Source of the DNA: Actinomycetes bacterium
GTDB taxonomy: Bacteria; Actinomycetota; Acidimicrobiia; Acidimicrobiales; RAAP-2
DNA: 64,000 nucleotides
Direction: 5' to 3'
Assembly: GCA_021806045.1 (NCBI GenBank)
Contig: JAJZDI010000006.1
Span: 70,964-134,963 of the forward strand
The translations under genes and the position numbers were made by a program. Under the pieces are notes generated by a model. The model saw nothing but the letters and a program-made list of their open reading frames with translations, did not search any database and was not told the origin of the DNA. How positions within the stretch are numbered: position 1 is the stretch's first letter; every line of letters starts with the position of its first letter. This document shows positions 1 through 64,000 of this stretch, piece after piece.

Positions 1-837
1 TCGCCCGCCGGCAACTATCCGACCACCTGTTCGGGCGCGTCCGATCCCAACTACACCATCACCTACGTCTCGGGGCAGCTGTCGGTGGGGGTCGACTACT
101 GGCTGGTGGGATCGGACGGCGGGGTGTTCGCCTTCGATGCGCCGTATCACGGTTCGACCGGCGCTCTCCGGCTGAACAAGCCCATCGTCGGCATGGCTGC
201 CGATCCCTTGACGGGCGGCTACTGGCTCGTGGCTTCGGACGGGGGCGTGTTCTCCTTCGGGGCGCCGTTCCATGGCTCGCTCGGGAACCGCCGGCTCAAC
301 GCACCCATCGTCGGTATGGCCGCCGACCCGCTGACGGGCGGTTACTGGCTGGTGGCCGCTGACGGCGGGGTGTTCGCCTTTGACGCCCCGTTCCACGGGT
401 CGACCGGTGCCCTCCGCCTCAACGAACCGGTCGTCGGCATGGCCGCCACCCCCGACGGGGGCGGCTACTGGCTGGTGGCATCGGACGGCGGGGTCTTCGC
501 CTTCGGCGACGCCGTCTTCCACGGATCGACCGGTGCGCTCCGCCTCAACAAGCCCATCGTCGGTATGGCCGTCGACCCCCTGACGGGCGGCTACTGGCTG
601 GTGGCCTCCGACGGCGGGGTCTTCGCCTTCGACGCCCCGTTCCACGGGTCGACCGGTGCCCTCCGCCTGAACAAGCCCATCGTCGGCATGGCCGTCGACC
701 CCCTGACGGGCGGCTACTGGCTGGTGGCATCCGATGGCGGGGTCTTCGCCTTCGACGCCCCGTTCCGGGGTTCGCTCGGGAACCTGCGCCTCAACAAGCC
801 GATCGTGGGCATGGCCGGTTCGCCCGGCGCCTTTTGA
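1..837 (+). CDS. YWLVxSDGGVFAF repeat protein, 3' part (5' end outside window)
   Basis: The reading frame is open from base 1, so the start lies upstream; the GTG at 85 is internal. The first 28 codons read like the end of an MBG-type Ig-like domain (SGASDPNYTITYVSG, then a short strand). Six tandem repeats of 41 residues (one of 42) follow, each built as YWLVASDGGVFAF, an HGSTGALRLN turn and PIVGMAxDPLTGG. The period at DNA level is 123 bp and copies are nearly identical, which suggests recent duplication or homogenisation. Such repeats are familiar in large secreted or surface proteins of Acidimicrobiia, probably a beta-propeller or solenoid; ligand and role are unknown. The protein ends right after repeat six (GSPGAF). 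Secretion cannot be judged without the N-terminus. Confidence 0.8.
   Translation, partial: SPAGNYPTTCSGASDPNYTITYVSGQLSVGVDYWLVGSDGGVFAFDAPYHGSTGALRLNKPIVGMAADPLTGGYWLVASDGGVFSFGAPFHGSLGNRRLNAPIVGMAADPLTGGYWLVAADGGVFAFDAPFHGSTGALRLNEPVVGMAATPDGGGYWLVASDGGVFAFGDAVFHGSTGALRLNKPIVGMAVDPLTGGYWLVASDGGVFAFDAPFHGSTGALRLNKPIVGMAVDPLTGGYWLVASDGGVFAFDAPFRGSLGNLRLNKPIVGMAGSPGAF
97..831 (+). repeat. Six tandem 123-bp coding repeats
   Basis: Six in-frame units of 41 codons (the fourth has 42) begin at each Tyr-Trp pair: about 97, 220, 343, 466, 592 and 715. Units 4 and 5 are almost identical in DNA. The array could recombine or collapse in assembly. Confidence 0.85.
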
Positions 838-876
838 ACCGGTTCCGTGCCGCAGCCGGCCGGGCGCGGCCGCCGG

Positions 877-1680
<804 letters not shown>

Positions 1681-1685
1681 GGCCC

Positions 1686-2291
1686 GTGCCGCCGGTGGCC
1701 GACGTGCGCCAGCGCCTGGTCGTGGCGGCCTACGCCTGCGTCGCCCGTCACGGCATGGGGAAGACCACGGTCGAGGACATCGGCCGCGAGGCGGGCGTGT
1801 CGAGAGCGACGGTCTACCGGTACTTCCCCGGCGGGCGGGACGAGCTGCTCCAGGCCGCGGTGGCCCACGGGGTGGCCGAGTTCGCCGTGCGGCTCTACGA
1901 GCAGATCCAGGACGCGCCCAGCCTGGAGCAGGTCATGGAGCGGGGGATCCTCTTCGCCCACCGGGCCATCGTGGAGCACGAGGTGCTCCAGCGGATCATG
2001 GAGACGGAGCCCGAGCTCCTGCTTCCCCAGCTCACGGTGGAGGGGAACCAGGTGCGCGCAGCCGTGGCCGCCTTCCTCCTCCCGTATCTGCGGGCCCACG
2101 GCGTGGCCTCTGGCGTGGACGACGCCGAGGCCGCCGACTTCCTGGCCAGGATGATCATGTCGTACATGACCAGCCCGGGGAGGTGGGACCTGGATGACCC
2201 CGCCCAGGTCAGCGAGCTGGTGCGGGCCGAATTGCTGGCCGGCATCGTCGTCGGCCCCGAACCGTCGGCACCGGGGCCGTCCGGCTGGTGA
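1686..2291 (+). CDS. TetR-family regulator (first of a tandem pair)
   Basis: DNA-binding transcription regulator of 201 aa. The N-terminal helix-turn-helix is clear (KTTVEDIGREAGVSRATVYR, about residues 23-42) and is followed by YFPGGRDELL. The C-terminal ligand domain is typical in length but gives no clue to its ligand. The GTG at 1686 is chosen because it lies 5 nt after the dapB stop and gives the usual short lead into the HTH; the frame stays open upstream over dapB but has the wrong composition there. It is probably co-transcribed with dapB. The HTH is very similar to that of the next gene, so the two look like a tandem duplication. Confidence 0.85.
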   Translation: MPPVADVRQRLVVAAYACVARHGMGKTTVEDIGREAGVSRATVYRYFPGGRDELLQAAVAHGVAEFAVRLYEQIQDAPSLEQVMERGILFAHRAIVEHEVLQRIMETEPELLLPQLTVEGNQVRAAVAAFLLPYLRAHGVASGVDDAEAADFLARMIMSYMTSPGRWDLDDPAQVSELVRAELLAGIVVGPEPSAPGPSGW

Positions 2292-2315
2292 GGATGGCGT
2301 CCGACAGGTGACCCC

Positions 2316-2343
2316 TTGACGATGAAACAGGTTTCGCTTTACT
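2316..2343 (+). promoter_or_regulatory. Promoter of the second tetR gene
   Basis: TTGACG (2316-2321) and TTTACT (2338-2343) are separated by 16 bp. The predicted start falls just before the GTG at 2354, so the transcript would have little or no leader. The palindrome at 2323-2349 overlaps the spacer and the -10. Confidence 0.6.
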
Positions 2344-2349
2344 GTTTCA
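2323..2349. promoter_or_regulatory. TetR-type operator palindrome
   Basis: TGAAACAG (2323-2330) and CTGTTTCA (2342-2349) form a perfect 8-bp inverted repeat with an 11-bp spacer. A further GTTTC at 2331-2335 pairs with the first arm as GAAAC-AG-GTTTC, giving three half-sites. The position over spacer and -10 fits repression, most simply by the adjacent TetR protein. Confidence 0.6.
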
Positions 2350-2353
2350 CCCT

Positions 2354-3151
2354 GTGACCGTCAGTCGTGGAGAGTTCCACGTGGTCCGAGGGGGACAGGG
2401 GGGGGCCGGCAGCGCGTGGGGACGCGATGAACCGGCTGGCAGCCCCAGTGCACCACCACGGAACCGCATCATCGACGCCGCTCTGGCGTGCATCGTCCGG
2501 CAGGGCGTGGCCAAGACCACCGTCGACGACGTGGCCCGTGCCGCCGGACTGTCCCGGGCGACCGTCTACCGGGTGTTCCCCGGTGGCAAGGACGAGCTTC
2601 TCCGGTCGACGGCGGAGAGCCAGGTCGCCACATTGTTCACCGAGCTGGCGGCCCGGCTGAGCTCGGAGAACGACGTGCGGGGCGTGCTGGTGACCGCCAT
2701 CTCGGGCGCGGCGGCAGCCATCGCCGACCATCCGGCGCTGGCCACCCTGCTCGACGTCGAGCCGGAGGTCGTGCTCCGCCTCCTCGCATTCGACGAGGGG
2801 AGCGAACTGCTGCGCATGGCGAGCACCTTCGGGGCGCCGTTCCTGGCCCGGTGGATGCCGATGGAGGAGGCCGCCCGGGTGGCCGAGTGGGCCTGCCGCA
2901 TCATCCTCACCTACGTCGTCGACCCGTCCGACCGCGTCGACTGCACCGATCCGGTCGCCGTCGGCCGGCTCGTCGAGACCTTCGTGCTCCCCGGCGTCCG
3001 TGCCCTGCGGGGGCCGGCGGCCGATGAGCCGTTCGACCTGACCTCGGCCGCCACCGACCGGGACGCCGCCGGCTCCGCCCGCCGGTCCCGAGAACACGAT
3101 CACCGCCACCACCGCACCGACCACCACCGCAAAGGGGAAGAAGTCTCATGA
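2354..3151 (+). CDS. TetR-family regulator (second of a tandem pair)
   Basis: Transcription regulator of 265 aa. A 40-50 residue polar N-terminal lead precedes the HTH (KTTVDDVARAAGLSRATVYR), which is followed by VFPGGKDELL. The HTH shares most residues with the previous gene. The last 30 residues are His/Arg/Asp-rich and look disordered. GTG 2354 is the first start after a good promoter; a later start inside the lead cannot be excluded. The stop overlaps the start of the diiron gene as ATGA, so the two are translationally coupled, and the operator in the promoter suggests autoregulation of this pair. The inducer is unknown. Confidence 0.85.
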   Translation: MTVSRGEFHVVRGGQGGAGSAWGRDEPAGSPSAPPRNRIIDAALACIVRQGVAKTTVDDVARAAGLSRATVYRVFPGGKDELLRSTAESQVATLFTELAARLSSENDVRGVLVTAISGAAAAIADHPALATLLDVEPEVVLRLLAFDEGSELLRMASTFGAPFLARWMPMEEAARVAEWACRIILTYVVDPSDRVDCTDPVAVGRLVETFVLPGVRALRGPAADEPFDLTSAATDRDAAGSARRSREHDHRHHRTDHHRKGEEVS

Positions 3152-4293
3152 CCATCGAGTCACCACCGGAGATGAGCGCCAACTTCGACATCATCGGCCG
3201 CGACGAGATCAACGACTACGAAGCCATCCTGTCCGTCGTCGGGGTCGAGGAGCCCGACGGCCACCACCGGGTGGAGGCCACCTACGACACCGACTTCACG
3301 TGGGACTACGAGAAGGGCGCCCGGGCCAAGCTCAACAAGCTCTACGAGAAGGCCAAGAGCGCCCAGTGGAACGGTGAGACCGATCTTCCCTGGGACACCG
3401 ACGTCGACCAGGCCAAGCTGGTGACCGAGGCGGCCATGGCGAACGGCGGCTTCGGGGCCGAGTTCGACCTGTCGGGGACGCCACTCGCCTCGTGGGGGGA
3501 CAAGGAGTTCCTCGAGTTCGGCATCGAGAGCCAGAACTGGACGCTGTCGCAGTTCATGCACGGCGAGCAGGGGGCCCTCGTCTGCACGGCCAAGATCGTC
3601 CAGACGGTGCCGTGGATCGACGCGAAGTACTACGCGTCGACCCAGGTCATGGACGAGGCCCGCCACGTCGAGGTCTTCGCCAAGTACCTCGACGGCAAGC
3701 TGTCCGGGCACTACCCGGTCAACGCCCACCTCCGCCTCCTGCTCGACGACATCATCGCCGACAGCCGGTGGGACATGACCTACCTCGGCATGCAGATCAT
3801 GGTCGAGGGTCTGGCGCTGGCCGCCTTCGGGTTCATGCACCAGATGTCCAACGAGCCGCTGCTCAAGACCCTCCTCCGCTACGTCATGGCCGACGAGGCC
3901 CGGCACGTCGCCTTCGGGGTGATCAGCCTGCAGGAGTACTACGCGGGGCTGAGTGCGGGCGAGCTCCGCGAGCGCCAGGAATTCGCCTTCGAGGCCGCCG
4001 TCCGCATGCGCGACCGGTTCCTCCAGCAGGAGGTGTGGGACCGCATGGGGGTCGACCCCAAGGCGGTCGTGCCGTTGATCGCGCAGGCGCCCGAGCGCCA
4101 GATGTTCCAGGCCCTCCTGTTCTCGAAGATCGTCCCCAACTGCCGCAAGCTCGGACTGCTCGACGCAGCCGACGGCTGGCTGCGCGAGCGCTTCACTGAG
4201 CTGGGCGTCATCCAGTTCGAGAACTGGGAGGACACCACCGAGGACGCGGACGCCAACTCGGACCTGCCTCCCCAGGAGCGCATGGCGTCCTGA
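3148..4293 (+). CDS. Ferritin-like diiron protein (putative oxygenase or oxidase)
   Basis: 381 aa with a complete carboxylate-bridged diiron site of the ferritin/ribonucleotide-reductase R2 fold: Glu140, Glu170-x2-His173 (in MDEARH), Glu220 and Glu250-x2-His253 (in ADEARH). The two halves are about 80 residues apart, as in four-helix-bundle diiron enzymes. Substrate cannot be read from sequence; oxidation or hydroxylation of an aromatic, amine or lipid are all possible. The R2 family proper is unlikely because no radical tyrosine context is evident. The ATG overlaps the stop of the tetR gene (ATGA). The gene sits inside a DAP region without an obvious link to it, so the pair of regulators probably controls a separate response. 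Confidence 0.8.
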   Translation: MTIESPPEMSANFDIIGRDEINDYEAILSVVGVEEPDGHHRVEATYDTDFTWDYEKGARAKLNKLYEKAKSAQWNGETDLPWDTDVDQAKLVTEAAMANGGFGAEFDLSGTPLASWGDKEFLEFGIESQNWTLSQFMHGEQGALVCTAKIVQTVPWIDAKYYASTQVMDEARHVEVFAKYLDGKLSGHYPVNAHLRLLLDDIIADSRWDMTYLGMQIMVEGLALAAFGFMHQMSNEPLLKTLLRYVMADEARHVAFGVISLQEYYAGLSAGELRERQEFAFEAAVRMRDRFLQQEVWDRMGVDPKAVVPLIAQAPERQMFQALLFSKIVPNCRKLGLLDAADGWLRERFTELGVIQFENWEDTTEDADANSDLPPQERMAS

Positions 4294-4349
4294 TCCCGAT
4301 CGGACGGAACGTGGCTCGGCACCGGCCGGGACCTGCGGGTCCCGGCTGG

Positions 4350-4355
4350 TAGCCT
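4350..4355 (+). promoter_or_regulatory. -10 element upstream of the dapA leader
   Basis: TAGCCT lies 9 nt before the ATG at 4365 and matches the hexamer seen before other leaderless genes here. It would start a transcript of about 100 nt ahead of dapA. Confidence 0.45.
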
Positions 4356-4364
4356 GAGCCGATC

Positions 4365-4469
4365 ATGGGTCATCCCGCTCAGGCCATGCGAACCGATCCT
4401 GCCGGAGCCCAACCAGCCGGGTCCGGCGACTGCCGGTCCGACCCCTGCCCCGGACGGGGGGAGCGGTGA
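4365..4469 (+). CDS. Possible 34-codon leader ORF of dapA
   Basis: ATG at 4365 opens a 34-aa frame that ends in TGA at 4467-4469, overlapping the dapA GTG as GTGA. A -10 hexamer precedes it, so it would be leaderless while dapA has its own purine-rich ribosome site (about 4455-4462). The peptide is rich in Pro, Ala, Gly, Arg and Asp and has no lysine codons, so classical lysine attenuation is unlikely. It may only couple translation to dapA, or be fortuitous. Confidence 0.3.
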   Translation: MGHPAQAMRTDPAGAQPAGSGDCRSDPCPGRGER

Positions 4470-5380
4470 GCGGCCCCCGGTTCGGTGCGGTCATCACCGC
4501 CATGGTCACCCCCTTCGACGACGAGGGGGCCCTCGACCTGGGGGCGGCCGTCGAACTGGCCCGGTGGCTGGCCGACAACGGCAGCGACGGCCTGGTCGTG
4601 ACCGGGACGACCGGAGAGAGTCCGGCGCTGACCGACGAGGAACGGGTGGACCTGTGGCGGTCGGTGGCCGACGCGGTCACCATTCCGGTGCTCGCCGGGA
4701 CCGGCACGGCGGGGACCGAGCACTCGGTGGCGATGACCCGTGCGGCGGAGGCGGTGGGTGTCGACGGCATCCTCGTCGTGACGCCGTACTACAACCGCCC
4801 GCCCCAGTCGGGCATCGCTGCCCACTTCCGTGCCGTCGCCGGGGCGACGTCGCTGCCCGTCGTGCTCTACGACGTACCCGTCCGCACGGGCCGGCGGATC
4901 GCGCCGGAGGTCCTGGTGGCACTGGCCGCGGACGTCCCCAACATCGTGGGGGTGAAGGACGCGACGGGCGACCCCGCAGGCGCGGCCCGGGTGGTGGCCT
5001 CCACACCCGACGGCTTCGAGCTCTACTGCGGTGACGACGCGCTCACCCTGCCGATGATGGCGGTGGGGGCGGTCGGGGTGATCAGCGTGGCGTCGCACTG
5101 GGTGGGAGACGCCATGGGTGCGATGGTGGCGGCGTTCGCCAGCGGCGACCACGAGGGCGCCCGTGCCGTCAACGCGTCGCTGCTCGAGTCCTACGCGTTC
5201 GAGACCTCCGACCGCTTCCCGAACCCCCTGCCGGCGAAGGCGGCGTGCCGGGCGCTGGGGCTGCCGGTCGGGCAGTGCCGCCTTCCGCTCGGCCCCGCTC
5301 CCGACGAGCTCGACGCAGCGGCCCGCCAGCTGGTTGCTTCGCTACCCGCAGCGGCCCGGTCGCCGCACCGCGTTGGCTGA
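4466..5380 (+). CDS. dapA: 4-hydroxy-tetrahydrodipicolinate synthase
   Basis: Condenses pyruvate with aspartate semialdehyde, the first committed step to DAP and lysine; a cytosolic TIM-barrel aldolase. 304 aa. Visible motifs are GTTGESPALT, VVTPYYNRPP, the active-site Tyr135 (VLYDVP) and the Schiff-base Lys164 (VGVKDATGD). GTG 4466 follows a GGGGGGAG ribosome site. The end overlaps the likely rnj start by 8 nt. The dapA-rnj-ftsK order resembles that in Mycobacterium, a conserved actinobacterial block. Confidence 0.96.
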   Translation: MSGPRFGAVITAMVTPFDDEGALDLGAAVELARWLADNGSDGLVVTGTTGESPALTDEERVDLWRSVADAVTIPVLAGTGTAGTEHSVAMTRAAEAVGVDGILVVTPYYNRPPQSGIAAHFRAVAGATSLPVVLYDVPVRTGRRIAPEVLVALAADVPNIVGVKDATGDPAGAARVVASTPDGFELYCGDDALTLPMMAVGAVGVISVASHWVGDAMGAMVAAFASGDHEGARAVNASLLESYAFETSDRFPNPLPAKAACRALGLPVGQCRLPLGPAPDELDAAARQLVASLPAAARSPHRVG

Positions 5381-7127
5381 GCGCGCGCCGGCAGGCGGCG
5401 CCGGCAGGGCCGGGGGAGCCGGGCGCTCCCGCAAGAGGCGCCCGGACGGCGCACCGTCGGACGCACCGCAGCCGGTCCGGATCGTCTTCCTCGGCGGCCT
5501 CGGCGAGATCGGTCGCAACTGCGCCTGCATCGAGGTCGACGGGCGGATCCTGGTCCTCGACTGCGGGATCATGTTCCCCGACCCGGACATGCCCGGCGTC
5601 GACCTGGTCCTGCCCGACCTGACGTACCTGCGCGAGAACGCGGAGCGCGTCGACGGCGTTATCCTCACCCACGGCCACGAGGACCACACGGGCGGCCTGG
5701 CCTACCTGGTGCGCGACTTCCCGGTGGCCGTCTACGGCTCGGAGCTCTCCCTCGGCCTGGCCCGCAGCCGGGTGGAGGAGGCCGGGCTGGGGGACCAGGT
5801 CACCTGGGTGCCGGTCGCCGACGGTGAGCGACGGCGGATCGGCCCGTGCGACGTGGAGTTCATCCCGGTGACCCATTCGGTGCCGTGTGCCTTCGCCGTG
5901 GCCTTCCACACCCCCCAGGGCGTGATCCTGCACTCGGGTGACTTCAAGTTGGACCTCCATCCGGTCGACGGTCGCCGGACCGACCTCAGCCGGATGGGCG
6001 AGCTGGCCGGCACCTCGGGCGTGCGGCTGCTCCTGGCCGACTCGACCAACGCCGAGGAGCCCGGCTTCACGCCGTCGGAGAGCACGGTCGGCATCACGCT
6101 GCGGCGCGTGTTCCTCGAACGCCCGGGACGGCGATTCGTCGTGACGTGCTTCGCCAGCCACATCCACCGGGTCCAACAGGTGGCCGATGCGGCACGGGCG
6201 GGAGGTCGGAAGGTGGCGACCCTGGGACGCTCGATGCAGAAGAACGTCGCGCTCGCCCGGCGGCTGGGCATCCTGGACATCCCCGATGACGCGCTCGTCG
6301 ACATCGAGGACGTCGACGAGCTCGATCCCGGCCAGGTGTGCGTCATCTCGACCGGCTCGCAGGGCGAACCGATGTCGGCACTGTCCCGCCTGGCGACGGG
6401 GGAGAACCGCTTCTTCCGCCTGCGCCGGGACGACGTCGTGGTGATCAGCGCCCATCCCATTCCAGGGAACGAATGGTCGGTCGGCCGGGTCATCGACAAC
6501 CTCCACCGCCTCGGCGTCGAGGTGGTCCACTCCGGCGTCGAGGCCGTCCACGTGAGCGGCCATGCCCGGCAGGGCGAGCTGGCAACGCTGCACTCGATCA
6601 CCCGTCCCGCGTACTTCGTGCCCGTCCATGGCGAGTACCGCCACATGGCCAACCACGTCCGCCTGGCCTCCTCCATGGGGCTGAGCGCCGACCGGATGCT
6701 CCTGTGCGAGGACGGCGACGCCATCCGTCTCGACGAGACGGGGCTCCACCGGGACGGCGACGTCCCCGGCGGCTACCTGTTCGTCGACGGGAGCGCGGTG
6801 GGCGACATGGGCCACGGCGTGCTCCACGACCGGCGGGTCCTGGCTGAGGAGGGCGTGGTCATGGTGGTGGCAACCGTCGACCTGCGACGGGGGGAGATGG
6901 TCTCCAAGCCCCAGATCGTGGCGCGGGGATGGGCGCACCACCTCGACGAGGAGGCCATGCTCGACGAGGCCGGCCTGCTGGTGGCCACCGCCATCGACCA
7001 GGCGCTGGCCGACGGCGCCCGTGACCACGAGACCCTCAACCGGGTGGCCCGCAAGGCGTTGGGGCGGTTCGTGGGGACCCGGACGCGCCAGCGACCTCTC
7101 ATCGTGCCCATCATCGTCACCGTCTGA
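5373..7127 (+). CDS. rnj: Ribonuclease J
   Basis: Metallo-beta-lactamase/beta-CASP nuclease for RNA maturation and decay, acting as endonuclease and 5' exonuclease. 584 aa from the TTG at 5373. The zinc motif THGHEDHTG lies near residues 99-107; SGDFKLD, DSTNAEEPG and the beta-CASP STGSQGEP segment follow, then VSGHARQGE. The first 30 residues are a basic, Ala/Gly-rich tail before the conserved RIVFLGGLGEIGRN start. No ATG or GTG lies in frame between dapA's end and that motif, so the TTG is the likely start; one inside dapA cannot be ruled out. Confidence 0.93.
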   Translation: MAERAPAGGAGRAGGAGRSRKRRPDGAPSDAPQPVRIVFLGGLGEIGRNCACIEVDGRILVLDCGIMFPDPDMPGVDLVLPDLTYLRENAERVDGVILTHGHEDHTGGLAYLVRDFPVAVYGSELSLGLARSRVEEAGLGDQVTWVPVADGERRRIGPCDVEFIPVTHSVPCAFAVAFHTPQGVILHSGDFKLDLHPVDGRRTDLSRMGELAGTSGVRLLLADSTNAEEPGFTPSESTVGITLRRVFLERPGRRFVVTCFASHIHRVQQVADAARAGGRKVATLGRSMQKNVALARRLGILDIPDDALVDIEDVDELDPGQVCVISTGSQGEPMSALSRLATGENRFFRLRRDDVVVISAHPIPGNEWSVGRVIDNLHRLGVEVVHSGVEAVHVSGHARQGELATLHSITRPAYFVPVHGEYRHMANHVRLASSMGLSADRMLLCEDGDAIRLDETGLHRDGDVPGGYLFVDGSAVGDMGHGVLHDRRVLAEEGVVMVVATVDLRRGEMVSKPQIVARGWAHHLDEEAMLDEAGLLVATAIDQALADGARDHETLNRVARKALGRFVGTRTRQRPLIVPIIVTV

Positions 7128-7165
7128 CGCCGGTCCGGGTGCGCCAGACGGCGACCGCCCGGCAG

Positions 7166-7171
7166 TATCGT
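7166..7171 (+). promoter_or_regulatory. -10 element before ftsK
   Basis: TATCGT lies 9 nt before the GTG at 7181, matching the leaderless pattern. It supports 7181 over the earlier in-frame GTG at 7139. Confidence 0.45.
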
Positions 7172-7180
7172 GGTGTGCCT

Positions 7181-9694
7181 GTGACCACCCGGACCAGCCA
7201 TCGCTCGGGTACGAGCCGGGGGGCGACGGCGCCCCGGGGAGGTCGCTCGCGCACGGGCACGCCGTCGAGATCTCGCTCGAGCGCACCCAATTCCCGCCAG
7301 CGGGGGAGCCGGGCCCCGGCGCCGAGCCCCCAGCCCACAGGTGCGACCCGGCGTGTCCTCGCTGCCCACGCCGCCGACCTGTGGGGGGTGGCGCTGGTCA
7401 CCGTCGGCGTCCTCGACGCCATCGCCGTGTACGCCGACGGGCTCGGTCCGGTGGGTCGCGGCGTGCGGTCTGCCACCGGGGCGCTGGTCGGCTGGAGCCG
7501 CTTCCTCCTCCCTGTGATCCTGGTGGGGGCGGCCGCCGTGCTGTTCGCCGGCCGCCGTGGTGCCGAGGACGACGGGACCGGTCCTCCCCGACGTGAGCCG
7601 GTTCGGGCCGTGCTCGGTGCAGCCGTGCTGCTGGCGGCGGTGTCGGGCATGGCCGCGCTGGCTGGTGGCTCCCCCGGGTTCACGTCTGCCATCTCGGCGT
7701 TGTCGCGGGCCGGGGGGTGGTTCGGGGCGGCGGTGGCGAACCCGCTGCGAGCCGGTCTCGGCGGGCTCGGGGCCGCCGTGGTCCTGGTTGCCCTGACCGT
7801 GGTGGCACTGGTCCTGTTCACCGGGGTGCGGGTGCGCACCGTGGCCGGCTGGTCCATGCGCCTGGCCCGCCGTGCCGGTGCCGCGGTGCGGGCACCGGCG
7901 GTCACGGCTCGGCCCGAGGAGTACGGCCAGAGCCTCGACGAGCCCACCGATCCCTTCGGTGCCGCGCTCGCCGGCTCGGCGGGTGCGCCACCCACGGACC
8001 CGGTGGGCGAGGAGCACCGCGTCCCGCCCGAGCTAGCCGGCCAGGATGCCGCTCCCGCCGGCGTTCCCGAGCTGGTCGAGCTGGTCGACGACCCGGTGGG
8101 TGCGGGGAGGGGAACCGGCGCCGGTGAGGCGGCCGCCCCGCGCGGCACTGCGAGCCAGGCGGACGGGCCGATCGATCAGCTCGAGCTCCGCCTCGGGCCC
8201 GAGGTCGGGGACTGGCGGTTGCCCCCGCCCAAGCTCCTCAAGCGCTCCCGCCAACACACCGTCGACGATGCCGACATCGACGCGGCGGGACGCGACCTCG
8301 TGGCGTCGTTGGCTGCACACGGCGTCGAGACCCGGCTCGTGGGACGGACGGTGGGCCCGTCGGTGACCCGGTACGAGCTGGAGCTGGGGGCGGGGGTGAA
8401 GGTTGCCCGGGTCACGTCCCTCTCCAAGGACATCGCGTATGCCATGGCCTCACCGGACGTGCGCATCCTCGCCCCGATCCCGGGACGGTCGGCCATCGGC
8501 GTCGAGGTGCCGAACCGCCGCCGCCAGCTGGTCGCCCTGGCCGACATCCTCTCGTCGCCGGAGGCAGCGAAGGCGCACCATCCGCTCGAGGTGGCCCTCG
8601 GGCGCGACATCGCCGGTCGCCCGGTCATGGTGAACCTGGCGGAGATGCCGCACGTCCTCGTGTCGGGAGCCACTGGATCGGGCAAGTCGTCCTGCATCAA
8701 CTCCGTGCTCACGTCGATCCTGATGCGGTCCACCCCCGAGCAGGTGCGGCTCATCCTGGTCGACCCCAAGCGGGTGGAGCTCGGGCAGTACAACGACCTC
8801 CCGCACCTCCTCACCCAGGTGGTCGTCGACCCGAAGAAGGCGGCCAATGCCCTCTCGTGGGCGGTGAAGGAGATGGAGCGCCGGTACGACCTGCTGGCCG
8901 AGGTGGGCATGCGTGACATCACGGGCTACAACACGGCGTTCGACCGCGGCGAGCTGTCCGACGCCGAGCAGGCCCACCGCCTACGCACGGTGGGCTCCGA
9001 CGAGGAGGACGGTGATCCCGAGCCGCGCTACCCCCGCCTCCCGTTCGTGCTGATCGTGGTCGATGAGCTGAACGACCTGATGATGGTGGCGGCTCGTGAC
9101 GTGGAGGAGTCGGTCTGCCGGATCGCGCAGATGGCCCGGGCGGTCGGGATCCACCTGGTGCTCGCCACCCAGCGGCCGTCCGTCGACGTCATCACGGGCG
9201 TGATCAAGGCCAACATCCCGTCGCGATGGGCGTTCTCGGTGTCGTCGCTGGCTGACAGCCGGGTCATCCTCGACCAGCCGGGAGCGGAGCGGCTCATCGG
9301 CAAGGGCGACATGCTGCTGCTCACGGCCTCGTCCTCCAATCCCCAGCGGATCCAGGGACCGTGGGTCAGTGAGGAGGAAGTGCGCGCCGTCGTCGCCCAC
9401 TGGCGGCGGCAGCGTGCGATGGAGGTCGTCGCCGGGATCGAGGACGTGGCCGGCCCGGACACGGGTCCGGGGGGCGTCGACGGTGACGACGATGAGCTGC
9501 TGGCCCAGGCGATGGATCTCGTGGTGCGGTCGCAACTCGGCTCCACGTCGATGCTCCAGCGCAAGCTGCGAGTCGGCTTCGCGCGCGCGGGCCGGCTGAT
9601 GGACCTGCTCGAGCGGCGCGGCGTTGTCGGTCCCTCCGAAGGTTCCAAAGCGCGCCAGGTGCTGATGACACCCGAGGAGCTGGACGCCCGCTGA
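7181..9694 (+). CDS. ftsK: DNA translocase FtsK/SpoIIIE
   Basis: Septum-anchored ATP-driven DNA pump that clears chromosome termini during division. 837 aa from GTG 7181. Basic N-terminal tail, then about four membrane helices within residues 60-220, a variable linker, the motor domain with Walker A GATGSGKSS (near 497-505), and the C-terminal gamma winged helix (QLGSTSMLQRKLRVGFARA). The Walker B strand reads VVDELNDLMM; most family members have Ala where this has Asn, a mild change. The gamma domain implies recognition of KOPS-like sites. An upstream in-frame GTG at 7139 would add 14 residues. Confidence 0.94.
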   Translation: MTTRTSHRSGTSRGATAPRGGRSRTGTPSRSRSSAPNSRQRGSRAPAPSPQPTGATRRVLAAHAADLWGVALVTVGVLDAIAVYADGLGPVGRGVRSATGALVGWSRFLLPVILVGAAAVLFAGRRGAEDDGTGPPRREPVRAVLGAAVLLAAVSGMAALAGGSPGFTSAISALSRAGGWFGAAVANPLRAGLGGLGAAVVLVALTVVALVLFTGVRVRTVAGWSMRLARRAGAAVRAPAVTARPEEYGQSLDEPTDPFGAALAGSAGAPPTDPVGEEHRVPPELAGQDAAPAGVPELVELVDDPVGAGRGTGAGEAAAPRGTASQADGPIDQLELRLGPEVGDWRLPPPKLLKRSRQHTVDDADIDAAGRDLVASLAAHGVETRLVGRTVGPSVTRYELELGAGVKVARVTSLSKDIAYAMASPDVRILAPIPGRSAIGVEVPNRRRQLVALADILSSPEAAKAHHPLEVALGRDIAGRPVMVNLAEMPHVLVSGATGSGKSSCINSVLTSILMRSTPEQVRLILVDPKRVELGQYNDLPHLLTQVVVDPKKAANALSWAVKEMERRYDLLAEVGMRDITGYNTAFDRGELSDAEQAHRLRTVGSDEEDGDPEPRYPRLPFVLIVVDELNDLMMVAARDVEESVCRIAQMARAVGIHLVLATQRPSVDVITGVIKANIPSRWAFSVSSLADSRVILDQPGAERLIGKGDMLLLTASSSNPQRIQGPWVSEEEVRAVVAHWRRQRAMEVVAGIEDVAGPDTGPGGVDGDDDELLAQAMDLVVRSQLGSTSMLQRKLRVGFARAGRLMDLLERRGVVGPSEGSKARQVLMTPEELDAR

Positions 9695-9831
9695 GCAGCG
9701 ACACCTGGGATCAGCGTTCGGCCATCGAGCCGGACACGGCGATCGTCGACGCGCACGCGGCCGGGTCGACCGGGTCGCCCCTCCTTGCGCCGGGAGGCGG
9801 AGGCGGCGACGCCGCGTCCGCACCCTCGCCG

Positions 9832-11301
9832 GTGAGTGCGGCCCCGTCCACAACGGCGGTGCCATCGCCGGTCCCCGGCGTCGAGCTCGCGCCGCCACGC
9901 CGACGGCACTGGCGCCGGTACGTCGTCGTGGCGGCCGCGGTGGTCGTGCTGGCGGCCGCCGTGGGGATCACCGCTGCCGCTCGCTACCGGCGTGCCCTCC
10001 CGCCCGCCGTCGTGACCAGTGCCCTGGGCGTGAGCGTGCGCGTGCCGGGCGGCAGCCCGTCGATGCCGTGGCCGGCGACCGGCCAGGCGGCGATCTCCGT
10101 GCCGGCGCTCGGCGTCTTCGAGACGTCGGGACCGGAACAGCCCCTACCGGTCGCCAGCCTGACCAAGATCACGGTGGCCGCCGTCGTGCTCCACGACCAC
10201 CCGCTGGCTCCGGGGAACCCTGGCCCGGCCATCACGGTGACGGCTGCCGACGCGTCCACCTACGGCGCCGACGCCCACGATGACCAGTCCACCGTCCCCG
10301 TCCGTACCGGCGAGGTCCTGAGTGAGCGTCAGATGATCGAGGCGTTGCTCCTGGCGTCGGCCAACAACCTGGCCACGGCCCTTGCCCGGTGGGACGCCGG
10401 GAGCCAGTCGGCGTTCGTCGGGAAGATGAACCTGCTGGCCGCGTCACTCGGGATGTCCGAGACCCACTACGCAGACGTGAGCGGCTTCGATCCCCACACC
10501 GTGTCGAGCGCAGCCGACGTCCTGAAGGTGACGTCGTACGCCATGGGCGAGCCGGCATTCGCCACTGCGGTGGCGTTGCGGTCCGTGACCGTGCCGGTGG
10601 CGGGAAAGATCTCGAACATCGTCTCCGAGGTGGACTCGGGCAGTGCCATCGGGGTCAAGTCCGGGTACACGGCGGCGGCCGGCGGATGCCTGGTGCTGGC
10701 CCGCAAGGTGACGGTCGGTCCGTCCGCCGTGCTCGTCCTGGCCGCCGTCGTGGGGCAGCCGGTGCCGCCACCGGTGCCACCGACGACCACGACCACGTCG
10801 CCGCCCCCGCCTCCCACGACCACCACGACGACAGCACATCCCGCCGGCGCCCCCGCCTCCGCCCCGTCACCACCGACGACGGCGCCCCCACCCCCACCTC
10901 CGCCCCCACCGACCACGACGACGACGACGTTCCCCTACATCCCCGACCCGCTCCGCTTCACCCGCCCGCCGGCCGACAACCTGCTGGCCGCGGTGGCCGG
11001 CGGCGTGCGCCCGGTGACGGTGGCCGTGAGCGGGCGGGTCGTGGGGAGTGTCGGGGTCACCTGGTCGGGGAGTGCGCACCGCGCGCCGGTGGCCGTGGCG
11101 TCGTCGGCCGAGCTCCCCGGCTGGCCGGGCCTCATGGTCACCCAACGGGTCCGGCTGGCGACGGTGCGCCCGGGGGAACCGCGACGGACGCCCGCGGGCA
11201 CGGTTCTCTACCAGGTCGGCAGCGAGCACGTCGAGGTCGGGCTGGTGCTGGCGGCGCCGGTCCCGACCCCTGGGTTCTGGTGGCGGGTCACCCACCGGTG
11301 A
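9832..11301 (+). CDS. D-alanyl-D-alanine carboxypeptidase (peptidase S11) with Pro/Thr linker
   Basis: Low-molecular-weight penicillin-binding protein that trims the terminal D-Ala from peptidoglycan stem peptides outside the membrane. 489 aa. A single membrane or signal anchor lies at about 25-50 (HWRRYVVVAAAVVVLAAAVG). The serine-hydrolase triad of motifs is complete: Ser109-x2-Lys112 (SLTK), Ser176-Ala-Asn178 and Lys276-Ser-Gly. A roughly 60-residue Pro/Thr-rich segment (near 303-365) separates the catalytic domain from a C-terminal beta-type domain. GTG 9832 is the only usable start in this frame after ftsK. The linker may span the cell wall or be glycosylated, as often seen in actinobacteria. 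Confidence 0.88.
   Translation: MSAAPSTTAVPSPVPGVELAPPRRRHWRRYVVVAAAVVVLAAAVGITAAARYRRALPPAVVTSALGVSVRVPGGSPSMPWPATGQAAISVPALGVFETSGPEQPLPVASLTKITVAAVVLHDHPLAPGNPGPAITVTAADASTYGADAHDDQSTVPVRTGEVLSERQMIEALLLASANNLATALARWDAGSQSAFVGKMNLLAASLGMSETHYADVSGFDPHTVSSAADVLKVTSYAMGEPAFATAVALRSVTVPVAGKISNIVSEVDSGSAIGVKSGYTAAAGGCLVLARKVTVGPSAVLVLAAVVGQPVPPPVPPTTTTTSPPPPPTTTTTTAHPAGAPASAPSPPTTAPPPPPPPPPTTTTTTFPYIPDPLRFTRPPADNLLAAVAGGVRPVTVAVSGRVVGSVGVTWSGSAHRAPVAVASSAELPGWPGLMVTQRVRLATVRPGEPRRTPAGTVLYQVGSEHVEVGLVLAAPVPTPGFWWRVTHR
10738..10935 (+). repeat. Low-complexity Pro/Thr coding tract
   Basis: Runs of CCA/CCG and ACC/ACG codons encode alternating poly-Pro and poly-Thr blocks inside the carboxypeptidase gene. 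The tract is prone to length change. Confidence 0.75.
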
Positions 11302-11386
11302 TCGGCACCTGTCCGGGCTCTGCATTCGGCCCTGCCATCAGCGCCGTCTCCGGTTCCGGTCCACGTCAGACGGTCGCGGCGCGCAG

Positions 11387-11392
11387 TAGCCT
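11387..11392 (+). promoter_or_regulatory. -10 element of a leaderless thrB promoter
   Basis: TAGCCT lies exactly 6 nt before the thrB ATG. The following G run is too close to the ATG to act as a ribosome site. Confidence 0.55.
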
Positions 11393-11398
11393 CGGGGG

Positions 11399-12364
11399 AT
11401 GCTCGCACGTGCACCGGCGTCGTCGGCGAACCTCGGCCCCGGGTTCGACACTCTGGCCGTAGCCCTGGACCGCTACGTGGAGGTGGAGGTGGAGCCGGCC
11501 AGCCGGCTTATCGTCCGCACCGAGGGCGAGGGGGCGGGGCTGGCAGACGACCAGTCGCACCTGGCCGCCCGCGTCGCCATCGACGTCGCCGGCCACGACC
11601 GGCTGGCCATCACCGTGCGCTCGGAGATCCCGGTCGCCCGGGGACTGGGCTCGTCAGCCGCCCTGGCGGCAGCAGCCGCCGCGGCTGCCGGTGCCAGCGA
11701 TCCGCTCGCTGTCGCCACCGCCGTCGACGGCCATGCGGACAACGCGGCGGCGTCCGTCGTCGGCGGGCTGGTGGCCGCGACGATGGTGAAGGGTGCCGTG
11801 CGCGCCGTGCGCCTCCCCCTCGACGTGAGCCTGGTGTTCGTCGTCATGGTGCCGGATGTGACCCTGTCGACGTCCCGCGCCCGCCAGGTGCTCCCCGCCG
11901 AGGTCAGCCGGGAGCACGCCGCCTTCAACCTGGGGAGGATGGCCCTCCTCCTCGCCGGATTGGCCGACTCGCGCGTGCTGACCAGGGAGGCGACCGAGGA
12001 CCGGCTCCACCAGGATTACCGCAGCCCACTGTTCCCGGCCGCACCCAAGCTCCTCGGGCGACTGGTTGCCGGAGGTGCACTGGCCGCGTGCTGGTCGGGA
12101 GCAGGACCATCGCTGGTCGGCATCTGCAGGGGGACCGACGGCTCGGCCGTGCAGGCTGCCGCGGTGGCGGCCATGGCAGAGGCCGACGTGCCGGGCACCG
12201 TCCAGCTCCTCCGCCCAGACCTCCACGGCCTGGTGGTCGACCGCGACGGGACCGGGGACCTGTGGACCGATCGTGCGCCACTGTGGCGCGGGAGCGGGGA
12301 CGGTTCGGCGTCGGGGGCCGGGGTGGCCGCACCGGCACCGTTCGATTTCGACGCCGGGCGCTGA
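11399..12364 (+). CDS. thrB: Homoserine kinase
   Basis: GHMP-family kinase that phosphorylates homoserine on the way to threonine, in the same aspartate family as the DAP genes around it. 321 aa. The N-terminal [17 protein letters not shown] signature and the ATP loop [12 protein letters not shown] (from about residue 77) are both present. The ATG is fixed by the leaderless -10. thrA (hom) and thrC, its usual neighbours, are not in the window. The last 20 residues are Gly/Ala/Pro-rich and probably disordered. queF starts 1 nt after its stop. Confidence 0.92.
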
Positions 12365-12365
12365 C

Positions 12366-12749
12366 GTGCCCTCGGCACCGAGCCGGGAGCTCGTCACCGT
12401 CGACAACCCGCGCCCGGGGCGCGAGTACACGGTCAGGTGCGAGACACCCGAGTTCACGTGCGTCTGCCCCCTCACCGGCCAGCCCGACTTCGCCACCGTC
12501 GTCATCGAGTACGTGCCCGAGGCCTCGATCGTCGAGCTGAAGTCGCTCAAGCTGTACCTGTGGAGCTTCCGGGACGAGGGTGCGTTCCACGAGGACGTGA
12601 CGAACCGCATCCTGGACGACCTGGTGGCAGCCGTCTCGCCCCGGCGGATGTCGGTGACCACCGACTGGCTGGTCCGTGGTGGCATCCACACCGTCGTCAC
12701 CGCGAACCACCCGGACGGGCCAGCCCGGCCCGGGGTGCCCCTATCCTGA
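12366..12749 (+). CDS. queF: NADPH-dependent preQ0 reductase
   Basis: Reduces preQ0 (7-cyano-7-deazaguanine) to preQ1 in queuosine synthesis for tRNA wobble positions. 127 aa, the short type I form. The catalytic Cys34 and Asp41 lie in [11 protein letters not shown], and [15 protein letters not shown] gives the QueF signature. GTG 12366 starts 1 nt after thrB. No queC, queD, queE or tgt is in the window, so it stands alone, but it sits directly before miaB-miaA, so three tRNA anticodon-loop modification genes are adjacent. Confidence 0.93.
12742..12747 (+). promoter_or_regulatory. -10 element before miaB
   Basis: TATCCT lies 6 nt before the GTG at 12754 and inside the end of queF, consistent with a leaderless miaB transcript. 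Confidence 0.5.
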
Positions 12750-12753
12750 CGGG

Positions 12754-14271
12754 GTGACCGACACCACGCCCAGGCCGCCCCAATCGGGCAGCGATCCCGA
12801 GGTTCCTCAGGTTCCGGACGGGGGCGTGCCGAGGACGTTCCACATCCGGACCTACGGGTGCCAGATGAACGAGCACGATTCCGAGCAGCTCGCCGGCCTG
12901 CTGGCGGCGGAGGGCATGGTGGCCACCGACGACGTCGCCTCAGCCGACGTCGTCGTGTTCAACACGTGCTGCATCAGGGAGAACGCCGACAACAAATTCT
13001 ACGGACACCTGGGTGCGGTCAAGGCCCTCCGGGCCGAGCGTCCCGATGTCCGCATCGCCGTGGGGGGCTGCCTCGCCCAGCTCGAGGGCGAACGGATCCG
13101 TGAGCGGGCCGATCACGTCGATGTCGTCTTCGGCACCCACAACCTGGCCCGGGCGCCTGAGCTCCTCCGGCGCTCCGCGTCGGGACCGGTGGTCGAGATC
13201 CTCCAGCCAGGGGAGGGGGCGTCGGGTGTGGCCGCTGCCGCCGGGGCTCCGGGTGGTATGTCGGGTGGCGTGTCGGGTGGCGCCGCCCCGTCGTCGCTGG
13301 CACTGACCGCCGAGCGGGACGTGCCCTACGCCGCGTGGGTCACCATCCAGATCGGGTGCGACAACTCCTGCGCCTTCTGCATCGTCCCCACCGTGCGCGG
13401 CCCCGAGGTGTCGCGCCCCTTCGACGACCTGGTGGCGGAGGTGGGCGTCCTGGCCGGGCGGGGGGTCACCGAGGTCACCCTCCTCGGGCAGAACGTCAAC
13501 TCGTACGGCCGGGACCTCACACGACGCCGACCCCTCTTCGCCGACCTGCTCCGGGCCGTCGGCTCGGTCGAGGGGATCCGCCGTGTCCGCTTCACCAGCC
13601 CCCATCCGAAGGACCTGCGGCCGGAGACCATCGCGGCGATGGCCGAGACTCCTGCCGTGTGCAACCACCTGCACCTGCCCCTGCAGTCGGGCAGCGACCG
13701 GGTGCTGTCCGCCATGCGCCGCGGCTACACCGCCGCCCGGTACCTCGAGAGGCTCGCCGCTGCCCGCAGCGCGGTCGCCGACCTGGCCGTCACCACCGAC
13801 ATCATCGTCGGCTTCCCCGGCGAGACGGACGATGAGTTCGAGGACACCCTGGCCGTGGTGGCCGAGGCCGGCTTCGACAGCGCCTACACGTTCATCTTCT
13901 CGCCCCGACCGGGGACGCGAGCGGCGGCCATGGAGGACCGGTTCGTCCCGCCAGAGGTGGTCAGCGAGCGTTTCGAGCGGCTGCGTGCCGTGGTGGAGCG
14001 CTCCGCTCTCATGCGCCACGACGCCCGCGTCGGTATGGTGGAAGAGGTACTGGTGGAAGGGCCGTCGCGTCGTGACCGGGCGAGGACGACCGGACGTACC
14101 ACCCAGAACAAGCTGGTCCACTTCGAGCCCCCGGAGGGCGAGTCGCTGGAGCCGGGCAGCTTCGCCACCGTCCGGGTGACAGCGGCGGCCCCCCACCACC
14201 TGGTGGGCGAGCACGTGGCCACCGTGTCCCCGCCTCGCCACCGGCCCCGGATCCCGGTAGCTAGCGCGTGA
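12754..14271 (+). CDS. miaB: tRNA i6A37 methylthiotransferase
   Basis: Radical-SAM enzyme that adds the 2-methylthio group to isopentenyl-A37 in tRNA. 505 aa. The N-terminal UPF0004 domain carries YGCQMNEHDSE, NTCCIRENA and GGCLAQ cysteines. The radical-SAM cluster is Cys202-x3-Cys206-x2-Cys209. A TRAM domain ends the protein. A Gly/Ala/Ser-rich insert of about 30 residues (near 155-185) separates the first two domains and is unusual. miaA, whose product makes its substrate, overlaps its stop as GTGA. Confidence 0.94.
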   Translation: MTDTTPRPPQSGSDPEVPQVPDGGVPRTFHIRTYGCQMNEHDSEQLAGLLAAEGMVATDDVASADVVVFNTCCIRENADNKFYGHLGAVKALRAERPDVRIAVGGCLAQLEGERIRERADHVDVVFGTHNLARAPELLRRSASGPVVEILQPGEGASGVAAAAGAPGGMSGGVSGGAAPSSLALTAERDVPYAAWVTIQIGCDNSCAFCIVPTVRGPEVSRPFDDLVAEVGVLAGRGVTEVTLLGQNVNSYGRDLTRRRPLFADLLRAVGSVEGIRRVRFTSPHPKDLRPETIAAMAETPAVCNHLHLPLQSGSDRVLSAMRRGYTAARYLERLAAARSAVADLAVTTDIIVGFPGETDDEFEDTLAVVAEAGFDSAYTFIFSPRPGTRAAAMEDRFVPPEVVSERFERLRAVVERSALMRHDARVGMVEEVLVEGPSRRDRARTTGRTTQNKLVHFEPPEGESLEPGSFATVRVTAAAPHHLVGEHVATVSPPRHRPRIPVASA

Positions 14272-15230
14272 GCGAACCCCGCCGATGGCGAGCCGTCGCC
14301 ATCGTCGGACCGACGGCGTCCGGCAAGTCGGACGCGGCGCTCTCCGTCGCCCGGCGGTTCGCCTCGTCGCCCGGCGCTCCCGTGGTGGAGCTGGTCTCGG
14401 TCGATTCGATGGCCGTCTACCGGGGCATGGACATCGGGACGGACAAGCCGCCGGCTGAGGTCCGTCGACAGGTCCGCTACCACATGCTCGACCTCGTTCC
14501 CGCGTCGGAGGAGTTCTCCGTCGCACGGTTCCAGCGGGCGGCGACCGCCGCCCTTGCGGACATCGGCCAGCGGGGTTCGCTGCCGGTTCTCGTCGGTGGC
14601 ACCGGGCTCCACCTGCGAGCGGTGGTCGACGGGCTCGCCCTGCCCGGCCGGTACCCGGCAGTGGCCGCCGAGCTCGACGCCTCCCTCGACGATGCCGAAT
14701 GCCAGGGGCACGGGACGGCGGCGCTGGCCGGCCTCCACGCCAGGTTGGCGGAGCTCGACCCGGTGGCGGCGGGCCGGATCGCCCCGTCGAACCGGCGCCG
14801 GATCGTCCGGGCGCTCGAGGTGACCCTTGGGTCGGGCCGGCCGTTCTCAACCTACGGCCCGGGCCTCGAGCGCTACCCGCCCACGCCGGTGGCGATGGTG
14901 GGCATCACCACCGATGGCGCCGAGCTCGAACGGAGGATCGAGGAACGGGTCGGGGCCCACCTGAGCGCCGGGTTCCTCGGGGAGGTGGAGGGTCTGCTCG
15001 CCGCACCCGGGGGGCTGTCGCGGACGGCCCGCCAGGCCGTCGGCTACCGGGAGCTGCTCGCCCACATCGAGGGTGAGGTGTCCCTCGACGAGGCGGTGGG
15101 GGAGATCATCCGGCGCACCCGGACGCTGGCCAAGCGGCAGCGGGCGTGGTTCGGTCGGGATCCCCGTATCGTGTGGGTGGACCGGGCCGACGTGGTGGAT
15201 GCGGCTCTCGAGATGTCGGGCGCGAAGTGA
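14268..15230 (+). CDS. miaA: tRNA dimethylallyltransferase
   Basis: Transfers the dimethylallyl group to A37 of tRNAs reading UNN codons, supplying the substrate of MiaB encoded just upstream. 320 aa. The P-loop GPTASGKS is at 14-21, followed by DSMAVYRGMDIGTDKP, VGGTGLHLRAV and the C-terminal RTRTLAKRQRAWF. GTG 14268 overlaps the miaB stop by 4 nt, so translation is coupled. Confidence 0.95.
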   Translation: MSEPRRWRAVAIVGPTASGKSDAALSVARRFASSPGAPVVELVSVDSMAVYRGMDIGTDKPPAEVRRQVRYHMLDLVPASEEFSVARFQRAATAALADIGQRGSLPVLVGGTGLHLRAVVDGLALPGRYPAVAAELDASLDDAECQGHGTAALAGLHARLAELDPVAAGRIAPSNRRRIVRALEVTLGSGRPFSTYGPGLERYPPTPVAMVGITTDGAELERRIEERVGAHLSAGFLGEVEGLLAAPGGLSRTARQAVGYRELLAHIEGEVSLDEAVGEIIRRTRTLAKRQRAWFGRDPRIVWVDRADVVDAALEMSGAK

Positions 15231-15306
15231 CGCCCATCAGGACGACGGGACCGGCCGGGACGGCCCGGGCCCACCGGGCCGGCCACCTCGACGGCCCGGG
15301 CGAGCG

Positions 15307-16128
15307 ATGGGAACGGACGTGCGACTGACGAAACACCATGGTGCCGGCAACGACTTCCTGGTGGTGATCGACCTGGACGGGACGGTCGGCCTGGACGGGC
15401 CGGTGGCTCGAGCCCTGGCCGACCGGCACCGGGGGATCGGTGCCGACGGGGTGATCCGGGTCGGGCCCGGGGCGGGCGATGCCGCCGTCTCCATGGAGCT
15501 GTGGAACGCGGACGGCTCTGCGGCCGAGATGAGCGGCAACGGGATCCGCTGCCTGGCCCAGGCGGTCGTGCAGGCGGGGATCGTGACGGGGGAGACCTTC
15601 GGGGTGGCCACCGGGGCGGGCCTGCGCACCATCCGCTACGTGCCCGGCACCCGGCCCAGCCTCGCTTCAGCCTCGGTCGACATGGGGCGTGCCACGCTCG
15701 GTGCGGACGTGGAGGCCGGGATGGGCGAGGCATGGGCCACGTCGGTCGACATGGGCAACCCCCACCTGGTCGTCTTCGTGGACGACCTGTCGACGGTCGA
15801 CCTCGACCGCATCGGCCCGGACCTGTCGTCGTCGGTGACAGGGGGCACCAACGTCGAAGTGGTGTCGCCCGGCGCCGCTGCGGGGTCACTCGATCTGGTG
15901 GTGTGGGAGCGGGGTGTGGGGCGGACGCAGGCGTGCGGGACGGGCACGTGCGCGGCGGCCGCCGCCGCCCGGGCCCGCCGGCTGGTGGGCGACCGGGTCG
16001 ACGTGGCCAACCCGGGCGGCACGCTCACCGTCGAGCTCGACGACAGCGGCGCCGTCAGCCTGTCGGGCCCGGTCGCCTACGTGGGCGTGGTGGACGTGGA
16101 CCCCGACGACCTCGGAACGTCGCCGTGA
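15307..16128 (+). CDS. dapF: Diaminopimelate epimerase
   Basis: Converts LL-DAP to meso-DAP, the form used by MurE and LysA. 273 aa. The two catalytic cysteines are Cys82 (SGNGIRC) and Cys210 (TQACGTGTC), each in its standard motif. The ATG at 15307 (MGTDVRLTKHHGAGNDF) gives the family's usual N-terminus; the 76 nt before it after miaA hold no better in-frame start. Its end overlaps hflX as GTGA. The miaA-dapF-hflX order resembles Mycobacterium. Confidence 0.95.
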   Translation: MGTDVRLTKHHGAGNDFLVVIDLDGTVGLDGPVARALADRHRGIGADGVIRVGPGAGDAAVSMELWNADGSAAEMSGNGIRCLAQAVVQAGIVTGETFGVATGAGLRTIRYVPGTRPSLASASVDMGRATLGADVEAGMGEAWATSVDMGNPHLVVFVDDLSTVDLDRIGPDLSSSVTGGTNVEVVSPGAAAGSLDLVVWERGVGRTQACGTGTCAAAAAARARRLVGDRVDVANPGGTLTVELDDSGAVSLSGPVAYVGVVDVDPDDLGTSP

Positions 16129-17426
16129 CGCCGATCGAGACCGCCTTCACCGACGCCCTCATCTCGCGCGAAGGGCGGGAACGCATCGTGGTCGTGGGCG
16201 TCGTGTTCCCCGGCGGGTCGCTCGACGAGACCGAACGTGCCCTCGACGAGCTGTGCGAGCTGGTGGACACGGCCGGCGCCGACGTCGTCGACCGGATCGT
16301 CCAGCGTCGGGACGCGCCGGACCCGGCTACCTTCATCGGCAGCGGCAAGGCGGCCGAACTGCTCGAGCGGTGCCTGACCGCCGATGCCGACACCGTGGTC
16401 TTTGACGACGAGCTCTCCCCGGCCCAGCAGCGCAACCTCGAACGGCTGCTCGGACGGACCGCCATCGACCGGACGGCGGTCATCCTCGACATTTTCGCCC
16501 AGAACGCCCGCACCCCGGAAGGAAAGGCCCAGGTGGAGCTGGCGCTCCTGCGCTACCGGTTGCCCCGCCTGCGGGGCAGGGGCACGGCGCTCAGCCAGCA
16601 GGCCGGCGGCATCGGGACCCGGGGACCGGGCGAGACGCAGCTCGAGGTCGACCGGCGGCGCCTGCTGCGCCGGATGACCCGCCTCGAGTCGGACCTCCGC
16701 CAGCTCGAGCGGACGCGCCGGACCCAGCGCCGGGCGAGGGGTCGGGGGCGCCAGCGGACGGTATCGCTGGTCGGCTATACGAACGCAGGGAAGTCGACGC
16801 TGCTCCACCGGCTGAGCGGAGCGGAGGTCCTGGTCGAGAACCGGCTGTTCTCGACGCTCGATCCCCGCACCCGCCGGTGGGCGCTCCCCGGCGGCGAGAC
16901 CGTCCTCCTCACCGACACCGTCGGCTTCGTCCGGAAGCTGCCCCACCAGGTGGTCGAGGCGTTCCGCTCCACGCTCGAGAGCGTCCGCGAGTCGGACCTC
17001 CTGGTGCACGTGGTCGACGCCACCTCACCCGATCCCGAAGGTCAGATCACCGCGGTGCGGACCGTCCTCGCCGAGATCGACGCCGCTGACGTCCCCGAGC
17101 TCCTGGTGGTGAACAAGGTCGACGCCACAGGTGGGGAAGCTGCCGCCGAGGTGGCACGTCTGGTCGCCGCCCACCCCGGATCGGTGGCCGTGTCGGCCGC
17201 GACCGGCCAGGGTATCGATGAGCTGGCCGCCTCGGTGGCCGACCGGCTGCGGGTCGCCGATCGGGTCGTCGAGCTCGTCATCCCCTACATTCGGGGCGAC
17301 GTGCTGGCGGCCGTGCATCGGGAAGGGGAGATCGTGGACGAGGACGCTGGCGACGAGTCAATCCGCGTCCGGGTCGTGCTGGACGAGGCGGGACGGGCCC
17401 GGTTCGCCGCGTTCGCCGCCCGATGA
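16125..17426 (+). CDS. hflX: Ribosome-associated GTPase HflX
   Basis: GTPase that binds the large ribosomal subunit and rescues stalled or hibernating ribosomes. 433 aa. The N-terminal HflX domain includes DELSPAQQRNLE and GGIGTRGPGETQLE, a helical coiled segment follows (about 180-210), then the G domain with Walker A GYTNAGKS (217-224), DTVGF and NKVD. GTG 16125 overlaps the dapF stop. Confidence 0.94.
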   Translation: MTPIETAFTDALISREGRERIVVVGVVFPGGSLDETERALDELCELVDTAGADVVDRIVQRRDAPDPATFIGSGKAAELLERCLTADADTVVFDDELSPAQQRNLERLLGRTAIDRTAVILDIFAQNARTPEGKAQVELALLRYRLPRLRGRGTALSQQAGGIGTRGPGETQLEVDRRRLLRRMTRLESDLRQLERTRRTQRRARGRGRQRTVSLVGYTNAGKSTLLHRLSGAEVLVENRLFSTLDPRTRRWALPGGETVLLTDTVGFVRKLPHQVVEAFRSTLESVRESDLLVHVVDATSPDPEGQITAVRTVLAEIDAADVPELLVVNKVDATGGEAAAEVARLVAAHPGSVAVSAATGQGIDELAASVADRLRVADRVVELVIPYIRGDVLAAVHREGEIVDEDAGDESIRVRVVLDEAGRARFAAFAAR

Positions 17427-18592
17427 GCGCGGCCGGGGGGTTCACCCCGCCCCCGTACCCGTACGACCGCCTGGCCGAGCTGGTCGAGCTGGCTCGGGCC
17501 CGGTTCGGGGCCGACACCGGCGACCGCCGCGGTGGGGTGGTGGACTGCTCGGTGGGCACGCCCTGCGACGCTCCCCCTGCAGGGGTGTTGGAGGCACTGG
17601 GCGGGTCCGGGGCCGAGCGGGGCTATCCGACGGCCTCGGGCAGCGCGGCGTACCGGACGGCCGCCTCAGACTGGCTGGGTCGCCGCTTCGGGGTGGAGGT
17701 CGATCCCGATCGGGAGCTGGCAGCGTGCATCGGCACCAAGGAGATGGTTGCCTCCACCCCCCATTACCTCCACCTGGCCGATCCGGAACGCGACACCGTC
17801 CTGTACCCGGCAGTCTCGTACCCCACCTACGCGATGGGGGCCCAGCTGGCCGGGTGCCGCGCCGTTCCCGTGCCGACCCGGGCCGACGGCGCGTCCGACC
17901 TGGCGGGCATCGACCCGGCCGATGCGGCACGGGCCCTGATGCTGTGGGTCAATTCCCCGGCCAATCCCACCGGCGCGCTCGACGACCTCGATGCCGCCGC
18001 CGCCTGGGGCCGGGACTCGGGCGTCCCCGTGTTCTCCGATGAGTGCTACGCCGAGTTCACCTGGCGGGGGCGGCCCCGATCGGTACTGGAGTCGGGGACG
18101 GCAGGAGTGGTGGCCGTCCACTCGCTGTCCAAGCGCTCCAACCTGGCCGGGGTAAGGGCCGGGTTCTTCGCCGGTGACAGGGATCTGGTCGGTTATCTGG
18201 CCGACGTCCGCCGGCACGCGGGGATGATGGTTCCCGGCCCGGTCCAGGCGGCAGCGGTGGCCGCCCTGGCCGACGACACCCATGTGGAGGTCCAGCGCGA
18301 GCGCTACCACCGGAGGCTGGAGACACTGGCATCGGCACTCGGACGTGCCGACGTGCCCGCACCGCTGCCGGACGGCGGGTTCTACCTGTGGGTGGCGGCT
18401 CCGCCGTCCTTCGAGGACGGCTGGGCGCTGGCGGCCGCGCTGGCCGAACAGGCCGGCATCCTGACCAGCCCCGGCGAGTTCTACGGTCCTGGAGGGCGGG
18501 CCGCCGTCCGGATCGCCGTGGTCCAGCCCGACGATCGCATCGACCTCGTGTGCGAACGCCTGGCCGCGTCCGGGCTGGTCGCGCGGGGGTAA
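17423..18592 (+). CDS. dapC: Succinyldiaminopimelate transaminase (class I/II aminotransferase)
   Basis: PLP enzyme, most likely converting N-succinyl-2-amino-6-ketopimelate to N-succinyl-LL-DAP. 389 aa. The PLP lysine is Lys237 in HSLSKRSNLAG, and NSPANPTG with SDECYAEF gives the fold type I signature. The ATG overlaps the hflX stop as ATGA. The assignment as DapC rests mainly on dapD and dapE following directly; the fold alone would also fit other aminotransferases of this class. Confidence 0.88.
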   Translation: MSAAGGFTPPPYPYDRLAELVELARARFGADTGDRRGGVVDCSVGTPCDAPPAGVLEALGGSGAERGYPTASGSAAYRTAASDWLGRRFGVEVDPDRELAACIGTKEMVASTPHYLHLADPERDTVLYPAVSYPTYAMGAQLAGCRAVPVPTRADGASDLAGIDPADAARALMLWVNSPANPTGALDDLDAAAAWGRDSGVPVFSDECYAEFTWRGRPRSVLESGTAGVVAVHSLSKRSNLAGVRAGFFAGDRDLVGYLADVRRHAGMMVPGPVQAAAVAALADDTHVEVQRERYHRRLETLASALGRADVPAPLPDGGFYLWVAAPPSFEDGWALAAALAEQAGILTSPGEFYGPGGRAAVRIAVVQPDDRIDLVCERLAASGLVARG

Positions 18593-18595
18593 CGT
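18590..18595 (+). promoter_or_regulatory. -10 element of a leaderless dapD promoter
   Basis: TAACGT lies exactly 6 nt before the dapD ATG and overlaps the dapC stop codon, so dapDE can be transcribed apart from dapC. Confidence 0.5.
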
Positions 18596-18601
18596 CAGGC
18601 G

Positions 18602-19429
18602 ATGACCGACCACGAAGCGACGATCGACGACCTGTGGTCCCGGGCCGCCTCACTCGGCCCGGGCGACGCCGATGCCCTGTCCGCGGTGACGGAGGTCATC
18701 GACCTCCTTGACCGTGGCGACGTGCGGGTGGCAGAGGTGGACGACGCCACCGACGCGGTGGTGGTCCACGAGTGGGCCAAACGTGCCATCCTTCTCCTGT
18801 TCCGGCTCCGCGCCATCGAGACGGTGGAGGTGGGGCCGTTCGAATTCGCCGACAAGCTTCCGCTCAAGCGGGGGTTCGAGGCCGCCGGCGTCCGGGTCGT
18901 CCCCGGCGCATCGGCCCGGTGGGGCTCGTACCTGGCTCCCGGGGTCATCTGCATGCCGAGCTACGTCAACATCGGCGCCCGGGTGGGGTCGGGAACGATG
19001 GTGGACACCTGGGCCACCGTGGGTTCGTGCGCGCAGATCGGTGAGCGGGTCCACCTGTCCGGGGGGGTCGGCATCGGGGGTGTCCTCGAGCCGCCCCAGG
19101 CCGCACCGGTCGTGGTGGAGGACGACGCGTTCATCGGGAGCAGGTGCATGGTGACCGAGGGGGCACGCGTCGGTCGGGGAGCGGTGCTCGGGGCAGGCGT
19201 GATCCTGAACCCGTCGATCCCGGTGATCGACGCCGAGACCGGCGAGGAGCTGTCTCGAGGCCACGTGCCGCCGTGGTGTGTGGCCGTCCAGGCATCGCGC
19301 CCCCGGACGTTCCCCGGCGGGGAGTTCCACCTCCCGTGCGTGCTGGTCATCAAGCGCCTGGAAGAGGGGAAACGTCACGACAAGGCACACCTGAACGACG
19401 TGCTCCGCCAGCACGGCATCGCGACATGA
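18602..19429 (+). CDS. dapD: Tetrahydrodipicolinate N-succinyltransferase
   Basis: Succinyl-CoA dependent acylation of tetrahydrodipicolinate, which defines the succinylase branch. 275 aa. Mixed N-terminal domain, then a left-handed beta-helix of hexapeptide repeats from about 100 to 210 (ICMPSYVNIGARVGSGTMVD, VGIGGVLEP, GSRCMVTEGARVGRGAVLG). The C-terminal tail HDKAHLNDVLR is typical of the actinobacterial form. The stop overlaps dapE as ATGA. Confidence 0.94.
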   Translation: MTDHEATIDDLWSRAASLGPGDADALSAVTEVIDLLDRGDVRVAEVDDATDAVVVHEWAKRAILLLFRLRAIETVEVGPFEFADKLPLKRGFEAAGVRVVPGASARWGSYLAPGVICMPSYVNIGARVGSGTMVDTWATVGSCAQIGERVHLSGGVGIGGVLEPPQAAPVVVEDDAFIGSRCMVTEGARVGRGAVLGAGVILNPSIPVIDAETGEELSRGHVPPWCVAVQASRPRTFPGGEFHLPCVLVIKRLEEGKRHDKAHLNDVLRQHGIAT

Positions 19430-20529
19430 GCTCGGTGGCGGGCGAGCCCGGGTCGGTCGGCGACGCCCTGCTGGCGCGGACGGCGGAGCTGGTGGCGATC
19501 CCGTCGGTGAGCCACCACGAGCACGAGATGGCTGACGCGGTGGAGGCGGCGCTGCGGGCGTGCCCCTGGATCGAGGTCCACCGGTCGGAGGACGACATCG
19601 TGGCCAGGACCGAGCTTGGGCACTCGCACCGGCTGGTGCTGGCCGGCCACCTCGACACGGTGGCGCCGGCCGCCGGCCACGAGCACGTCATCGTCCAGGG
19701 CGACCGGCTGGTCGGCCTGGGCGCAGCCGACATGAAGGGCGGGATCGCTGTCTTCCTCCACCTGGCCGAACAGGTGCCCGAACCGGCCGTGGACCTCACG
19801 TGGTCCTTCAACGTGTGCGAGGAGGTCGCCGCCCACCACAGCGGGCTCCGGCGCATGTGGGCCGAACACCCGGAGCTCCTGGAGGCGGATGCCGCCATCG
19901 TCGGCGAGCCGACCGACGGCGTGGTCGAGGCCGGTTGCCAGGGGACCCTGCGCATCTCGGTCGGCCTACGGGGCGTGCGGGCCCACACCTCCCGCCCGGC
20001 CGAGGGTCGTAACGCCATCCACCGGCTGGCACCACTCCTCGGCGCTATCGGGTCCTACGTGGGCCGGACACCCGAGCTCGACGGCTGCCGCTACATGGAG
20101 ACGCTCCAGGCCGTCGCCGTGGAAGGTGGGGTGGCGGGGAACGTCGTGCCGGACTCGGCGTCGCTGCTGGTGAACCACCGCTTCGCTCCGGACCGCGATG
20201 CAGCGACGGCCGTCGCCTCCGTCCGGGAGCTCCTCGAGCCATGGCTCGAGGAGGGTGACACGTTCGACGTGGTCGAGGTGGTGGCTGGAGCGCCGCCCCA
20301 CCTCGACGACCCCCTGCTCGGGAACCTGGTGGCCCGCAGTGGACGTCCGCCTCGGGCCAAGCTGGGCTGGACCGATGTGGCCACGTTCTGGAGTCACGGC
20401 GTGCCGGCTGCCAACTTCGGGCCGGGCGACCCGCTGGTGGCCCACACGGCCGGCGAGTATGTGACGGCGGGACAGCTGGAGCGGGCATACGCCGCCCTGC
20501 ACCGCCTGGTGACGGAACCGCTCTCCTGA
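19426..20529 (+). CDS. dapE: Succinyl-diaminopimelate desuccinylase
   Basis: Zinc M20 peptidase-family enzyme that removes succinate to give LL-DAP, the substrate of DapF. 367 aa. Metal and catalytic residues visible are His75-x-Asp77 (AGHLDTV), the Asp of AADMKGG, Glu132-Glu133 (CEE) and a late His in VAHTAGE. ATG 19426 overlaps the dapD stop. Actinobacterial DapE of this length is usual. With dapA, B, C, D and F it completes the branch within 20 kb. Confidence 0.94.
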   Translation: MSSVAGEPGSVGDALLARTAELVAIPSVSHHEHEMADAVEAALRACPWIEVHRSEDDIVARTELGHSHRLVLAGHLDTVAPAAGHEHVIVQGDRLVGLGAADMKGGIAVFLHLAEQVPEPAVDLTWSFNVCEEVAAHHSGLRRMWAEHPELLEADAAIVGEPTDGVVEAGCQGTLRISVGLRGVRAHTSRPAEGRNAIHRLAPLLGAIGSYVGRTPELDGCRYMETLQAVAVEGGVAGNVVPDSASLLVNHRFAPDRDAATAVASVRELLEPWLEEGDTFDVVEVVAGAPPHLDDPLLGNLVARSGRPPRAKLGWTDVATFWSHGVPAANFGPGDPLVAHTAGEYVTAGQLERAYAALHRLVTEPLS

Positions 20530-20545
20530 TCGGGTCGAACCGGCC

Positions 20546-20585
20546 GGTGGGCCAGTGGTCCGGAGGGCGGTGGGCCGGTGGTCCG
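20546..20585. repeat. 17-bp direct repeats upstream of the aldo/keto reductase
   Basis: A 17-nt unit (GGTGGGCCAGTGGTCCG) at 20546-20562 recurs at 20569-20585 with one change (A to G), 23 bp apart, roughly two helical turns. It lies just before the reductase promoter and may hold regulator sites. Confidence 0.5.
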
Positions 20586-20596
20586 AACGCGTTCGG
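20583..20596. promoter_or_regulatory. 14-bp palindrome in the aldo/keto reductase promoter
   Basis: CCGAACGCGTTCGG is a perfect palindrome ending where the -35 of the promoter would lie. The 2-bp centre differs from the 4-bp centre of the SOS boxes at lexA, so LexA is not the likely ligand. Confidence 0.4.
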
Positions 20597-20614
20597 GTGG
20601 TGACCAGGCGCCGG

Positions 20615-20620
20615 TAGCGT
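20615..20620 (+). promoter_or_regulatory. -10 element of a leaderless reductase promoter
   Basis: TAGCGT lies 7 nt before the ATG at 20628, without a ribosome site between. Confidence 0.5.
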
Positions 20621-20627
20621 CAGGCCC

Positions 20628-21632
<1,005 letters not shown>

Positions 21633-21702
21633 GCGCACACCGGGCGCGGGCGACGTCCGGACGACGGCGCGGCGCTGACGGGCGGTGCGGGCTGACCAGG
21701 AG

Positions 21703-21751
21703 TAGCCCTGCGGGGGACACCAGCGTGCACGGTTAGCGCTGCGGGAGACAC
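21703..21751. repeat. Imperfect 18-nt direct repeats between convergent genes
   Basis: TAGCCCTGCGGGGGACAC (21703-21720) recurs as TAGCGCTGCGGGAGACAC (21734-21751), two mismatches and a 31-nt period. No terminator hairpin with a T run was seen in this 130-nt gap. Confidence 0.5.
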
Positions 21752-21762
21752 TGCGGGCGGGG

Positions 21763-22392
21763 TCAGAGGCGGCGGAGCACGGTGACGACCTTGCCGTAGA
21801 CGACGACGTCTGCGCCATCGAACTCCATGGGGTCGAGTCGCTCGTTCGCCGGGATGAGCACCACCTTGTCGCCCCGCCGGGAGAAGCGCTTGACCGTCGC
21901 CTCGTCACCGGGGATCCCGGCCACCACGATTTCGCCTTCCTCGGCACTGGGCTGTTGCCGGACGACGACGAAATCGCCGTCGAGGATGCCGGCGTCGATC
22001 ATTGAGTCGCCTCGTACCGCCACCATGAACAGGGTGCCGGTGCCCGTGAAGTCCTCGGGGAGGGGCAGGAGCTCCTCCACGTTCTCCTGGGCGAGGACGC
22101 CAGTGCCGGCGGCCACCGAGCCGACGAGGGGCACGTGACGGGTGGGGCGAGCGTCCACGACGATCTTCGAGGAGGGGTCGTACCGGACCTCGATGGCACG
22201 GGGCTTGGTCGGGTCACGCCGGAGATAGCCCTCGCGCTGGAGCACGGCCAGGTGGGCGTGGACCGTGGACGACGACGTCAGACCCACCCGCTCGCCGATC
22301 TCCCGTACGGACGGCGGATAGCCCCGCTCCCGGAGGGACTCGGCGATGCAGTCGAGGATCTCTTTGCGCTTCTGCGTCAGCACCTCGGCCAC
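21763..22392 (-). CDS. lexA: SOS response repressor LexA
   Basis: Represses DNA-damage genes and cleaves itself when RecA is activated. 209 aa. N-terminal winged helix (EIGERVGLTSSSTVHAHL), cleavage site Ala95-Gly96, catalytic Ser130 (GDSM) and Lys168 (EATVKRF). The start is the GTG at 22392, preceded by GGGGGAT; the frame continues upstream to 22617 but that stretch covers the SOS boxes and lacks family similarity. An 8-bp stem (22415-22422 with 22429-22436) lies in its leader. It is divergent to the LysM gene and autoregulated through two SOS boxes. Confidence 0.95.
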   Translation of the reverse strand: MAEVLTQKRKEILDCIAESLRERGYPPSVREIGERVGLTSSSTVHAHLAVLQREGYLRRDPTKPRAIEVRYDPSSKIVVDARPTRHVPLVGSVAAGTGVLAQENVEELLPLPEDFTGTGTLFMVAVRGDSMIDAGILDGDFVVVRQQPSAEEGEIVVAGIPGDEATVKRFSRRGDKVVLIPANERLDPMEFDGADVVVYGKVVTVLRRL

Positions 22393-22414
22393 GGGTGATC
22401 CCCCTTCGGGTCGG

Positions 22415-22436
22415 CGCGCCCCATGGTCGGGGCGCG
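22415..22436 (-). other. Hairpin in the lexA leader
   Basis: CGCGCCCC (22415-22422) and GGGGCGCG (22429-22436) can pair with a 6-nt loop in the untranslated region of lexA, 23 nt before the start codon. It could modulate translation; no T run follows. Confidence 0.4.
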
Positions 22437-22437
22437 T

Positions 22438-22455
22438 TGCGAACGTCTGTTCGCA
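22438..22455. promoter_or_regulatory. SOS box 1 (lexA operator, start-site side)
   Basis: TGCGAAC-GTCT-GTTCGCA, a perfect 7-bp palindrome of the actinobacterial CGAAC-N4-GTTCG type. It covers the predicted lexA transcription start. Confidence 0.9.
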
Positions 22456-22457
22456 GT

Positions 22458-22486
22458 ACGGTACTCCGGACGCGACGCCGATGCAA
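22458..22486 (-). promoter_or_regulatory. lexA promoter
   Basis: On the minus strand TTGCAT (22486-22481) and TACCGT (22463-22458) are spaced by 17 bp. SOS box 2 overlaps the -35 and box 1 lies directly after the -10. Confidence 0.6.
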
Positions 22487-22497
22487 ACATCTGTTCG
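22484..22497. promoter_or_regulatory. SOS box 2 (lexA operator, -35 side)
   Basis: CAAAC-ATCT-GTTCG, one mismatch from the consensus in the left half. It overlaps the lexA -35. Confidence 0.7.
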
Positions 22498-22506
22498 ATA
22501 TCCTCC

Positions 22507-22535
22507 TTGACAGCGAACACCTGTTCGTGTTTCAT
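22507..22535 (+). promoter_or_regulatory. Promoter of the LysM gene
   Basis: A consensus TTGACA (22507-22512) and TTTCAT (22530-22535) are spaced by 17 bp. SOS box 3 fills the spacer, which should block RNA polymerase. Confidence 0.65.
22514..22527. promoter_or_regulatory. SOS box 3 (in the LysM promoter spacer)
   Basis: CGAAC-ACCT-GTTCG, an exact consensus match between -35 and -10. Confidence 0.88.
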
Positions 22536-22546
22536 GATCACCATGG

Positions 22547-22560
22547 CGAACAGGTGTTCG
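22547..22560. promoter_or_regulatory. SOS box 4 (at the LysM transcription start)
   Basis: CGAAC-AGGT-GTTCG, an exact consensus match just after the predicted start site and before the ribosome site. Confidence 0.88.
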
Positions 22561-22583
22561 GTTGCGTGGATCGGGGAGATGCG

Positions 22584-23027
22584 ATGAGTGCGGTGATGGC
22601 ACCATGCGCTCCGACATGGGATCGGGTGGCGGATGATGGCCGGGGAGCGAGCTATCACGCCGCAGGCGGGGATCGCCTCCGCCTGGTGTCCGTCGTCCCC
22701 GATGAGGGTGCCCGCGATGAGGGTGCGGTCAGGTCACGGCGGCCGTCGATCCAGGTCAGGCGGCGGCGGGCCGCGGTGGGAGCGTTCGTCCTTGCCGTCG
22801 TCGTCCTGCTCAGCCTTCCTCCGGGGGTGTTCGGTGCCCACCACGCGGCGGTGAGCCCGGGCCCGCGCATCACGGCCTCCACCTACACCGTCGTGCCAGG
22901 GGACTCGATGTGGTCGATCGCCGAGCGCGCCGATCCTGGCGGCGACCCGCGAGTGCTCGTCGCACAACTCGAGGCTCGGACCGGATCGTCGACCGTCTAT
23001 CCCGGTGAGGTCCTCTCGCTCCGCTGA
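22584..23027 (+). CDS. SOS-controlled LysM membrane protein, probable cell-division inhibitor
   Basis: 147 aa: a basic N-terminal cytoplasmic part, one membrane helix (about 63-85), and a LysM domain (100-147, starting YTVVPGDSMWSIAE) outside the membrane to bind peptidoglycan. ATG 22584 follows GGGGAG. Divergence from lexA and two SOS boxes in its promoter match yneA of Bacillus and Rv2719c (ChiZ) of Mycobacterium, which halt division after DNA damage; order lexA-LysM-nrdR is also that of Mycobacterium. Function is inferred from this context and architecture; sequence outside LysM is not conserved enough to judge by eye. Confidence 0.82.
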   Translation: MSAVMAPCAPTWDRVADDGRGASYHAAGGDRLRLVSVVPDEGARDEGAVRSRRPSIQVRRRRAAVGAFVLAVVVLLSLPPGVFGAHHAAVSPGPRITASTYTVVPGDSMWSIAERADPGGDPRVLVAQLEARTGSSTVYPGEVLSLR

Positions 23028-23083
23028 CCGCCGCATGAGTGCGCCACGACCGGAGCGCGCGAGGTGTGCCGACCGGTGCGAGA

Positions 23084-23089
23084 TAACCT
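23084..23089 (+). promoter_or_regulatory. -10 element of a leaderless nrdR promoter
   Basis: TAACCT lies exactly 6 nt before the GTG at 23096, so nrdR can be expressed without SOS induction. Confidence 0.5.
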
Positions 23090-23095
23090 CACCAC

Positions 23096-23569
23096 GTGCG
23101 TTGTCCCTGGTGCCTGGTCGATGACGACCGGGTGGTCGATTCCCGGACGGCCGAAGATGGGGCTGCGATCCGTCGCCGACGGGAGTGCGTGTCGTGTGGA
23201 CGGCGCTTCACGACGTTCGAGCGGCCGGAGGAGGTGCCGCTGCTCGTGACGAAACGGTCCGGGGTCCGAGAGCCGTTCGACCGGGGGAAGGTGGTCCAGG
23301 GACTGCGCGCAGCGACGAAGAACCGGCCCGTCGACGAAGGCGCGCTGGACGAGATCGCCCGGCAGGTCGAGGAGCTCGTGCGCGACGCTGCACCGACGGC
23401 CACCACCCAGTTGATCGGCATGGCCGTCCTCGAGCGGCTCCTGGCGGCCGATCACGTCTCGTACCTCCGGTTCGCCAGCGTCTACAAGGGATTCGCTGAC
23501 GCAGACGACTTCCAGCGGGAAGTGGGGCTCCTGACGAAGGAGACCGCCCCCAAGCGTCCGGCGCCGTGA
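23096..23569 (+). CDS. nrdR: Ribonucleotide reductase repressor NrdR
   Basis: ATP/dATP-sensing zinc repressor of nrd genes. 157 aa. Zinc ribbon Cys3-x2-Cys6 and Cys31-x2-Cys34, then an ATP-cone (VTKRSGVREPFDRGKVVQGL to the end). The start is fixed by the first Cys motif and the leaderless -10. No nrd gene is in the window, so its targets lie elsewhere. The stop overlaps the next gene as GTGA. Confidence 0.95.
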   Translation: MRCPWCLVDDDRVVDSRTAEDGAAIRRRRECVSCGRRFTTFERPEEVPLLVTKRSGVREPFDRGKVVQGLRAATKNRPVDEGALDEIARQVEELVRDAAPTATTQLIGMAVLERLLAADHVSYLRFASVYKGFADADDFQREVGLLTKETAPKRPAP

Positions 23570-24282
23570 GCTCACCTGACCGGTTCGAGGAGATCCCCGA
23601 GCGGGCGTTGGCCATCTACGCCCACCCCGACGACCCCGACATCTCGTGTGGCGGCACGCTGGCCCGGTGGGCAGCCGGAGGATGTGCCGTCCACGTCCTG
23701 CTGTGCACCGATGGGGGAAAGGGCACGGACGACCCGGCTGCCACCCCGGCCGAGACGGCCGCTCTGAGGTCCGAGGAAGTGGCGGCAGCTGGTCGCGTTC
23801 TCGGCATCACCGGGCACATCCTGCTGGGCCACGCCGACGGTGAGCTCGAAGAGGACGCCGAGCTGCGCGGCCAGCTGGTGTCGGCCATCCGCTCCGTCCG
23901 ACCCGATGTCGTGCTGTGCCCGGACCCGACGGCCGTCTTCTTCGGCCAGGAGTACGTCAACCACCGTGACCATCGCACGGTGGGTTGGAGCGCGCTCGAC
24001 GCGGTCTCACCGGCGGCTGCCCTGCCGCACTACTTCCCCGACGCCGGCCCGCCCCACCAAGTCGATGTCGTGCTCCTGTCGGGAACACTCGCTCCCGACG
24101 TGTGGGTCGATATCGAGGCGCACATCGGGGCGAAGGTGGAGGCGGTCGCCTGCCATCGAAGTCAATTCACCGACGACGGGTCGTGGACCCGCTCGGCCGT
24201 CCGCCTCCAGGCCGAGGAGGCTGCCCGACAGTCTGGGCTGGTGCTGGCCGAGGGGTTCCGGATGCTGCGCCTGGGTGGTTGA
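23566..24282 (+). CDS. PIG-L family deacetylase
   Basis: Zinc-dependent N-deacetylase of the GlcNAc-PI/MshB/LmbE family, 238 aa. The metal motif AHPDD is at 19-23, and VNHRDHRTVGW gives the third ligand. Candidates include mycothiol-related deacetylation or removal of acetyl groups from sugar conjugates; sequence alone does not decide and no mshA/C/D genes are nearby. GTG 23566 overlaps nrdR's stop. Confidence 0.85.
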   Translation: MSSPDRFEEIPERALAIYAHPDDPDISCGGTLARWAAGGCAVHVLLCTDGGKGTDDPAATPAETAALRSEEVAAAGRVLGITGHILLGHADGELEEDAELRGQLVSAIRSVRPDVVLCPDPTAVFFGQEYVNHRDHRTVGWSALDAVSPAAALPHYFPDAGPPHQVDVVLLSGTLAPDVWVDIEAHIGAKVEAVACHRSQFTDDGSWTRSAVRLQAEEAARQSGLVLAEGFRMLRLGG

Positions 24283-24302
24283 GGTGCATGGGTGGTTGAG
24301 GT
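24273..24302 (+). repeat. Short tandem duplication at the PIG-L/dinB junction
   Basis: GGGTGGTTGAGGT occurs at 24273-24285 and again at 24290-24302 (17-nt period). The first copy contains the stop codon of the deacetylase gene and the second supplies GAGG before dinB. Confidence 0.7.
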
Positions 24303-24308
24303 ACCCGG

Positions 24309-25679
24309 ATGGCTGAGTTGACGGCCACGGTGGGACCCACTTCGTCCGGTGCGGATGTCGTGCACGTGGACATGGACGCGTTCTTCGCCTCGGTCGAGGT
24401 TCTCGACCGCCCGGAGCTCGTCGGCCGGCCGGTCATCGTGGGCGGCACCGGGTCCCGTGGCGTGGTGGCGGCATGCACGTACGAGGCTCGCCGGTATGGC
24501 GTGCACTCGGCCATGCCGATGAGCCTGGCCCGCCGGGCATGCCCCGGCGCCGTCGTCCTCCCCGGACGGTTCGACCGGTACCGGGAGATCAGCGACCGGC
24601 TCCACCGGATCCTGCTCGACGTCACCCCGATAGTGGAACGGATCGCCCTCGACGAGGCCTTCCTCGACGTATCGGGTGCACACCGCCTCTTCGGCGACAC
24701 CACCGCCATCGCGCACCTGCTGCACGATCGGGTCGCCGGCGAGCTGCACCTGCCCTGCTCCGTCGGCGCCGGTCCCGTCAAGTTCATCGCCAAGCTCGCC
24801 TCCGAGGCGGCCAAGCCCTCGGCCACCCCGGCTGGTATCACTGCTGGGGCGGGTGTCGTCGTGGTCGGGCCCGCGGAGGTCAACGAGTTCCTCGAACCCC
24901 ATCCGGTGGGCGCCTTGTGGGGGGTCGGCCCGGTTGCCGCCCGCCGCCTGGCATCGATCGGTGTCGCCACCGTCGGCGATCTCGCCGGGGTGCCCGAACG
25001 CACGATCGTCCGCCTGCTGGGCGCACGTGCCGGAGGGCAGTTGGCACGGCTGGCCCGCGGGCTGGACGACCGCCCCGTCGTCCCTGACCGTCCGCACAAG
25101 TCCGTCGGGAAGGAGCGGACCTTCCCGGTGGACGAGGTCGATCCGGGGCGCCTCCACCAGCACCTGGTCGGGCTGGTGGATGGCGTAGCCGATCATCTGC
25201 GGTCGGCTCACCTGGCCGGGAGGACGGTGGTCCTCAAGGTGCGCACCGCCGACTTCACCACGTCGACCCGCTCCCACACGTCGGCGCAACCGGTGGACAC
25301 GGCGGCGGCGATCCTGACGGTGGCGAGTGGCCTGCTCGAGTCGGTCGACGCCTCACCGGGGATCCGGCTCCTCGGCGTCAGCGTGACGGGCATCACCCCG
25401 GCAGGGGCCGATCCCGACGGCGTCTCCGAGGTATCCCAGCTCGCCTTCGCCCTGGAGGGGCCCGGGGCCGGGCCCGGGGACGAGGGTGGACCCGGCCCCG
25501 GCCGGCCAGCCGTCGCCGGGGCATGGTCGCAAGTCGCCGAGGCGGTCGACGCTGTCCGGTCTCGCTACGGGCGTACCTCCCTGCGGCCGGCTGCCCTGGT
25601 CAGCGATGGTGATGGTGGTTCCCGCCCAGACGTCCAGGTGCGCCCCGACCCTAACGCAGGCCGTCCCACGGTTCCGTGA
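24309..25679 (+). CDS. dinB: DNA polymerase IV (Y family)
   Basis: Error-prone translesion polymerase, 456 aa. The catalytic acidic residues are Asp21 and Asp23 (HVDMDAFFASVE) and Asp115-Glu116 (ALDEAFLD); CTYEARRYGVHSAMP and the little-finger domain follow. A Gly/Pro-rich stretch near 385-405 precedes the C-terminus, where a beta-clamp motif would be expected; only a weak QLAFA is seen. No SOS box of the lexA type lies upstream, so control by LexA is not evident although lexA is 2 kb away. Confidence 0.93.
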   Translation: MAELTATVGPTSSGADVVHVDMDAFFASVEVLDRPELVGRPVIVGGTGSRGVVAACTYEARRYGVHSAMPMSLARRACPGAVVLPGRFDRYREISDRLHRILLDVTPIVERIALDEAFLDVSGAHRLFGDTTAIAHLLHDRVAGELHLPCSVGAGPVKFIAKLASEAAKPSATPAGITAGAGVVVVGPAEVNEFLEPHPVGALWGVGPVAARRLASIGVATVGDLAGVPERTIVRLLGARAGGQLARLARGLDDRPVVPDRPHKSVGKERTFPVDEVDPGRLHQHLVGLVDGVADHLRSAHLAGRTVVLKVRTADFTTSTRSHTSAQPVDTAAAILTVASGLLESVDASPGIRLLGVSVTGITPAGADPDGVSEVSQLAFALEGPGAGPGDEGGPGPGRPAVAGAWSQVAEAVDAVRSRYGRTSLRPAALVSDGDGGSRPDVQVRPDPNAGRPTVP

Positions 25680-25708
25680 GCTGGTGTACCGCGCAGCGTT
25701 GTCACCCG

Positions 25709-25714
25709 TAGACT
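25709..25714 (+). promoter_or_regulatory. Possible -10 element upstream of the DUF3040 gene
   Basis: TAGACT would give a leader of about 80 nt that contains a GGAG-rich ribosome site before GTG 25803. No convincing -35 was seen. Confidence 0.35.
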
Positions 25715-25802
25715 GAGTGCGCGAAGCTTTGGAGCGGAGGCTGTGCGATCATGGGAGCAAGCCCAGCCAGGAGATCCACTCGAGGGTGGAGGGGAGAGGG
25801 AC

Positions 25803-26177
25803 GTGCCGCTCTCTGAACATGAACAGCGAATTCTCCAGGAGCTGGAGCAGTCGCTCTACCAGCAGGATCCGGACTTCGCCGAGCGGGTGCGTTCGGAGAC
25901 CGTCTACCGGCACGCCGGCCGTCATTGCGCATGGTCGGCGGCCACGTTCTTGGCGTCCCTGCTCTTCATGATCTTCACCTTCGCCAGCTCCGTGGCTCTC
26001 GGGTTCGTCGGCGTGGTGGCCATGTTCGTCTCGGGGATCGTGTTCGTGAACAATGCCCGGCGGCTCGGCAAGGCCGGCATCGACGACATCTCCCGCTCGC
26101 TCCACAACCGGCAGATCGGCCGGCAGGCGCACGACCCGCGCGACTGGTTGCGGGACCGCTTCCATCGCGACAACTGA
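25803..26177 (+). CDS. DUF3040 membrane protein
   Basis: 124 aa with the family start PLSEHEQRILQELEQSLYQQD, two membrane helices close together (about 43-90), and a basic tail. GTG 25803 is chosen because it begins the family signature and follows GAGGGGAGAGGG; an ATG-like frame from 25743 would add 20 residues. DUF3040 genes are common in actinobacteria, often near mraZ, which lies 3.5 kb downstream. Function is unknown. Confidence 0.82.
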   Translation: MPLSEHEQRILQELEQSLYQQDPDFAERVRSETVYRHAGRHCAWSAATFLASLLFMIFTFASSVALGFVGVVAMFVSGIVFVNNARRLGKAGIDDISRSLHNRQIGRQAHDPRDWLRDRFHRDN

Positions 26178-26183
26178 GCCGCG

Positions 26184-27080
26184 GTGGAGGACGACGCCGA
26201 CGGTTCGACCAGCGGTGGGCCGCACGTGCTCGCCGTCGACATCGGTGGCACCAAGGTCGAAGCATCCATCGTCGACCGTGCCGGTGTGATCTCCGCCCGG
26301 CGACGGGAGCCGACACCGAGGTCAGCCGATGCGGAGGCCGTGTTCGCCTCAGTGCGCACCTGCATCGACGATGTCGTCTCACGAGCGGCTCCGGTCGCGT
26401 GCGGCATCGGGTGCGGGGGGCCCATGGAGCTCGGTACGGGGGTCGTGTCGCCGCTCAACATCCCTGCCTGGCGCGCCTTTCCCCTGCGCGACCGGGTGGC
26501 GGACCACACCGGGTTGCCGGTCGCCGTCGACAACGATGCGAAGGCCCTCGCGCTCGGCGAGGGCTGGACGGGAGCCGCCGCTGGTCGGAGCGACTTCCTC
26601 GCCATGGTGGTCTCGACCGGCATCGGAGCGGGCATCGTTCTCGACGGCCGGCTGCTGGGCGGCCGATTGGGCAACGCCGGCCACCTCGGCCACGTCGTGG
26701 TGGAGCCGGCCGGGCGCCCGTGCGCGTGCGGCGGGCGTGGGTGCCTGGAGGCGGAGGCCTCGGGAACGGCCATCGCGCAGATGACGGGGGCACCCCCGGC
26801 GGAGGCACCCGAGCACGTGCGGCGCCGGGTCGGGATGCTGGTGGGCCGGGCCGTGGCCGACGCGGCGAACCTGTTGGACCTCGACCTGGCGGTGGTCGCC
26901 GGCTCCGTGGCCCTGGGGTTCGGGTCTGCCTTCCTCGAATCGGCCCGCCAGGAGCTGCAGCGGCGCTCCCGGCTCGACTTCTCCCGCTCGACCCGGATCG
27001 TCTTCGCTCCGGCGGGTCCTGACGCTCCGCTGATGGGTGCGGCGGCTCTCGCCTGGGGCATCGCTCCGGAGGCGGTCTGA
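26184..27080 (+). CDS. ROK-family sugar kinase (glucokinase-like)
   Basis: 298 aa. The ATP motif DIGGTK is at 19-24, and the ROK zinc motif is Cys180-x-Cys182-x4-Cys187 within [26 protein letters not shown] carries the catalytic Asp. Bacterial glucokinases of actinobacteria are of this type, so glucose is a fair guess, but other hexoses are possible. It lacks an N-terminal HTH, so it is a kinase and not a ROK repressor. It starts 6 nt after the DUF3040 gene and overlaps the next start by TGATG. Confidence 0.85.
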
Positions 27081-27457
27081 TGGGCGGCGCCGAGGGGAGT
27101 GGTCGCCACGGCGCCGGGGACCGTGCCCGTCGTCCGGACCGGGGCATGAGACGTCGTCTGGTGGGCGTGGCCGGCCGGGTGGCGGCCGTCGTGGTGCTCC
27201 GCCCGCATCTGTGGCGCCCGGCTGTCCGGGAAGTGCTCCGGCTCGCAGAGCCCGGCTGGTGGCGCCGGGCCCCGTTCCTGCCGTTGCCGTCCGCCGGTCT
27301 GTGGGCGTTCCGGATGACGACGGCCTACGGGGATCCCGGGGCCGTGCCCAGTCCGTCCGATGTGGTCTCCTTCCTCGAATGGGTGGACGGGCTCGATCGG
27401 GTGGTCGTCCGGCAGCGGGGTCGGGCGGAACGCGCGCCGGACGGCGGAGCGCGGTAG
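27080..27457 (+). CDS. Small protein of unknown function (RPHLW-type)
   Basis: 125 aa. After a basic 25-residue lead comes [24 protein letters not shown], then [20 protein letters not shown] and [13 protein letters not shown]. The many Trp, Arg and Pro residues and the sharp GC3 pattern speak for a real gene. I recall similar small proteins in other Acidimicrobiia but no known role. ATG 27080 overlaps the kinase stop; ATG 27146 is an alternative start close to the conserved part. Confidence 0.65.
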
Positions 27458-27460
27458 GTT
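27455..27460 (+). promoter_or_regulatory. -10 element before the HNH gene
   Basis: TAGGTT lies 8 nt before ATG 27469 and includes the stop codon of the preceding gene. Confidence 0.45.
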
Positions 27461-27468
27461 CGCCGACG

Positions 27469-28113
27469 ATGCCCCAGCGTCCGGATGCCGCGATCGCCGG
27501 GATCGCCGCCGGCCGCGACGAGCCCGAGACGGTGCCGGTCGGGGGGCCGCCACCGAACGGCGGGGGGCCGTCGGTGGGCGCGTCGACGACGCGTGCCCTC
27601 GTCCTCAACGCCACGTTCGAACCGCTCGGTGTCGTCTCCTCCCGGCGGGCCGTCCTCCTCGTGATCGGCACGAAGGCCGAGCTCGTCCATGCCACCGAGC
27701 GCGTGTACCACTCGGCGCGGATGACGGTGCCCGAGCCGTCGGTCGTCCGCCTGGTGCGGTACGTGGACGTTCCCCGCCAGCAGCGGGTGGCCGTCAACCG
27801 CCGGACGGTCTTCGCACGCGACGGTGCCCGCTGCCAGTACTGCGGTGCGGCAGCGGAGAACATCGACCATGTCGTCCCTCGGAGCCGTGGTGGTGGGCAT
27901 GTGTGGGAGAACGTGGTCGCCGCCTGCCGGCGTTGCAATAGCCGGAAGGAGGACCGGCTGCCCTCCGAGGCGGGCATGGTGCTACGCCGACCTCCGGAGG
28001 CTCCCCGCCACCGGGTCCAGCTGCTCGCTCAATGCGGCCCGGCCCGTGACGACTGGCGCACGTACCTTGGCCTTCCGCCAGCGGACCAGCTCGCTGATGC
28101 CCGCAGTGCCTGA
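27469..28113 (+). CDS. HNH endonuclease-family protein
   Basis: 214 aa. The C-terminal half holds a zinc-stabilised HNH fold: Cys122-x2-Cys125, IDH134VVPRSRGG, then [11 protein letters not shown] with Cys153 and Cys156. The N-terminal half ([19 protein letters not shown]) is the conserved partner domain of a widespread actinobacterial family encoded near mraZ. Whether it cleaves DNA is not established; no toxin, phage or restriction partner is next to it. The start is supported by the -10 hexamer. Confidence 0.82.
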
Positions 28114-28927
28114 CCGGGCGCTGGCACCTCGGGAGCCGATGTCGCCGGAGCCCGCAGCACCTCGACTGGACCCGGGGCCGGTGGCGGACCCGGGGCCGGG
28201 TGTGACCGTCACCAGCGGTGGCTGGCGGGTTGACCGACGATCCGGTCCCGCTGGGACCCTCCACGGTTCGTGGCCCGAGGTGGACATGGACCCGCAGACG
28301 CCGGCCGTCGCCATCTGCCATCCGTTCGATGAGGCAGTGGTGCTCGGGTCGACCCAGCCGGAAGGAGTCGTGGACGCGGAATTGGCGGCCATGCGTTCGA
28401 TGTCGGTGGTACGTCGTAGGTCGGGGGGCGGGGCGGTCTGGGTGGCACCTGGGGCCCAGGTGTGGATCGACCTGTGGGTGCCGGCCGGCCACCAGCGATG
28501 GGACGCGGACGTGGTCCGGTCCTTCTGGTGGGTCGGCGAGGTCTGGGCCGGCGCCATCGAGGCTGTGGGCGCAGCGGGCGTCACGTGGCACCGGGGGCGA
28601 GGTGAGCCGGGACCGTGGGCGACGGCGGTGTGCTTCGCCGGAATCGGTGCCGGGGAGGTCGTGACGGCGGACGGCCGCAAGCTCGTCGGCCTGTCGCAGC
28701 GTCGCACCCGGGCCGGCTCCTGGTTCAGCGGCACGGCGTATCGGGTGTGGGAGCCAGATCGTCTGGTGGAGGTGCTCGCCCTCGACGAGGCGACGCGTGA
28801 GCGCCTCGAGGGTGATCTGGCGGGCATCGCTGCCGGGGTGGGCGATGTCACCGGCGCCGCGGACGGGGTGGTGCGTGACCCCCTGGCCGCCGTCACCCGA
28901 GCAGTGATCGAACTGCTCGCCGGCTGA
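28097..28927 (+). CDS. Lipoate-protein ligase A-like (BPL/LplA) protein
   Basis: About 276 aa if begun at ATG 28097, which overlaps the HNH gene; ATG 28139 and GTG 28202 are also in frame, and the last begins just before the domain. The LplA/biotinyl-ligase fold is indicated by [20 protein letters not shown] and the lysine motif [11 protein letters not shown], which would attach a lipoyl or related acyl group to a carrier. The N-terminal 35 residues are Pro/Gly-rich with a duplicated GGACCCGGGGCCGG stretch. The substrate is uncertain; no lipoyl carrier gene is nearby. Confidence 0.75.
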
Positions 28928-29233
28928 TTCGCCGTGCCCCAGTAGCGGGCACCTTCCAGCTTGCGGGCACCGCACCGCATCCCGGCTGCGGACGAGCCGG
29001 TGCGCTCTGGGTGCCCGAGCCCGGCCAGGTCCCGCGTTCCCCCTGGCTCGATCGACTCGTCGCCGGCGCGGCGCAACCGTGCCCGTCGCCCTGCGTAGGC
29101 GCCTGGCGTCCTGGGCCGGCGCCCAACCGCTGATTTGCCCCACTCCTGGCTGCGCGCGGGGGTCCCCGGACCAGCGTTGGGACCTTCCGTGCGTCCTCGT
29201 GGGGGTCCTGGGGCCTGGGTGGGGCGATTGTGG
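28928..29233. other. Non-coding stretch upstream of the mraZ promoter
   Basis: No convincing gene on either strand. It holds the direct repeat GCGGGCACC (28945-28953 and 28963-28971) and a long imperfect hairpin (28964-29017). The remaining 200 nt show no further structure that I could support. Confidence 0.5.
28964..29017 (+). terminator. Large imperfect hairpin downstream of the LplA-like gene
   Basis: CGGGCACC (28964-28971) pairs with GGTGCCCG (29010-29017), and GCACCG (28972-28977) with CGGTGC (28998-29003), giving 14 bp with a 6-nt bulge and a 20-nt loop. No T run follows, so it may be a factor-assisted terminator or a structured RNA. Confidence 0.35.
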
Positions 29234-29262
29234 TTGACTGGGGTGCCTTTGGAGCATAAAGT
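29234..29262 (+). promoter_or_regulatory. mraZ promoter
   Basis: TTGACT (29234-29239) and TAAAGT (29257-29262) are spaced by 17 bp, the start of the division and cell-wall cluster. The MraZ boxes overlap the -10. The leader to the mraZ start is about 75 nt. Confidence 0.65.
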
Positions 29263-29284
29263 GGCGCAAAGTGGTGCAAAAGGG
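29258..29284 (+). promoter_or_regulatory. Three MraZ-type operator boxes
   Basis: AAAGTGG at 29258 and 29268 and a weaker AAAAGGG at 29278 follow one another every 10 bp, one helical turn. This matches the repeated GTGG-type sites by which MraZ represses its own operon. Confidence 0.75.
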
Positions 29285-29343
29285 AGGGCTCTGGGAGGCC
29301 GGGGCTCCGGGCACTGCAGGGAGCGTCGTGGGAGCAATCGCAA

Positions 29344-29763
29344 GTGGCACGGTTCTTCGGCAGGTACGAGCATTCGCTCGACGGCAAGGGAAGGGTGATC
29401 CTTCCGTCGAAGTTCCGCGGCCCGTTCGTCGAGGGGGGGTTCCTGACCCAGCACAGCGACGGCTGTCTGGCGCTGTGGACGCCGGAGGCGTTCGACCAGC
29501 AGATGGAGGAGATGCAGGAGCGGGCGGCCTCGGGTCGGGCCGACCGGAACCTGGCTCGGGTGTGGGCGTCCAACTCGCACGAGGTCGACGTGGACTCGCA
29601 GGGCCGGATGGGGATCCCCGCACATCTGCGCGCGTACGCGGGGCTCGACGGGGACGTACTGGTGCACGGCGCCATCGATCGGATCGAGCTCTGGAACCCG
29701 GATCGCTGGACCCAGCGGGTCCTGCCGGAGGAGGCGCGCCTGTCGGAGGGGGAGGACGGCTGA
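29344..29763 (+). CDS. mraZ: Transcriptional regulator MraZ
   Basis: 139 aa with two AbrB-like SpoVT domains: FFGRYEHSLDGKGRVILPSKFR and a second half with VDVDSQGRMGIPAHLR. It forms a ring that binds repeated boxes in its own promoter, which are present 60-85 nt upstream. GTG 29344 follows GGGAG at 29330. First gene of the cluster. Confidence 0.94.
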   Translation: MARFFGRYEHSLDGKGRVILPSKFRGPFVEGGFLTQHSDGCLALWTPEAFDQQMEEMQERAASGRADRNLARVWASNSHEVDVDSQGRMGIPAHLRAYAGLDGDVLVHGAIDRIELWNPDRWTQRVLPEEARLSEGEDG

Positions 29764-30143
29764 GTGGCGGCGCCCACCTCACCCTGGTCCGTGACACGCC
29801 GGCCCCGGTTCCTGTCCCCGAGGGTCGAGTCCCCGTCGGGGGGATCGGCCCTTCGTCACCGGGCCCGACATCGCCTGCACGAGGTGCGGACCACCCGGCG
29901 GGCACGGGCACCGTCGTTCGCGAGCGCTCCTCCGACGACCGTCCCGACAGCTCAGTCTCGGGCTCGAGCGTCCTCTACGAACGGGCTTTGGCGGCAGCAG
30001 CACGACGCGACATCCACATCGAACGGGTCTGGCCCATGCGCAGCCCCTCGACCGGACCGGTGGAAGACTCCTCCTCCGCCCACTTCCACCCTGGTCGAAC
30101 GGGAAACCCACCCGCAGGCGTATTGCCGGTCGGGGGGCTGCGG
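29764..30143 (+). other. 380-nt interval between mraZ and rsmH, possible rsmH N-terminal extension
   Basis: The rsmH frame has no stop across this whole interval and translates to plausible sequence such as SSVLYERALAAAARRDIHIERVWPMR. In-frame starts are a TTG near 29986 and ATG 30036. A second frame opens with GTG 29764, directly at the mraZ stop, and ends in TGA overlapping the rsmH ATG (127 codons), but its Arg/Pro/Ser/Thr-rich product looks like a shadow. The mycobacterial RsmH also has a long N-terminal extension. Confidence 0.4.
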
Positions 30144-31130
30144 ATGAGCGAGGCCTTTCCACACGAGCCGGTGATGGTGTCCGAGGTGGTCGATCTTCTC
30201 GGACCGGTACCGGCCGGCCTGGTGGTCGACGCCACGCTGGGTGGCGCCGGTCACGCCCGGGCGATCCTCGAGGCGCACCCGCACCTGTCGGTCCTGGGGA
30301 TCGACCGTGACCCGGTCGCCGTCGCCGCTGCTGCGGCCGACCTCGACCCCTTCGGCGACCGGGCCGTCGTCCGCAGGGCGCGGTTCGACTCGCTCGATGC
30401 CGTCGTCCGTGACGTGATGGGAGCCAGGGGCAGCACGCATCCGGTCATCTCCGGCGCCCTGTTTGACCTGGGCGTCAGTTCGCCGCAGCTGGACGAGCCG
30501 GAGCGGGGGTTCTCGTACCGGAACGACGCTCGGCTCGATATGCGGATGGACCCCACCGGCGGACCGAGCGCGGCGGACGTCGTGAACACCTTCGGCGAGG
30601 ACCAGCTCGTCGAGATGTTCGTCGCCAACGGCGAAGGGCGCTTCGCCCGGCGCATCGCCCGCGCCATCGTGGCCGCCCGACCGCTGGTCACGACCGGCCA
30701 GCTGGCCGAGGTGGTCCGGTCGGCGATCCCGGCCGCCACCCGGCGGACGGGCGGACATCCCGCCCGCCGCGTGTTCCAGGCGATCCGCATCGCCGTCAAC
30801 GAGGAACTGGACCAGCTGCCCCGGGCCCTCGGCGAAGCCCTGGCCCTCCTCGAGGTGGGAGGGCGTTGCGTCGTGATCTCCTACCACTCGGGCGAGGACA
30901 GGCTGGTCAAGTCGACCTTCACTGTCGCCGCGACGGGTGGCTGCACGTGCCCTCCCGGTCTCCCGTGCGTCTGTGGTGCCGTTCCGGAGTTCCGGCTCGT
31001 GCGGCGGGGTTCGATCCGGCCCACCGCCGCAGAGCTCGCCGGCAATCGTCGTGCGCAGTCGGCCCGCCTGCGAGTCATCGAGCGGATCGCCCATGCGAGC
31101 CGGTCCCGTTCGAGCAGCGAGGTCGCCTGA
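30144..31130 (+). CDS. rsmH: 16S rRNA (cytosine(1402)-N4)-methyltransferase
   Basis: SAM-dependent methyltransferase acting on C1402 in the ribosomal P site. 328 aa from ATG 30144, which gives the family start HEPVMVSEVVDLL. SAM motif DATLGGAGHA (near 27-36), FDLGVSSPQLD, RGFSYRNDARLDMRMD and GGHPARRVFQAIRIAVN are all present. A cysteine-rich patch (CTCPPGLPCVCG) near 275-287 is a noticeable extra. The true start may lie upstream (see the preceding interval). The stop overlaps the next start by TGATG. Confidence 0.92.
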   Translation: MSEAFPHEPVMVSEVVDLLGPVPAGLVVDATLGGAGHARAILEAHPHLSVLGIDRDPVAVAAAAADLDPFGDRAVVRRARFDSLDAVVRDVMGARGSTHPVISGALFDLGVSSPQLDEPERGFSYRNDARLDMRMDPTGGPSAADVVNTFGEDQLVEMFVANGEGRFARRIARAIVAARPLVTTGQLAEVVRSAIPAATRRTGGHPARRVFQAIRIAVNEELDQLPRALGEALALLEVGGRCVVISYHSGEDRLVKSTFTVAATGGCTCPPGLPCVCGAVPEFRLVRRGSIRPTAAELAGNRRAQSARLRVIERIAHASRSRSSSEVA

Positions 31131-31567
31131 TGGCGACGGCCGCCACCCGTGCCGCCGTTGCCCCTTCGGCCCCGGCACCACGGCGGCAGGGCGGTGCTGA
31201 TCTCGACGTCGTCCGCCGGCAGCGCACACGGCCGGCCCGGCCGGCAAGGAGGCTGGCGCCCGTGGTGGCCGCCTTTCTCGTGGCCGGGAGCCTGGTGGCG
31301 GTGGTCGTGGCCGATGGCATCGTCGCCCAGGACCAGATCCGACTGACCGTCGTCGACCAGCAGCTGGCCAACGCCTCGGCGCAGCAGACGTCGATGCAGA
31401 CGGCGATCGCCGAGCAGACGGCCCCACCCGTCGTGGTGCACACGGCGACGACCAAATTGGGGATGGTGCCGGCGCAGAAGGTCACCGATCTCCCCGGAGT
31501 GTCGCTGGCCGTGCCACTGCCGCCGCCCGCCACCGGGACCACCGTTCGTACCACGTCGAAGCCGTGA
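31130..31567 (+). CDS. ftsL: FtsL-like division protein
   Basis: 145 aa, bitopic: a basic cytoplasmic tail, one membrane helix (about 44-66), a short coil-like stretch (QIRLTVVDQQLANASAQQ), then a Pro/Thr-rich end. Identity is inferred from topology and from its place between rsmH and ftsI, where ftsL normally lies; FtsL sequences are too divergent for direct recognition. Its role would be to bridge FtsQ/DivIC and FtsWI. It overlaps ftsI by 4 nt. Confidence 0.65.
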   Translation: MATAATRAAVAPSAPAPRRQGGADLDVVRRQRTRPARPARRLAPVVAAFLVAGSLVAVVVADGIVAQDQIRLTVVDQQLANASAQQTSMQTAIAEQTAPPVVVHTATTKLGMVPAQKVTDLPGVSLAVPLPPPATGTTVRTTSKP

Positions 31568-33441
31568 GCTCCCAGGCGCTGGTACGACGCAGGTCGCGCG
31601 CCGTCCGTGCCCTGGTGGCGACGATCTTCGGGCTCTTCACGCTGCGACTGGTGTGGGTGCAGGTGTTGGGCCACGCAGGCTATGCGGCGGCGGCCCGCTC
31701 GGAACTGACCAGAACGGTCACGGTGCCGGCCGTGCGCGGCGGCATCTACGACCGGAACGGCTCGATCCTCGCCGTGTCGGTGATCCGAAAGACGGTGGTG
31801 GCCGACCCGTACCTCATCACGAAACCGGCGGTCGTCGCCGCCGAGCTGGCGCCGATCCTCGGGACGTCGGCGGCCGCACTGCGGAGTGAGCTGACACTGC
31901 CCAGCGGCTTCGTCTACCTGGCACACCGGGTCTCCGACCAGGTGGCGGCCAAGGTGGCCGCGCTCAACATCAACGGCATCAACCTGATCGATGAGGCGCA
32001 ACGGGTGTCGCCGGACGGCCAGCTCGCCGAGCCGGTCATCGGCGTGGTCGGTGCGGCCGGCACCGGACTGTCGGGGCTCGAGTACCAGTACCAGGACCTC
32101 CTGGCCGGCAAGGCCGGGACGGAGACGTACCTGGCGGCGCCGGACGGCGTCGTCCTCTCCGCCGTGCATGGCGGTGGGGGAGCGCCGGTCCCCGGCACCG
32201 GTCTGGAGCTGACCATCGACCAGTCGCTCCAGTACGTCGCCGAGCGGGCGCTCGGGGCGGAGATCGTGGCTGCCCACGCCAGCGGGGGCACGGCCATCGT
32301 CGAGGACGTGCACACCGGGCAGATCCTGGCCATGGCCAACCTCGTCGCCACGCCGACCGGAGCCGCCGCCAAGGCCTCACAGGGGAGCGGCGTCACGACA
32401 CCGAGCACCCAGAGCACGGCGAACGTTCCGACGGCACAACAGCCGGCGGCCGTGGCCCCGACCGCACCGTTCCTGCCGGCAGGGGTGCAGGAGGCTCCGT
32501 CCAACACTGCCGTCACCCAGGTCTATGAACCGGGGTCGGTCTTCAAGCTGGTGACGTTCTCGGCGTCGCTGACCGACGGCATCATCACGCCCCAACAGGA
32601 CATCTCGGTCCCTCCCTCCCTCCCCATGGGCAAGTACACCTTCCATGACGCAGAGGTCCACGGGCAGGAGACCCTGACGGCCACCCAGGTACTGGCCCAG
32701 TCGTCGAACATCGGAACGATCGAGATCACCCAGAAGCTGGGCGCGCAACGGCTCTTCGACCAGATCCATCACCTGGGGTTCGGGAGCCCGACCGGACTGC
32801 AGTTCCCGGGTGAGTCGCAGGGACTGATCCCGCCGCTCAGTACGTGGACGCTTACGTCGATCGGCTCCACGCCGATCGGTCAGGCTGACGCGGTGACGGC
32901 CCAGCAACTCCTCGATGCGTACAACTCGGTGGCCAACGGCGGGATCTTCGTGCAGCCCAGCCTGGTGCGGGCCACCGTCTCGGACACGGGCGCAGTGAAG
33001 AGGGTTCCGCCCGCCCCGTCCCACCGGGTCATCAGCAGCCGGGTGGACGCCGAGCTCATCCCGATGTTCGAGCAGGTGGTGAAGACGGGTACCGGAGTCG
33101 AGGCCGCGGTCGACGGTTATACGGTGGCCGGAAAGACGGGTACGGCCCAGATCCCCGACCCGACCCACCTCGGCTACATCCCGGGTGCCTTCTACGGCAC
33201 CTTCGCAGGCTTCGCCCCGGCCGAGAATCCCGTGCTCTCGGCGGTCGTCATCCTTCAGCATCCGACGCCGATCTATGGGGGGGCTGTTGCGGCTCCGGTG
33301 TTCTCGGAGATCATGCAGTACGCCCTGCACCACTACGGAGTACCAACAACGACAGCGGCGACGGCCCAGATCGCTCCAGCGGCCATCGGCGGTGCAGGTA
33401 GCATCAAAGTCACCCCCGGAGTCACCACGGAAGGTCCGTGA
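31564..33441 (+). CDS. ftsI: Septal peptidoglycan transpeptidase (PBP2/FtsI)
   Basis: Class B penicillin-binding protein that cross-links septal peptidoglycan, partner of FtsW. 625 aa. An N-terminal membrane helix (about 15-35) precedes the dimerisation domain (AVRGGIYDRNGSILA). Catalytic motifs are Ser325-x2-Lys328 (SVFK), Ser380-Ser-Asn382 and Lys524-Thr-Gly. A low-complexity insert rich in Ala, Thr, Gln and Pro (about 262-318) sits just before the active-site serine, where most relatives have a short loop. The C-terminus has an extra Thr/Ala tail. GTG start overlaps ftsL. Confidence 0.93.
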   Translation: MSSQALVRRRSRAVRALVATIFGLFTLRLVWVQVLGHAGYAAAARSELTRTVTVPAVRGGIYDRNGSILAVSVIRKTVVADPYLITKPAVVAAELAPILGTSAAALRSELTLPSGFVYLAHRVSDQVAAKVAALNINGINLIDEAQRVSPDGQLAEPVIGVVGAAGTGLSGLEYQYQDLLAGKAGTETYLAAPDGVVLSAVHGGGGAPVPGTGLELTIDQSLQYVAERALGAEIVAAHASGGTAIVEDVHTGQILAMANLVATPTGAAAKASQGSGVTTPSTQSTANVPTAQQPAAVAPTAPFLPAGVQEAPSNTAVTQVYEPGSVFKLVTFSASLTDGIITPQQDISVPPSLPMGKYTFHDAEVHGQETLTATQVLAQSSNIGTIEITQKLGAQRLFDQIHHLGFGSPTGLQFPGESQGLIPPLSTWTLTSIGSTPIGQADAVTAQQLLDAYNSVANGGIFVQPSLVRATVSDTGAVKRVPPAPSHRVISSRVDAELIPMFEQVVKTGTGVEAAVDGYTVAGKTGTAQIPDPTHLGYIPGAFYGTFAGFAPAENPVLSAVVILQHPTPIYGGAVAAPVFSEIMQYALHHYGVPTTTAATAQIAPAAIGGAGSIKVTPGVTTEGP

Positions 33442-33465
33442 GACGCTCCGGCGGATCCCAGACCT

Positions 33466-34905
33466 GTGCTCCTCGCCCGCGCCATCGAACAGATCGAAAT
33501 CGCCGAGCGGGTGGGGCCCGTCGCCGACGCCGCAGTCACGTCGGTCGCCTGCGATTCGCGGGAGGTCAGGCCGGGTGCGTTGTTCTGCTGCATCCGTGGC
33601 GATGTGGAGGACGGGCACCGGTTCGCGCCCTCAGCGGTCGATTCCGGGGCGACGGCATTGCTGTGCGAACGCCCACTGCCGCTTCCCGTCCCCCAGGTGG
33701 TCGTGCCCTCCGGCCAGGTGCGCTCGGCCATGGCGGTGGTGGCAGCGGAGGTCTATGGGCATCCGGCGGAGCAGTTGACCATGGTCGGTGTGACGGGCAC
33801 GAACGGGAAGACGACCGTCACGCATCTGGTCCGCTCCATCCTCGAGGCAGCCGGGATCACAGCGCGGGCCATGGGGACGTTGGACGGCCCGCGCACCACC
33901 CCCGAGTCGCCGGTGATCCACGAGCACCTGGCCACGTGGGCGACCGAGGGGGTCCGGGCGGCGGTCCTCGAGGTCTCGTCGCACGCCCTGGTCCAGCACC
34001 GGGTGGACGCCATCATGTTCGACGCGGTGGCGTTCACCAATCTGAGCCACGACCACCTCGACTACCACGGCGACATGGCGTCGTACTTCGAGGCGAAAGC
34101 GATGCTCTTCACGCCGGAGCGGGCCCGGTCGGCCGTGGTCGACGTGGATGACCGGTGGGGTGCTGCCCTGGCCGACCGGATCGAGGGGGCGGGAACGATC
34201 CCGGTCGTGCGGGTCCGGAGCGACGACGCATCCGACGTCCACGTGGGCATGGGGTCGACGACCTACCGGTGGCACGGCCGGGATGTGACGCTTCGCACGA
34301 CCGGTGCCTTCGGCGTGGCGAACGCGCTGGTCGCTTCGGCCGTGGCCACCACCATCGGCGCGGGACCGGACGCCGTCGTCGCCGGGCTCGCGGCCGCCGA
34401 TCCCGTCCCCGGGCGCATGGAGGTGGTGTCGGACGGCGAACGGCAGGTGATCGTGGACTTCGCTCACACGCCCGCCGCCCTCGAGGTCGTGTTGGCCTCG
34501 GCGCGCCAACTGGCCGGCACCTCCCGTGTGTGGTGCGTGTTCGGCTGCGGTGGCGACCGTGACCGGGCCAAGCGACGGCCCATGGGCCTGGCTGCGGCAC
34601 GTCACGCGGACGTCGCCATCGTCACCTCCGACAATCCCCGTTCGGAGGACCCGGACGCCATCATCGCCGAAATCGTCGCCGGTGCTGCGGGAGGAGGTGC
34701 CCGGGTGGTTGTGGAGCCCGACCGGGCCGCGGCCATCGCACTCGCCGTGTCCGGGGCCGAGCCGGGTGACGTGGTGATCGTCGCTGGCAAGGGGCACGAG
34801 ACCTCCCAGGTGGTTGGCGAGCGCCGCATAGACTTCGACGACCGGGAGGTGGCGCGGGCCGCTCTGGCCGCTGCCGCCTCGTCGACGGGTGGTAGGGCCG
34901 GATGA
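33466..34905 (+). CDS. murE: UDP-MurNAc-tripeptide synthetase (meso-DAP adding)
   Basis: ATP-dependent ligase that adds the third stem residue. 479 aa. The P-loop GTNGKT starts at 111, with the lysine at 115; FTNLSHDHLDYHG and DFAHTPAALE follow. Asp389-Asn-Pro-Arg392 is the motif that selects meso-DAP over lysine, which links it to the dap genes upstream. GTG 33466 gives a normal N-terminus. murF, which usually follows, is absent; mraY overlaps its stop as ATGA. Confidence 0.94.
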   Translation: MLLARAIEQIEIAERVGPVADAAVTSVACDSREVRPGALFCCIRGDVEDGHRFAPSAVDSGATALLCERPLPLPVPQVVVPSGQVRSAMAVVAAEVYGHPAEQLTMVGVTGTNGKTTVTHLVRSILEAAGITARAMGTLDGPRTTPESPVIHEHLATWATEGVRAAVLEVSSHALVQHRVDAIMFDAVAFTNLSHDHLDYHGDMASYFEAKAMLFTPERARSAVVDVDDRWGAALADRIEGAGTIPVVRVRSDDASDVHVGMGSTTYRWHGRDVTLRTTGAFGVANALVASAVATTIGAGPDAVVAGLAAADPVPGRMEVVSDGERQVIVDFAHTPAALEVVLASARQLAGTSRVWCVFGCGGDRDRAKRRPMGLAAARHADVAIVTSDNPRSEDPDAIIAEIVAGAAGGGARVVVEPDRAAAIALAVSGAEPGDVVIVAGKGHETSQVVGERRIDFDDREVARAALAAAASSTGGRAG

Positions 34906-35936
34906 TCCCGCTCATGACGTCAGGTGGCATCGCCCTCATCGTCGGTGCGTTCTTCACGCCGGTCCTGATGCGGTGGGTCTCGAAGCGGGGTATCGGCCAG
35001 CAGATCCGGGAGGACGGGCCCCGGGTCCACATAGCGAAGGCGGGTACCCCCACCATGGGGGGCATCGCCATCGTCGGCGCCATGGCGGTGGGCTTCATCG
35101 TGGCGCATGGGATCCCGTCCACGGGCTTCACCCGATCCGGCGTGCTCCTGCTTCTGGCGGTCATCGGCGCGGCCGCCATCGGGTTCACCGACGACTGGAT
35201 CAAGGTGCGCCATCGGCGGAGCCTGGGGCTGAACAAGCGTGCCAAGTTCGGCGGTCAGATCGGCCTCGGGGTCATCTTCTCGGTGCTGGCGATGGAGTGG
35301 GCGCACACATCCACGATGCTGTCGTTCACCAGGATCGACTCCTTCGGCGTCAACCTGGGCCCCGTGGTGTGGGTCGTGTGGGCGACGTTCATCATCGCTG
35401 CCACGTCGAACGCGGTGAACCTCACTGACGGGCTGGACGGTCTGGCGGCAGGGTCGGCCACCTTCTGCTTCGTCTGCCTGGCCGTCATCGGGTACTGGCA
35501 GTTCCGTCACCCGGGCATCTACCACGTCCACGACGCGCTCGACATGGCGCTGGGCGCGGTGGCGCTTGCCGGCGCCTGTCTCGGGTTCCTGTGGTGGAAC
35601 GCCGCGCCGGCGAAGATCTTCATGGGGGACACCGGGTCGCTGGCCATCGGCTCGGGCCTCGCCGCCCTCTGCCTGCTGATGGACCTGCAGCTCCTCCTGG
35701 TGGTGATCGGTGGCCTGTTCGTCATCGAGACGGTGTCGGTGGCCATGCAGGTCGTCAGTTTCCGGATGTTCCACCGCCGGATCTTCCGGATGGCGCCCGT
35801 CCACCATCACTTCGAGCTGTTGGGGTGGCCCGAGACCACGGTCATCGTCCGGTTCTGGATCCTGGCGGGGCTGTTCGCCGCGCTGGGCCTGGGGATCTTC
35901 TACGGGGACTACCTGTCGGTGGCGAAGGTTCCATGA
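34902..35936 (+). CDS. mraY: Phospho-MurNAc-pentapeptide transferase
   Basis: Integral membrane enzyme that makes lipid I from UDP-MurNAc-pentapeptide and undecaprenyl phosphate. 344 aa with about ten membrane helices. Signature segments are GTPTMGG, the Asp pair in GFTDDWIK, NAVNLTDGLDGLA, FMGDTGSLA and the VHHHFELLG loop. ATG 34902 overlaps murE's stop by 4 nt. Its stop overlaps a tiny ORF that leads into ftsW. Confidence 0.95.
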   Translation: MIPLMTSGGIALIVGAFFTPVLMRWVSKRGIGQQIREDGPRVHIAKAGTPTMGGIAIVGAMAVGFIVAHGIPSTGFTRSGVLLLLAVIGAAAIGFTDDWIKVRHRRSLGLNKRAKFGGQIGLGVIFSVLAMEWAHTSTMLSFTRIDSFGVNLGPVVWVVWATFIIAATSNAVNLTDGLDGLAAGSATFCFVCLAVIGYWQFRHPGIYHVHDALDMALGAVALAGACLGFLWWNAAPAKIFMGDTGSLAIGSGLAALCLLMDLQLLLVVIGGLFVIETVSVAMQVVSFRMFHRRIFRMAPVHHHFELLGWPETTVIVRFWILAGLFAALGLGIFYGDYLSVAKVP

Positions 35937-36013
35937 TCGTCGTCGCCCACGTCGCCCCGCCGGCGGTGCCAGCGTCCACCACGTCGAGCGCCGGCTGGAG
36001 GAAGCTGTGGTGA
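35933..36013 (+). CDS. 26-codon ORF bridging mraY and ftsW
   Basis: ATG 35933 overlaps the mraY stop (ATGA), and its TGA (36011-36013) overlaps the ftsW ATG (TGATG). The product is 26 aa, rich in Val, Ala, Pro and Ser, with no family match that I recognise. It lies exactly where murD is usually found. It may be a coupling ORF that carries ribosomes from mraY to ftsW, a deletion scar, or chance. Confidence 0.35.
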   Translation: MIVVAHVAPPAVPASTTSSAGWRKLW

Positions 36014-37242
36014 TGGGCACCGCCGCCTCGCGCCGTTCCCCGGCACTGCCGGGTGCTCGGCCGCGCCGGGCGCCGTCGCCGGGCCCGTCACGGCCGCAGG
36101 GGCTGGCGGGGCGCCTCGGAGCCGTCGAACCGTCGATCGCGGTTCGCTGGCTGGTGGTCGCCCTCTGCGTCGCCGGGGTGGTCATGGTCGGCTCCGCTTC
36201 CCCGGTCATCTCCACCGGCATCTACGGCTCGGCGTGGTACATCTTCGAGCGCGAGCTCCTGTGGATGCTGCTCGGCGGAGCTGCGTTCCTGATCTGTTCC
36301 CGGATCGACCTCCGTCACTGGAGGGCGTTCAGGATGTGGATCCTGGTCGGGACGATGGGGCTGCTCGTGGTGGTCCTCATGCCCCACGTGGGCGTGACGG
36401 CCGGCGGGTCGAGCCGCTGGTTCGGCTTCGGCATGTTCCGTATCCAACCCTCCGAGGTGATGAAGCTCGCGCTCATCCTCTTCTGCGCCGACCTGATTGC
36501 CCGGCGTGAGGATCGGGTCCACGAGGCGAACCGCGTCCTGTTCCCTGTCCTGATCCTCCTCGGGGCGTCGTCGCTGCTGATCCTGGCCCAACCGGACATG
36601 GGGACGGCGCTCGTCCTGGCCTGCATCACGTTCGGGATGCTCTTCATGGGTGGCGTCCCCAACCGGATGCTGGTGAAGACGTTCATCCTGTTCGTCGCGG
36701 CGGCACTGGTGGTGGGCATGTCCCAGAGCTACCGCCGTGACCGGTTGCTGTCCTTCATCAACCCGGGTGCCCACCGGTCCGGCACCGGCTACCAGGTGTG
36801 GCAGTCCCTGGTCGGCCTGGGCTCCGGCCACCTGATCGGGCTGGGCCTGGGTGGGGGCCGCCAGAAGTGGGGCATCCTCCCCAACGCCCACACCGACTTC
36901 ATCTTCTCGGTCATCGGCGAGGAACTGGGCCTGGTCGGAGCGGTCGTCGTCCTGGCGCTGTTCGCCGCGCTCGCCTGGTACGGGATGCGGATCGCCACAG
37001 ACCAGAAGGACCGGTTCGCCGGGCTCGTCGCCGTGGGCATCGTGACGTGGATCGTGGCCCAGGCCGTGATCAACATCGGAGCCGTTATCGGCGTTCTTCC
37101 CGTCACCGGCATCCCCCTCCCGTTCGTTTCCTTCGGTGGATCGTCCCTGGTCATCAACCTGGCCGCCATGGGCATCCTCGTCAACGTGGCGAACCGTCGT
37201 CGCCGGCTCCGGGCGGTGCCCGGGGGGCGCCGGGCCGCGTGA
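36013..37242 (+). CDS. ftsW: Septal peptidoglycan polymerase FtsW (SEDS)
   Basis: Polytopic glycosyltransferase that polymerises lipid II at the septum with FtsI. 409 aa. A basic Pro-rich N-terminal tail of about 45 residues precedes ten membrane helices. Family segments are GGSSRWFGFGMFRIQPSE, LAQPDMGTALV, the catalytic-region HTDFIFSVIGEELG, and GIPLPFVSFGGSSL near the end. GTGs just upstream in frame could add two residues. murG overlaps the stop as GTGA. Confidence 0.94.
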   Translation: MGTAASRRSPALPGARPRRAPSPGPSRPQGLAGRLGAVEPSIAVRWLVVALCVAGVVMVGSASPVISTGIYGSAWYIFERELLWMLLGGAAFLICSRIDLRHWRAFRMWILVGTMGLLVVVLMPHVGVTAGGSSRWFGFGMFRIQPSEVMKLALILFCADLIARREDRVHEANRVLFPVLILLGASSLLILAQPDMGTALVLACITFGMLFMGGVPNRMLVKTFILFVAAALVVGMSQSYRRDRLLSFINPGAHRSGTGYQVWQSLVGLGSGHLIGLGLGGGRQKWGILPNAHTDFIFSVIGEELGLVGAVVVLALFAALAWYGMRIATDQKDRFAGLVAVGIVTWIVAQAVINIGAVIGVLPVTGIPLPFVSFGGSSLVINLAAMGILVNVANRRRRLRAVPGGRRAA

Positions 37243-38378
37243 CCACACGCCGTTTCGCCGTCGTGGCGGGAGGCGGTACCGCCGGCCACCTGCAGCCGGC
37301 ACTCGCCGTTGCCGACGCGCTGGTCGCCCGTGGCCACGCTCCCGGATCGATCGAGTTCGTCGGGTCACGTCGCGGCCAGGATCGTGCCGTGCTCGAGCGG
37401 CGCTCCTACCCGTTCACCCTCCTGCCCGGCCGAGGCGTCCAGCGGAGCCTCGCCCCCTCCGCGGTTGCCCGCAACGTGGGGGCGCTGGCCGGGATCGGCT
37501 GGGCGACGCTGCGTGCCATCGCCATCGTGGCCCGCCGCCACCCGTCCGTGGTCGTCTCCGTCGGCGGCTACGCGGCGGTTCCGGCGTCCGTGGCGGCCGT
37601 CTTCCTGCGCGTGCCCCTCGTGCTGATCAACGTCGACGCGGTGCCAGGGGCGGCGAACCGCCTGCTCGGGCGCTTCGCCCGTGCCGCCGCGGTCGGATGG
37701 GAGGGTACCCCGCTGCCGCGGGGCGTCGTTACCGGGACGCCCGTGCGCGACGCCATCCTCGCTGTGGACCGGGAACCCGCCAGCCGCCTCGCCGCCCGCC
37801 AGGCGCTCGGTCTTCCCGAGGTCGGCACCGTCGTGGCCGCCTTCGGTGGGTCGCTCGGCGCCCGCTCGATCAACGCGGCAGTGCGCGACCTGGCCGAGTC
37901 GTGGGCGGGCCGCTCCGGTGCGTGCATTTACCATGTCGTGGGCCGGCGGGACTTCGCCGCCTCGCCGCCCCGTCCCCGATCGGGCTACGTCCCCGTCGAG
38001 TACGAGGACCGCATGGAGCTGGTCTACGCCGCTGCCGATGTCGTCGTGTGCCGGGCGGGCGCCATGACTGTCGCCGAGCTGGCCGTCGCCGGCGTCCCGG
38101 CCATACTCGTCCCGTTGCCGGGCGCACCGGGTGACCACCAGACGGCCAATGCCCGGGTGCTCGAACGTGCGGGAGCCGCCGTTGTCATCTCCGACAGCTC
38201 GTGCAACGGAGCCGAGCTCGACCGCGTCATCGGCGACCTGGTGGGTACGCCCGGCCGGCTCGACGCGATGGCGGCGGCGGCGCGTGCCATCGGTCGCCCC
38301 GACGCAGCCGACGCGGGGGCGCAGGTCGTCGAGCGGTCGGCCCGGACCGGACGGACCCGGGGAGCGGTGGCGGCATGA
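37239..38378 (+). CDS. murG: Lipid II synthase (GlcNAc transferase)
   Basis: Peripheral membrane GT28 enzyme that adds GlcNAc to lipid I. 379 aa. N-terminal GGGTAGHLQPALAVA loop, VVSVGGYAAVPA, then the donor domain with FGGSLGARSINAA and CRAGAMTVAELAVAGVPAILVPLP. Many relatives have QxxxA after the DHQ; here DHQTANA is present. GTG overlaps ftsW and the end overlaps murC (ATGATG). Confidence 0.95.
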   Translation: MTTRRFAVVAGGGTAGHLQPALAVADALVARGHAPGSIEFVGSRRGQDRAVLERRSYPFTLLPGRGVQRSLAPSAVARNVGALAGIGWATLRAIAIVARRHPSVVVSVGGYAAVPASVAAVFLRVPLVLINVDAVPGAANRLLGRFARAAAVGWEGTPLPRGVVTGTPVRDAILAVDREPASRLAARQALGLPEVGTVVAAFGGSLGARSINAAVRDLAESWAGRSGACIYHVVGRRDFAASPPRPRSGYVPVEYEDRMELVYAAADVVVCRAGAMTVAELAVAGVPAILVPLPGAPGDHQTANARVLERAGAAVVISDSSCNGAELDRVIGDLVGTPGRLDAMAAAARAIGRPDAADAGAQVVERSARTGRTRGAVAA

Positions 38379-39757
38379 TGGAACAACAGGTCGACCTGTC
38401 GCGTCCCTCCTCGATCCACGTGGTCGGCGCCGGTGGTGCCGGCATGAGCGCCATCGCCACCGTTCTCACGGCCATGGGCCACTCGGTCACCGGGAGCGAC
38501 CTGCGGCGTTCGGCGGTGGCCGAGCGCCTGACGGCCGGCGGCGTCCCGGTCGCCATCGGGCACGCGGCGGGCAATGTCGGTGATGTCGACGTCGTGACCG
38601 TGTCGAGTGCCGTCTCGGAGACCAATCCCGAGGTGGAGGAGGCCCGCCGACGGGGGATCCCCGTGCTCACCCGGGCGGAGATCCTGGCTGCCATCGCCGG
38701 GCGTCGCCGGTGCATCGCCGTCGCCGGAACCCACGGCAAGACGACCACGTCGTCGATGCTGGCCCTCATCCTGGTGGAGGCGGGCCTGGACCCGTCGTTC
38801 CTCATCGGGGGGGACGTCAACGAGATCGGGACCAATGCCGTGTGGGGCGACGGGTCGTGGCTGGTGGTCGAGGCGGACGAGAGCGACGGGACCTTCCTCA
38901 CCCTCCCGACCGAGATCGCGGTGGTGACGAACGTCGAGCCCGACCACCTGGACCACTTCGGATCGTTCGACGAACTGCGCCGGGCGTTCACCACGTTCAT
39001 GGACAGGGCCCGATTCCGCCGCGTCGCCGGGGGCGACGATCCCGTAGCGGCAGAATTGGCAGCGGCCACCAGCGCCGAGACGGTGGGTATGGGTCCCGGA
39101 TGCACCTTCCGGATCACCGAGCTGTCCGCCGGACGGAGCTCCGTCTCGTTCCGGTTGACGGGGCCCGGGGGGCACCCGGACGGCCGAATCGAGCTGCCCA
39201 TCCCCGGCGTCCACAACGCGGCGAACGCGGCGGTGGCCACCGTGGCGGCCATGGCTGCCGGCGCACCCTTCGACGCCGCCGTCAACGCGCTGGGCCGGTT
39301 CGCCGGGGTCGCCCGGCGGTTCGAATTCCGGGGCGAGGCGAACGGCGTCACGTTCGTGGACGACTACGCCCACCTGCCCACCGAGGTCCGGGCGACGCTC
39401 GCCGCGGCGCGGACCGGCGGCTGGCAGCGGATCGTGGCCGTGTTCCAGCCCCACCGTTACTCCCGGGTGGCGGCGCTGTGGGAGGAGTTCGGCTCCGCCT
39501 TCGACGACGCCGACGTCATCGTCGTCACGGACATCTACGGAGCGGGCGAAGCGCCGATCCCCGGCGTGTCGGGACGGCTGGTGGCCGATGCCATCCGCCA
39601 GGCCCGCCCGGACGCGCCCGTCCACTATGCGGAGCGGCGCTCGGACGCGCGCCAGGAGGTGGCGTCGCTGCTGGCGCCCGGCGATCTGTGCGTGACCCTG
39701 GGCGCGGGAGACCTCACGTCGCTTCCCGACGAGCTGCGAGCCGAGCCGGACTGGTGA
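38375..39757 (+). CDS. murC: UDP-N-acetylmuramate-L-alanine ligase
   Basis: Adds the first stem residue, L-Ala. 460 aa. N-terminal HVVGAGGAGMSAIA, P-loop GTHGKTT (118-124), EADESDGTFL, NVEPDHLDHFGSF and the DDYAHLPTEV catalytic segment. Two ATGs in a row (38375, 38378) are possible starts; the first overlaps murG. The stop overlaps murB as GTGA. Confidence 0.95.
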   Translation: MMEQQVDLSRPSSIHVVGAGGAGMSAIATVLTAMGHSVTGSDLRRSAVAERLTAGGVPVAIGHAAGNVGDVDVVTVSSAVSETNPEVEEARRRGIPVLTRAEILAAIAGRRRCIAVAGTHGKTTTSSMLALILVEAGLDPSFLIGGDVNEIGTNAVWGDGSWLVVEADESDGTFLTLPTEIAVVTNVEPDHLDHFGSFDELRRAFTTFMDRARFRRVAGGDDPVAAELAAATSAETVGMGPGCTFRITELSAGRSSVSFRLTGPGGHPDGRIELPIPGVHNAANAAVATVAAMAAGAPFDAAVNALGRFAGVARRFEFRGEANGVTFVDDYAHLPTEVRATLAAARTGGWQRIVAVFQPHRYSRVAALWEEFGSAFDDADVIVVTDIYGAGEAPIPGVSGRLVADAIRQARPDAPVHYAERRSDARQEVASLLAPGDLCVTLGAGDLTSLPDELRAEPDW

Positions 39758-40791
39758 TCGGGGCACTGGTCGAGGCGTTGCGGGCCGCGCCCGGATGCGT
39801 CGTCCGGGAACGGGCACCGCTCGGCGCCCTGACCACGTACCGCGTGGGCGGCGGCGCAGCCATCATGGTGCAGGTGGCCGACGAGGCGACGCTCGTGTCG
39901 GTCGCCCGCGTCCTCGCGTCGGCGCGGTCGACGGGTGCTGCCACGCCCGACGTCCTGGTGCTCGGTCGGGGCTCGAACCTGCTGGTAAGCGATGCCGGGT
40001 TCGACGGGATGGTCGTGGTCCCAGGAGACGGGTTCACCCGGATCGCCATCGACGGGACCCGGGTCGACGCCGGCTGTGCGGTGAGCCTTCCCGTGCTGGC
40101 CCGGCGTACGGTGGCCGCCGGCCTGAGCGGGCTCGAATGGGCGGTGGGCGTACCCGGCTCGGTGGGTGGAGCCGTGCGGATGAACGCCGGGGGCCACGGT
40201 TCGGACACGGCAGCGACACTGGAATCGTTCCGGGGTGTCGACCTGGCCAGCGGCACCGTCTTCGAGCGGCCAGGCTCCGCGTTGGGCGCCGCATACCGGC
40301 GCACCGCGCTCGGGCCCCTTGAGGTGGTGACCGGTGCCGTCCACCGACTCGTGCCGGGCGACCCTGACGAGGGAGCGGCCCGGATCGCCGACATCGTCCG
40401 GTGGCGCCGGCAGCACCAACCGGGAGGGAGCAACGCGGGCTCGGTTTTCGCCAACCCGCCCGGCGACTCCGCCGGCCGGCTCATCGATGCGTGCGGCCTG
40501 AAGGGCTACCGGTCGGGCACGGCGGCGGTGTCGACCAAGCACGCCAATTTCATCGTCGCCGACGACGGGGGCACTGCGGCCGACGTCCTCGACGTCCTCC
40601 TGCACGTGCGGCGGACGGTGGAGCAGCGTACGGGGGTGCGGCTGGAGGCCGAAGTGCGCCTGGTGGGCTTCGGCGACCTACGGGAGCCCGGGCACGACCC
40701 GGTCCGGGCTCGCCCGGCCGTTGTTCGACCGCCCCGGGTGGAGGCGCAGGCGGAGGCCCCCGGCGACGGGGGAGCGGGGGCCCTGTCATGA
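39754..40791 (+). CDS. murB: UDP-N-acetylenolpyruvoylglucosamine reductase
   Basis: FAD enzyme that makes UDP-MurNAc. 345 aa. FAD-binding segment LTTYRVGGGAA, LGRGSNLLVSD, GVPGSVGGAVRMNAG, and the type I style SNAGSVFANPPGDSAGRLID with the catalytic Ser in AGSVF. The last 40 residues are Pro/Ala/Glu-rich and nonconserved. GTG overlaps murC; ftsQ overlaps its stop as ATGA. Confidence 0.95.
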   Translation: MIGALVEALRAAPGCVVRERAPLGALTTYRVGGGAAIMVQVADEATLVSVARVLASARSTGAATPDVLVLGRGSNLLVSDAGFDGMVVVPGDGFTRIAIDGTRVDAGCAVSLPVLARRTVAAGLSGLEWAVGVPGSVGGAVRMNAGGHGSDTAATLESFRGVDLASGTVFERPGSALGAAYRRTALGPLEVVTGAVHRLVPGDPDEGAARIADIVRWRRQHQPGGSNAGSVFANPPGDSAGRLIDACGLKGYRSGTAAVSTKHANFIVADDGGTAADVLDVLLHVRRTVEQRTGVRLEAEVRLVGFGDLREPGHDPVRARPAVVRPPRVEAQAEAPGDGGAGALS

Positions 40792-41600
40792 CCCAGAACG
40801 GCAGGGGATCGCCCACCGGGGTGAAGACCCGGCCGCAGGTGGACCCGCGCATCAGTGCCCGACGCGCGGCAGAGGCGCGCCGGGTCGGCCGGCGGAGGCT
40901 CCGACGGATCGTTGTCGCCCTCGGCGTGGTGGTCGTCCTCGTTCTCGCCGTCGTGCTCCTGCGATCGCCCCTGTTCTCGGCCCGGGTCGTGACGGTGGAG
41001 GGTCCCCACCCGCACACATCGACGGCTGCCATCGTCCGCGCCGCCGGCGTGGTGTCGAGGCCGCCGTTGATCAGTGTGGACCCCTCGGTGGCCGCAGCTG
41101 CCGTGGAACGGCTGCCGTGGGTGGGGAAGGCGACGGTGGCGCGCTCATGGCCCGATGGGGTGGTGATCACGGTCACCGAGCGCCGCCCGGTGGCAACGAT
41201 GTCGGCCCCCGGCGGGCGGGCTGCGCTCGTCGATGCGACCGGCCGGACCCTCGAAGTGGTGGCGTCACGTCCGTCCGGACTGCCTGCCCTCGTTATCCAC
41301 CAGGGGGGGAGCGTCCTCGCCCCGGCGGCGGTCGCAGGGTTCCTCCCCACGCCCGCCGGTGCGGCCCTCGACGTCGCCGCCACCCTGCCGCCGGCATTCT
41401 CCGCCCAGGTGATCCAGGTGGTCGGCTCGGCCGGGGGGACGGTCGAGCTCGACCTCAATTCGGGGCTCACCGTGCTCCTGGGCAACGCCACCGACCTCAG
41501 CACGAAGTACCACGATGTGGCGTCGATCATCGCCGCCGCCCCCCTGAAGGGTGCCCACACCATCGACGTGACGGTGCCGAGCGCCCCCGTCGTCTCGTGA
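40788..41600 (+). CDS. ftsQ: Division protein FtsQ
   Basis: Bitopic divisome protein. 270 aa: a basic N-terminal tail, a membrane helix (about 40-60), then a POTRA domain (FSARVVTVEGPHPHTSTAAIVRAAGV) and the FtsQ beta domain (LPWVGKATVARSWPDGVVITVTERRPVA). ATG overlaps murB. The stop codon lies inside a 16-bp tandem repeat. Confidence 0.92.
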   Translation: MTQNGRGSPTGVKTRPQVDPRISARRAAEARRVGRRRLRRIVVALGVVVVLVLAVVLLRSPLFSARVVTVEGPHPHTSTAAIVRAAGVVSRPPLISVDPSVAAAAVERLPWVGKATVARSWPDGVVITVTERRPVATMSAPGGRAALVDATGRTLEVVASRPSGLPALVIHQGGSVLAPAAVAGFLPTPAGAALDVAATLPPAFSAQVIQVVGSAGGTVELDLNSGLTVLLGNATDLSTKYHDVASIIAAAPLKGAHTIDVTVPSAPVVS

Positions 41601-41626
41601 CCGGGGGAGCTCGTGACCGGGGGAGC
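41595..41626 (+). repeat. 16-bp exact tandem duplication at the ftsQ stop
   Basis: TCGTGACCGGGGGAGC occurs twice head to tail (41595-41610, 41611-41626). The ftsQ TGA lies in the first copy. Confidence 0.85.
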
Positions 41627-41845
41627 TCGAGGTGCCGGCGGCGGTGCCGGGCCGCCCGCAGGCGACGTGCCCCGGCCGGTGGCCCCCGCCGTTCCAGCAT
41701 GTCGGAAGCGGGTTGTCGTGCCGTGGTGATGCATCCGGTGGGGTACGGTGGGCGCGCACCACGTTCCGCCGCCGTGGACCGCGAGCCGACGTGCCACTCC
41801 AGGTCGCTGGGGTCGTCACCAGGCTCCGGGAGGCGCCGCCATTGC
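41627..41845. other. Non-coding interval between ftsQ and the ftsZ promoter
   Basis: With the repeat before it and the promoter and leader after it, this makes a 331-nt gap. Short open frames exist on both strands but their composition is that of random high-GC sequence. A stray TACGGT (41745-41750) is not followed by a start codon. Confidence 0.5.
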
Positions 41846-41874
41846 TTGACCCACCTGCCTGGTCACCGTATCGT
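41846..41874 (+). promoter_or_regulatory. ftsZ promoter
   Basis: TTGACC (41846-41851) and TATCGT (41869-41874) with a 17-bp spacer. The leader is about 50 nt and ends in GAGGGTAAGGG before the ATG. It frees ftsZ from the mraZ operon. Confidence 0.65.
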
Positions 41875-41931
41875 TGAGGTGGACCCGACGGTTGGAACGG
41901 CTTCAACCTGTTATCGAGGGTAAGGGATTCG

Positions 41932-43053
41932 ATGACCGTTCCTGCACAGAACAACTATTTCGCTGTCATCAAGGTGGTCGGCGTAGGCGGCGGCGGGGTC
42001 AACGCCGTCAATCGGATGATCGAGTCAGGTCTCCGGGGTGTCGAGTTCATCGCCACCAACACCGACGCCCAGGCGCTGCTGATGAGCGACGCCGACCTGA
42101 AGCTCGACATCGGCCGCCAGCTCACCCGCGGTCTGGGCGCGGGCAGCGATCCCGAGGTCGGCCGCCTGGCCGCTGAGGAGCACCGGGCCGAGATCGAGGA
42201 GGCGCTGAAGGGCGCCGACATGGTGTTCATCACGGCCGGCAAGGGCGGCGGCACCGGCACCGGAGCCGCGCCCGTGGTCGCCGAGATCGCGAAGGGGCTC
42301 GGCGCCCTGACCATCGGTGTGGTCACCCGCCCGTTCACCTTCGAGGGTCGTCGCCGGTCGGTCCAGGCCGAGCAGGGGATCCAGAACCTGAAGGAGAAGG
42401 TCGACACCCTCATCATCATCCCCAACGATCGGCTGCTGACCGTCTCGTCCGAGAAGACGTCGATGGTCAATGCCTTCAAAATGGCGGACGAGGTCCTCCT
42501 GCAAGGGGTGCAGGGCATCACCGACCTGATCACGGTGCCGGGCCTCATCAACACGGACTTCGCAGACGTGAAGATGATCATGAGCAACGCCGGCACTGCC
42601 ATCATGGGCATCGGGTCGGCCACCGGTGAAGGGCGGGCGGTCAACGCGGCCCGGGCCGCCATCACCAGCCCTCTCCTCGAGGCTTCCATCGAAGGTGCGC
42701 GGGGCATCCTCCTCAACATCGCCGGCGGACCTGACCTGGGTCTGTTCGAGGTGAACGAGGCAGCGGAGATCATCCACGGTGTGGCCCACCCTGACGCCAA
42801 CATCATCTTCGGGAGCGTCATCGACGAGGCCATGGCCGACGAGGTACGGGTGACGGTGATCGCCGCCGGTTTCGAGCGGTGGGAGGCTCAGGGTCGACCC
42901 TCGGCGGAGCAGCCTGCGTCGGCCGGAACGTCGGAGAGCCGTAGCCACGTCCTGGGGTTGGAAGCAGCACACGAGGACATCTTCGCCACGCCCGAGGAGG
43001 ACGACCTCGACCTGGGCGACGACGAGTTCGACGTGCCCTCGTTCCTGCGCTGA
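41932..43053 (+). CDS. ftsZ: Cell-division GTPase FtsZ
   Basis: Tubulin homologue that forms the Z ring. 373 aa. GTP-binding [11 protein letters not shown] at the N-terminus, the tubulin signature [10 protein letters not shown] starting near 106, T7 loop [14 protein letters not shown] with the catalytic Asp. After a short acidic linker, the C-terminal tail [11 protein letters not shown] is the peptide bound by SepF, whose gene is 1.6 kb downstream. No ftsA is present, as usual in actinobacteria. Confidence 0.97.
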
Positions 43054-43061
43054 GCGCAACG

Positions 43062-43871
43062 GTGCCGGTAGGGCCGGCGTCCGGAGCTTCCCGGCCCGGT
43101 GAGCCGGCCGTCGGTCGGGAGCCCGCCGTCGGCGCGGTTCTCGACCTGACCGACAGGGTGCGCTGCCTGTGGACCGACGCCTCCCACGGTGATCTCGGGT
43201 TCGCTGCGGCAGCCGACGCCACCGCAAGCACATCGGGCGTCGAATCGGGCGTCTCCGGCAGGGCGGTCCGGCCGGGGGTCGCCGGCGTCGCCGCTTCGAT
43301 GGTGGGGGGATCCCAGCTCACGTGGCTCCGCCAGGTGCATGGAGCGACCGTCGTCCGGATCGGGACCGGGCAGTCAGGAGAATTGGGAGAGGGCGATGCC
43401 CTGGTGGCACCCCCCGCTTCGGTCGGCCAGGCCCCGGGACTGTGCATCCTCACGGCCGACTGCGCGTCCATCGCTCTGGCCGGTGACGACGGCTCCTATG
43501 CGGCCGTCCACGCCGGCTGGCGAGGACTGGTCGCCGGGGTGGTGGACGGCGCCGCCCGTGCCCTGCGATCGGGCGGCGCGTCACGCATCGTCGGAGCGCT
43601 CGGCCCGTGCATCCATGCCGAGTGCTACGAGTTCTCTCCCCGTGATCTGGACGTGCTGACCGCCAGCTTCGGCGCGGCCGTACGTGGCCGCACAGCATCG
43701 GGTCGTCCGGCACTCGACCTCCCGTCGGCCGTCGCGATCGCGCTGGCCGACGCCGACATCGAGCAGCGCCGGGGCATCGACGCGTGCACGTCCTGCCACG
43801 GGGGCTTCTTCTCCCACCGGGCGAGAGGTGACGTCGGTCGCCAGGCACTGGTCGTCTGGGGCGTCCCGTGA
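43062..43871 (+). CDS. pgeF: Laccase-domain protein, peptidoglycan editing factor type
   Basis: YfiH/PgeF family: a purine nucleoside phosphorylase or laccase-like fold; in E. coli the relative hydrolyses misincorporated L-Ser from UDP-MurNAc-peptides. 269 aa. Metal or active residues are His93 (RQVHG), Cys134 (TADC) and His150 (VHAGWRG), followed by GPCIHAECYEF. The first 35 residues are Gly/Pro/Ala-rich. GTG 43062 lies 8 nt after ftsZ. The place right behind ftsZ is common for this family. Confidence 0.88.
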   Translation: MPVGPASGASRPGEPAVGREPAVGAVLDLTDRVRCLWTDASHGDLGFAAAADATASTSGVESGVSGRAVRPGVAGVAASMVGGSQLTWLRQVHGATVVRIGTGQSGELGEGDALVAPPASVGQAPGLCILTADCASIALAGDDGSYAAVHAGWRGLVAGVVDGAARALRSGGASRIVGALGPCIHAECYEFSPRDLDVLTASFGAAVRGRTASGRPALDLPSAVAIALADADIEQRRGIDACTSCHGGFFSHRARGDVGRQALVVWGVP

Positions 43872-44575
43872 CGACCGTGGGGGGCTCACCGGTCGATCCG
43901 GCACGGGTGGCGGACCAGGTCGCCGCGGTGCGGGCACGGATCGCCGCCGTTGCTCCTATGCCGGACCGCGTCACCGTGGTGGCCGTGACCAAGGGGTTCG
44001 GCCTCGATGCCGTCGATGCGGCGGTGGCGGCTGGGCTGGCCGACGTCGGGGAGAACTACGCCCAGGAGCTCCTGGCCAAGGCGTCCGACCGGCCAGCTGC
44101 GGATGGGGAAGGCCACCTCCGCTGGCACTTCCTCGGCGCCATCCAGCGCAACAAGGTCGCTCGGTTGGCCCCTCTCGTCTCGTGCTGGCACACGGTGGCC
44201 CGGATGGAGGAGGCGTCCGCCATCGCTCGGCACCGTCCGGGCGCCCGGGTGCTGGTCGAAGTGGACGTCAGCGGCACGCCCGGCCGGAACGGATGCCGTC
44301 CGGAGCAAGTGGCGGGCGTCGTGGGCGGTGCCCGGCATGCCGGGCTCGACGTCGTCGGCCTGATGACGGTGGCGCCCCCCGGGGCTGACCGGGCGAGAGC
44401 CGCGTTCTCGACCGTCGCCGTTCTGGCGGACGACCTGGGGCTCCCCGAACGGTCGATGGGGATGAGCGACGACTTCGAGCTGGCGCTGGAGCTCGGGTCG
44501 ACGATGGTCCGCCTCGGCCGGGTCCTGTTCGGCGACCGGCCCCCGAGGCTCTCCCGCCCGGGGGCGGGTGGCTGA
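43868..44575 (+). CDS. YggS/PLPBP-family pyridoxal phosphate homeostasis protein
   Basis: Single-domain TIM-barrel PLP carrier with no known catalytic reaction, 235 aa. The PLP lysine is Lys42 (VAVTKGFG); GENYAQELL, HFLGAIQRNK and MSDDFELALELGSTMVRLG are family marks. GTG overlaps pgeF's stop. It is regularly found between ftsZ and sepF in actinobacteria and Firmicutes. Confidence 0.92.
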   Translation: MTTVGGSPVDPARVADQVAAVRARIAAVAPMPDRVTVVAVTKGFGLDAVDAAVAAGLADVGENYAQELLAKASDRPAADGEGHLRWHFLGAIQRNKVARLAPLVSCWHTVARMEEASAIARHRPGARVLVEVDVSGTPGRNGCRPEQVAGVVGGARHAGLDVVGLMTVAPPGADRARAAFSTVAVLADDLGLPERSMGMSDDFELALELGSTMVRLGRVLFGDRPPRLSRPGAGG

Positions 44576-44639
44576 CGCCGGGGGAGCGCGCCTGGGTGGC
44601 AAGGTGGCGGGGGTACGCCCGGGACCGGGTCGGACGAAG

Positions 44640-44645
44640 TAGGCT
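44640..44645 (+). promoter_or_regulatory. -10 element before sepF
   Basis: TAGGCT would start transcription about 10 nt before the ATG, so the GGAGG at 44653-44657 would lie near the 5' end of the transcript. Confidence 0.35.
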
Positions 44646-44662
44646 GTGAGCCGGAGGGTGTG

Positions 44663-45205
44663 ATGGCATCGTTCATGAAGAAGACCATGGCCTACCTGGG
44701 CTTGGTCGACGACGACTACGACGACTACGACGACTACGACACCCGTGGTCCGGCGGCGATGGCGCGCGTAGCCCAACGCCCGCCGGTGGACGACGTCGAA
44801 CCCGTGGCCCAGGCCAACCGGATCCGGGCCCTGGGGCGCGACGACGTGACCCCGGTGGCCATGGCGCCGGCCGGCTCGGCGGTCAGCCCCCGTCCGGCCA
44901 CGGTGCGGCCGCTCACCGCGGAGCCTGCGTCGGCACGCGTGCACGTGGTCGCTCCCGCCCGGTTCGCGGATGCGCAGGAGATCGGTATGCGCCTGAAGGA
45001 CAACCAGCCGGTGATCGTCAACCTCCAGCACGCTGACCGTGATCTCCAGCGGCGGATGATCGACTTCTGCAGCGGCGTCACCTATGCCCTCTCGGGCGGC
45101 ATGGAGCGGGTTGCCGACGAGGTCTTCCTGCTCACACCTTCCAACGTGAAGGTCTCGGACGAGGAACGCCAGCGCCTGCAGGAGCGCGGCCTCGTCAACC
45201 CCTGA
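44663..45205 (+). CDS. sepF: Z-ring membrane anchor SepF
   Basis: 180 aa. The N-terminal amphipathic helix (ASFMKKTMAYLGLVDDD) inserts in the membrane; an acidic DDYDDYDDYD stretch and a disordered linker follow; the C-terminal DUF552 core (about 95-175, RLKDNQPVIVNLQ and CSGVTYALSGGMERVADEVFLLTP) binds the FtsZ tail. GGAGG precedes the start; GTG 44660 directly before the ATG is an alternative. It replaces FtsA here. Confidence 0.94.
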   Translation: MASFMKKTMAYLGLVDDDYDDYDDYDTRGPAAMARVAQRPPVDDVEPVAQANRIRALGRDDVTPVAMAPAGSAVSPRPATVRPLTAEPASARVHVVAPARFADAQEIGMRLKDNQPVIVNLQHADRDLQRRMIDFCSGVTYALSGGMERVADEVFLLTPSNVKVSDEERQRLQERGLVNP

Positions 45206-45216
45206 GCTCCGCTTCC

Positions 45217-45465
45217 GTGCTGCGCATCATCGCCTACCTGGTCGAGCTGTACGTCCTGGCGATGTTCGTCTACGCCATCATGAGCTGGATCCGGATCCCC
45301 TGGGATTCACCCTGGTACCGGGTGCAGCGCTCGCTGGGCAGGATCATCGACCCGGTCCTGGCACCCGTGCGGCGCATCATCCCGCCCGTCGGGGGCCTCG
45401 ACCTGTCCTTCCTGGTCGTCCTGCTCGTCATCGAGCTCGTCATCCTGCCGTTGCTCGCTCGCTGA
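45217..45465 (+). CDS. YggT family membrane protein
   Basis: 82 aa with two membrane helices around the family's conserved loop (SWIRIPWDSPWYRVQRSLGR, then DPVLAPVRRIIPP). GTG 45217 lies 11 nt after sepF. YggT next to sepF and divIVA is a conserved neighbourhood; a role in osmotic tolerance or division-site membrane organisation has been proposed in relatives. Confidence 0.9.
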   Translation: MLRIIAYLVELYVLAMFVYAIMSWIRIPWDSPWYRVQRSLGRIIDPVLAPVRRIIPPVGGLDLSFLVVLLVIELVILPLLAR

Positions 45466-45599
45466 CCCGGCCGGTCGGCACGTGCGGCCCGCGATCGGTG
45501 GGGGAGTGCACGCTCGTCGCCACGGCCACGGCCGTCCCGACGTCCGTCGACCGGGGGCAATGTGGAGCGGCATCGCCGTCCGGTCCGGCCTCCCGGGGG

Positions 45600-45605
45600 T
45601 ACCAT
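45600..45605 (+). promoter_or_regulatory. -10 element before divIVA
   Basis: TACCAT lies 7 nt before ATG 45613 and itself contains the earlier ATG at 45604, which favours 45613 as the start. Confidence 0.4.
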
Positions 45606-45612
45606 GGCGGGC

Positions 45613-46380
45613 ATGGATGCATCCCAGAACGCGCTCGACACCCTGCGGACCGTCGAGTTCCGCGAAACCCTGAAGGGGTACCACCGGGACGACGTCGACG
45701 AGTACCTCGAGCGGGCGGCGGTAGAGGCGGAGGGTCTCCAGGAGCAGCTCCGCCAGGCCGGGGAGCGCCTCCGTCAGGCCGGGGAGCGGATCGCCCAGCT
45801 CGAGGCGGCACTCGAGCAGCGGCCCGAGCAGGCCGCGGCGGCCGAACCCGCGGTGAACGACGAAACCCTCCAGCGCACGTTGCTCCTCGCCCAGCAGTTC
45901 GTGGACCAGACGAAGGCCGATGCCGAAGCGCGGGCCCACAAGCTCCTGGCCGAGGCCGAGGAGCGTGCCCACAGCCTCACGACCGAGGCCGAGGAGCGTG
46001 CCCACAGCCTCACGACCGAGGCCGAGACCACGGCAGCGCAGATCGCAGCCGAGGCCGAGCGCAAGCTGCGCGAGGAGATCGAGCGTCTGGACGGGATCCG
46101 GACCCAGCTGTCGTCGGACGTCGAGGCGATGGCCCGGCATCTCGAGAGCGAGCGGAGCCGCCTGCGCGGAGCCCTCACCGAGGTGATCAGCTGGGTCGAC
46201 GACAACCTCAAGCCGGTGGGGGCATTGTCCGGTCAGCGGAACAACACGCCGTCGGCGGGAGGGCGGCCGGCCGGTAGTGCGCCTGCCCGGCCGGCCCCGG
46301 CCGGCTCCGCCCCGGTGCGGGCGGCAAACGGCCCTGCTGAGCCCGCCCAGGTCCGGCCGACGGGGACCGCTGCGCAGTAG
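45613..46380 (+). CDS. divIVA: DivIVA/Wag31-type polar growth protein
   Basis: 255 aa. The N-terminal membrane-curvature domain (VEFRETLKGYHRDDVDEYLERAA) is followed by long coiled coils. The repeats RQAGERLRQAGERI and EAEERAHSLTT (twice) lie in the coil. The last 55 residues are Ala/Pro/Gly-rich. ATG 45604 would add three residues. It recruits cell-wall synthesis to poles or septum in actinobacteria and closes the division cluster. Confidence 0.92.
   Translation: MDASQNALDTLRTVEFRETLKGYHRDDVDEYLERAAVEAEGLQEQLRQAGERLRQAGERIAQLEAALEQRPEQAAAAEPAVNDETLQRTLLLAQQFVDQTKADAEARAHKLLAEAEERAHSLTTEAEERAHSLTTEAETTAAQIAAEAERKLREEIERLDGIRTQLSSDVEAMARHLESERSRLRGALTEVISWVDDNLKPVGALSGQRNNTPSAGGRPAGSAPARPAPAGSAPVRAANGPAEPAQVRPTGTAAQ
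45954..46019 (+). repeat. 33-bp tandem repeat within divIVA
   Basis: Two exact head-to-tail copies of a 33-nt unit encode EAEERAHSLTT. The 11-residue period equals three turns of a coiled coil, so the change in copy number keeps the heptad or hendecad phase. Confidence 0.85.
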
Positions 46381-46542
46381 GCCGGCCCAGAACCCCCCGG
46401 CGAGAGCCCATCCGGGCTCGGGTGCGGTGGTGTGGCTTGTGCGGATGACATCCAGGCTGGCGACGGCATTCGCGGTGGTGAGCACGTCGGCAGGCTTGTG
46501 ACGCCCCGGGCGCCAGGTTGGGGAGGGCCCCGGCAGCCCGGA

Positions 46543-46571
46543 TTGCAGTAGCGGCTGGCGGAGGCTATCGT
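46543..46571 (+). promoter_or_regulatory. Promoter of the DksA-type gene
   Basis: TTGCAG (46543-46548) and TATCGT (46566-46571) are spaced by 17 bp, the same -10 as at ftsZ. The leader is about 75 nt and ends in AGGAGGT. Confidence 0.55.
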
Positions 46572-46654
46572 CGCCCGCTCATTGGTTTTCGGACCTGCGC
46601 GCACGGTGGCGGTCTTCCCCACCGCTCGATGGCGGGATCCGAGAGGAGGTCAAC

Positions 46655-47404
46655 GTGACGGCAGCGAAGAAGGTGGCCCCGGTGAAGAAGGCCGCCCCGG
46701 CGAAGAAGGCGGCGGCGCCCTCCAAAGCCCCGGCGAAGAAGGCTGCGCCCGTCAAGAAGGCTGCGCCGGCGAAGAAGGCGGCGCCGGCCAAGGCCCCGGC
46801 AAAGAAGGCTGCGCCCGTCAAGAAGGCTGCGGCGCCGGCCAAGAAGGCTGCGCCGGCCAAGAAGGCCACGGCGACCTCCAAGGCCCCGGCGGCAAAGGCC
46901 CCGGCGAAGAAGGCGCCCACCACGAAGGCGGCGCCGACCCCTCAGGCCCCGGCGAAGAAGGCGGCGCCCACCACGAAGGCGGATCCGGCGAAGAAGGCGG
47001 CAGCGCGGCGGCACGCGCCCGGCCCGTACGCGGACGATCCCAAGTTCCTGGCGGAGCAGCGTGCTCTGTTGATCGAGGAGCGCCAGGTCTACGTGGGTCA
47101 GGCGGCAGACCTCCGAGCCGAGGCGGACTCGTTGGCCCTCGAGCGGGAGCCCGGGGATGTCCAGTTCGACGAGGAGTCCGGGGAGGGCGGGACCGTCGCC
47201 GTCGACCGGGAGCGCGATCTGGCCCTGTCGGCCCAGGCGCTGGCGGCGGTCGAGGAGATCGACGACGCTCTGACGAAGATCGACCGCAAGACCTACGGCG
47301 CCTGCGAACGGTGCCACGAGCCCATCCCGAAGGCCCGGCTGCGGGCGCTCCCCTATGCCAGGCTGTGTGTCGCATGCAAGAGCGGAGGACTCTCACGGCG
47401 CTGA
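46655..47404 (+). CDS. Lysine/alanine-rich DksA/TraR-type zinc-finger protein
   Basis: 249 aa in two parts. Residues 1-118 are low-complexity KKAAPAKKA-type repeats like the tails of histone H1-like and HU-like actinobacterial proteins, strongly basic and likely to bind DNA or RNA. Residues 120-249 are an acidic helical region and a C4 zinc finger (Cys217, Cys220, Cys238, Cys241) of the DksA/TraR family, which contacts RNA polymerase. The coiled-coil tip normally carries acidic residues; here DLRAEADSL lies in that region. A near-ideal AGGAGGT (46644-46650) precedes GTG 46655, unusual in a window with few strong ribosome sites. It overlaps lspA. Confidence 0.82.
   Translation: MTAAKKVAPVKKAAPAKKAAAPSKAPAKKAAPVKKAAPAKKAAPAKAPAKKAAPVKKAAAPAKKAAPAKKATATSKAPAAKAPAKKAPTTKAAPTPQAPAKKAAPTTKADPAKKAAARRHAPGPYADDPKFLAEQRALLIEERQVYVGQAADLRAEADSLALEREPGDVQFDEESGEGGTVAVDRERDLALSAQALAAVEEIDDALTKIDRKTYGACERCHEPIPKARLRALPYARLCVACKSGGLSRR
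46661..47010 (+). repeat. KKAAPxKKA coding repeats
   Basis: Irregular repeats of AAGAAGGC(C/T/G)GC-type codons encode the basic tail. Units vary in length, so unequal exchange is likely. Confidence 0.8.
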
Positions 47405-47927
47405 ACGAGGAGATCGCACCTCCCGCTCCGACCCCAGGCTCGCAGCGGCAGCGCCTCGAACCGGTCGCCGCCCGGCTGGGAGTGGCCGTCGCGATGGCCG
47501 GCCTGGTGGTCGCCGCAGATCAGGTGACGAAGCAGCTGGCAGTGGACCGGCTCGCCGGACGCACCGTCCACGTGATCGGCCCCCTGGATCTCACCCTCGA
47601 GCACAATACGGGGTCGGCATTCAGCATGTTCCAGGGTCATGCGGCGGCTCTGGCCGTCATCGCCGCAGTGCTCGTCGCCCTGCTCGTATGGGCCGTCGTG
47701 CGCGCCTCCAGCCCAGGCCGGGTCGTTGCCCTCGGGGCGATCATCGGGGGCGCGACGGGCAATGTCGTCGATCGTCTGGTTCGCGGCGACCACGGGGCGG
47801 TCATCGACTTCATCGAGCTCCACTTCTGGCCGACCTTCAACGTGGCCGACGCCAGCATCGTGCTCGGCTGCATCGCCTTGGCCATTTCGTTGTTCCGGGA
47901 CCGGCCCCGGGAACGCACAGCGCCACG

Positions 47928-47931
<4 letters not shown>
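47374..47931 (+). CDS. lspA: Lipoprotein signal peptidase (signal peptidase II)
   Basis: Membrane aspartyl protease that removes signal peptides from prolipoproteins. 185 aa with four membrane helices. The two catalytic aspartates lie in GNVVDRLVRG and FNVADASIVLG; EHNTGSAF is a further signature. ATG 47374 overlaps the zinc-finger gene by 31 nt and is the only good start in frame before the first helix. The stop overlaps rluD as ATGA; lspA-rluD is a common pair. Confidence 0.92.
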
Positions 47932-48944
<1,013 letters not shown>

Positions 48945-48987
48945 GTGGAGCCGGCGTCCGGCCCGGATGGGGCGGGCCGATGATGCC

Positions 48988-49872
48988 TCAGGCAGCCCGG
49001 TGGGCGGCCTCCAGCACCGCGCTCGACGCCAGGATCTCCAGTGCCTCAGCCTCGGCCTGGCGCACCTTGCGAACTCCGATGCCCAGACGCTCGGCCGTGG
49101 TCTGCAACGACGCCGGATCTGCGCCGCCGAACCCGAAGCGGTGGTGAATGACGGCACGCTGGAGCTCGGACAGGTGCTCGACCGCCTGGCGGACCTGGTC
49201 CAGGGTCAGCCCGGTGGCGATCTCCTCCTCGAACGCGGTGGCGTCGGTGGTCACCAGATCCCCGAGGGTGGAGGTGGAATCGGCGGTGGCCGGCTGGTCG
49301 AGGCTGGCGACGACACGGGCGGCCGTCTGGAGTTCCGCCCGTTCGCGGGCGGACGTGCCCGAGAGCTCGTCGAGCTCCTCGTCGGTGGGATCGCGCTGGA
49401 GGGTCGCCGCCAACTCCCAGCTGGCCGCGTCCACGTGCTGGGCACGTTCGGCTACCTCCATCGGAAGGCGGATGGTCCGGCCGTGCTGCTGGACGGCCCG
49501 CTGCAGGGCCTGGCGGATCCACCACGTCGCGTAGGTGGAGAAGCGGAAGCCACGCTCCCAGTCGAACTTGTCGACGGCCCGCATCAGCCCGAAGGTCCCC
49601 TCTTGGACCAGATCGGTCATGTCCACGCCCCGGTCCTGGTAGCGGCGGGCCCAGTGCACCACCAACCGAAGGTTGGCGGCGATCATCTCCTGGCGAGCCT
49701 CCTGGTCGCCGGCCGCAACCCGCTTGGCCAGGGCCGTCTGGGCGTCGTGGTCGGGAAGGGGGTGGAGGTCGAGGTCCCGGAGGAACAGGCCCAGGGTGTC
49801 AGCGTCGCTGCTCCGGGATCGCCCTGCAGCCTTGCTCGTCGGCGTTCGCTGCATCGTCTCGCTGGTCGGCAT
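48988..49872 (-). CDS. Sigma-70 family sigma factor (group 2-like)
   Basis: 294 aa. A short region 1.2 (LGLFLRDLDLHPLP), then region 2 (NLRLVVHWARRYQDRGVDMTDLVQEGTFGLMRAVDKFDWERGFRFSTYATWWIRQAL), region 3 and a region 4 HTH (TTAERLGIGVRKVRQAE). The long region 1.1 of primary sigma factors is missing, so it is an alternative, principal-like factor of the SigB/HrdB-related type. ATG 49872 follows GGAGAAGG; ATG 49887 is possible. No anti-sigma gene is adjacent. Confidence 0.9.
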   Translation of the reverse strand: MPTSETMQRTPTSKAAGRSRSSDADTLGLFLRDLDLHPLPDHDAQTALAKRVAAGDQEARQEMIAANLRLVVHWARRYQDRGVDMTDLVQEGTFGLMRAVDKFDWERGFRFSTYATWWIRQALQRAVQQHGRTIRLPMEVAERAQHVDAASWELAATLQRDPTDEELDELSGTSARERAELQTAARVVASLDQPATADSTSTLGDLVTTDATAFEEEIATGLTLDQVRQAVEHLSELQRAVIHHRFGFGGADPASLQTTAERLGIGVRKVRQAEAEALEILASSAVLEAAHRAA

Positions 49873-50004
49873 CCTTCTCCTCACCATCGTTCGTACCGTC
49901 CGTGATCCATCCAACACCTCGGGTGTGTCGTCCATTCCCGGGGCCGTGATGTCACCTGGGGGGCGATCTTGCCGCCGCCCCTGGTGGCGTGATCGGCTGG
50001 TCGG

Positions 50005-50679
50005 ATGACCGGGGAACGTGGAGCAGCTACGAAGGATCGTGGGGGCGACGCCGCAAAGGGGGAGGTGCCGTCAGCGGGAGAGGTACTGTCCCGTCCGCCC
50101 ACCCCTCGGCGGTGCCTGCTGGTCCGGCACGGCGAGACGGAATGGAGCCGCACCGGCCGCCACACCGGCCGCACCGATGTGCCGTTGACCGACGAGGGAC
50201 GGGCCCAGGCCACCGCCCTCGCTCCCCGGCTCGCCGCGGAACTGGCCGGGGGACCCGTCCCCGTCGTCCTCACCAGCCCGCTGGCCCGGGCGGCCGACAC
50301 GTGCGCGCTTGCCGGACTGGGCGGGGGGGCAGAGACGGATGCTGACCTGGTGGAATGGGACTACGGCTCCTACGAGGGCCGCACGACGGCAGAGATCGTC
50401 GCAGGGCGGCCAGGATGGCACCTCTTCACCGACGGCGCGCCCGGGGGGGAGCAGCCAGGGGACGTCGGGGCTCGGGTCGACCGGGTCCTCCAACGCATCC
50501 GGGCGGTCGAGGGTGTGGTGGTGTGCGTCGCGCACGCGCACGTCCTCCGAGTCCTCGCCGCCCGGTGGATCGGAGCCGAACCCGTCTGGGGGCAGGCGTT
50601 CGTACTCGCCCCGACGTCGGTGAGCGAGCTGGGTTGGGAGCACGGCCGGCCCGTCGTCTGCCGGTGGAACGTGACGTGA
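50005..50679 (+). CDS. Histidine phosphatase superfamily protein
   Basis: Phosphoglycerate-mutase-like phosphatase, 224 aa. The phospho-accepting His42 lies in VRHGETEWS, the second catalytic His in VAHAHVLRVL, and the acid in VEWDYGSYEGR. It has a polar N-terminal lead of 35 residues. Substrate is open (sugar phosphates, phosphoglycerate derivatives, nucleotides). It is a single + gene between - strand genes. Confidence 0.88.
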   Translation: MTGERGAATKDRGGDAAKGEVPSAGEVLSRPPTPRRCLLVRHGETEWSRTGRHTGRTDVPLTDEGRAQATALAPRLAAELAGGPVPVVLTSPLARAADTCALAGLGGGAETDADLVEWDYGSYEGRTTAEIVAGRPGWHLFTDGAPGGEQPGDVGARVDRVLQRIRAVEGVVVCVAHAHVLRVLAARWIGAEPVWGQAFVLAPTSVSELGWEHGRPVVCRWNVT

Positions 50680-50717
50680 CCCTGCCACCTGCCGCCCGGT
50701 GCCTGCCGCCTGCCGGG

Positions 50718-51851
50718 CTAGGACCGCCTGGCGCCCGGATCGTGAGGCTGGCGGTCGACGGGGCGGGCGGGCTCCAGCAGCCCGCCGCGTCCCAGCTCCC
50801 GTGGGCCGGACCACGTGGCCGGCGGGGCGTCGACGATCCGGGCCAGCTCGTAGACGACCCCCTCGTAGTTGACCCGCCAGCCCCGGAAGTGCATCCACAT
50901 CTCGGTCCGCCGACGGCTGGTGGGTAGGCCCAGCTCGATCAGGTGGTCCACGGTGGCTTCGAATTCCTCCCGGGACAGCGCGATGGGGCTGTCGGGGTCG
51001 GGATCGGGGTCGAATCCGATCCCGGCCACGTGGGCGATGTCCCGCACTGCGGTGAAGCCCATGCGGACGCACATGCGCGCCTCCATGGGAGCGCCCTCGG
51101 GGTCCATGGCCAGGGTGAGGGCGGCGGCGTCCATCACGGCCAGCAGACTGACCACCCAGGAATTCCGGGATCGGGGGGAACGGAAGTAGAGAAGTGAGGG
51201 GTAGCTGGTATGGCTCTCGGCCACGTCAGCGGACCAGCGCTCCCAGTCGGCGAACAGGGCGGCCAGGTTGTCCACCAGCCCCACGAGCTGGTGGCGGGCC
51301 AGGATCTCGGGGCCCCATGCGGGGGCACCCGCCCGGCTCTCGAGCAGGGTGACGAGGGTCTCGCGCCGGTTGTAGGAGGCGTACAGGGCGGGAAGGTACG
51401 CGATCTCGAGGGCCACGAGGGTCAGACCGGCGCCGGCGGCTACGAAGCTGATGACCTGTGCCCCAGGTTGGTGGCCGGTGACGCTGCCCAGGGTGAAGAC
51501 GGACGATCCCGCCTGGTCGAAGGCAGTGGCGAAGCTGGTGGCACCGTCGCCCCACAGGAGTAGCGCGAAGCCGACGACGGTGAGGGCCATCCAGGACACG
51601 AGCAGGGCAACGAGGGCCACCGGCTCGGACAGCACGAGCAGCGCGTCCTGGGCGGCATACGTCCGCCGCAGGCGGGCCGCCCGGCGGAACCCCCGCCGGA
51701 CCAGGCGCATGGACAGTGTGGCGAGGCCGTGGGCCGGCGGGCGGGGGACGATCAGGACCCGGACGACGCCGCCGGCGGTGACGCCGAGGACGACGACCCC
51801 CACCACGATGAGGACGACCCGCGGCGCCACGGGTAGGACGGCGGCCGCCAC
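50718..51851 (-). CDS. Ion-channel-like membrane protein with C-terminal cytoplasmic domain
   Basis: 377 aa. Three strong hydrophobic segments (about 12-35, 73-100 and 129-155). The last two flank a loop SFATAFDQAGSSVFTLGSVTG that resembles a P-loop of two-helix ion channels, but the TVGYG-type filter is replaced by FTLGS. The 220-residue cytoplasmic part contains SHTSYPSLLYFRSPRSRNSW and MCVRMGFTAVRDIA. I do not know its function. GTG 51851 starts 12 nt after the Rrf2 gene, so they form an operon and the channel-like protein may be its target. Confidence 0.6.
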   Translation of the reverse strand: MAAAVLPVAPRVVLIVVGVVVLGVTAGGVVRVLIVPRPPAHGLATLSMRLVRRGFRRAARLRRTYAAQDALLVLSEPVALVALLVSWMALTVVGFALLLWGDGATSFATAFDQAGSSVFTLGSVTGHQPGAQVISFVAAGAGLTLVALEIAYLPALYASYNRRETLVTLLESRAGAPAWGPEILARHQLVGLVDNLAALFADWERWSADVAESHTSYPSLLYFRSPRSRNSWVVSLLAVMDAAALTLAMDPEGAPMEARMCVRMGFTAVRDIAHVAGIGFDPDPDPDSPIALSREEFEATVDHLIELGLPTSRRRTEMWMHFRGWRVNYEGVVYELARIVDAPPATWSGPRELGRGGLLEPARPVDRQPHDPGARRS

Positions 51852-51863
51852 GTCGCTGAGGGC

Positions 51864-52307
51864 TCAGTGGGAGGGCTCGGCCGGTGCCGTCCCGCGGGCT
51901 CGGGCGACCATGTCCGCCAGCGTGAAGGAGTCGAGGTGGCGCCGCATGTGCTCGCCGACGTCCGCCCACACGGCCAGCAGCACACACTGGCCCTCGTGGT
52001 CGCATGCCCCGTTCTCGTGGGGGGTGCCGAAGTCGCCCGCCACGATGGGGCCGTCGACCGCGCTCACGATCTGCGACAGGGTGATCTCCTCCGGCCGCCG
52101 GGCGAGCACGTAACCGCCGCCCACGCCCCGCTTGGAGCGGACGAGGCCGGCGCCCTTGAGAGCCAGGAGGATCTGCTCCAGGTACGGCTGGGGGAGCCCT
52201 GTTCGCTCTGCGATGTCGCGCACCGCGGTCGGCCCTTCGGTGTCCGCGTGCAGGGCCAGGGACAGGAGCGCCCTGCTCGCGTAGTCGCCTCGGGTCGATA
52301 CCTTCAC
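51864..52307 (-). CDS. Rrf2-family regulator with two conserved cysteines
   Basis: 147 aa. N-terminal winged helix (YASRALLSLALHADTEGPTAVR, PQPYLEQILLALKGAGLV, KRGVGGGYVLAR). Cys102-x5-Cys108 (CDHEGQC) lie where IscR/NsrR relatives bind an iron-sulfur cluster through three cysteines; the third is missing, though a nearby His or Glu could serve. It probably senses redox or nitrosative stress. A leaderless -10 (52319-52314) precedes the GTG. It is in an operon with the ion-channel-like gene. Confidence 0.87.
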   Translation of the reverse strand: MKVSTRGDYASRALLSLALHADTEGPTAVRDIAERTGLPQPYLEQILLALKGAGLVRSKRGVGGGYVLARRPEEITLSQIVSAVDGPIVAGDFGTPHENGACDHEGQCVLLAVWADVGEHMRRHLDSFTLADMVARARGTAPAEPSH

Positions 52308-52313
52308 GACGAC

Positions 52314-52319
52314 ATGCTA
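52314..52319 (-). promoter_or_regulatory. -10 element of a leaderless Rrf2-gene promoter
   Basis: TAGCAT on the minus strand lies exactly 6 nt before the GTG at 52307. Confidence 0.5.
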
Positions 52320-52375
52320 TTGCGCCACGGGGTGGGGACGCCCCTGGCGGCGCCGGCCCAGGTCAGTGGCCCAGG

Positions 52376-53050
52376 TCAGTGGCCGCCGAGCTTGCCGGAG
52401 GCGAGGTCCTCGGCCATGGCCCAGCCGAAGGCGACGAGCCGGTCGCCGTTCTCGACGTCGACGCCCTCGAAGAAGATGTGCAGGCCGTCGTCCACCTTCA
52501 CCTTGGGGCCGCCGAAGTCGAACCCCCCGCAGTCACTGCCGTCCCCGCCGAGCACGAACGTCCGGTCGTCGATCCGGTGCTCGGCACCGAAGCGCTTGGC
52601 CAGGCGGCGCCCCCAGGCGCGCTCCTCGCCCGTGGCCTTGCGGCCCGGCCCAGGTACGACGTCGGAGAGCCCGGTGAAGGCGCGGAAGCCCTCGGCACAC
52701 AGAAGGCGGGTCCCCACCAGTACATCCTCGTCCGGGAAGGCCAGCAGGGCCCGCCGGTACGTGTCGGCCATCAGCGCCCGCAGGACGGTGTCGGCCCGAG
52801 CGGTCCGATCGACCGTCCCGAGGCCGATGAGCAGGGACGGCGTCCCACCGATGCGCTCGAGAGTGGAGAAGGAGTAACCCCGGAGCTTGGCTCCCTCCCT
52901 GGCCCGTGTGACCAGGACCCACTCCTCACGCTGCTTGGACAGGAATCCGACGTCGTAGCGGGGCGATCGCTCAGCGCACAGGTCGGCCATCTCGGCCAGC
53001 TCCGTGTCGTTGAGCGCTGTGCAGTCCTTTGTTTCCACCTCTATCGACAT
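52376..53050 (-). CDS. Protein of unknown function
   Basis: 224 aa, soluble, no signal peptide or membrane helix. I do not recognise the family. Features are an acidic start with ALNDTELAEMADLCAERS, a central EEWVLVTRAREGAKLRGYSFSTL strand-rich part that faintly resembles a GNAT acetyltransferase core, and a C-terminal KVKVDDGLHIFFEGVDVENGDRLVAFGW. Codon use matches its neighbours. The ATG at 53050 follows a GAGGAG stretch about 19 nt upstream. It stands alone between rrf2 and dnaE. Confidence 0.7.
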   Translation of the reverse strand: MSIEVETKDCTALNDTELAEMADLCAERSPRYDVGFLSKQREEWVLVTRAREGAKLRGYSFSTLERIGGTPSLLIGLGTVDRTARADTVLRALMADTYRRALLAFPDEDVLVGTRLLCAEGFRAFTGLSDVVPGPGRKATGEERAWGRRLAKRFGAEHRIDDRTFVLGGDGSDCGGFDFGGPKVKVDDGLHIFFEGVDVENGDRLVAFGWAMAEDLASGKLGGH

Positions 53051-53353
53051 AGGCCCTTCTGTACTCCTCGGTTCCCCAGCGGCCGTGACCGCGCTCCCCC
53101 TCGACGTCCGGTGACGTGGTCGGTCACGGCGGTTCTGGCCTTCGCCACCGAAGGGGGTTGACCAATTTTACGGGATTCCGGGGGCGCTGTCCCAACCGGG
53201 GTCCAGATCACCCCCCAGCGCCGCACTCCGACGGCGATCGGAGGCGTGCCGTGTGGCGTTCCGGCCAGGGTCGATCCGTGCGGTGACACCATCCTCCGGA
53301 CCGCCCCGACCTGGGCATCTGCCGTACGGGGGACGCGGCCCGGGCACAGCAGT
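53051..53353. other. 303-nt non-coding interval before dnaE's end
   Basis: It holds the likely promoter and a leader of about 110 nt for the unknown protein, including the inverted repeat GTGAC-N7-GTCAC near 53112-53128, and a small A/T-rich patch at 53163-53171. No gene or strong terminator was seen near the dnaE stop. Confidence 0.5.
53165..53193 (-). promoter_or_regulatory. Promoter of the unknown protein gene
   Basis: On the minus strand GGGACA (53193-53188) and TAAAAT (53170-53165) are spaced by 17 bp. TAAAAT is among the most A/T-rich hexamers in the window. Confidence 0.45.
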
Positions 53354-56300
53354 TCAGACCAGGATGGCCTCGGGCCCGAGGAGGACACGCAGCTCGCCGA
53401 CCAGCCCTCTCCTGCTGTCGACGTTGCAGGTCGGCGGCAGGCGCAGCACCTTGTCCCCCAGGTGGAGGAGGACGGTGGCGTCCCCGGGATGGTCCGCCAG
53501 GATTCGCTTCAGCTCGTTCACGGTCGAATCGGTGAGGGCGTGGAGGGGGAGCCGCACCCGTAGCTCGGCCGATGCGCCGGTGGGGGCCAGTTCGGGCCGG
53601 GAGACCTCCATGCAGATCAGCTTGACCCGGTCGTCCCGGAAGTCCACCCGACCCTTCACCACCACGATGGCGTCGTCCTCGAGCATGGGCCCGTACTCGG
53701 CCATGGCCTTCGGGAACACGAACACCTCCACGCCGGCCTGGAGGTCCTCCAGGGTGAAGGTGGCCATGAAGTCGCCCTTCTTCGTGTAGCGGCGCGACAG
53801 TTCGGTCACCACCCCGCCCACCGTCCTGATCTGGCCCTCTGAGCCCCCGCCGAAGGCGGTACCGCCGCCGACATCCGGGTCGGCGTCGAGCAATTGGGCG
53901 ACGGTGGTGTCGGCATAGCGGGCCAGTGACGCCTCCAGGCCCATGAGGGGGTGGTCGGAGACGTAGAGGCCGAGCATCTCCTTTTCGGCGGCGAGCTGTT
54001 GGGACTTGTCGAACTCGACCTCGGGTATGGAGACGTCGATGTCGCCGAACCCCACCGGTCCCGAGCCGTCGTCGTCCTCCAGGGTGGAGAACAGGGACAT
54101 GACGCCCACATCGTGCTCGCGGCGCCGCTCCAGGATGCGGTCCACGATCTCCTCGAAGGCCAGCAGGAGGCCGCGGCGGGGGTGGCCGAGCGAGTCGAAG
54201 GCGCCCGCCTTGATCAGCGACTCGATGGTGCGCTTGTTGAGCACCTGGGGGTCGACCCGGCGTACGAAGTCGGCGAAGTCGATGAAGGGGCCGTTCTCGT
54301 CCCGCTCGGCGACGATGAGGGACACCAGACCCTCGCCCACATTGCGAATGGCCGACAGACCGAAGGTGATGGCGCCCGGGCCCCGGGTGGCCGGATCGGT
54401 CGACGAGAAGTCGGCCGCGAACTCCGACTCGGAGCGGTTCACGTCCGGGACCAGCACCTGGATCCCCATGGCTCGGCACTCGGCCAGGTAGACGGCCGTC
54501 TTGTCCTTGTTGTCCTTGACCGATGTGAGTAGGGCGGCCAGGTACTCCACCGGGTAGTGGGCCTTCAGCCAGGCCGTCTGGTAGGCGACCATCCCGTAGC
54601 CGTAGGAGTGGGATTTGTTGAAGGCGTAGTCGGCGAACGGTTCGATGATGTCGAAGAGCTGGGTGCCGATCGCCTCGCCGTAGCCGGTGGCTGCACACCC
54701 CGCCACGAACTTCTCCCGTTCCTTGGCGATGAGTGCCCGGATCTTCTTACCGCACGCCTTCCGCAGGTTGTCCGCCTCGGCCAGCGAGTAGCCGGCGAAC
54801 TTCTGGGCCACCCGCATGACCGACTCCTGGTAGATCATGAGACCGTAGGTGCTGGCCAGGATCTCCTCCAGGTCCGGATGGATATAGGTCACCGGCTGGC
54901 GGCCGTTCTTCCGGTCGGCGTAGTCCTTGTGCATGTTGTTCGCCATCGGACCTGGCCGGTAGAGGGCGACGAGGGCGGCCACGTCGTCGAAGGTGGTCGG
55001 GGCCAGGGAGCGCATGAGGGAGCGCATCGGTCCGCCTTCGAGTTGGAAGACGCCCATCGAGTCACCCCGCCGGAGCATCACGAACGTGTCCTCGTCGTCG
55101 AGCGGGAGGTGGTCGATGTCGGGCCGCTCCCCGGTCGACCGCTCGATCAGGTCGAGGGCACGCTCGATGACCGAGAGGTTGCGCAGCCCGAGGAAGTCCA
55201 TCTTCAGGAGGCCCAGCTCCTCGACGCCGTGCATCTCGTACTGGGTGACGACGGGGGAGTCGGTCGGGTCGCTGCCGCCGTCCGGCTTGCGCTGGATGGG
55301 CACGTACTCGGTGAGGGGCTCGTCGGTGATGACCACGGCGGCGGCGTGGATGGAGTCCTGGCGGCGGAGGCCCTCGAGTCCCCGGGCCACGTCGATGACC
55401 GCCTTGGCGTTGTCGTCGCCCGCGTACATGTCGCGCAGTTCGGCGGCGGCCGCATAGCCGTCCTCGTAGCCGTCAGTCTTCTCCAGGCAGGCGGCGAGCG
55501 GGGTGTCGCGCCCCATGATCAGGGGGGGCATGGCCTTGGCGATGCGGTCGCCGACCCCGTAGTCGTAGCCCAGCACCCGTGCGGCGTCCCGCACGGCGGC
55601 ACGGGCCTTGATGGTGGAGAAGGTGACGATCTGGGCCACGTGGTCATTGCCGTAGCGCTCGGCCGCGTAGCGGATCATCTCGCCCCGGTAGCGCTCGTCG
55701 AAGTCCATGTCGATGTCGGGCATCTGGATGCGGCCCGGGTTCAGGAAGCGCTCGAAGAGGAGGTCGTAGCGGATGGGGTCGAGGTCGACGATCCTCAGGC
55801 AGTAGGCGACGCAGCACCCGGCGGCCGACCCCCGACCGGGCCCGACCCGGATACCACGGGTGTGGGCGAAGTGGATGAGGTCCCACACGACGAGGAAGTA
55901 GGCGGAGAACCCCATCTGGGCGATCACGCCGAGCTCGTAGTCGAGACGCTCGACGACCTCGGGGGGCAGGGGTGTGCCGTAGCGCTCGGCCGCCCCTTCG
56001 TAGGCCAGGTGGCGCAGGTACTTGGTGGCCCGCTCGTCGTACGCGTCGCCGGTGAACTCGTCGGGCACCGGGAATTTCGGCAGGCTCACCCGCCCGAAGG
56101 GGATCTCGACGTTGGCCCGCTCGGCGATGAGGAGCGTGTTGTCGCAGGCCTCGGGCAGCTCGGCGAAGAGGGTGCGCATCTCGGCGGCCGTCTTCAGGTA
56201 GTGCTCCTGGCCCTCGAACTTGAAGCGCTTGGGGTCGTCGATCCGGGCGCCCGTCTGCACGCACAGCAGGGCGTCGTGGGCCACATGGTCCTCACGGTGG

Positions 56301-56974
56301 GTGTAGTGGCTGTCGTTGGTGGCGAGCAGGGGCGCCCCGATCCGCCTGGCGATCTCGACGAGGGCCGGGTTCGTCTTGTGCTGCTCGGGCAGGCCGTGAT
56401 CCTGGAGCTCGACGAAGAGGTTGTCGCGCCCGAAGATGTCCTGGAGGCGGCCGGCCAGGCGTTGGGCCCGTTCCTCGTCGCCGGCCAGGAGGGCCTGGAG
56501 GACGACCCCGCCGAGGCAGCCGGTGGTGGCGATGAGACCCTCGTGGTGCCGCTCGAGCAGTTCCCAGTCGAGGCGCGGCTTGTAGTAGTAGCCCTCCAGG
56601 TAGGCCGCCGACGAGAGCTTCATGAGGTTGCGGTAGCCCTCGGTCGACTCGGCCAGGAGGGTCAGGTGGTAGTAGAGCTTCTCGCCGCCCTCGACATCGC
56701 CGCCCGTGTCGTCCACCCGCCCGCGGCGGACCGGACGATCGAGGCGGGACTCGGCCGCCATGTAGGCCTCGGTGCCGATGACCGGGTTGATGCCTGCCTC
56801 TCGGCAGGCCGCATAGAAGTCGAGGACCCCGTACATGTTGCCGTGGTCGGTGATGCCCAACGCCGGCATGCCGTCCTCCACGGCCGCCCGGACCAGGTCC
56901 TTGACCCGCGCCGCCCCGTCGAGCATGGAGAACTCGGTGTGGGTGTGGAGGTGGGTGAACGATCGACTCGCCAA
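53354..56974 (-). CDS. dnaE: DNA polymerase III alpha subunit (DnaE1)
   Basis: Replicative polymerase, 1206 aa. The N-terminal PHP domain keeps metal-type residues (HLHTHTEFSMLDGAARVKDL, ITDHGNMYG), which in actinobacterial DnaE1 gives proofreading activity. The catalytic acids lie in MPDIDMDFDERYRGE near residue 420. Helix-hairpin-helix and OB-fold parts follow (LEDLQAGVEVFVFPKAM). The start is a TTG at 56974 that gives the usual short lead; no better start is in frame. No intein interrupts it. Confidence 0.95.
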   Translation of the reverse strand: MASRSFTHLHTHTEFSMLDGAARVKDLVRAAVEDGMPALGITDHGNMYGVLDFYAACREAGINPVIGTEAYMAAESRLDRPVRRGRVDDTGGDVEGGEKLYYHLTLLAESTEGYRNLMKLSSAAYLEGYYYKPRLDWELLERHHEGLIATTGCLGGVVLQALLAGDEERAQRLAGRLQDIFGRDNLFVELQDHGLPEQHKTNPALVEIARRIGAPLLATNDSHYTHREDHVAHDALLCVQTGARIDDPKRFKFEGQEHYLKTAAEMRTLFAELPEACDNTLLIAERANVEIPFGRVSLPKFPVPDEFTGDAYDERATKYLRHLAYEGAAERYGTPLPPEVVERLDYELGVIAQMGFSAYFLVVWDLIHFAHTRGIRVGPGRGSAAGCCVAYCLRIVDLDPIRYDLLFERFLNPGRIQMPDIDMDFDERYRGEMIRYAAERYGNDHVAQIVTFSTIKARAAVRDAARVLGYDYGVGDRIAKAMPPLIMGRDTPLAACLEKTDGYEDGYAAAAELRDMYAGDDNAKAVIDVARGLEGLRRQDSIHAAAVVITDEPLTEYVPIQRKPDGGSDPTDSPVVTQYEMHGVEELGLLKMDFLGLRNLSVIERALDLIERSTGERPDIDHLPLDDEDTFVMLRRGDSMGVFQLEGGPMRSLMRSLAPTTFDDVAALVALYRPGPMANNMHKDYADRKNGRQPVTYIHPDLEEILASTYGLMIYQESVMRVAQKFAGYSLAEADNLRKACGKKIRALIAKEREKFVAGCAATGYGEAIGTQLFDIIEPFADYAFNKSHSYGYGMVAYQTAWLKAHYPVEYLAALLTSVKDNKDKTAVYLAECRAMGIQVLVPDVNRSESEFAADFSSTDPATRGPGAITFGLSAIRNVGEGLVSLIVAERDENGPFIDFADFVRRVDPQVLNKRTIESLIKAGAFDSLGHPRRGLLLAFEEIVDRILERRREHDVGVMSLFSTLEDDDGSGPVGFGDIDVSIPEVEFDKSQQLAAEKEMLGLYVSDHPLMGLEASLARYADTTVAQLLDADPDVGGGTAFGGGSEGQIRTVGGVVTELSRRYTKKGDFMATFTLEDLQAGVEVFVFPKAMAEYGPMLEDDAIVVVKGRVDFRDDRVKLICMEVSRPELAPTGASAELRVRLPLHALTDSTVNELKRILADHPGDATVLLHLGDKVLRLPPTCNVDSRRGLVGELRVLLGPEAILV

Positions 56975-57202
56975 TGGTGCTCCCGTATGCCTTGCCTACT
57001 GCGCTCCCTGCCCCGTCTCCCCCGAACGGGAGGCGTGACTGTCGACGTGGTCCCGTGGCCCGCACCCGGGATCCTCCGCACCTCGGGTGTCGTCCGACCG
57101 GGCGCACGTGCCACAGGGGCCAGCCGAACTACAGCGATGTCATTCCGACCATAGCGCGCCCGGCGGGCCGGCCGGAGGCCGTTCGGGAACGGCCGACGAT
57201 CC

Positions 57203-57772
57203 TCAGAGGTACGTTCCGGGCCGAGCCGTCATCGGCTCCGAACCGGGCCCGAGTGCACGCTGGCGCATCTCGTCGAGCTGGGCCCGGGCGGCCACCTGTT
57301 GGGCGACGAGGGCGGCCTGGATCCCGTGGAAGAGCCCTTCGAGCCATCCGACCAGTTGGGCTTGGGCGATCCGGAGCTCGGCCTCGGACGGCACGGCGTC
57401 GCCGAAGGGGATGGCCATGCGGTCGAGCTCGGCGACGAGATCCTCGGACAGGCCGTCGGACAGCTCCCTCACCGACTGCTCGTAGATCTCGCGGAGCCGC
57501 TGGCGCCCCGCTTCGTCGAGGGGCGACTGGCGGACCTCGTCGAGCAGTTGCTTCACCATGGTCCCGATGCGGAGCACCTTGCCCGGTTGGGCGATGGACT
57601 CGGTGGCTCCCTCCTCCGACGCCACGTCCTCGCTCCCGTGGGCCGGCTCGGCCCCGTCGGTGCCGGGGAGCGGGGTTCCGGCCACACGTCCAGCACCGTC
57701 GACGATCTCCGGCCGGACCACGGTCTCGATCCCCGTCTCGTCGTCGATGCGATCTTCGGATTCGGATGTCAT
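57203..57772 (-). CDS. bpa: Bacterial proteasome activator
   Basis: ATP-independent ring that opens the 20S proteasome in actinobacteria (Mycobacterium Rv3780 family, DUF2587). 189 aa: an acidic disordered N-terminus of about 60 residues, then the four-helix core (VLRIGTMVKQLLDEVRQSPL, IPFGDAVPSEAELRIAQAQL, LVGWLEGLFHGIQAALVAQQ), and a C-terminal Gly-Thr-Tyr-Leu that stands for the Gly-Gln-Tyr-Leu gate-opening motif. The ATG lies 2 nt after the phosphodiesterase stop. Its presence implies a proteasome elsewhere in the genome. Confidence 0.9.
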   Translation of the reverse strand: MTSESEDRIDDETGIETVVRPEIVDGAGRVAGTPLPGTDGAEPAHGSEDVASEEGATESIAQPGKVLRIGTMVKQLLDEVRQSPLDEAGRQRLREIYEQSVRELSDGLSEDLVAELDRMAIPFGDAVPSEAELRIAQAQLVGWLEGLFHGIQAALVAQQVAARAQLDEMRQRALGPGSEPMTARPGTYL

Positions 57773-57774
57773 GG

Positions 57775-58977
57775 TCAGATGTTGCCACCCCGGGGGCCCG
57801 GACCCACCGCCAGGAGCGGGACCTGCATCTCCGCCGGCGTCAGCGAGCCGTGGCGGGCCGCCAGGCTCGTCTCTCCCGTGTCGGCGGGGTCGAGCACGGC
57901 CACCGGTTGGTGCGGGACCACGGCGACGTCTCCCAGCCGGGAGGCGACCTCCGGGGACAGCGGCCCCCCGAACCAGCCGGCCTCCTCGATCTCGGTGCGG
58001 GTGTGGACCCACGCGACCTCGGAGAAGGCGTCGAGTGCGGCGCCCAGGAGATCGTCAGCGGCGCCGTCACGGGCGTGGAACCAGCGGAACCGCCCCTCGC
58101 CGCTGACCAGCCGGGTGGCACGGAGCACCGCAGGCGGGGGCAGGAGCACCTGGGCTCCGACCTCGACCTGGCCATGGTCGGCCGTCACCACCAGGACGCC
58201 GTCATCGGGCAGCGTGTCGGCGATGGCCGCCACCAGCTGGTCGACGGCATGCATCTCGGCGTCGTACCAGGGGCCGAAACCCCGGTCGTGCGCAACCTTG
58301 TCGATACCGTCGTAGTACACGTGGACGAGCCGGCAGCCGGTGGCGAGCAGCTCGGCCACCTGGGGCGGGATCGACGAGGAGACCTTGTAGCCGTAGACGG
58401 GTGACGTGCCGATCTGGGCGACGGTGAACCCCGTCTGGGCGAAGCCGTCGCGGGTGACCACGGGGACGGGCCCTTCGAATCCGGCGAACGTCGGCAGCGG
58501 CTGGACGGTCCGGGCAGGGAGCTCACGTCGGGCGTCCCTCGGTGAGCAGGCCCCCACCTGCCACCGGAGCACGTTGAAGACCTCGCCTTCCGGCGTCGCC
58601 ATCCTGTACCCCAGGATCCCGTGCCCGCACGGTGGCCGGCCGGTACCGATGGAGGTCAACGCCGTCGCCGTGGTCGACGGGGCGACCGAGGTGATGGGCC
58701 GGTCGATGCCACGTGCCGACGTCAGGGTCGGGGCCAGGTCGGACCGCTCGAGCAATTGGTTCCATCCCAGGCCGTCGAGGACCAGCAGCACGACCTGGCG
58801 GGCGCCGACGACGCCTTCGGGCAGCCAGTCGGGCACGGGGGCGAGCTCGGCCGGTCCGCTGGTGGCTGCCAGGATGGCCGGGGCGACGTTCGCGATGCAC
58901 CCGCCCGCGTAGTCGGGCAGGACCGGAATGGGTGCCGCGGCGGTGCCGCTGCCCGGCGGCTGGTCGTGACGTGCCAC
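57775..58977 (-). CDS. Type I phosphodiesterase/nucleotide pyrophosphatase family protein
   Basis: Alkaline-phosphatase superfamily metal hydrolase, 400 aa. VLLVLDGLGWNQL gives the first metal Asp, APSTTATALTSIGTG the nucleophile Thr, YYDGIDKVAHDRG and VVTADHGQVEVG the remaining metal ligands. No clear signal peptide, so it is probably cytoplasmic. Substrate unknown. The GTG is set by a leaderless -10 6 nt upstream. It is co-transcribed with bpa, a pairing I also recall in other actinobacteria but cannot confirm here. Confidence 0.85.
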   Translation of the reverse strand: MARHDQPPGSGTAAAPIPVLPDYAGGCIANVAPAILAATSGPAELAPVPDWLPEGVVGARQVVLLVLDGLGWNQLLERSDLAPTLTSARGIDRPITSVAPSTTATALTSIGTGRPPCGHGILGYRMATPEGEVFNVLRWQVGACSPRDARRELPARTVQPLPTFAGFEGPVPVVTRDGFAQTGFTVAQIGTSPVYGYKVSSSIPPQVAELLATGCRLVHVYYDGIDKVAHDRGFGPWYDAEMHAVDQLVAAIADTLPDDGVLVVTADHGQVEVGAQVLLPPPAVLRATRLVSGEGRFRWFHARDGAADDLLGAALDAFSEVAWVHTRTEIEEAGWFGGPLSPEVASRLGDVAVVPHQPVAVLDPADTGETSLAARHGSLTPAEMQVPLLAVGPGPRGGNI

Positions 58978-58983
58978 AGTCCG

Positions 58984-58989
58984 ACTCTA
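58984..58989 (-). promoter_or_regulatory. -10 element of a leaderless phosphodiesterase promoter
   Basis: TAGAGT on the minus strand lies exactly 6 nt before the GTG at 58977. Confidence 0.5.
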
Positions 58990-59024
58990 GGACCCCACGA
59001 TGCGGGGAACGCGCGCTGCGGGCG

Positions 59025-59852
59025 TCAGCTCCTCGGGAGGATGGCGCGCACGGTCTTGTAGCTGTGCCCGTCCCGCGGGGCGGACAGCGACACCACCAGG
59101 TAGTGGGGCTTGAACCCGAGGGCCGAGGAGAGGTCCTTCCCGGCCAGTCGGTCACGCCGGGCGACGTCGAGGGCGCGGCGGGCTCCGGCGTCCTCGACGG
59201 GCAGCCAGTTGTCGCTCCGTCCCCAGCCGAACCGCACCCAGACCTGGCGGTCACCGGCCCTCCGGAACAACACGGGGCCCTTGGTCGGCACGACGATCGC
59301 GATCGACGGCCGCGCACCCCGGAACTCCCAATATGGTGCTGAGGCACCGGGGAACCCGAGCACATGCTCCTCGACCGGTGTCGTCAGCGTGAGCAGGAGG
59401 CGCTTGGCGTGACGGCCGTGCAGCGTCCCGAGGTGCCGCGGGAGGCCCGCGACGGTCACCGCTTCGGGCTGGGCGAGGTCGTCCCGCTCGGGCTCGTCGG
59501 CCAGCACGGCCTCGACGACGTCGAAGGGGGCCAGGTCCGGGTCGTGGTCCTCGGGCCAATCGATCCGGGCACGCACCAGTGCGCCCGACGCGACGTCGAT
59601 GGCGGTGGTGTCCTCCGTATGGCAGGCGAGGACGAGGAGCGTGAGGGCGCTGCCGCCGGCGATCTCGACCGTCCGTCGCTGGGGAATCGAGCGCACGAGC
59701 TGCGCGGCGGTTCCCGCCCGTGGCGTGCGGTTCGACCGCCGACCGGACCGGCGGCGCCGTCCGGGGCTGTCGGGGGCCGCGTCGGGCGTCAATGGCCGGC
59801 CGTGCGCCTGTGGGCCGGCCACCGGCGGCTGCGGGGTGGGTCCGTCAGTCAC
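59025..59852 (-). CDS. Protein of unknown function behind a YyaL gene
   Basis: 275 aa. The first 60 residues are Pro/Arg/Gly-rich; the rest is a mixed alpha/beta domain with [42 protein letters not shown] and [17 protein letters not shown] do not recognise the family. GTG 59852 overlaps the stop of the upstream thioredoxin-domain gene by 8 nt, so the two are coupled. The frame is open further upstream but there it shadows the neighbour. Confidence 0.6.
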
Positions 59853-61965
59853 GGTCCGCTCCGCTGTCGCTGTCGGTCCCGGTTCCGCCGGGCCGGGGCG
59901 CCGCCGCGGGCAACGCAGCCAGCGCGTCGAGCTGGGCGGCCAGTGCGGCGGGCTCGCTGGTGGGCAGGTGGCACACGCCGTCTCTACACACGAATGCCTG
60001 GTCGCCCGTCCGACCCTCCCAGAGGGGGGTGCGCTGGGGATCACCCCAGGCGAGCACGCCATCGGGGATCCAGCGGGCACGCACCACATCGACAAGGTCG
60101 GGCCGGTCCCCGGTGACGACGACCTCACACCGCCCGGATGCAATCAGATCGGCGGCGAGCACGGTCATGGGCACGGTGGCGGGCTGGGCGGTGACGATGG
60201 GCGCGACGAGGTTGATGACACCCCGGGCGGCGTCGAGGTAGCGGCGGTCCCCGGTGAGTGTCCCGAGGCGCACGAGGGCATGAGCCGCGGCCCCGTTGGC
60301 AGAGGCGAGCGCACCGTCGACGAGGTCCTTCGGCCGCACGATCAGCACCTCACCGTCGTCGGGCGTGGTGAAGAAGCCACCGTCCTCTTCGTCGGAGAAA
60401 TGGTCGATGAGCGCGTCGGCGCAGGCGGTGGCCCGTGCGAGCCAGACAGCTGAGCCGGTCAGCTCCGCCAGCCGGGTGCAACAGTCGGTCATCCATGCGT
60501 GGTCGGCGGCGAACGCCGGTTGCCTGGCTCCTCCGCTGGACTGCCAGGTGCGCAGGAGTCGGCCGTCGGACGGGCGCCGCATCTCGGACCAGAGGAACTC
60601 GCCCAGCTCCACCGCCGCCTCGTGCCACTGGGGCGTTCCTGTCGCGGCGGCCGCCTCGGCCAGCGCGCTTAGGAACATGGCGTTCCACTCGAGCACGACC
60701 TTGTCGTCGAGACCGGGCCGGGCGCGCCGGGACCTGGCCCGCAGGAGGTGGGCCCGGGCCGTCTCGACACGGTCGTCACCGGTGAGCGGCGCGCCAGGAG
60801 GGCGGTGAAGGACCGATGCCCCGTCGAGATCACCCTCCGGGGTGATCCCCCAGAATTCGGAGGCGGCCCGGGTGGCATCACCGTCCGGACCGTCGAGGGC
60901 CTCGGCGGCCTGGGTGGGCGTCCACGTGTAGAAGGCGCCTTCGCGACCTTCGGAGTCGGCGTCCTCCGACGACGCCAGACCACCACCGGGCTGGCCGAGG
61001 TCCTCCAGCGTGTACCGGACAATGCCGTCGAGGACGGTGCGGAGGTCGGGATCCGACGTGAGCATCCAGGCATGGAGGAAGGCCCTGACCAGTGCGGCCT
61101 GGTCGTAGAGCATCTTCTCGAAGTGGGGGACACGCCACCGTCGGTCGGTGGCGTAGCGGGCGAACCCGCCCCGCAGGTGGTCGTGGATGCCTCCGGCGGC
61201 CAGCGCTCGCAAGGTGGTCATGGCCATGGCGAGCGACCGCTCGTCGCCCGTACGGCGGGCGTGGACCAGGCAGACCTCGATCAGTAGGGGCTGGGGGAAC
61301 TTCGGCGGGCCGCCGAACCCGCCCCACTCGTCGTCGTGCCGCAGGTCGAGGCTCGCCACGGTGGCGGCGACGGGGTCGTCCGCCATCCCGGCGCCAGAGG
61401 TCCCGGCGCCGCCGCCACGGGTAGGACGGTCCCGGCGACCCAGCGGTCCCGCTGCCGCCGGCGCACGGACCCCGGCCCGGACGGCCTCGGCCAGCTGGAA
61501 CGCCTGGTCCTCGACCTCGTCACGGTGGTTGTGCCAGAGGTCGGTCACCGCCTCGAGGACGGTGCGGAACGACGGCCGCCCTGACCCGTCCTCCGGCGGG
61601 AAGTAGGTGCCGGCGAAGAACGGCCGGCCGTCGGGGAGCAGGAACGCGCTCATGGGCCACCCGCCGGAGCCGGCCACGGCGAGGAGCGCCTCCATGTAGA
61701 CGGCGTCGATGTCGGGCCGCTCTTCCCGGTCCACCTTGACGGAGACGAACGAGGCGTTCAGCACGCCGGCGACGTCGGGGTCCTCGAACGACTCGTGGGC
61801 CATGACGTGGCACCAGTGGCACGACGCGTAGCCGATGGAGAGGAACACGGGCACGTCCCGGGCGCGGGCCTCGGCGAAGGCATCCGTGCCCCACGGGAAC
61901 CAGTCGACGGGATTGTCCGCGTGCTGGCGCAGGTACGGGCTGGTCTCGGTGGCCAGTCGGTTCAC
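59845..61965 (-). CDS. YyaL/DUF255 thioredoxin-domain protein
   Basis: 706 aa. The N-terminal thioredoxin-like domain carries the family mark [20 protein letters not shown]; the large alpha/alpha-barrel domain that follows resembles glycan-processing (six-hairpin) enzymes, with [17 protein letters not shown] and [11 protein letters not shown]. The family is widespread from bacteria to animals (SPATA20) without an agreed function. The C-terminal part has a [10 protein letters not shown] motif. The GTG is set by a -10 at 61979-61974, 8 nt upstream. Confidence 0.9.
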
Positions 61966-61973
61966 GACGTCAG

Positions 61974-61979
61974 AGCCTA
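61974..61979 (-). promoter_or_regulatory. -10 element before the YyaL gene
   Basis: TAGGCT on the minus strand lies 8 nt before the GTG at 61965. Confidence 0.45.
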
Positions 61980-62068
61980 CGGCGCTCGGAGCGCCCGACC
62001 CGATGCGGCAGCGATGGTGGCGGTGGAGGGCGTGGAGGCGGGACGACCGCCGGAACCGTCGGCGCGCC

Positions 62069-62074
62069 TAGGGT
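62069..62074 (+). promoter_or_regulatory. -10 element before the SDR gene
   Basis: TAGGGT lies 8 nt before ATG 62083. It is divergent to the YyaL promoter, about 90 bp away. Confidence 0.45.
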
Positions 62075-62082
62075 GGCGGGCC

Positions 62083-62871
62083 ATGGAGATCCGACTGGAT
62101 GGGAAGACGGCGCTGGTGACCGGCGCGTCGCGAGGGATCGGGCTGGCGGTGGCGACGAGGCTGGCCGAGGCCGGGGCCCAGGTGATGCTGTCGTCCCGCA
62201 AGGCTGACGGGCTCACTGCCGCCCAGGAGGCCATCGAAGCCGAGCTGGGCGGACCGGTGGCCGGACGGGTCGCCTGGTACGTGGCGAACGCGGGTGACCC
62301 GGAACAGGCGGACGCGTGCGTCGTCGCCACCCTCGAACGGTTCGGCTCAGTGGACATCCTGGTCAACAACGCGGCGGCCAATCCCTACTACGGACCGATG
62401 ATCGAGATCGACGGGAGCAGGTCCGCCAAGACCGTGCAGGTGAACCAGGAGGGCCCGCTCTTCTGGACCCAGGCGGCGTGGCGGGCGCACATGGCCGGGC
62501 ACGGCGGTTCGGTGGTGAACGTGGCGTCGATCGGCGGCATGTCGGTCGAACCGGGCATCGGCTGGTACAACGTGACGAAGGCGGCGGTGATCCACCTCAC
62601 CTCGCAGCTCGCCGCCGAGCTCGGGCCCTCGGTGCGGGTGAACTCGGTGGCACCGGGGCTGGTGCGGACGGCCATGGCCAGGGCGCTGTGGGAGCCGGGA
62701 GAAGCGTCGATCGCAGCGCGCCTGCCCCTGCGGCGGATCGGCGAGCCCGACGACATCGCCAGGGCGGTGGTATTCCTCGCCTCGGACGCGGCGTCGTGGA
62801 TCACCGGTCACACCCTGGTGGTGGACGGCGGGGCGCTCTGCCTCCCGAGTGGCGGGGTCGTCGGCGACTAG
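62083..62871 (+). CDS. Short-chain dehydrogenase/reductase
   Basis: NAD(P)-dependent oxidoreductase with a Rossmann fold, 262 aa. Cofactor motif TGASRGIG near 14-21, NNAAANP, catalytic Ser in VVNVASIGG and Tyr-x3-Lys in WYNVTKAAV, and the C-terminal ASWITGHTLVVDGGA. SSRK after the second strand suggests NADP. Substrate unknown; 3-oxoacyl reductase-type or alcohol dehydrogenation are both possible. The neighbouring partial acyl-CoA synthetase might point to lipid metabolism. Confidence 0.87.
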   Translation: MEIRLDGKTALVTGASRGIGLAVATRLAEAGAQVMLSSRKADGLTAAQEAIEAELGGPVAGRVAWYVANAGDPEQADACVVATLERFGSVDILVNNAAANPYYGPMIEIDGSRSAKTVQVNQEGPLFWTQAAWRAHMAGHGGSVVNVASIGGMSVEPGIGWYNVTKAAVIHLTSQLAAELGPSVRVNSVAPGLVRTAMARALWEPGEASIAARLPLRRIGEPDDIARAVVFLASDAASWITGHTLVVDGGALCLPSGGVVGD

Positions 62872-62940
62872 GCCCGGCGCCCGGCGGGTCCAAGGGGCCC
62901 GGGGCTCCCGGCGCCTCGCGGCGCGGGGGCGGTGCTCCGT
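62872..62940. other. GC-rich convergent interval between SDR and PAP2 genes
   Basis: Several complementary G- and C-runs (GGCGCCC, GGGGCCCGGGGCTCCC, GGCGCC) could fold into one or more hairpins acting on both converging genes. Exact pairing is ambiguous and no T run is present. Confidence 0.3.
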
Positions 62941-63591
62941 TCAGCGGTCCTGTAGCGCCGGTTGCGACGGATCCGGCTGCGCCGGATCGGCGGTCGTCGG
63001 CGCGGGTCCCGGTCGGGTGGTGGACACGAGGAACCACAGGGGAGAGCGGGCGAGCCACGCCACGACCGGGGTGAGGATGAAGGCGGCCACCGGGCGCAGG
63101 AGGGCGATGACGGCCGCTCCCAGGACCAGGCCGGCGATGACGTCGCCGGGGTAGTGCGCCCCCACGTAGACGCGTGCGAAGGCGAGGAAGACACCGATGA
63201 CGGTGGCGGCCACGCCCAGGCGCTTCCGGCCGGCCAGGAACAGTCCACAGATGGCGGCGCCGGCGACCGTCGCGTGATCGCTCGGGAAGGTGAAGTCGTT
63301 CGCCCTGGCCACCAGGACCTCGACCCCGTGCAGCGTCACGTACGGGCGTGGCCGTCCGACCAGGTGGCTGACGGGCTGGTTGACGGCGACAGCGAGCGCC
63401 GTCCCGAAGCCCGCCCACAGGGCCGTGACGACGGCCCGCTGGCCGGCGCCCCGCGCCACCCACCATCCGGCCACGAGCAGGACGCCGAGGACCGTCACCC
63501 CCACCCACAGGGCGTAGGCGGCCATGAACCCGTGGGCCCATGGCGTCGACCGGGCGAAGCTGTTGATGTCCTCGTACCAGCGGGTGTCCAT
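62941..63591 (-). CDS. PAP2-family membrane phosphatase
   Basis: 216 aa with about five to six membrane helices. The phosphatase signature is complete: KxxxxxxRP-like VGRPRP, the PSDHA motif and RVYVGAHYPGDVIAG. Candidate substrates are undecaprenyl pyrophosphate or phosphatidate, and the former would tie into the wall cluster. ATG 63591 is chosen because AGGAG lies 8 nt upstream and the first helix follows; the frame is open to 63705. Confidence 0.87.
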   Translation of the reverse strand: MDTRWYEDINSFARSTPWAHGFMAAYALWVGVTVLGVLLVAGWWVARGAGQRAVVTALWAGFGTALAVAVNQPVSHLVGRPRPYVTLHGVEVLVARANDFTFPSDHATVAGAAICGLFLAGRKRLGVAATVIGVFLAFARVYVGAHYPGDVIAGLVLGAAVIALLRPVAAFILTPVVAWLARSPLWFLVSTTRPGPAPTTADPAQPDPSQPALQDR

Positions 63592-63705
63592 CTCGTGGCT
63601 CCTGTCGTCCGGCGCCGAGCGACCCGTCGCTGACCCTGCCCGGTCGAGCCCTCCCGCTCCTCGGGGGGCGGGGCGGACGTGCGGCGGACGGCCCGGCACG
63701 GTCAT

Positions 63706-63812
63706 CCGTCCCGTTCATCTTCCCGCGACGCGCACGTCACGCGGGGTTCACCCGTACCGGCGCCACAGACCGGCACGATCTGGCGGCACCCTGGGCCGGG
63801 TCCCGCGGGCGC
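63706..63812. other. Interval between PAP2 and acyl-CoA synthetase genes
   Basis: About 107 nt without a gene; the upstream region of the PAP2 gene (63592-63705) is also non-coding if its start is at 63591. I see no clear promoter hexamers. Confidence 0.4.
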
Positions 63813-64000
63813 TCACCTCAGCAGGGTCCGGCGCACCTTCCCGCTCGGTGTTCGGGGCAGGCCGTCCACGACGACCACCTCCTTCGGGGCGCACCACGGC
63901 GGGAGCGTGGCCCTCACGTGCTCGCGCAGCTCCTCGGTGCTGGGGGATGCCGCCGGGTCGGTGGGGACCACCCAGGCCACGACGCGCTCACCCCACTCCG
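63813..64000 (-). CDS. Acyl-CoA synthetase / AMP-dependent ligase, C-terminal end (partial)
   Basis: The last 62 codons are in the window; the rest lies beyond 64000. The visible part reads EWGERVVAWVVP, then EELREHVRATLPPW and ends LPRTPSGKVRRTLLR. This is the C-terminal AMP-binding domain with the catalytic lysine in PSGK, which swings in for the thioester step. Whether it is a fatty acid, benzoate or short-chain ligase cannot be told from this piece. Confidence 0.88.
   Translation of the reverse strand, partial: EWGERVVAWVVPTDPAASPSTEELREHVRATLPPWCAPKEVVVVDGLPRTPSGKVRRTLLR

Follow-up and report, generated by a model that had tools for sequence, protein, structure and literature searches.

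A conserved promoter-operator element in front of a predicted TetR-repressed diiron oxygenase operon in mostly uncultured actinobacteria

The stretch of DNA analysed here (64,000 nucleotides, hereafter the window) carries two adjacent TetR-family genes and a gene for a diiron protein, and comparison of sequences across relatives indicates that the second TetR gene (TetR2) and the diiron oxygenase gene likely form a leaderless operon repressed by TetR2. A single element holds the -35, the -10, the operator and the TetR2 start codon, so that any protein bound to the operator palindrome would cover both the promoter spacer and the -10. In place of an undefined combination of two TetR genes with a palindrome there is now a defined promoter-operator-start element across a class of mostly uncultured actinobacteria, through which an uncharacterised oxygenase can be approached directly. 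The bacteria with the block are mostly uncultured soil and water dwellers, and the DNA switch is almost unchanged among them; its predicted regulon comprises the diiron oxygenase, cytochrome P450 genes and a second ferritin-like gene. The conserved element, together with a TetR pair beside an oxidase gene across the class, opens a possible two-regulator switch, hitherto unstudied, to experiment; whether two paralogous TetRs act at a shared operator can now be asked, with genomes that lost one partner as natural controls. The literature searched (mostly without subscription papers) contained no description of this gene block or operator, and the accessible part of PMC3511530 held no matching case.

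All genes of the block lie on the forward strand. The neighbour upstream of TetR1, at 889-1680, and the neighbour downstream of the diiron gene, at 4466-5380, were assigned from the open reading frame list, with the sequence in the first case and synteny in the second, and are presumed from their translations to be dapB and dapA, respectively. TetR1 (1686-2291, GTG start) begins 5 nt after the dapB stop and is probably made together with dapB. TetR2 (2354-3151, GTG start) overlaps, by ATGA (3148-3151), the ATG-initiated gene for a 381-residue diiron R2-like oxidase/oxygenase (Pfam AurF, PF11583; 3148-4293). The TetR_N helix-turn-helix (PF00440) was matched in TetR1 and TetR2 with 51.5 and 50.5 bits (E 8.8e-14 and 1.7e-13; Pfam cut-off 24), the two proteins are 36% identical over 198 amino acids, and their SRAT-type recognition helices, VSRATVYR and LSRATVYR, are near-identical. 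The preliminary description of this DNA had thus rightly reported adjacent TetR genes with almost the same helix-turn-helix, the second coupled by ATGA to a diiron protein; the interval that it gave, 2316-4293, does contain TetR2 and the diiron gene, but TetR1 precedes it. The order dapB-TetR1-TetR2-diiron-dapA was complete in 16 of the 17 nearest named loci (L032-L048; 16/16 in L033-L048), the seventeenth being cut by a contig end. Upstream of dapB, at 85-837, the window encodes a repeat protein with repeats of type GGYWLVASDGGVFAFDAPFHGST.

Between the two TetR genes, the palindrome TGAAACAG-N11-CTGTTTCA was found at 2323-2349 (forward strand, as are all its parts), placed on a promoter-like TTGACG-18-TACTGT. 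The 27-bp operator at these positions consists of a 7-bp left arm, TGAAACA (2323-2329), a 13-bp spacer and a 7-bp right arm, TGTTTCA (2343-2349); the -35-like TTGACG lies at 2316-2321, the -10-like TACTGT (2340-2345) is shared with the right arm, and the TetR2 GTG follows 5 nt from the operator end. The arms are the variant that the window's genus carries of a more general TGAGACA/TGTCTCA. No operator copy precedes TetR1 in the window. A scan for the sigma-70 consensus gave no match in the window, the 2316-2345 promoter included, because the -10 departs from TATAAT, and the promoter assignment therefore rests on conservation. The 64-kb window contains eight perfect palindromes of the 8+11+8 type, and the operator pattern with up to three mismatches was found twice against 1.6 expected from shuffles, so that at this near-chance frequency one sequence alone proves little. 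The palindrome by itself is not beyond chance; it is the comparison with relatives that secures the operator.

Relatives were gathered from whole genomes plus a contig collection, yielding 255 loci with a diiron homologue. A TetR lay directly upstream in 199 of them, none was detected in 54 (some being extra copies in one genome and some truncated contigs), and the remaining 2 were too short. Some locus records were duplicated, under a G handle and under an accession number, and distinct counts drop identical ones only. A credible operator was present in 173 of the 199 loci with an upstream TetR, corresponding to 148 distinct combinations of TetR helix and site and 146 distinct site sequences, and was absent in the remaining 26, genus g10 among them; in a smaller locus set with some duplicate records, 91/109 scored at least 13 of 16. 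The consensus reads TTGAC-N2-TGAGACA-N10-TA-N-TGTCTCA, with the TetR2 start codon coming directly after it. TTGAC was exact at the equivalent place in 104 of the 148 distinct relatives, and within the -10 (consensus TAnYGT) T17, A18 and T22 were kept in 140, 145 and 146 of the 146 distinct sites, respectively. An in-frame TetR2 start was located 1-8 nt past the site in 140/148, versus 102/444 control windows further downstream, most commonly at the fourth base after the site. Because the TAnYGT at site positions 17-22 is a plausible -10 and would make transcription begin at the start codon or close beside it, the TetR2 mRNA is predicted to be leaderless. By regular expression, the 13-bp spacer between 7-bp arms was matched in 136 of the 199 loci, a 12-bp spacer in 3 (L222, L256 and L275), and 60 were unmatched. 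Covariation across the dyad was detected at positions 3/23 (p 0.0004) and 6/20 (p 0.004), both values being uncorrected for relatedness. The arms that had been reported over the -10 and the spacer are thus conserved at the same place in relatives, close ones included, and on this comparative footing the outer arms with their 13-bp spacer are the operator. Within the spacer, a G (position 13 of the site, 2336 in the window) and a C (position 15, 2338) occur together in 89 of the 146 distinct sites, the window having the common G and lacking the common C; these bases are possibly the inner contact of a second dimer.

A third, internal GTTTC half-site had also been proposed, giving a 5+2+5 inner palindrome, and with it a model in which the paralogues compete for overlapping palindromes of unlike spacing (2 or 11 bp). 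These inner features are present in the window and in L003, from the same genus, but in none of the other distinct sites (2/146), whereas the outer geometry alone is conserved and its spacer is fixed at 13 bp. The inner half-site was therefore rejected as a functional element and is regarded as incidental to these two sequences, and competition between the paralogues in this form is considered highly improbable.

The element is specific to few places in the genomes. The strict pattern with TA gave 26 matches in 198 genomes of the order, 24 of them before TetR2-diiron, against 0 in the control, and a slightly looser pattern gave 75 rows in 395 genomes of the class, representing 74 distinct places in 72 genomes, against 0 in the reversed control. 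Of these 74 places, 63 were beside a TetR-diiron pair, one (G665) was before a TetR cut by a contig end, and 10 were elsewhere. Six of the latter were at cytochrome P450 homologues (G010, G132, G740, G675, G007 and G702; L136, L135, L310, L311, L309 and L307), with the order site, ferredoxin (PF13459, E 1.7e-11) and P450 (PF00067, E 2.8e-24) in L136. The other four comprised a site 5' of a second, distant ferritin-like gene (G397; L308 2050-2076), the counterpart of G000:C36 (L002, L324), a contig end (G586) and two unexplained places (G054 and G000/L113). In genus g10 no site was found at the diiron promoter (L020, L147), though one was present at P450 genes. Given these P450, ferritin-like and diiron neighbours, the site, as placed by pattern matching, singles out a limited group of oxygen-using types of enzyme. 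In the window's own genome (G000) there were one zero-mismatch site and three further one-mismatch sites (L113, L114 and L115). The L113 site (1501-1527) has TA in place and lacks TTGAC, and is located at the end of one gene, taken to be transporter-like, and before another frame, taken to be GGDEF/EAL-like, both names being assumed from the translations. No diiron, TetR or P450 homologue was present at either L114 or L115, and the closest relative that this genome has of the g10 P450, L325 (51%), had no credible site. On these places, a wider regulon in the window's own genome was set aside.

A tree of 236 TetR sequences contained one branch (support 0.926) that separated 88 TetR1 from 88 TetR2 sequences (176/176). 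Of 60 single TetRs encoded beside the enzyme, 55 fell on the TetR2 side; the five exceptions, which fell on the TetR1 side, came from outside the class. Judged by their sequences, TetR1 and TetR2 are two ancient lineages. When 18 genomes were searched with a TetR1 profile, TetR2 was the sole match in all 12 tested genomes of family f7 (ten) and genus g73 (two), and genomes with this result include two single-contig genomes; TetR1 appears to have been lost in that family and that genus, where the operator nevertheless keeps its symmetry. In one f7 locus, L149, no TetR was detected. As family f7 keeps TetR2, the site and the enzyme without TetR1, TetR1 is dispensable in principle. A tentative alternative is that TetR1 has its own regulon and is merely a neighbour, with TetR2 acting alone at the promoter. 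The retention of TetR2 and the site without TetR1 in f7 and g73, the placement of most single TetRs on the TetR2 side and the location of TetR1 kilobases away in some genomes (L065, L070) all point that way, but TetR1 and TetR2 stay close together in 88 distinct loci with near-identical recognition helices, and the window's genome offers no second zero-mismatch site for a separate regulon. Outside the class, a single TetR with an SRQT helix was found together with TGTGACA/TGTCACA-type arms in L156, L158, L161 and L162, each with a diiron homologue (45-47%) behind it, and this joint change from SRAT to SRQT and to TGTGACA...TGTCACA arms fits the binding of these arms by this helix. Poor sites were seen in L159 (SRQS) and L164 (SRQT).

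The two arms are unequally conserved. Across the 146 distinct sites the left core TGAGAC was kept in 132 and the right core GTCTCA in 80, with 54 keeping the left only and 2 the right only (p 4e-14, uncorrected for relatedness). With a residue other than Ala at the variable position of the TetR1 helix (SRTT, SRTS, SRST, SRVT), 12/12 had an altered right core and 11/12 an intact left one, whereas with Ala the right core was kept in 39/76 (Fisher p 0.0009, uncorrected for relatedness). These observations, together with arms that are symmetric in 20/20 loci with a site in family f7, where 10/10 tested genomes lack TetR1, would be accounted for if the two proteins divided the operator, TetR2 reading the left arm in the promoter spacer and TetR1 the right arm at the -10, either joined in a heterodimer or each as its own homodimer, with both ligands needed for release. 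Such a division is possible but doubtful, since parsimony places only about three changes of the TetR1 helix residue on the tree, 44 sister pairs show no correlation of right-arm change with helix change in TetR1 (rho 0.13) or TetR2 (rho 0.15), the right arm varies under an unchanged TetR1 helix in family f1 (TGGAAC, TGAAAC), and the overlap with the -10 would allow the right arm to drift with promoter strength. Summed mutual information between helix columns and the right arm was 3.41 for TetR1 and 2.31 for TetR2, a difference that is not decisive. The arm asymmetry hints, at the level of sequence, that TetR1 and TetR2 share the site, which the sister pairs do not confirm. The full form of this idea, in which the two paralogues sit jointly on one 27-bp operator abutting the start codon, one arm each, and the promoter opens only with both ligands, is regarded as rather unlikely. 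If true, joint occupancy would make the operator a two-input gate of natural origin, composed of two distinct TetR proteins and retained throughout a bacterial class; in some relatives the gate would also cover P450 genes and the second ferritin-like gene. Mce3R of M. tuberculosis likewise has two TetR units in one regulatory system, as a double TetR in one fused chain where the present block has two genes.

The favoured reading, repression of the operon by TetR2, was set against known TetR systems. The TetR2 model (pLDDT 80.2) shows the all-helical ligand domain of the TetR type and aligned with TetR structures from residue 30 to residue 220, at Z up to 13.7. Its nearest solved relatives by Foldseek were AlkX of Dietzia (5YDP) and Rv3249c/AlkX of M. 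tuberculosis (5D1W), at 22-25% identity, followed by FadR; in a second structural alignment QacR chains also reached Z 13.7, equal to AlkX. In the accessible part of PMC9430723, AlkX is described as the repressor of an alkane hydroxylase operon, with weaker DNA binding in the presence of palmitic acid. AlkX thus resembles the predicted TetR2 as an actinobacterial TetR repressor whose target, a hydrocarbon hydroxylase system, is iron-dependent, but as described there it is a single TetR, and its target is AlkB with rubredoxins and not an R2-fold protein. By this analogy, the inducer of TetR2 is probably hydrophobic. TetR2 on the palindrome would shut the promoter and so limit its own synthesis, until a hydrophobic ligand (a long-chain fatty acid, an acyl-CoA or a product of the oxygenase) released it; on release, leaderless TetR2 and the coupled enzyme would be made together, giving a self-limiting loop. 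TetR1, which stands outside this loop and has the same recognition helix, may join TetR2 on the site as a second ligand input, this being the least certain step.

Operator length bears on how TetR2 might bind. The operators of TetR proteins that bind as dimers of dimers measure 28 (QacR), 32 (CgmR), 31 (Ms6564) and 22 bp (CprB), and those of single dimers 15-17 bp, in the available portion of PMC4150764. The 27-bp operator is longer than the single-dimer class and, by analogy, fits the dimer-of-dimers class, the QacR, CprB and Ms6564 operators spanning 22-32 bp, and TetR2 probably binds it as two dimers in the QacR/CprB manner. The spacer does not itself form an inner palindrome, so the classical QacR geometry is not visible in the sequence; in QacR, CprB and Ms6564, moreover, two dimers of one protein are bound, whereas here two paralogues are available. 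A leaderless, TetR-autorepressed enzyme operon is known in Rhodobacter sphaeroides (acuR-acuI-dddL; PMC3017554, as far as accessible). As in that operon, the TetR gene comes first with the enzyme behind, an inverted repeat lies over the promoter, and leaderless expression and self-repression are predicted. Unlike the present block, the part of that source available describes a single TetR, a repeat TAATAGAC-n6-GTCTATTA and acrylate as inducer, and does not describe the enzymes as diiron proteins.

The enzyme scored just above the cut-off for PF11583 (34.5 bits against 29.6), and 29 of the 30 diiron members in alignment A1 matched the same family at E 0.001. Its ligands, E140, E170, H173, E220, E250 and H253, follow an E, ExxH, E, ExxH pattern, and in 30 relatives E170, H173, E220, E250 and H253 were invariant and E140 nearly so, the exception being the partial sequence L002. 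Identification as R2lox was rejected on an NCBIfam score of 34.7 bits against a cut-off of 194 and on the Val/Tyr cross-link being missing, A143 and M215 occupying its places when counted from E140 and E220 with the spacing that we assume for R2lox. Identification as class I R2 was likewise not adopted, as the residue four positions after the ExxH His is F177 and not Tyr; R2c proteins also do without the radical Tyr, and F177 thus lowers the likelihood of R2 without excluding it. AurF structures were absent among the fold matches listed, which is no evidence against AurF. The substrate is guessed to be hydrophobic, since R2lox binds a fatty acid (PMC6399176, in its accessible part) and in view of the nature of the regulator. 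The AlphaFold model of the enzyme (pLDDT 85.7) matched R2lox and ribonucleotide reductase R2 (best Foldseek E 1.5e-4), with Z 21-23 over 235-267 residues in a second alignment; as modelled, the enzyme has an R2/R2lox-type fold, sharing with these proteins the fold and the ligand pattern at 10-19% identity, but differing from R2 in the radical Tyr and from R2lox in the cross-link residues.

Follow-up and report, generated by a model that had tools for sequence, protein, structure and literature searches.

The divergent lexA and LysM-domain genes of this uncultured Acidimicrobiales bacterium are separated by an array of four SOS boxes, which is real and conserved in its relatives. The locus is very probably an autoregulated SOS control region with four LexA operators, in which both promoters are repressed until DNA damage occurs. 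LexA dimers would bind all four operators. On the lexA side, box 2 would block the -35 element that it overlaps and box 1 would cover the start site; on the lysM side, box 3 would lie between the -35 and -10 elements and box 4 just downstream of the start. While the DNA is intact, LexA would bar RNA polymerase from both promoters. RecA on single-stranded DNA would then induce LexA self-cleavage and both promoters would open, so that LexA would be replenished and the LysM membrane protein made. The latter would probably stop septal wall synthesis in the manner of YneA and ChiZ, and nrdR, a PIG-L family gene and dinB would probably be carried on the lysM transcript. Very tight repression and sharp induction are predicted from the paired boxes; a literature search on multiple SOS boxes and tight repression returned nothing usable.

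We searched the window, the whole 64-kb stretch of DNA analysed here, for the pattern CGAAC-N4-GTTCG. The boxes found and the neighbouring genes and promoter elements are listed below.

21763 to 22392, minus strand: lexA, 209 aa, GTG start; Pfam PF01726 and PF00717; TIGR00498
22440 to 22453, no strand assigned: SOS box 1, CGAACGTCTGTTCG, perfect core (0 mismatches), over the predicted lexA start site (~22451)
22458 to 22463, minus strand: predicted lexA -10, TACCGT (22463-22458), spacer 17
22481 to 22486, minus strand: predicted lexA -35, TTGCAT (22486-22481), with CAA/TTG in common with box 2
22484 to 22497, no strand assigned: SOS box 2, CAAACATCTGTTCG, 1 mismatch, overlaps the lexA -35
22507 to 22512, plus strand: predicted lysM -35, TTGACA
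22514 to 22527, no strand assigned: SOS box 3, CGAACACCTGTTCG, perfect core (0 mismatches), occupies the lysM promoter spacer
22530 to 22535, plus strand: tentative lysM -10, TTTCAT, weak, placed by a 17-nt spacer
22547 to 22560, no strand assigned: SOS box 4, CGAACAGGTGTTCG, perfect core (0 mismatches), the reverse complement of box 3, at ~+4 to +18 of lysM
22584 to 23027, plus strand: LysM gene (lysM), 147 aa; Pfam PF01476
23096 to 23569, plus strand: nrdR; PF22811 and PF03477
23566 to 24282, plus strand: PIG-L family deacetylase gene; PF02585; 4-nt overlap with nrdR
24309 to 25679, plus strand: dinB (DNA polymerase IV); PF00817 and PF11799; NCBIfam Pol IV

A preliminary description of this DNA had placed the boxes at 22438, 22484, 22514 and 22547, with one mismatch in box 2. 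The pattern search recovered the last three starts as well as the mismatch, but box 1 begins two bases later, at 22440. When the window was scored with a matrix built from the boxes of relatives, CAAAC-type forms of box 2 included, the four boxes were the top four sites (21.9-23.2 bits) and the next best reached 13.8 bits. This fifth site is a lone one-mismatch core, CGACCACCTGTTCG, at positions 20-33.

The same description had called for a genome scan with the motif. The 3.1-Mb genome (97% complete) contains eight perfect CGAAC-N4-GTTCG cores, compared with none for the reversed control pattern. Three of the eight fall within 121 bases at lexA/lysM, and the other five occur only at DNA-repair genes: upstream of recA, ruvC, imuA', a gene for a DnaQ-type exonuclease with a GIY-YIG/UvrC part, and an alkB-like gene whose product is an AlkB-like 2OG-Fe(II) oxygenase. 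Since all eight perfect cores are at SOS or repair loci, as would be expected of a Gram-positive-type LexA operator, the CGAAC-N4-GTTCG boxes are predicted to be the LexA operators of this organism. A genome search with the degenerate form CGAACRNNYGTTYG gained only box 2 over the perfect cores, and the 259 genomic sites with at most one mismatch correspond to ~0.03 per 400 bases by chance. The likely core regulon consists of lexA, the lysM operon, recA, ruvC, imuA', the alkB-like gene and the DnaQ/UvrC-type exonuclease gene, as drawn from pattern searches for the perfect core and its degenerate form. The mycobacterial SOS box was reportedly defined by Davis et al. in 2002, and our literature search found no papers on the LexA operators of Acidimicrobiales. 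The LexA protein itself matches TIGR00498 (lexA) with 227 bits and has both the DNA-binding domain and the S24 peptidase domain, the Ala-Gly cleavage site in VAAG, and the Ser/Lys dyad in GDSM and TVKR.

The promoters were assigned from a reading of the sequence together with conserved spacing, as a simple sigma-70 consensus scan detected neither the lexA nor the lysM promoter. We compared lexA upstream regions collected from public genomes and from relatives of this genome. In all 38 regions having a box-2/box-3 pair, TTGAC is located 6-8 nt ahead of box 3, indicating that the predicted lysM -35 abuts box 3 and that box 3 forms the spacer. Among the 44 regions where box 2 has its mismatch, TANNNT follows the lexA -35 in every case, in 42 of them at a distance of 17 nt and in the remaining 2 at 18 nt, and at control spacings in none. 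This conservation supports both predicted -35 elements and the lexA -10. The predicted transcripts start at ~22451 on the minus strand for lexA and at ~22542 on the plus strand for lysM, with box 4 at the latter. The box positions and the conserved promoter geometry thus bear out the arrangement proposed in the preliminary description, namely two boxes per promoter, one on the -35 and one over the start for lexA, and one in the spacer and one at the start for the LysM gene. An in-frame upstream GTG start for the LysM protein (22527) was dropped because it lies ahead of the predicted transcript start.

The mismatch in box 2 reads GTTTG in the lexA orientation, and its TTG begins the lexA -35, which is of the TTGCNN type. 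Of 83 lexA upstream regions, 63 have this CAAAC-N4-GTTCG form of box 2, and it recurs in most of the families in the phylum-wide sample. That GTTTG provides the -35 with its TTG accounts for the conservation of the change, which on this comparison is a shared operator/promoter element. This double role also explains the recurring "imperfect" half-site in the lexA operator of many actinobacteria. We also considered box 2 as a decaying box and rejected this, as the change is conserved and the box scores like the perfect boxes in the family-derived matrix; this score is a measure of conservation rather than of high affinity, given that the matrix itself contains such boxes. In family f23 (L136-L142 and L146), the box at the place of the lexA -35 is mostly AGAAC-N4-GTTCG, not CAAAC-N4-GTTCG, and the operator/promoter fusion there appears to have taken another form.

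The LysM protein begins with an Arg-rich cytoplasmic part, which is followed by one transmembrane (TM) helix (hydropathy 2.36) and a LysM domain ending at the C-terminus. Its match to Pfam PF01476 is barely above the cut-off (21.5 versus 20.9 bits). The TM helix is present in all 87 lexA-adjacent LysM reading frames examined, some of which are near-duplicates. As in YneA/ChiZ-type proteins, the gene is divergent from lexA under SOS boxes, and hydropathy and the Arg-rich N-terminal side point to a single TM helix with an extracytoplasmic, C-terminal LysM domain. The TM helix of YneA reaches FtsW while its LysM domain blocks septal peptidoglycan synthesis, and ChiZ has been suggested to act alike (PMC13396833). 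By its layout and synteny, the protein here probably halts septal wall synthesis and so pauses cell division.

It might instead be SOS-regulated and serve another function, for example as a wall-repair or wall-hydrolysis factor. What it has in common with YneA and ChiZ is layout and position rather than a strongly similar sequence, the NCBIfam models gave no match to the protein, and a cell wall hydrolase activity has been ascribed to ChiZ (PMC3989709). However, known division inhibitors from several genera of Gram-positive bacteria share with it this layout, a place next to lexA and SOS control (PMC6851548), lexA-adjacent inhibitors are recognised across Gram-positives (PMC6851548; PMC3989709), and we regard a role outside division control as rather unlikely. 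In Bacillus subtilis, as here, the gene beside lexA encodes a protein with one TM helix and a LysM domain at the C-terminus (PMC13396833; PMC6851548); this gene, yneA, is SOS-induced and its product blocks septal peptidoglycan synthesis (PMC13396833). YneA is shorter, however, without the long Arg-rich cytoplasmic part, and no nrdR follows yneA. The Bacillus mojavensis locus has the same lexA/LysM-gene arrangement as B. subtilis, and its region yielded only a single box with no more than one mismatch. Corynebacterium glutamicum also has an SOS-induced division suppressor, divS, beside lexA (PMC3989709), but DivS contains no LysM domain (PMC6851548), unlike the protein here.

The array is widespread among relatives. 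Counting boxes with at most one mismatch, 34 of the 67 acidimicrobial lexA regions (window included) have four, 7 have five, 19 have three and 7 have fewer, so that 41 of 67 contain at least four and 60 of 67 at least three. The modal spacings of 44, 29-30 and 33 nt agree with those of the window (44, 30 and 33 nt). Across regions, the distances range over 40-49 nt for boxes 1-2, 22-31 nt (mostly 28-31) for boxes 2-3 and 26-36 nt for boxes 3-4, and the idea that the boxes are strictly phased on the DNA helix was dropped because of this variation.

The paired blocking of both promoters has an alternative, in which only the promoter-embedded boxes 2 and 3 repress, with boxes 1 and 4 being auxiliary or vestigial and control being neither paired nor unusually tight. 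Boxes 2 and 3 do overlap core promoter elements, several actinobacterial families show no box at lexA other than the counterpart of box 2, and box 1 is the least conserved of the four: a box with 0-1 mismatch occupies its place in 34 of 44 regions, while in the other 10 it is absent or has at least two mismatches. Nevertheless, 35 of 38 regions have a box with no more than one mismatch at the box-4 place, 26-36 nt past box 3, and both this frequency and that of box 1 greatly exceed the ~0.2% expected for a 12-position window. The two start-site boxes are thus under selection, which supports the view that in each pair both boxes count, and we consider repression by boxes 2 and 3 alone unlikely. 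By the same comparison, box pairing on lexA is evidently not universal among the relatives. In about half of the box-1 equivalents (e.g. in L017, L019, L036 and L107), the lysM strand reads GTTTG; this asymmetry, the second that recurs, has no obvious promoter reason.

Downstream of the array, lysM, nrdR, the PIG-L gene, dinB and a DUF3040 gene follow one another in the same direction on the plus strand (22584-26177), and simple scans found no promoter- or terminator-like sites in 22900-26300. The nrdR-PIG-L-dinB order is shared by ten loci with enough flank (L016-L020, L031, L036, L038, L050 and L051), while in more distant acidimicrobial loci lysM-nrdR mostly lacks this continuation. We infer that nrdR, the PIG-L gene and dinB are probably co-transcribed with lysM, and dinB, which encodes Pol IV, may be SOS-inducible by read-through from the lysM promoter.

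The gene order lexA/LysM/nrdR is the same as in Mycobacterium, as the preliminary description had noted. In M. tuberculosis, too, lexA is divergent from a gene for a LysM membrane protein, Rv2719c (ChiZ), followed by nrdR, and the Rv2719c-nrdR-Rv2717c operon has been assigned to LexA (PMC4181829). That locus is likewise described with four SOS boxes (PMC4181829; PMC8151990), and the core there is also CGAAC-N4-GTTCG. The boxes are divided differently: lexA is assigned one, and the divergent Rv2719c operon the other three together with a PafBC motif (PMC8151990, where the operon is printed as Rv2019c to Rv2017c, evidently for Rv2719c to Rv2717c in view of the title of its Figure S6), as against two and two here. 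Past nrdR comes Rv2717c in M. tuberculosis and the PIG-L gene and dinB here. Four boxes at a lexA/LysM locus are therefore already known from M. tuberculosis, and the switch is familiar from Mycobacterium and Bacillus. The two-plus-two layout and the dinB-containing gene run are modest variations on familiar SOS biology, and the general picture of the SOS response is unchanged by this locus.

That lysM answers chiefly to PafBC, a second damage pathway, and only secondarily to LexA, in line with reports on part of the mycobacterial control, is highly improbable: the PafBC motif at the M. tuberculosis locus does serve the Rv2719c operon (PMC8151990), but no PafBC-type motif (TTGTCRGTG-N8-TANNNT, at most one mismatch) was found at the locus here, the sole genomic match is on another contig with the control pattern giving equally many, and the lysM -35 is TTGAC in 38 of 38 regions, not TGTC. 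A PafBC promoter for lysM was accordingly rejected.

Beyond LexA control of the locus, we tentatively entertain a broader reading, possible but rather doubtful when its three parts are taken jointly. The two-plus-two array with its operator-fused lexA -35 would be an old, conserved Acidimicrobiales module, and other deep actinobacterial groups would have similar arrays of three to four boxes; in this family the lysM promoter would also drive nrdR and dinB; and it would open with a longer delay and a steeper rise than SOS genes with a single box. If this were true, one doubly blocked promoter would couple division arrest, dNTP control and mutagenic bypass. In the phylum sample, three- to four-box arrays also occur outside Acidimicrobiales (families f23, f29, f31, f32, f35 and f61), and families f26, f28, f39, f40 and f45 have mostly one clear box at lexA. 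The closest genome-collection loci, from which the window is assigned to an uncultured Acidimicrobiales bacterium, belong to Acidimicrobiaceae/Acidimicrobiales metagenome-assembled genomes; the closest LexA among them (L016) is 93% identical, and those of named Acidimicrobiaceae are at most 82% identical.
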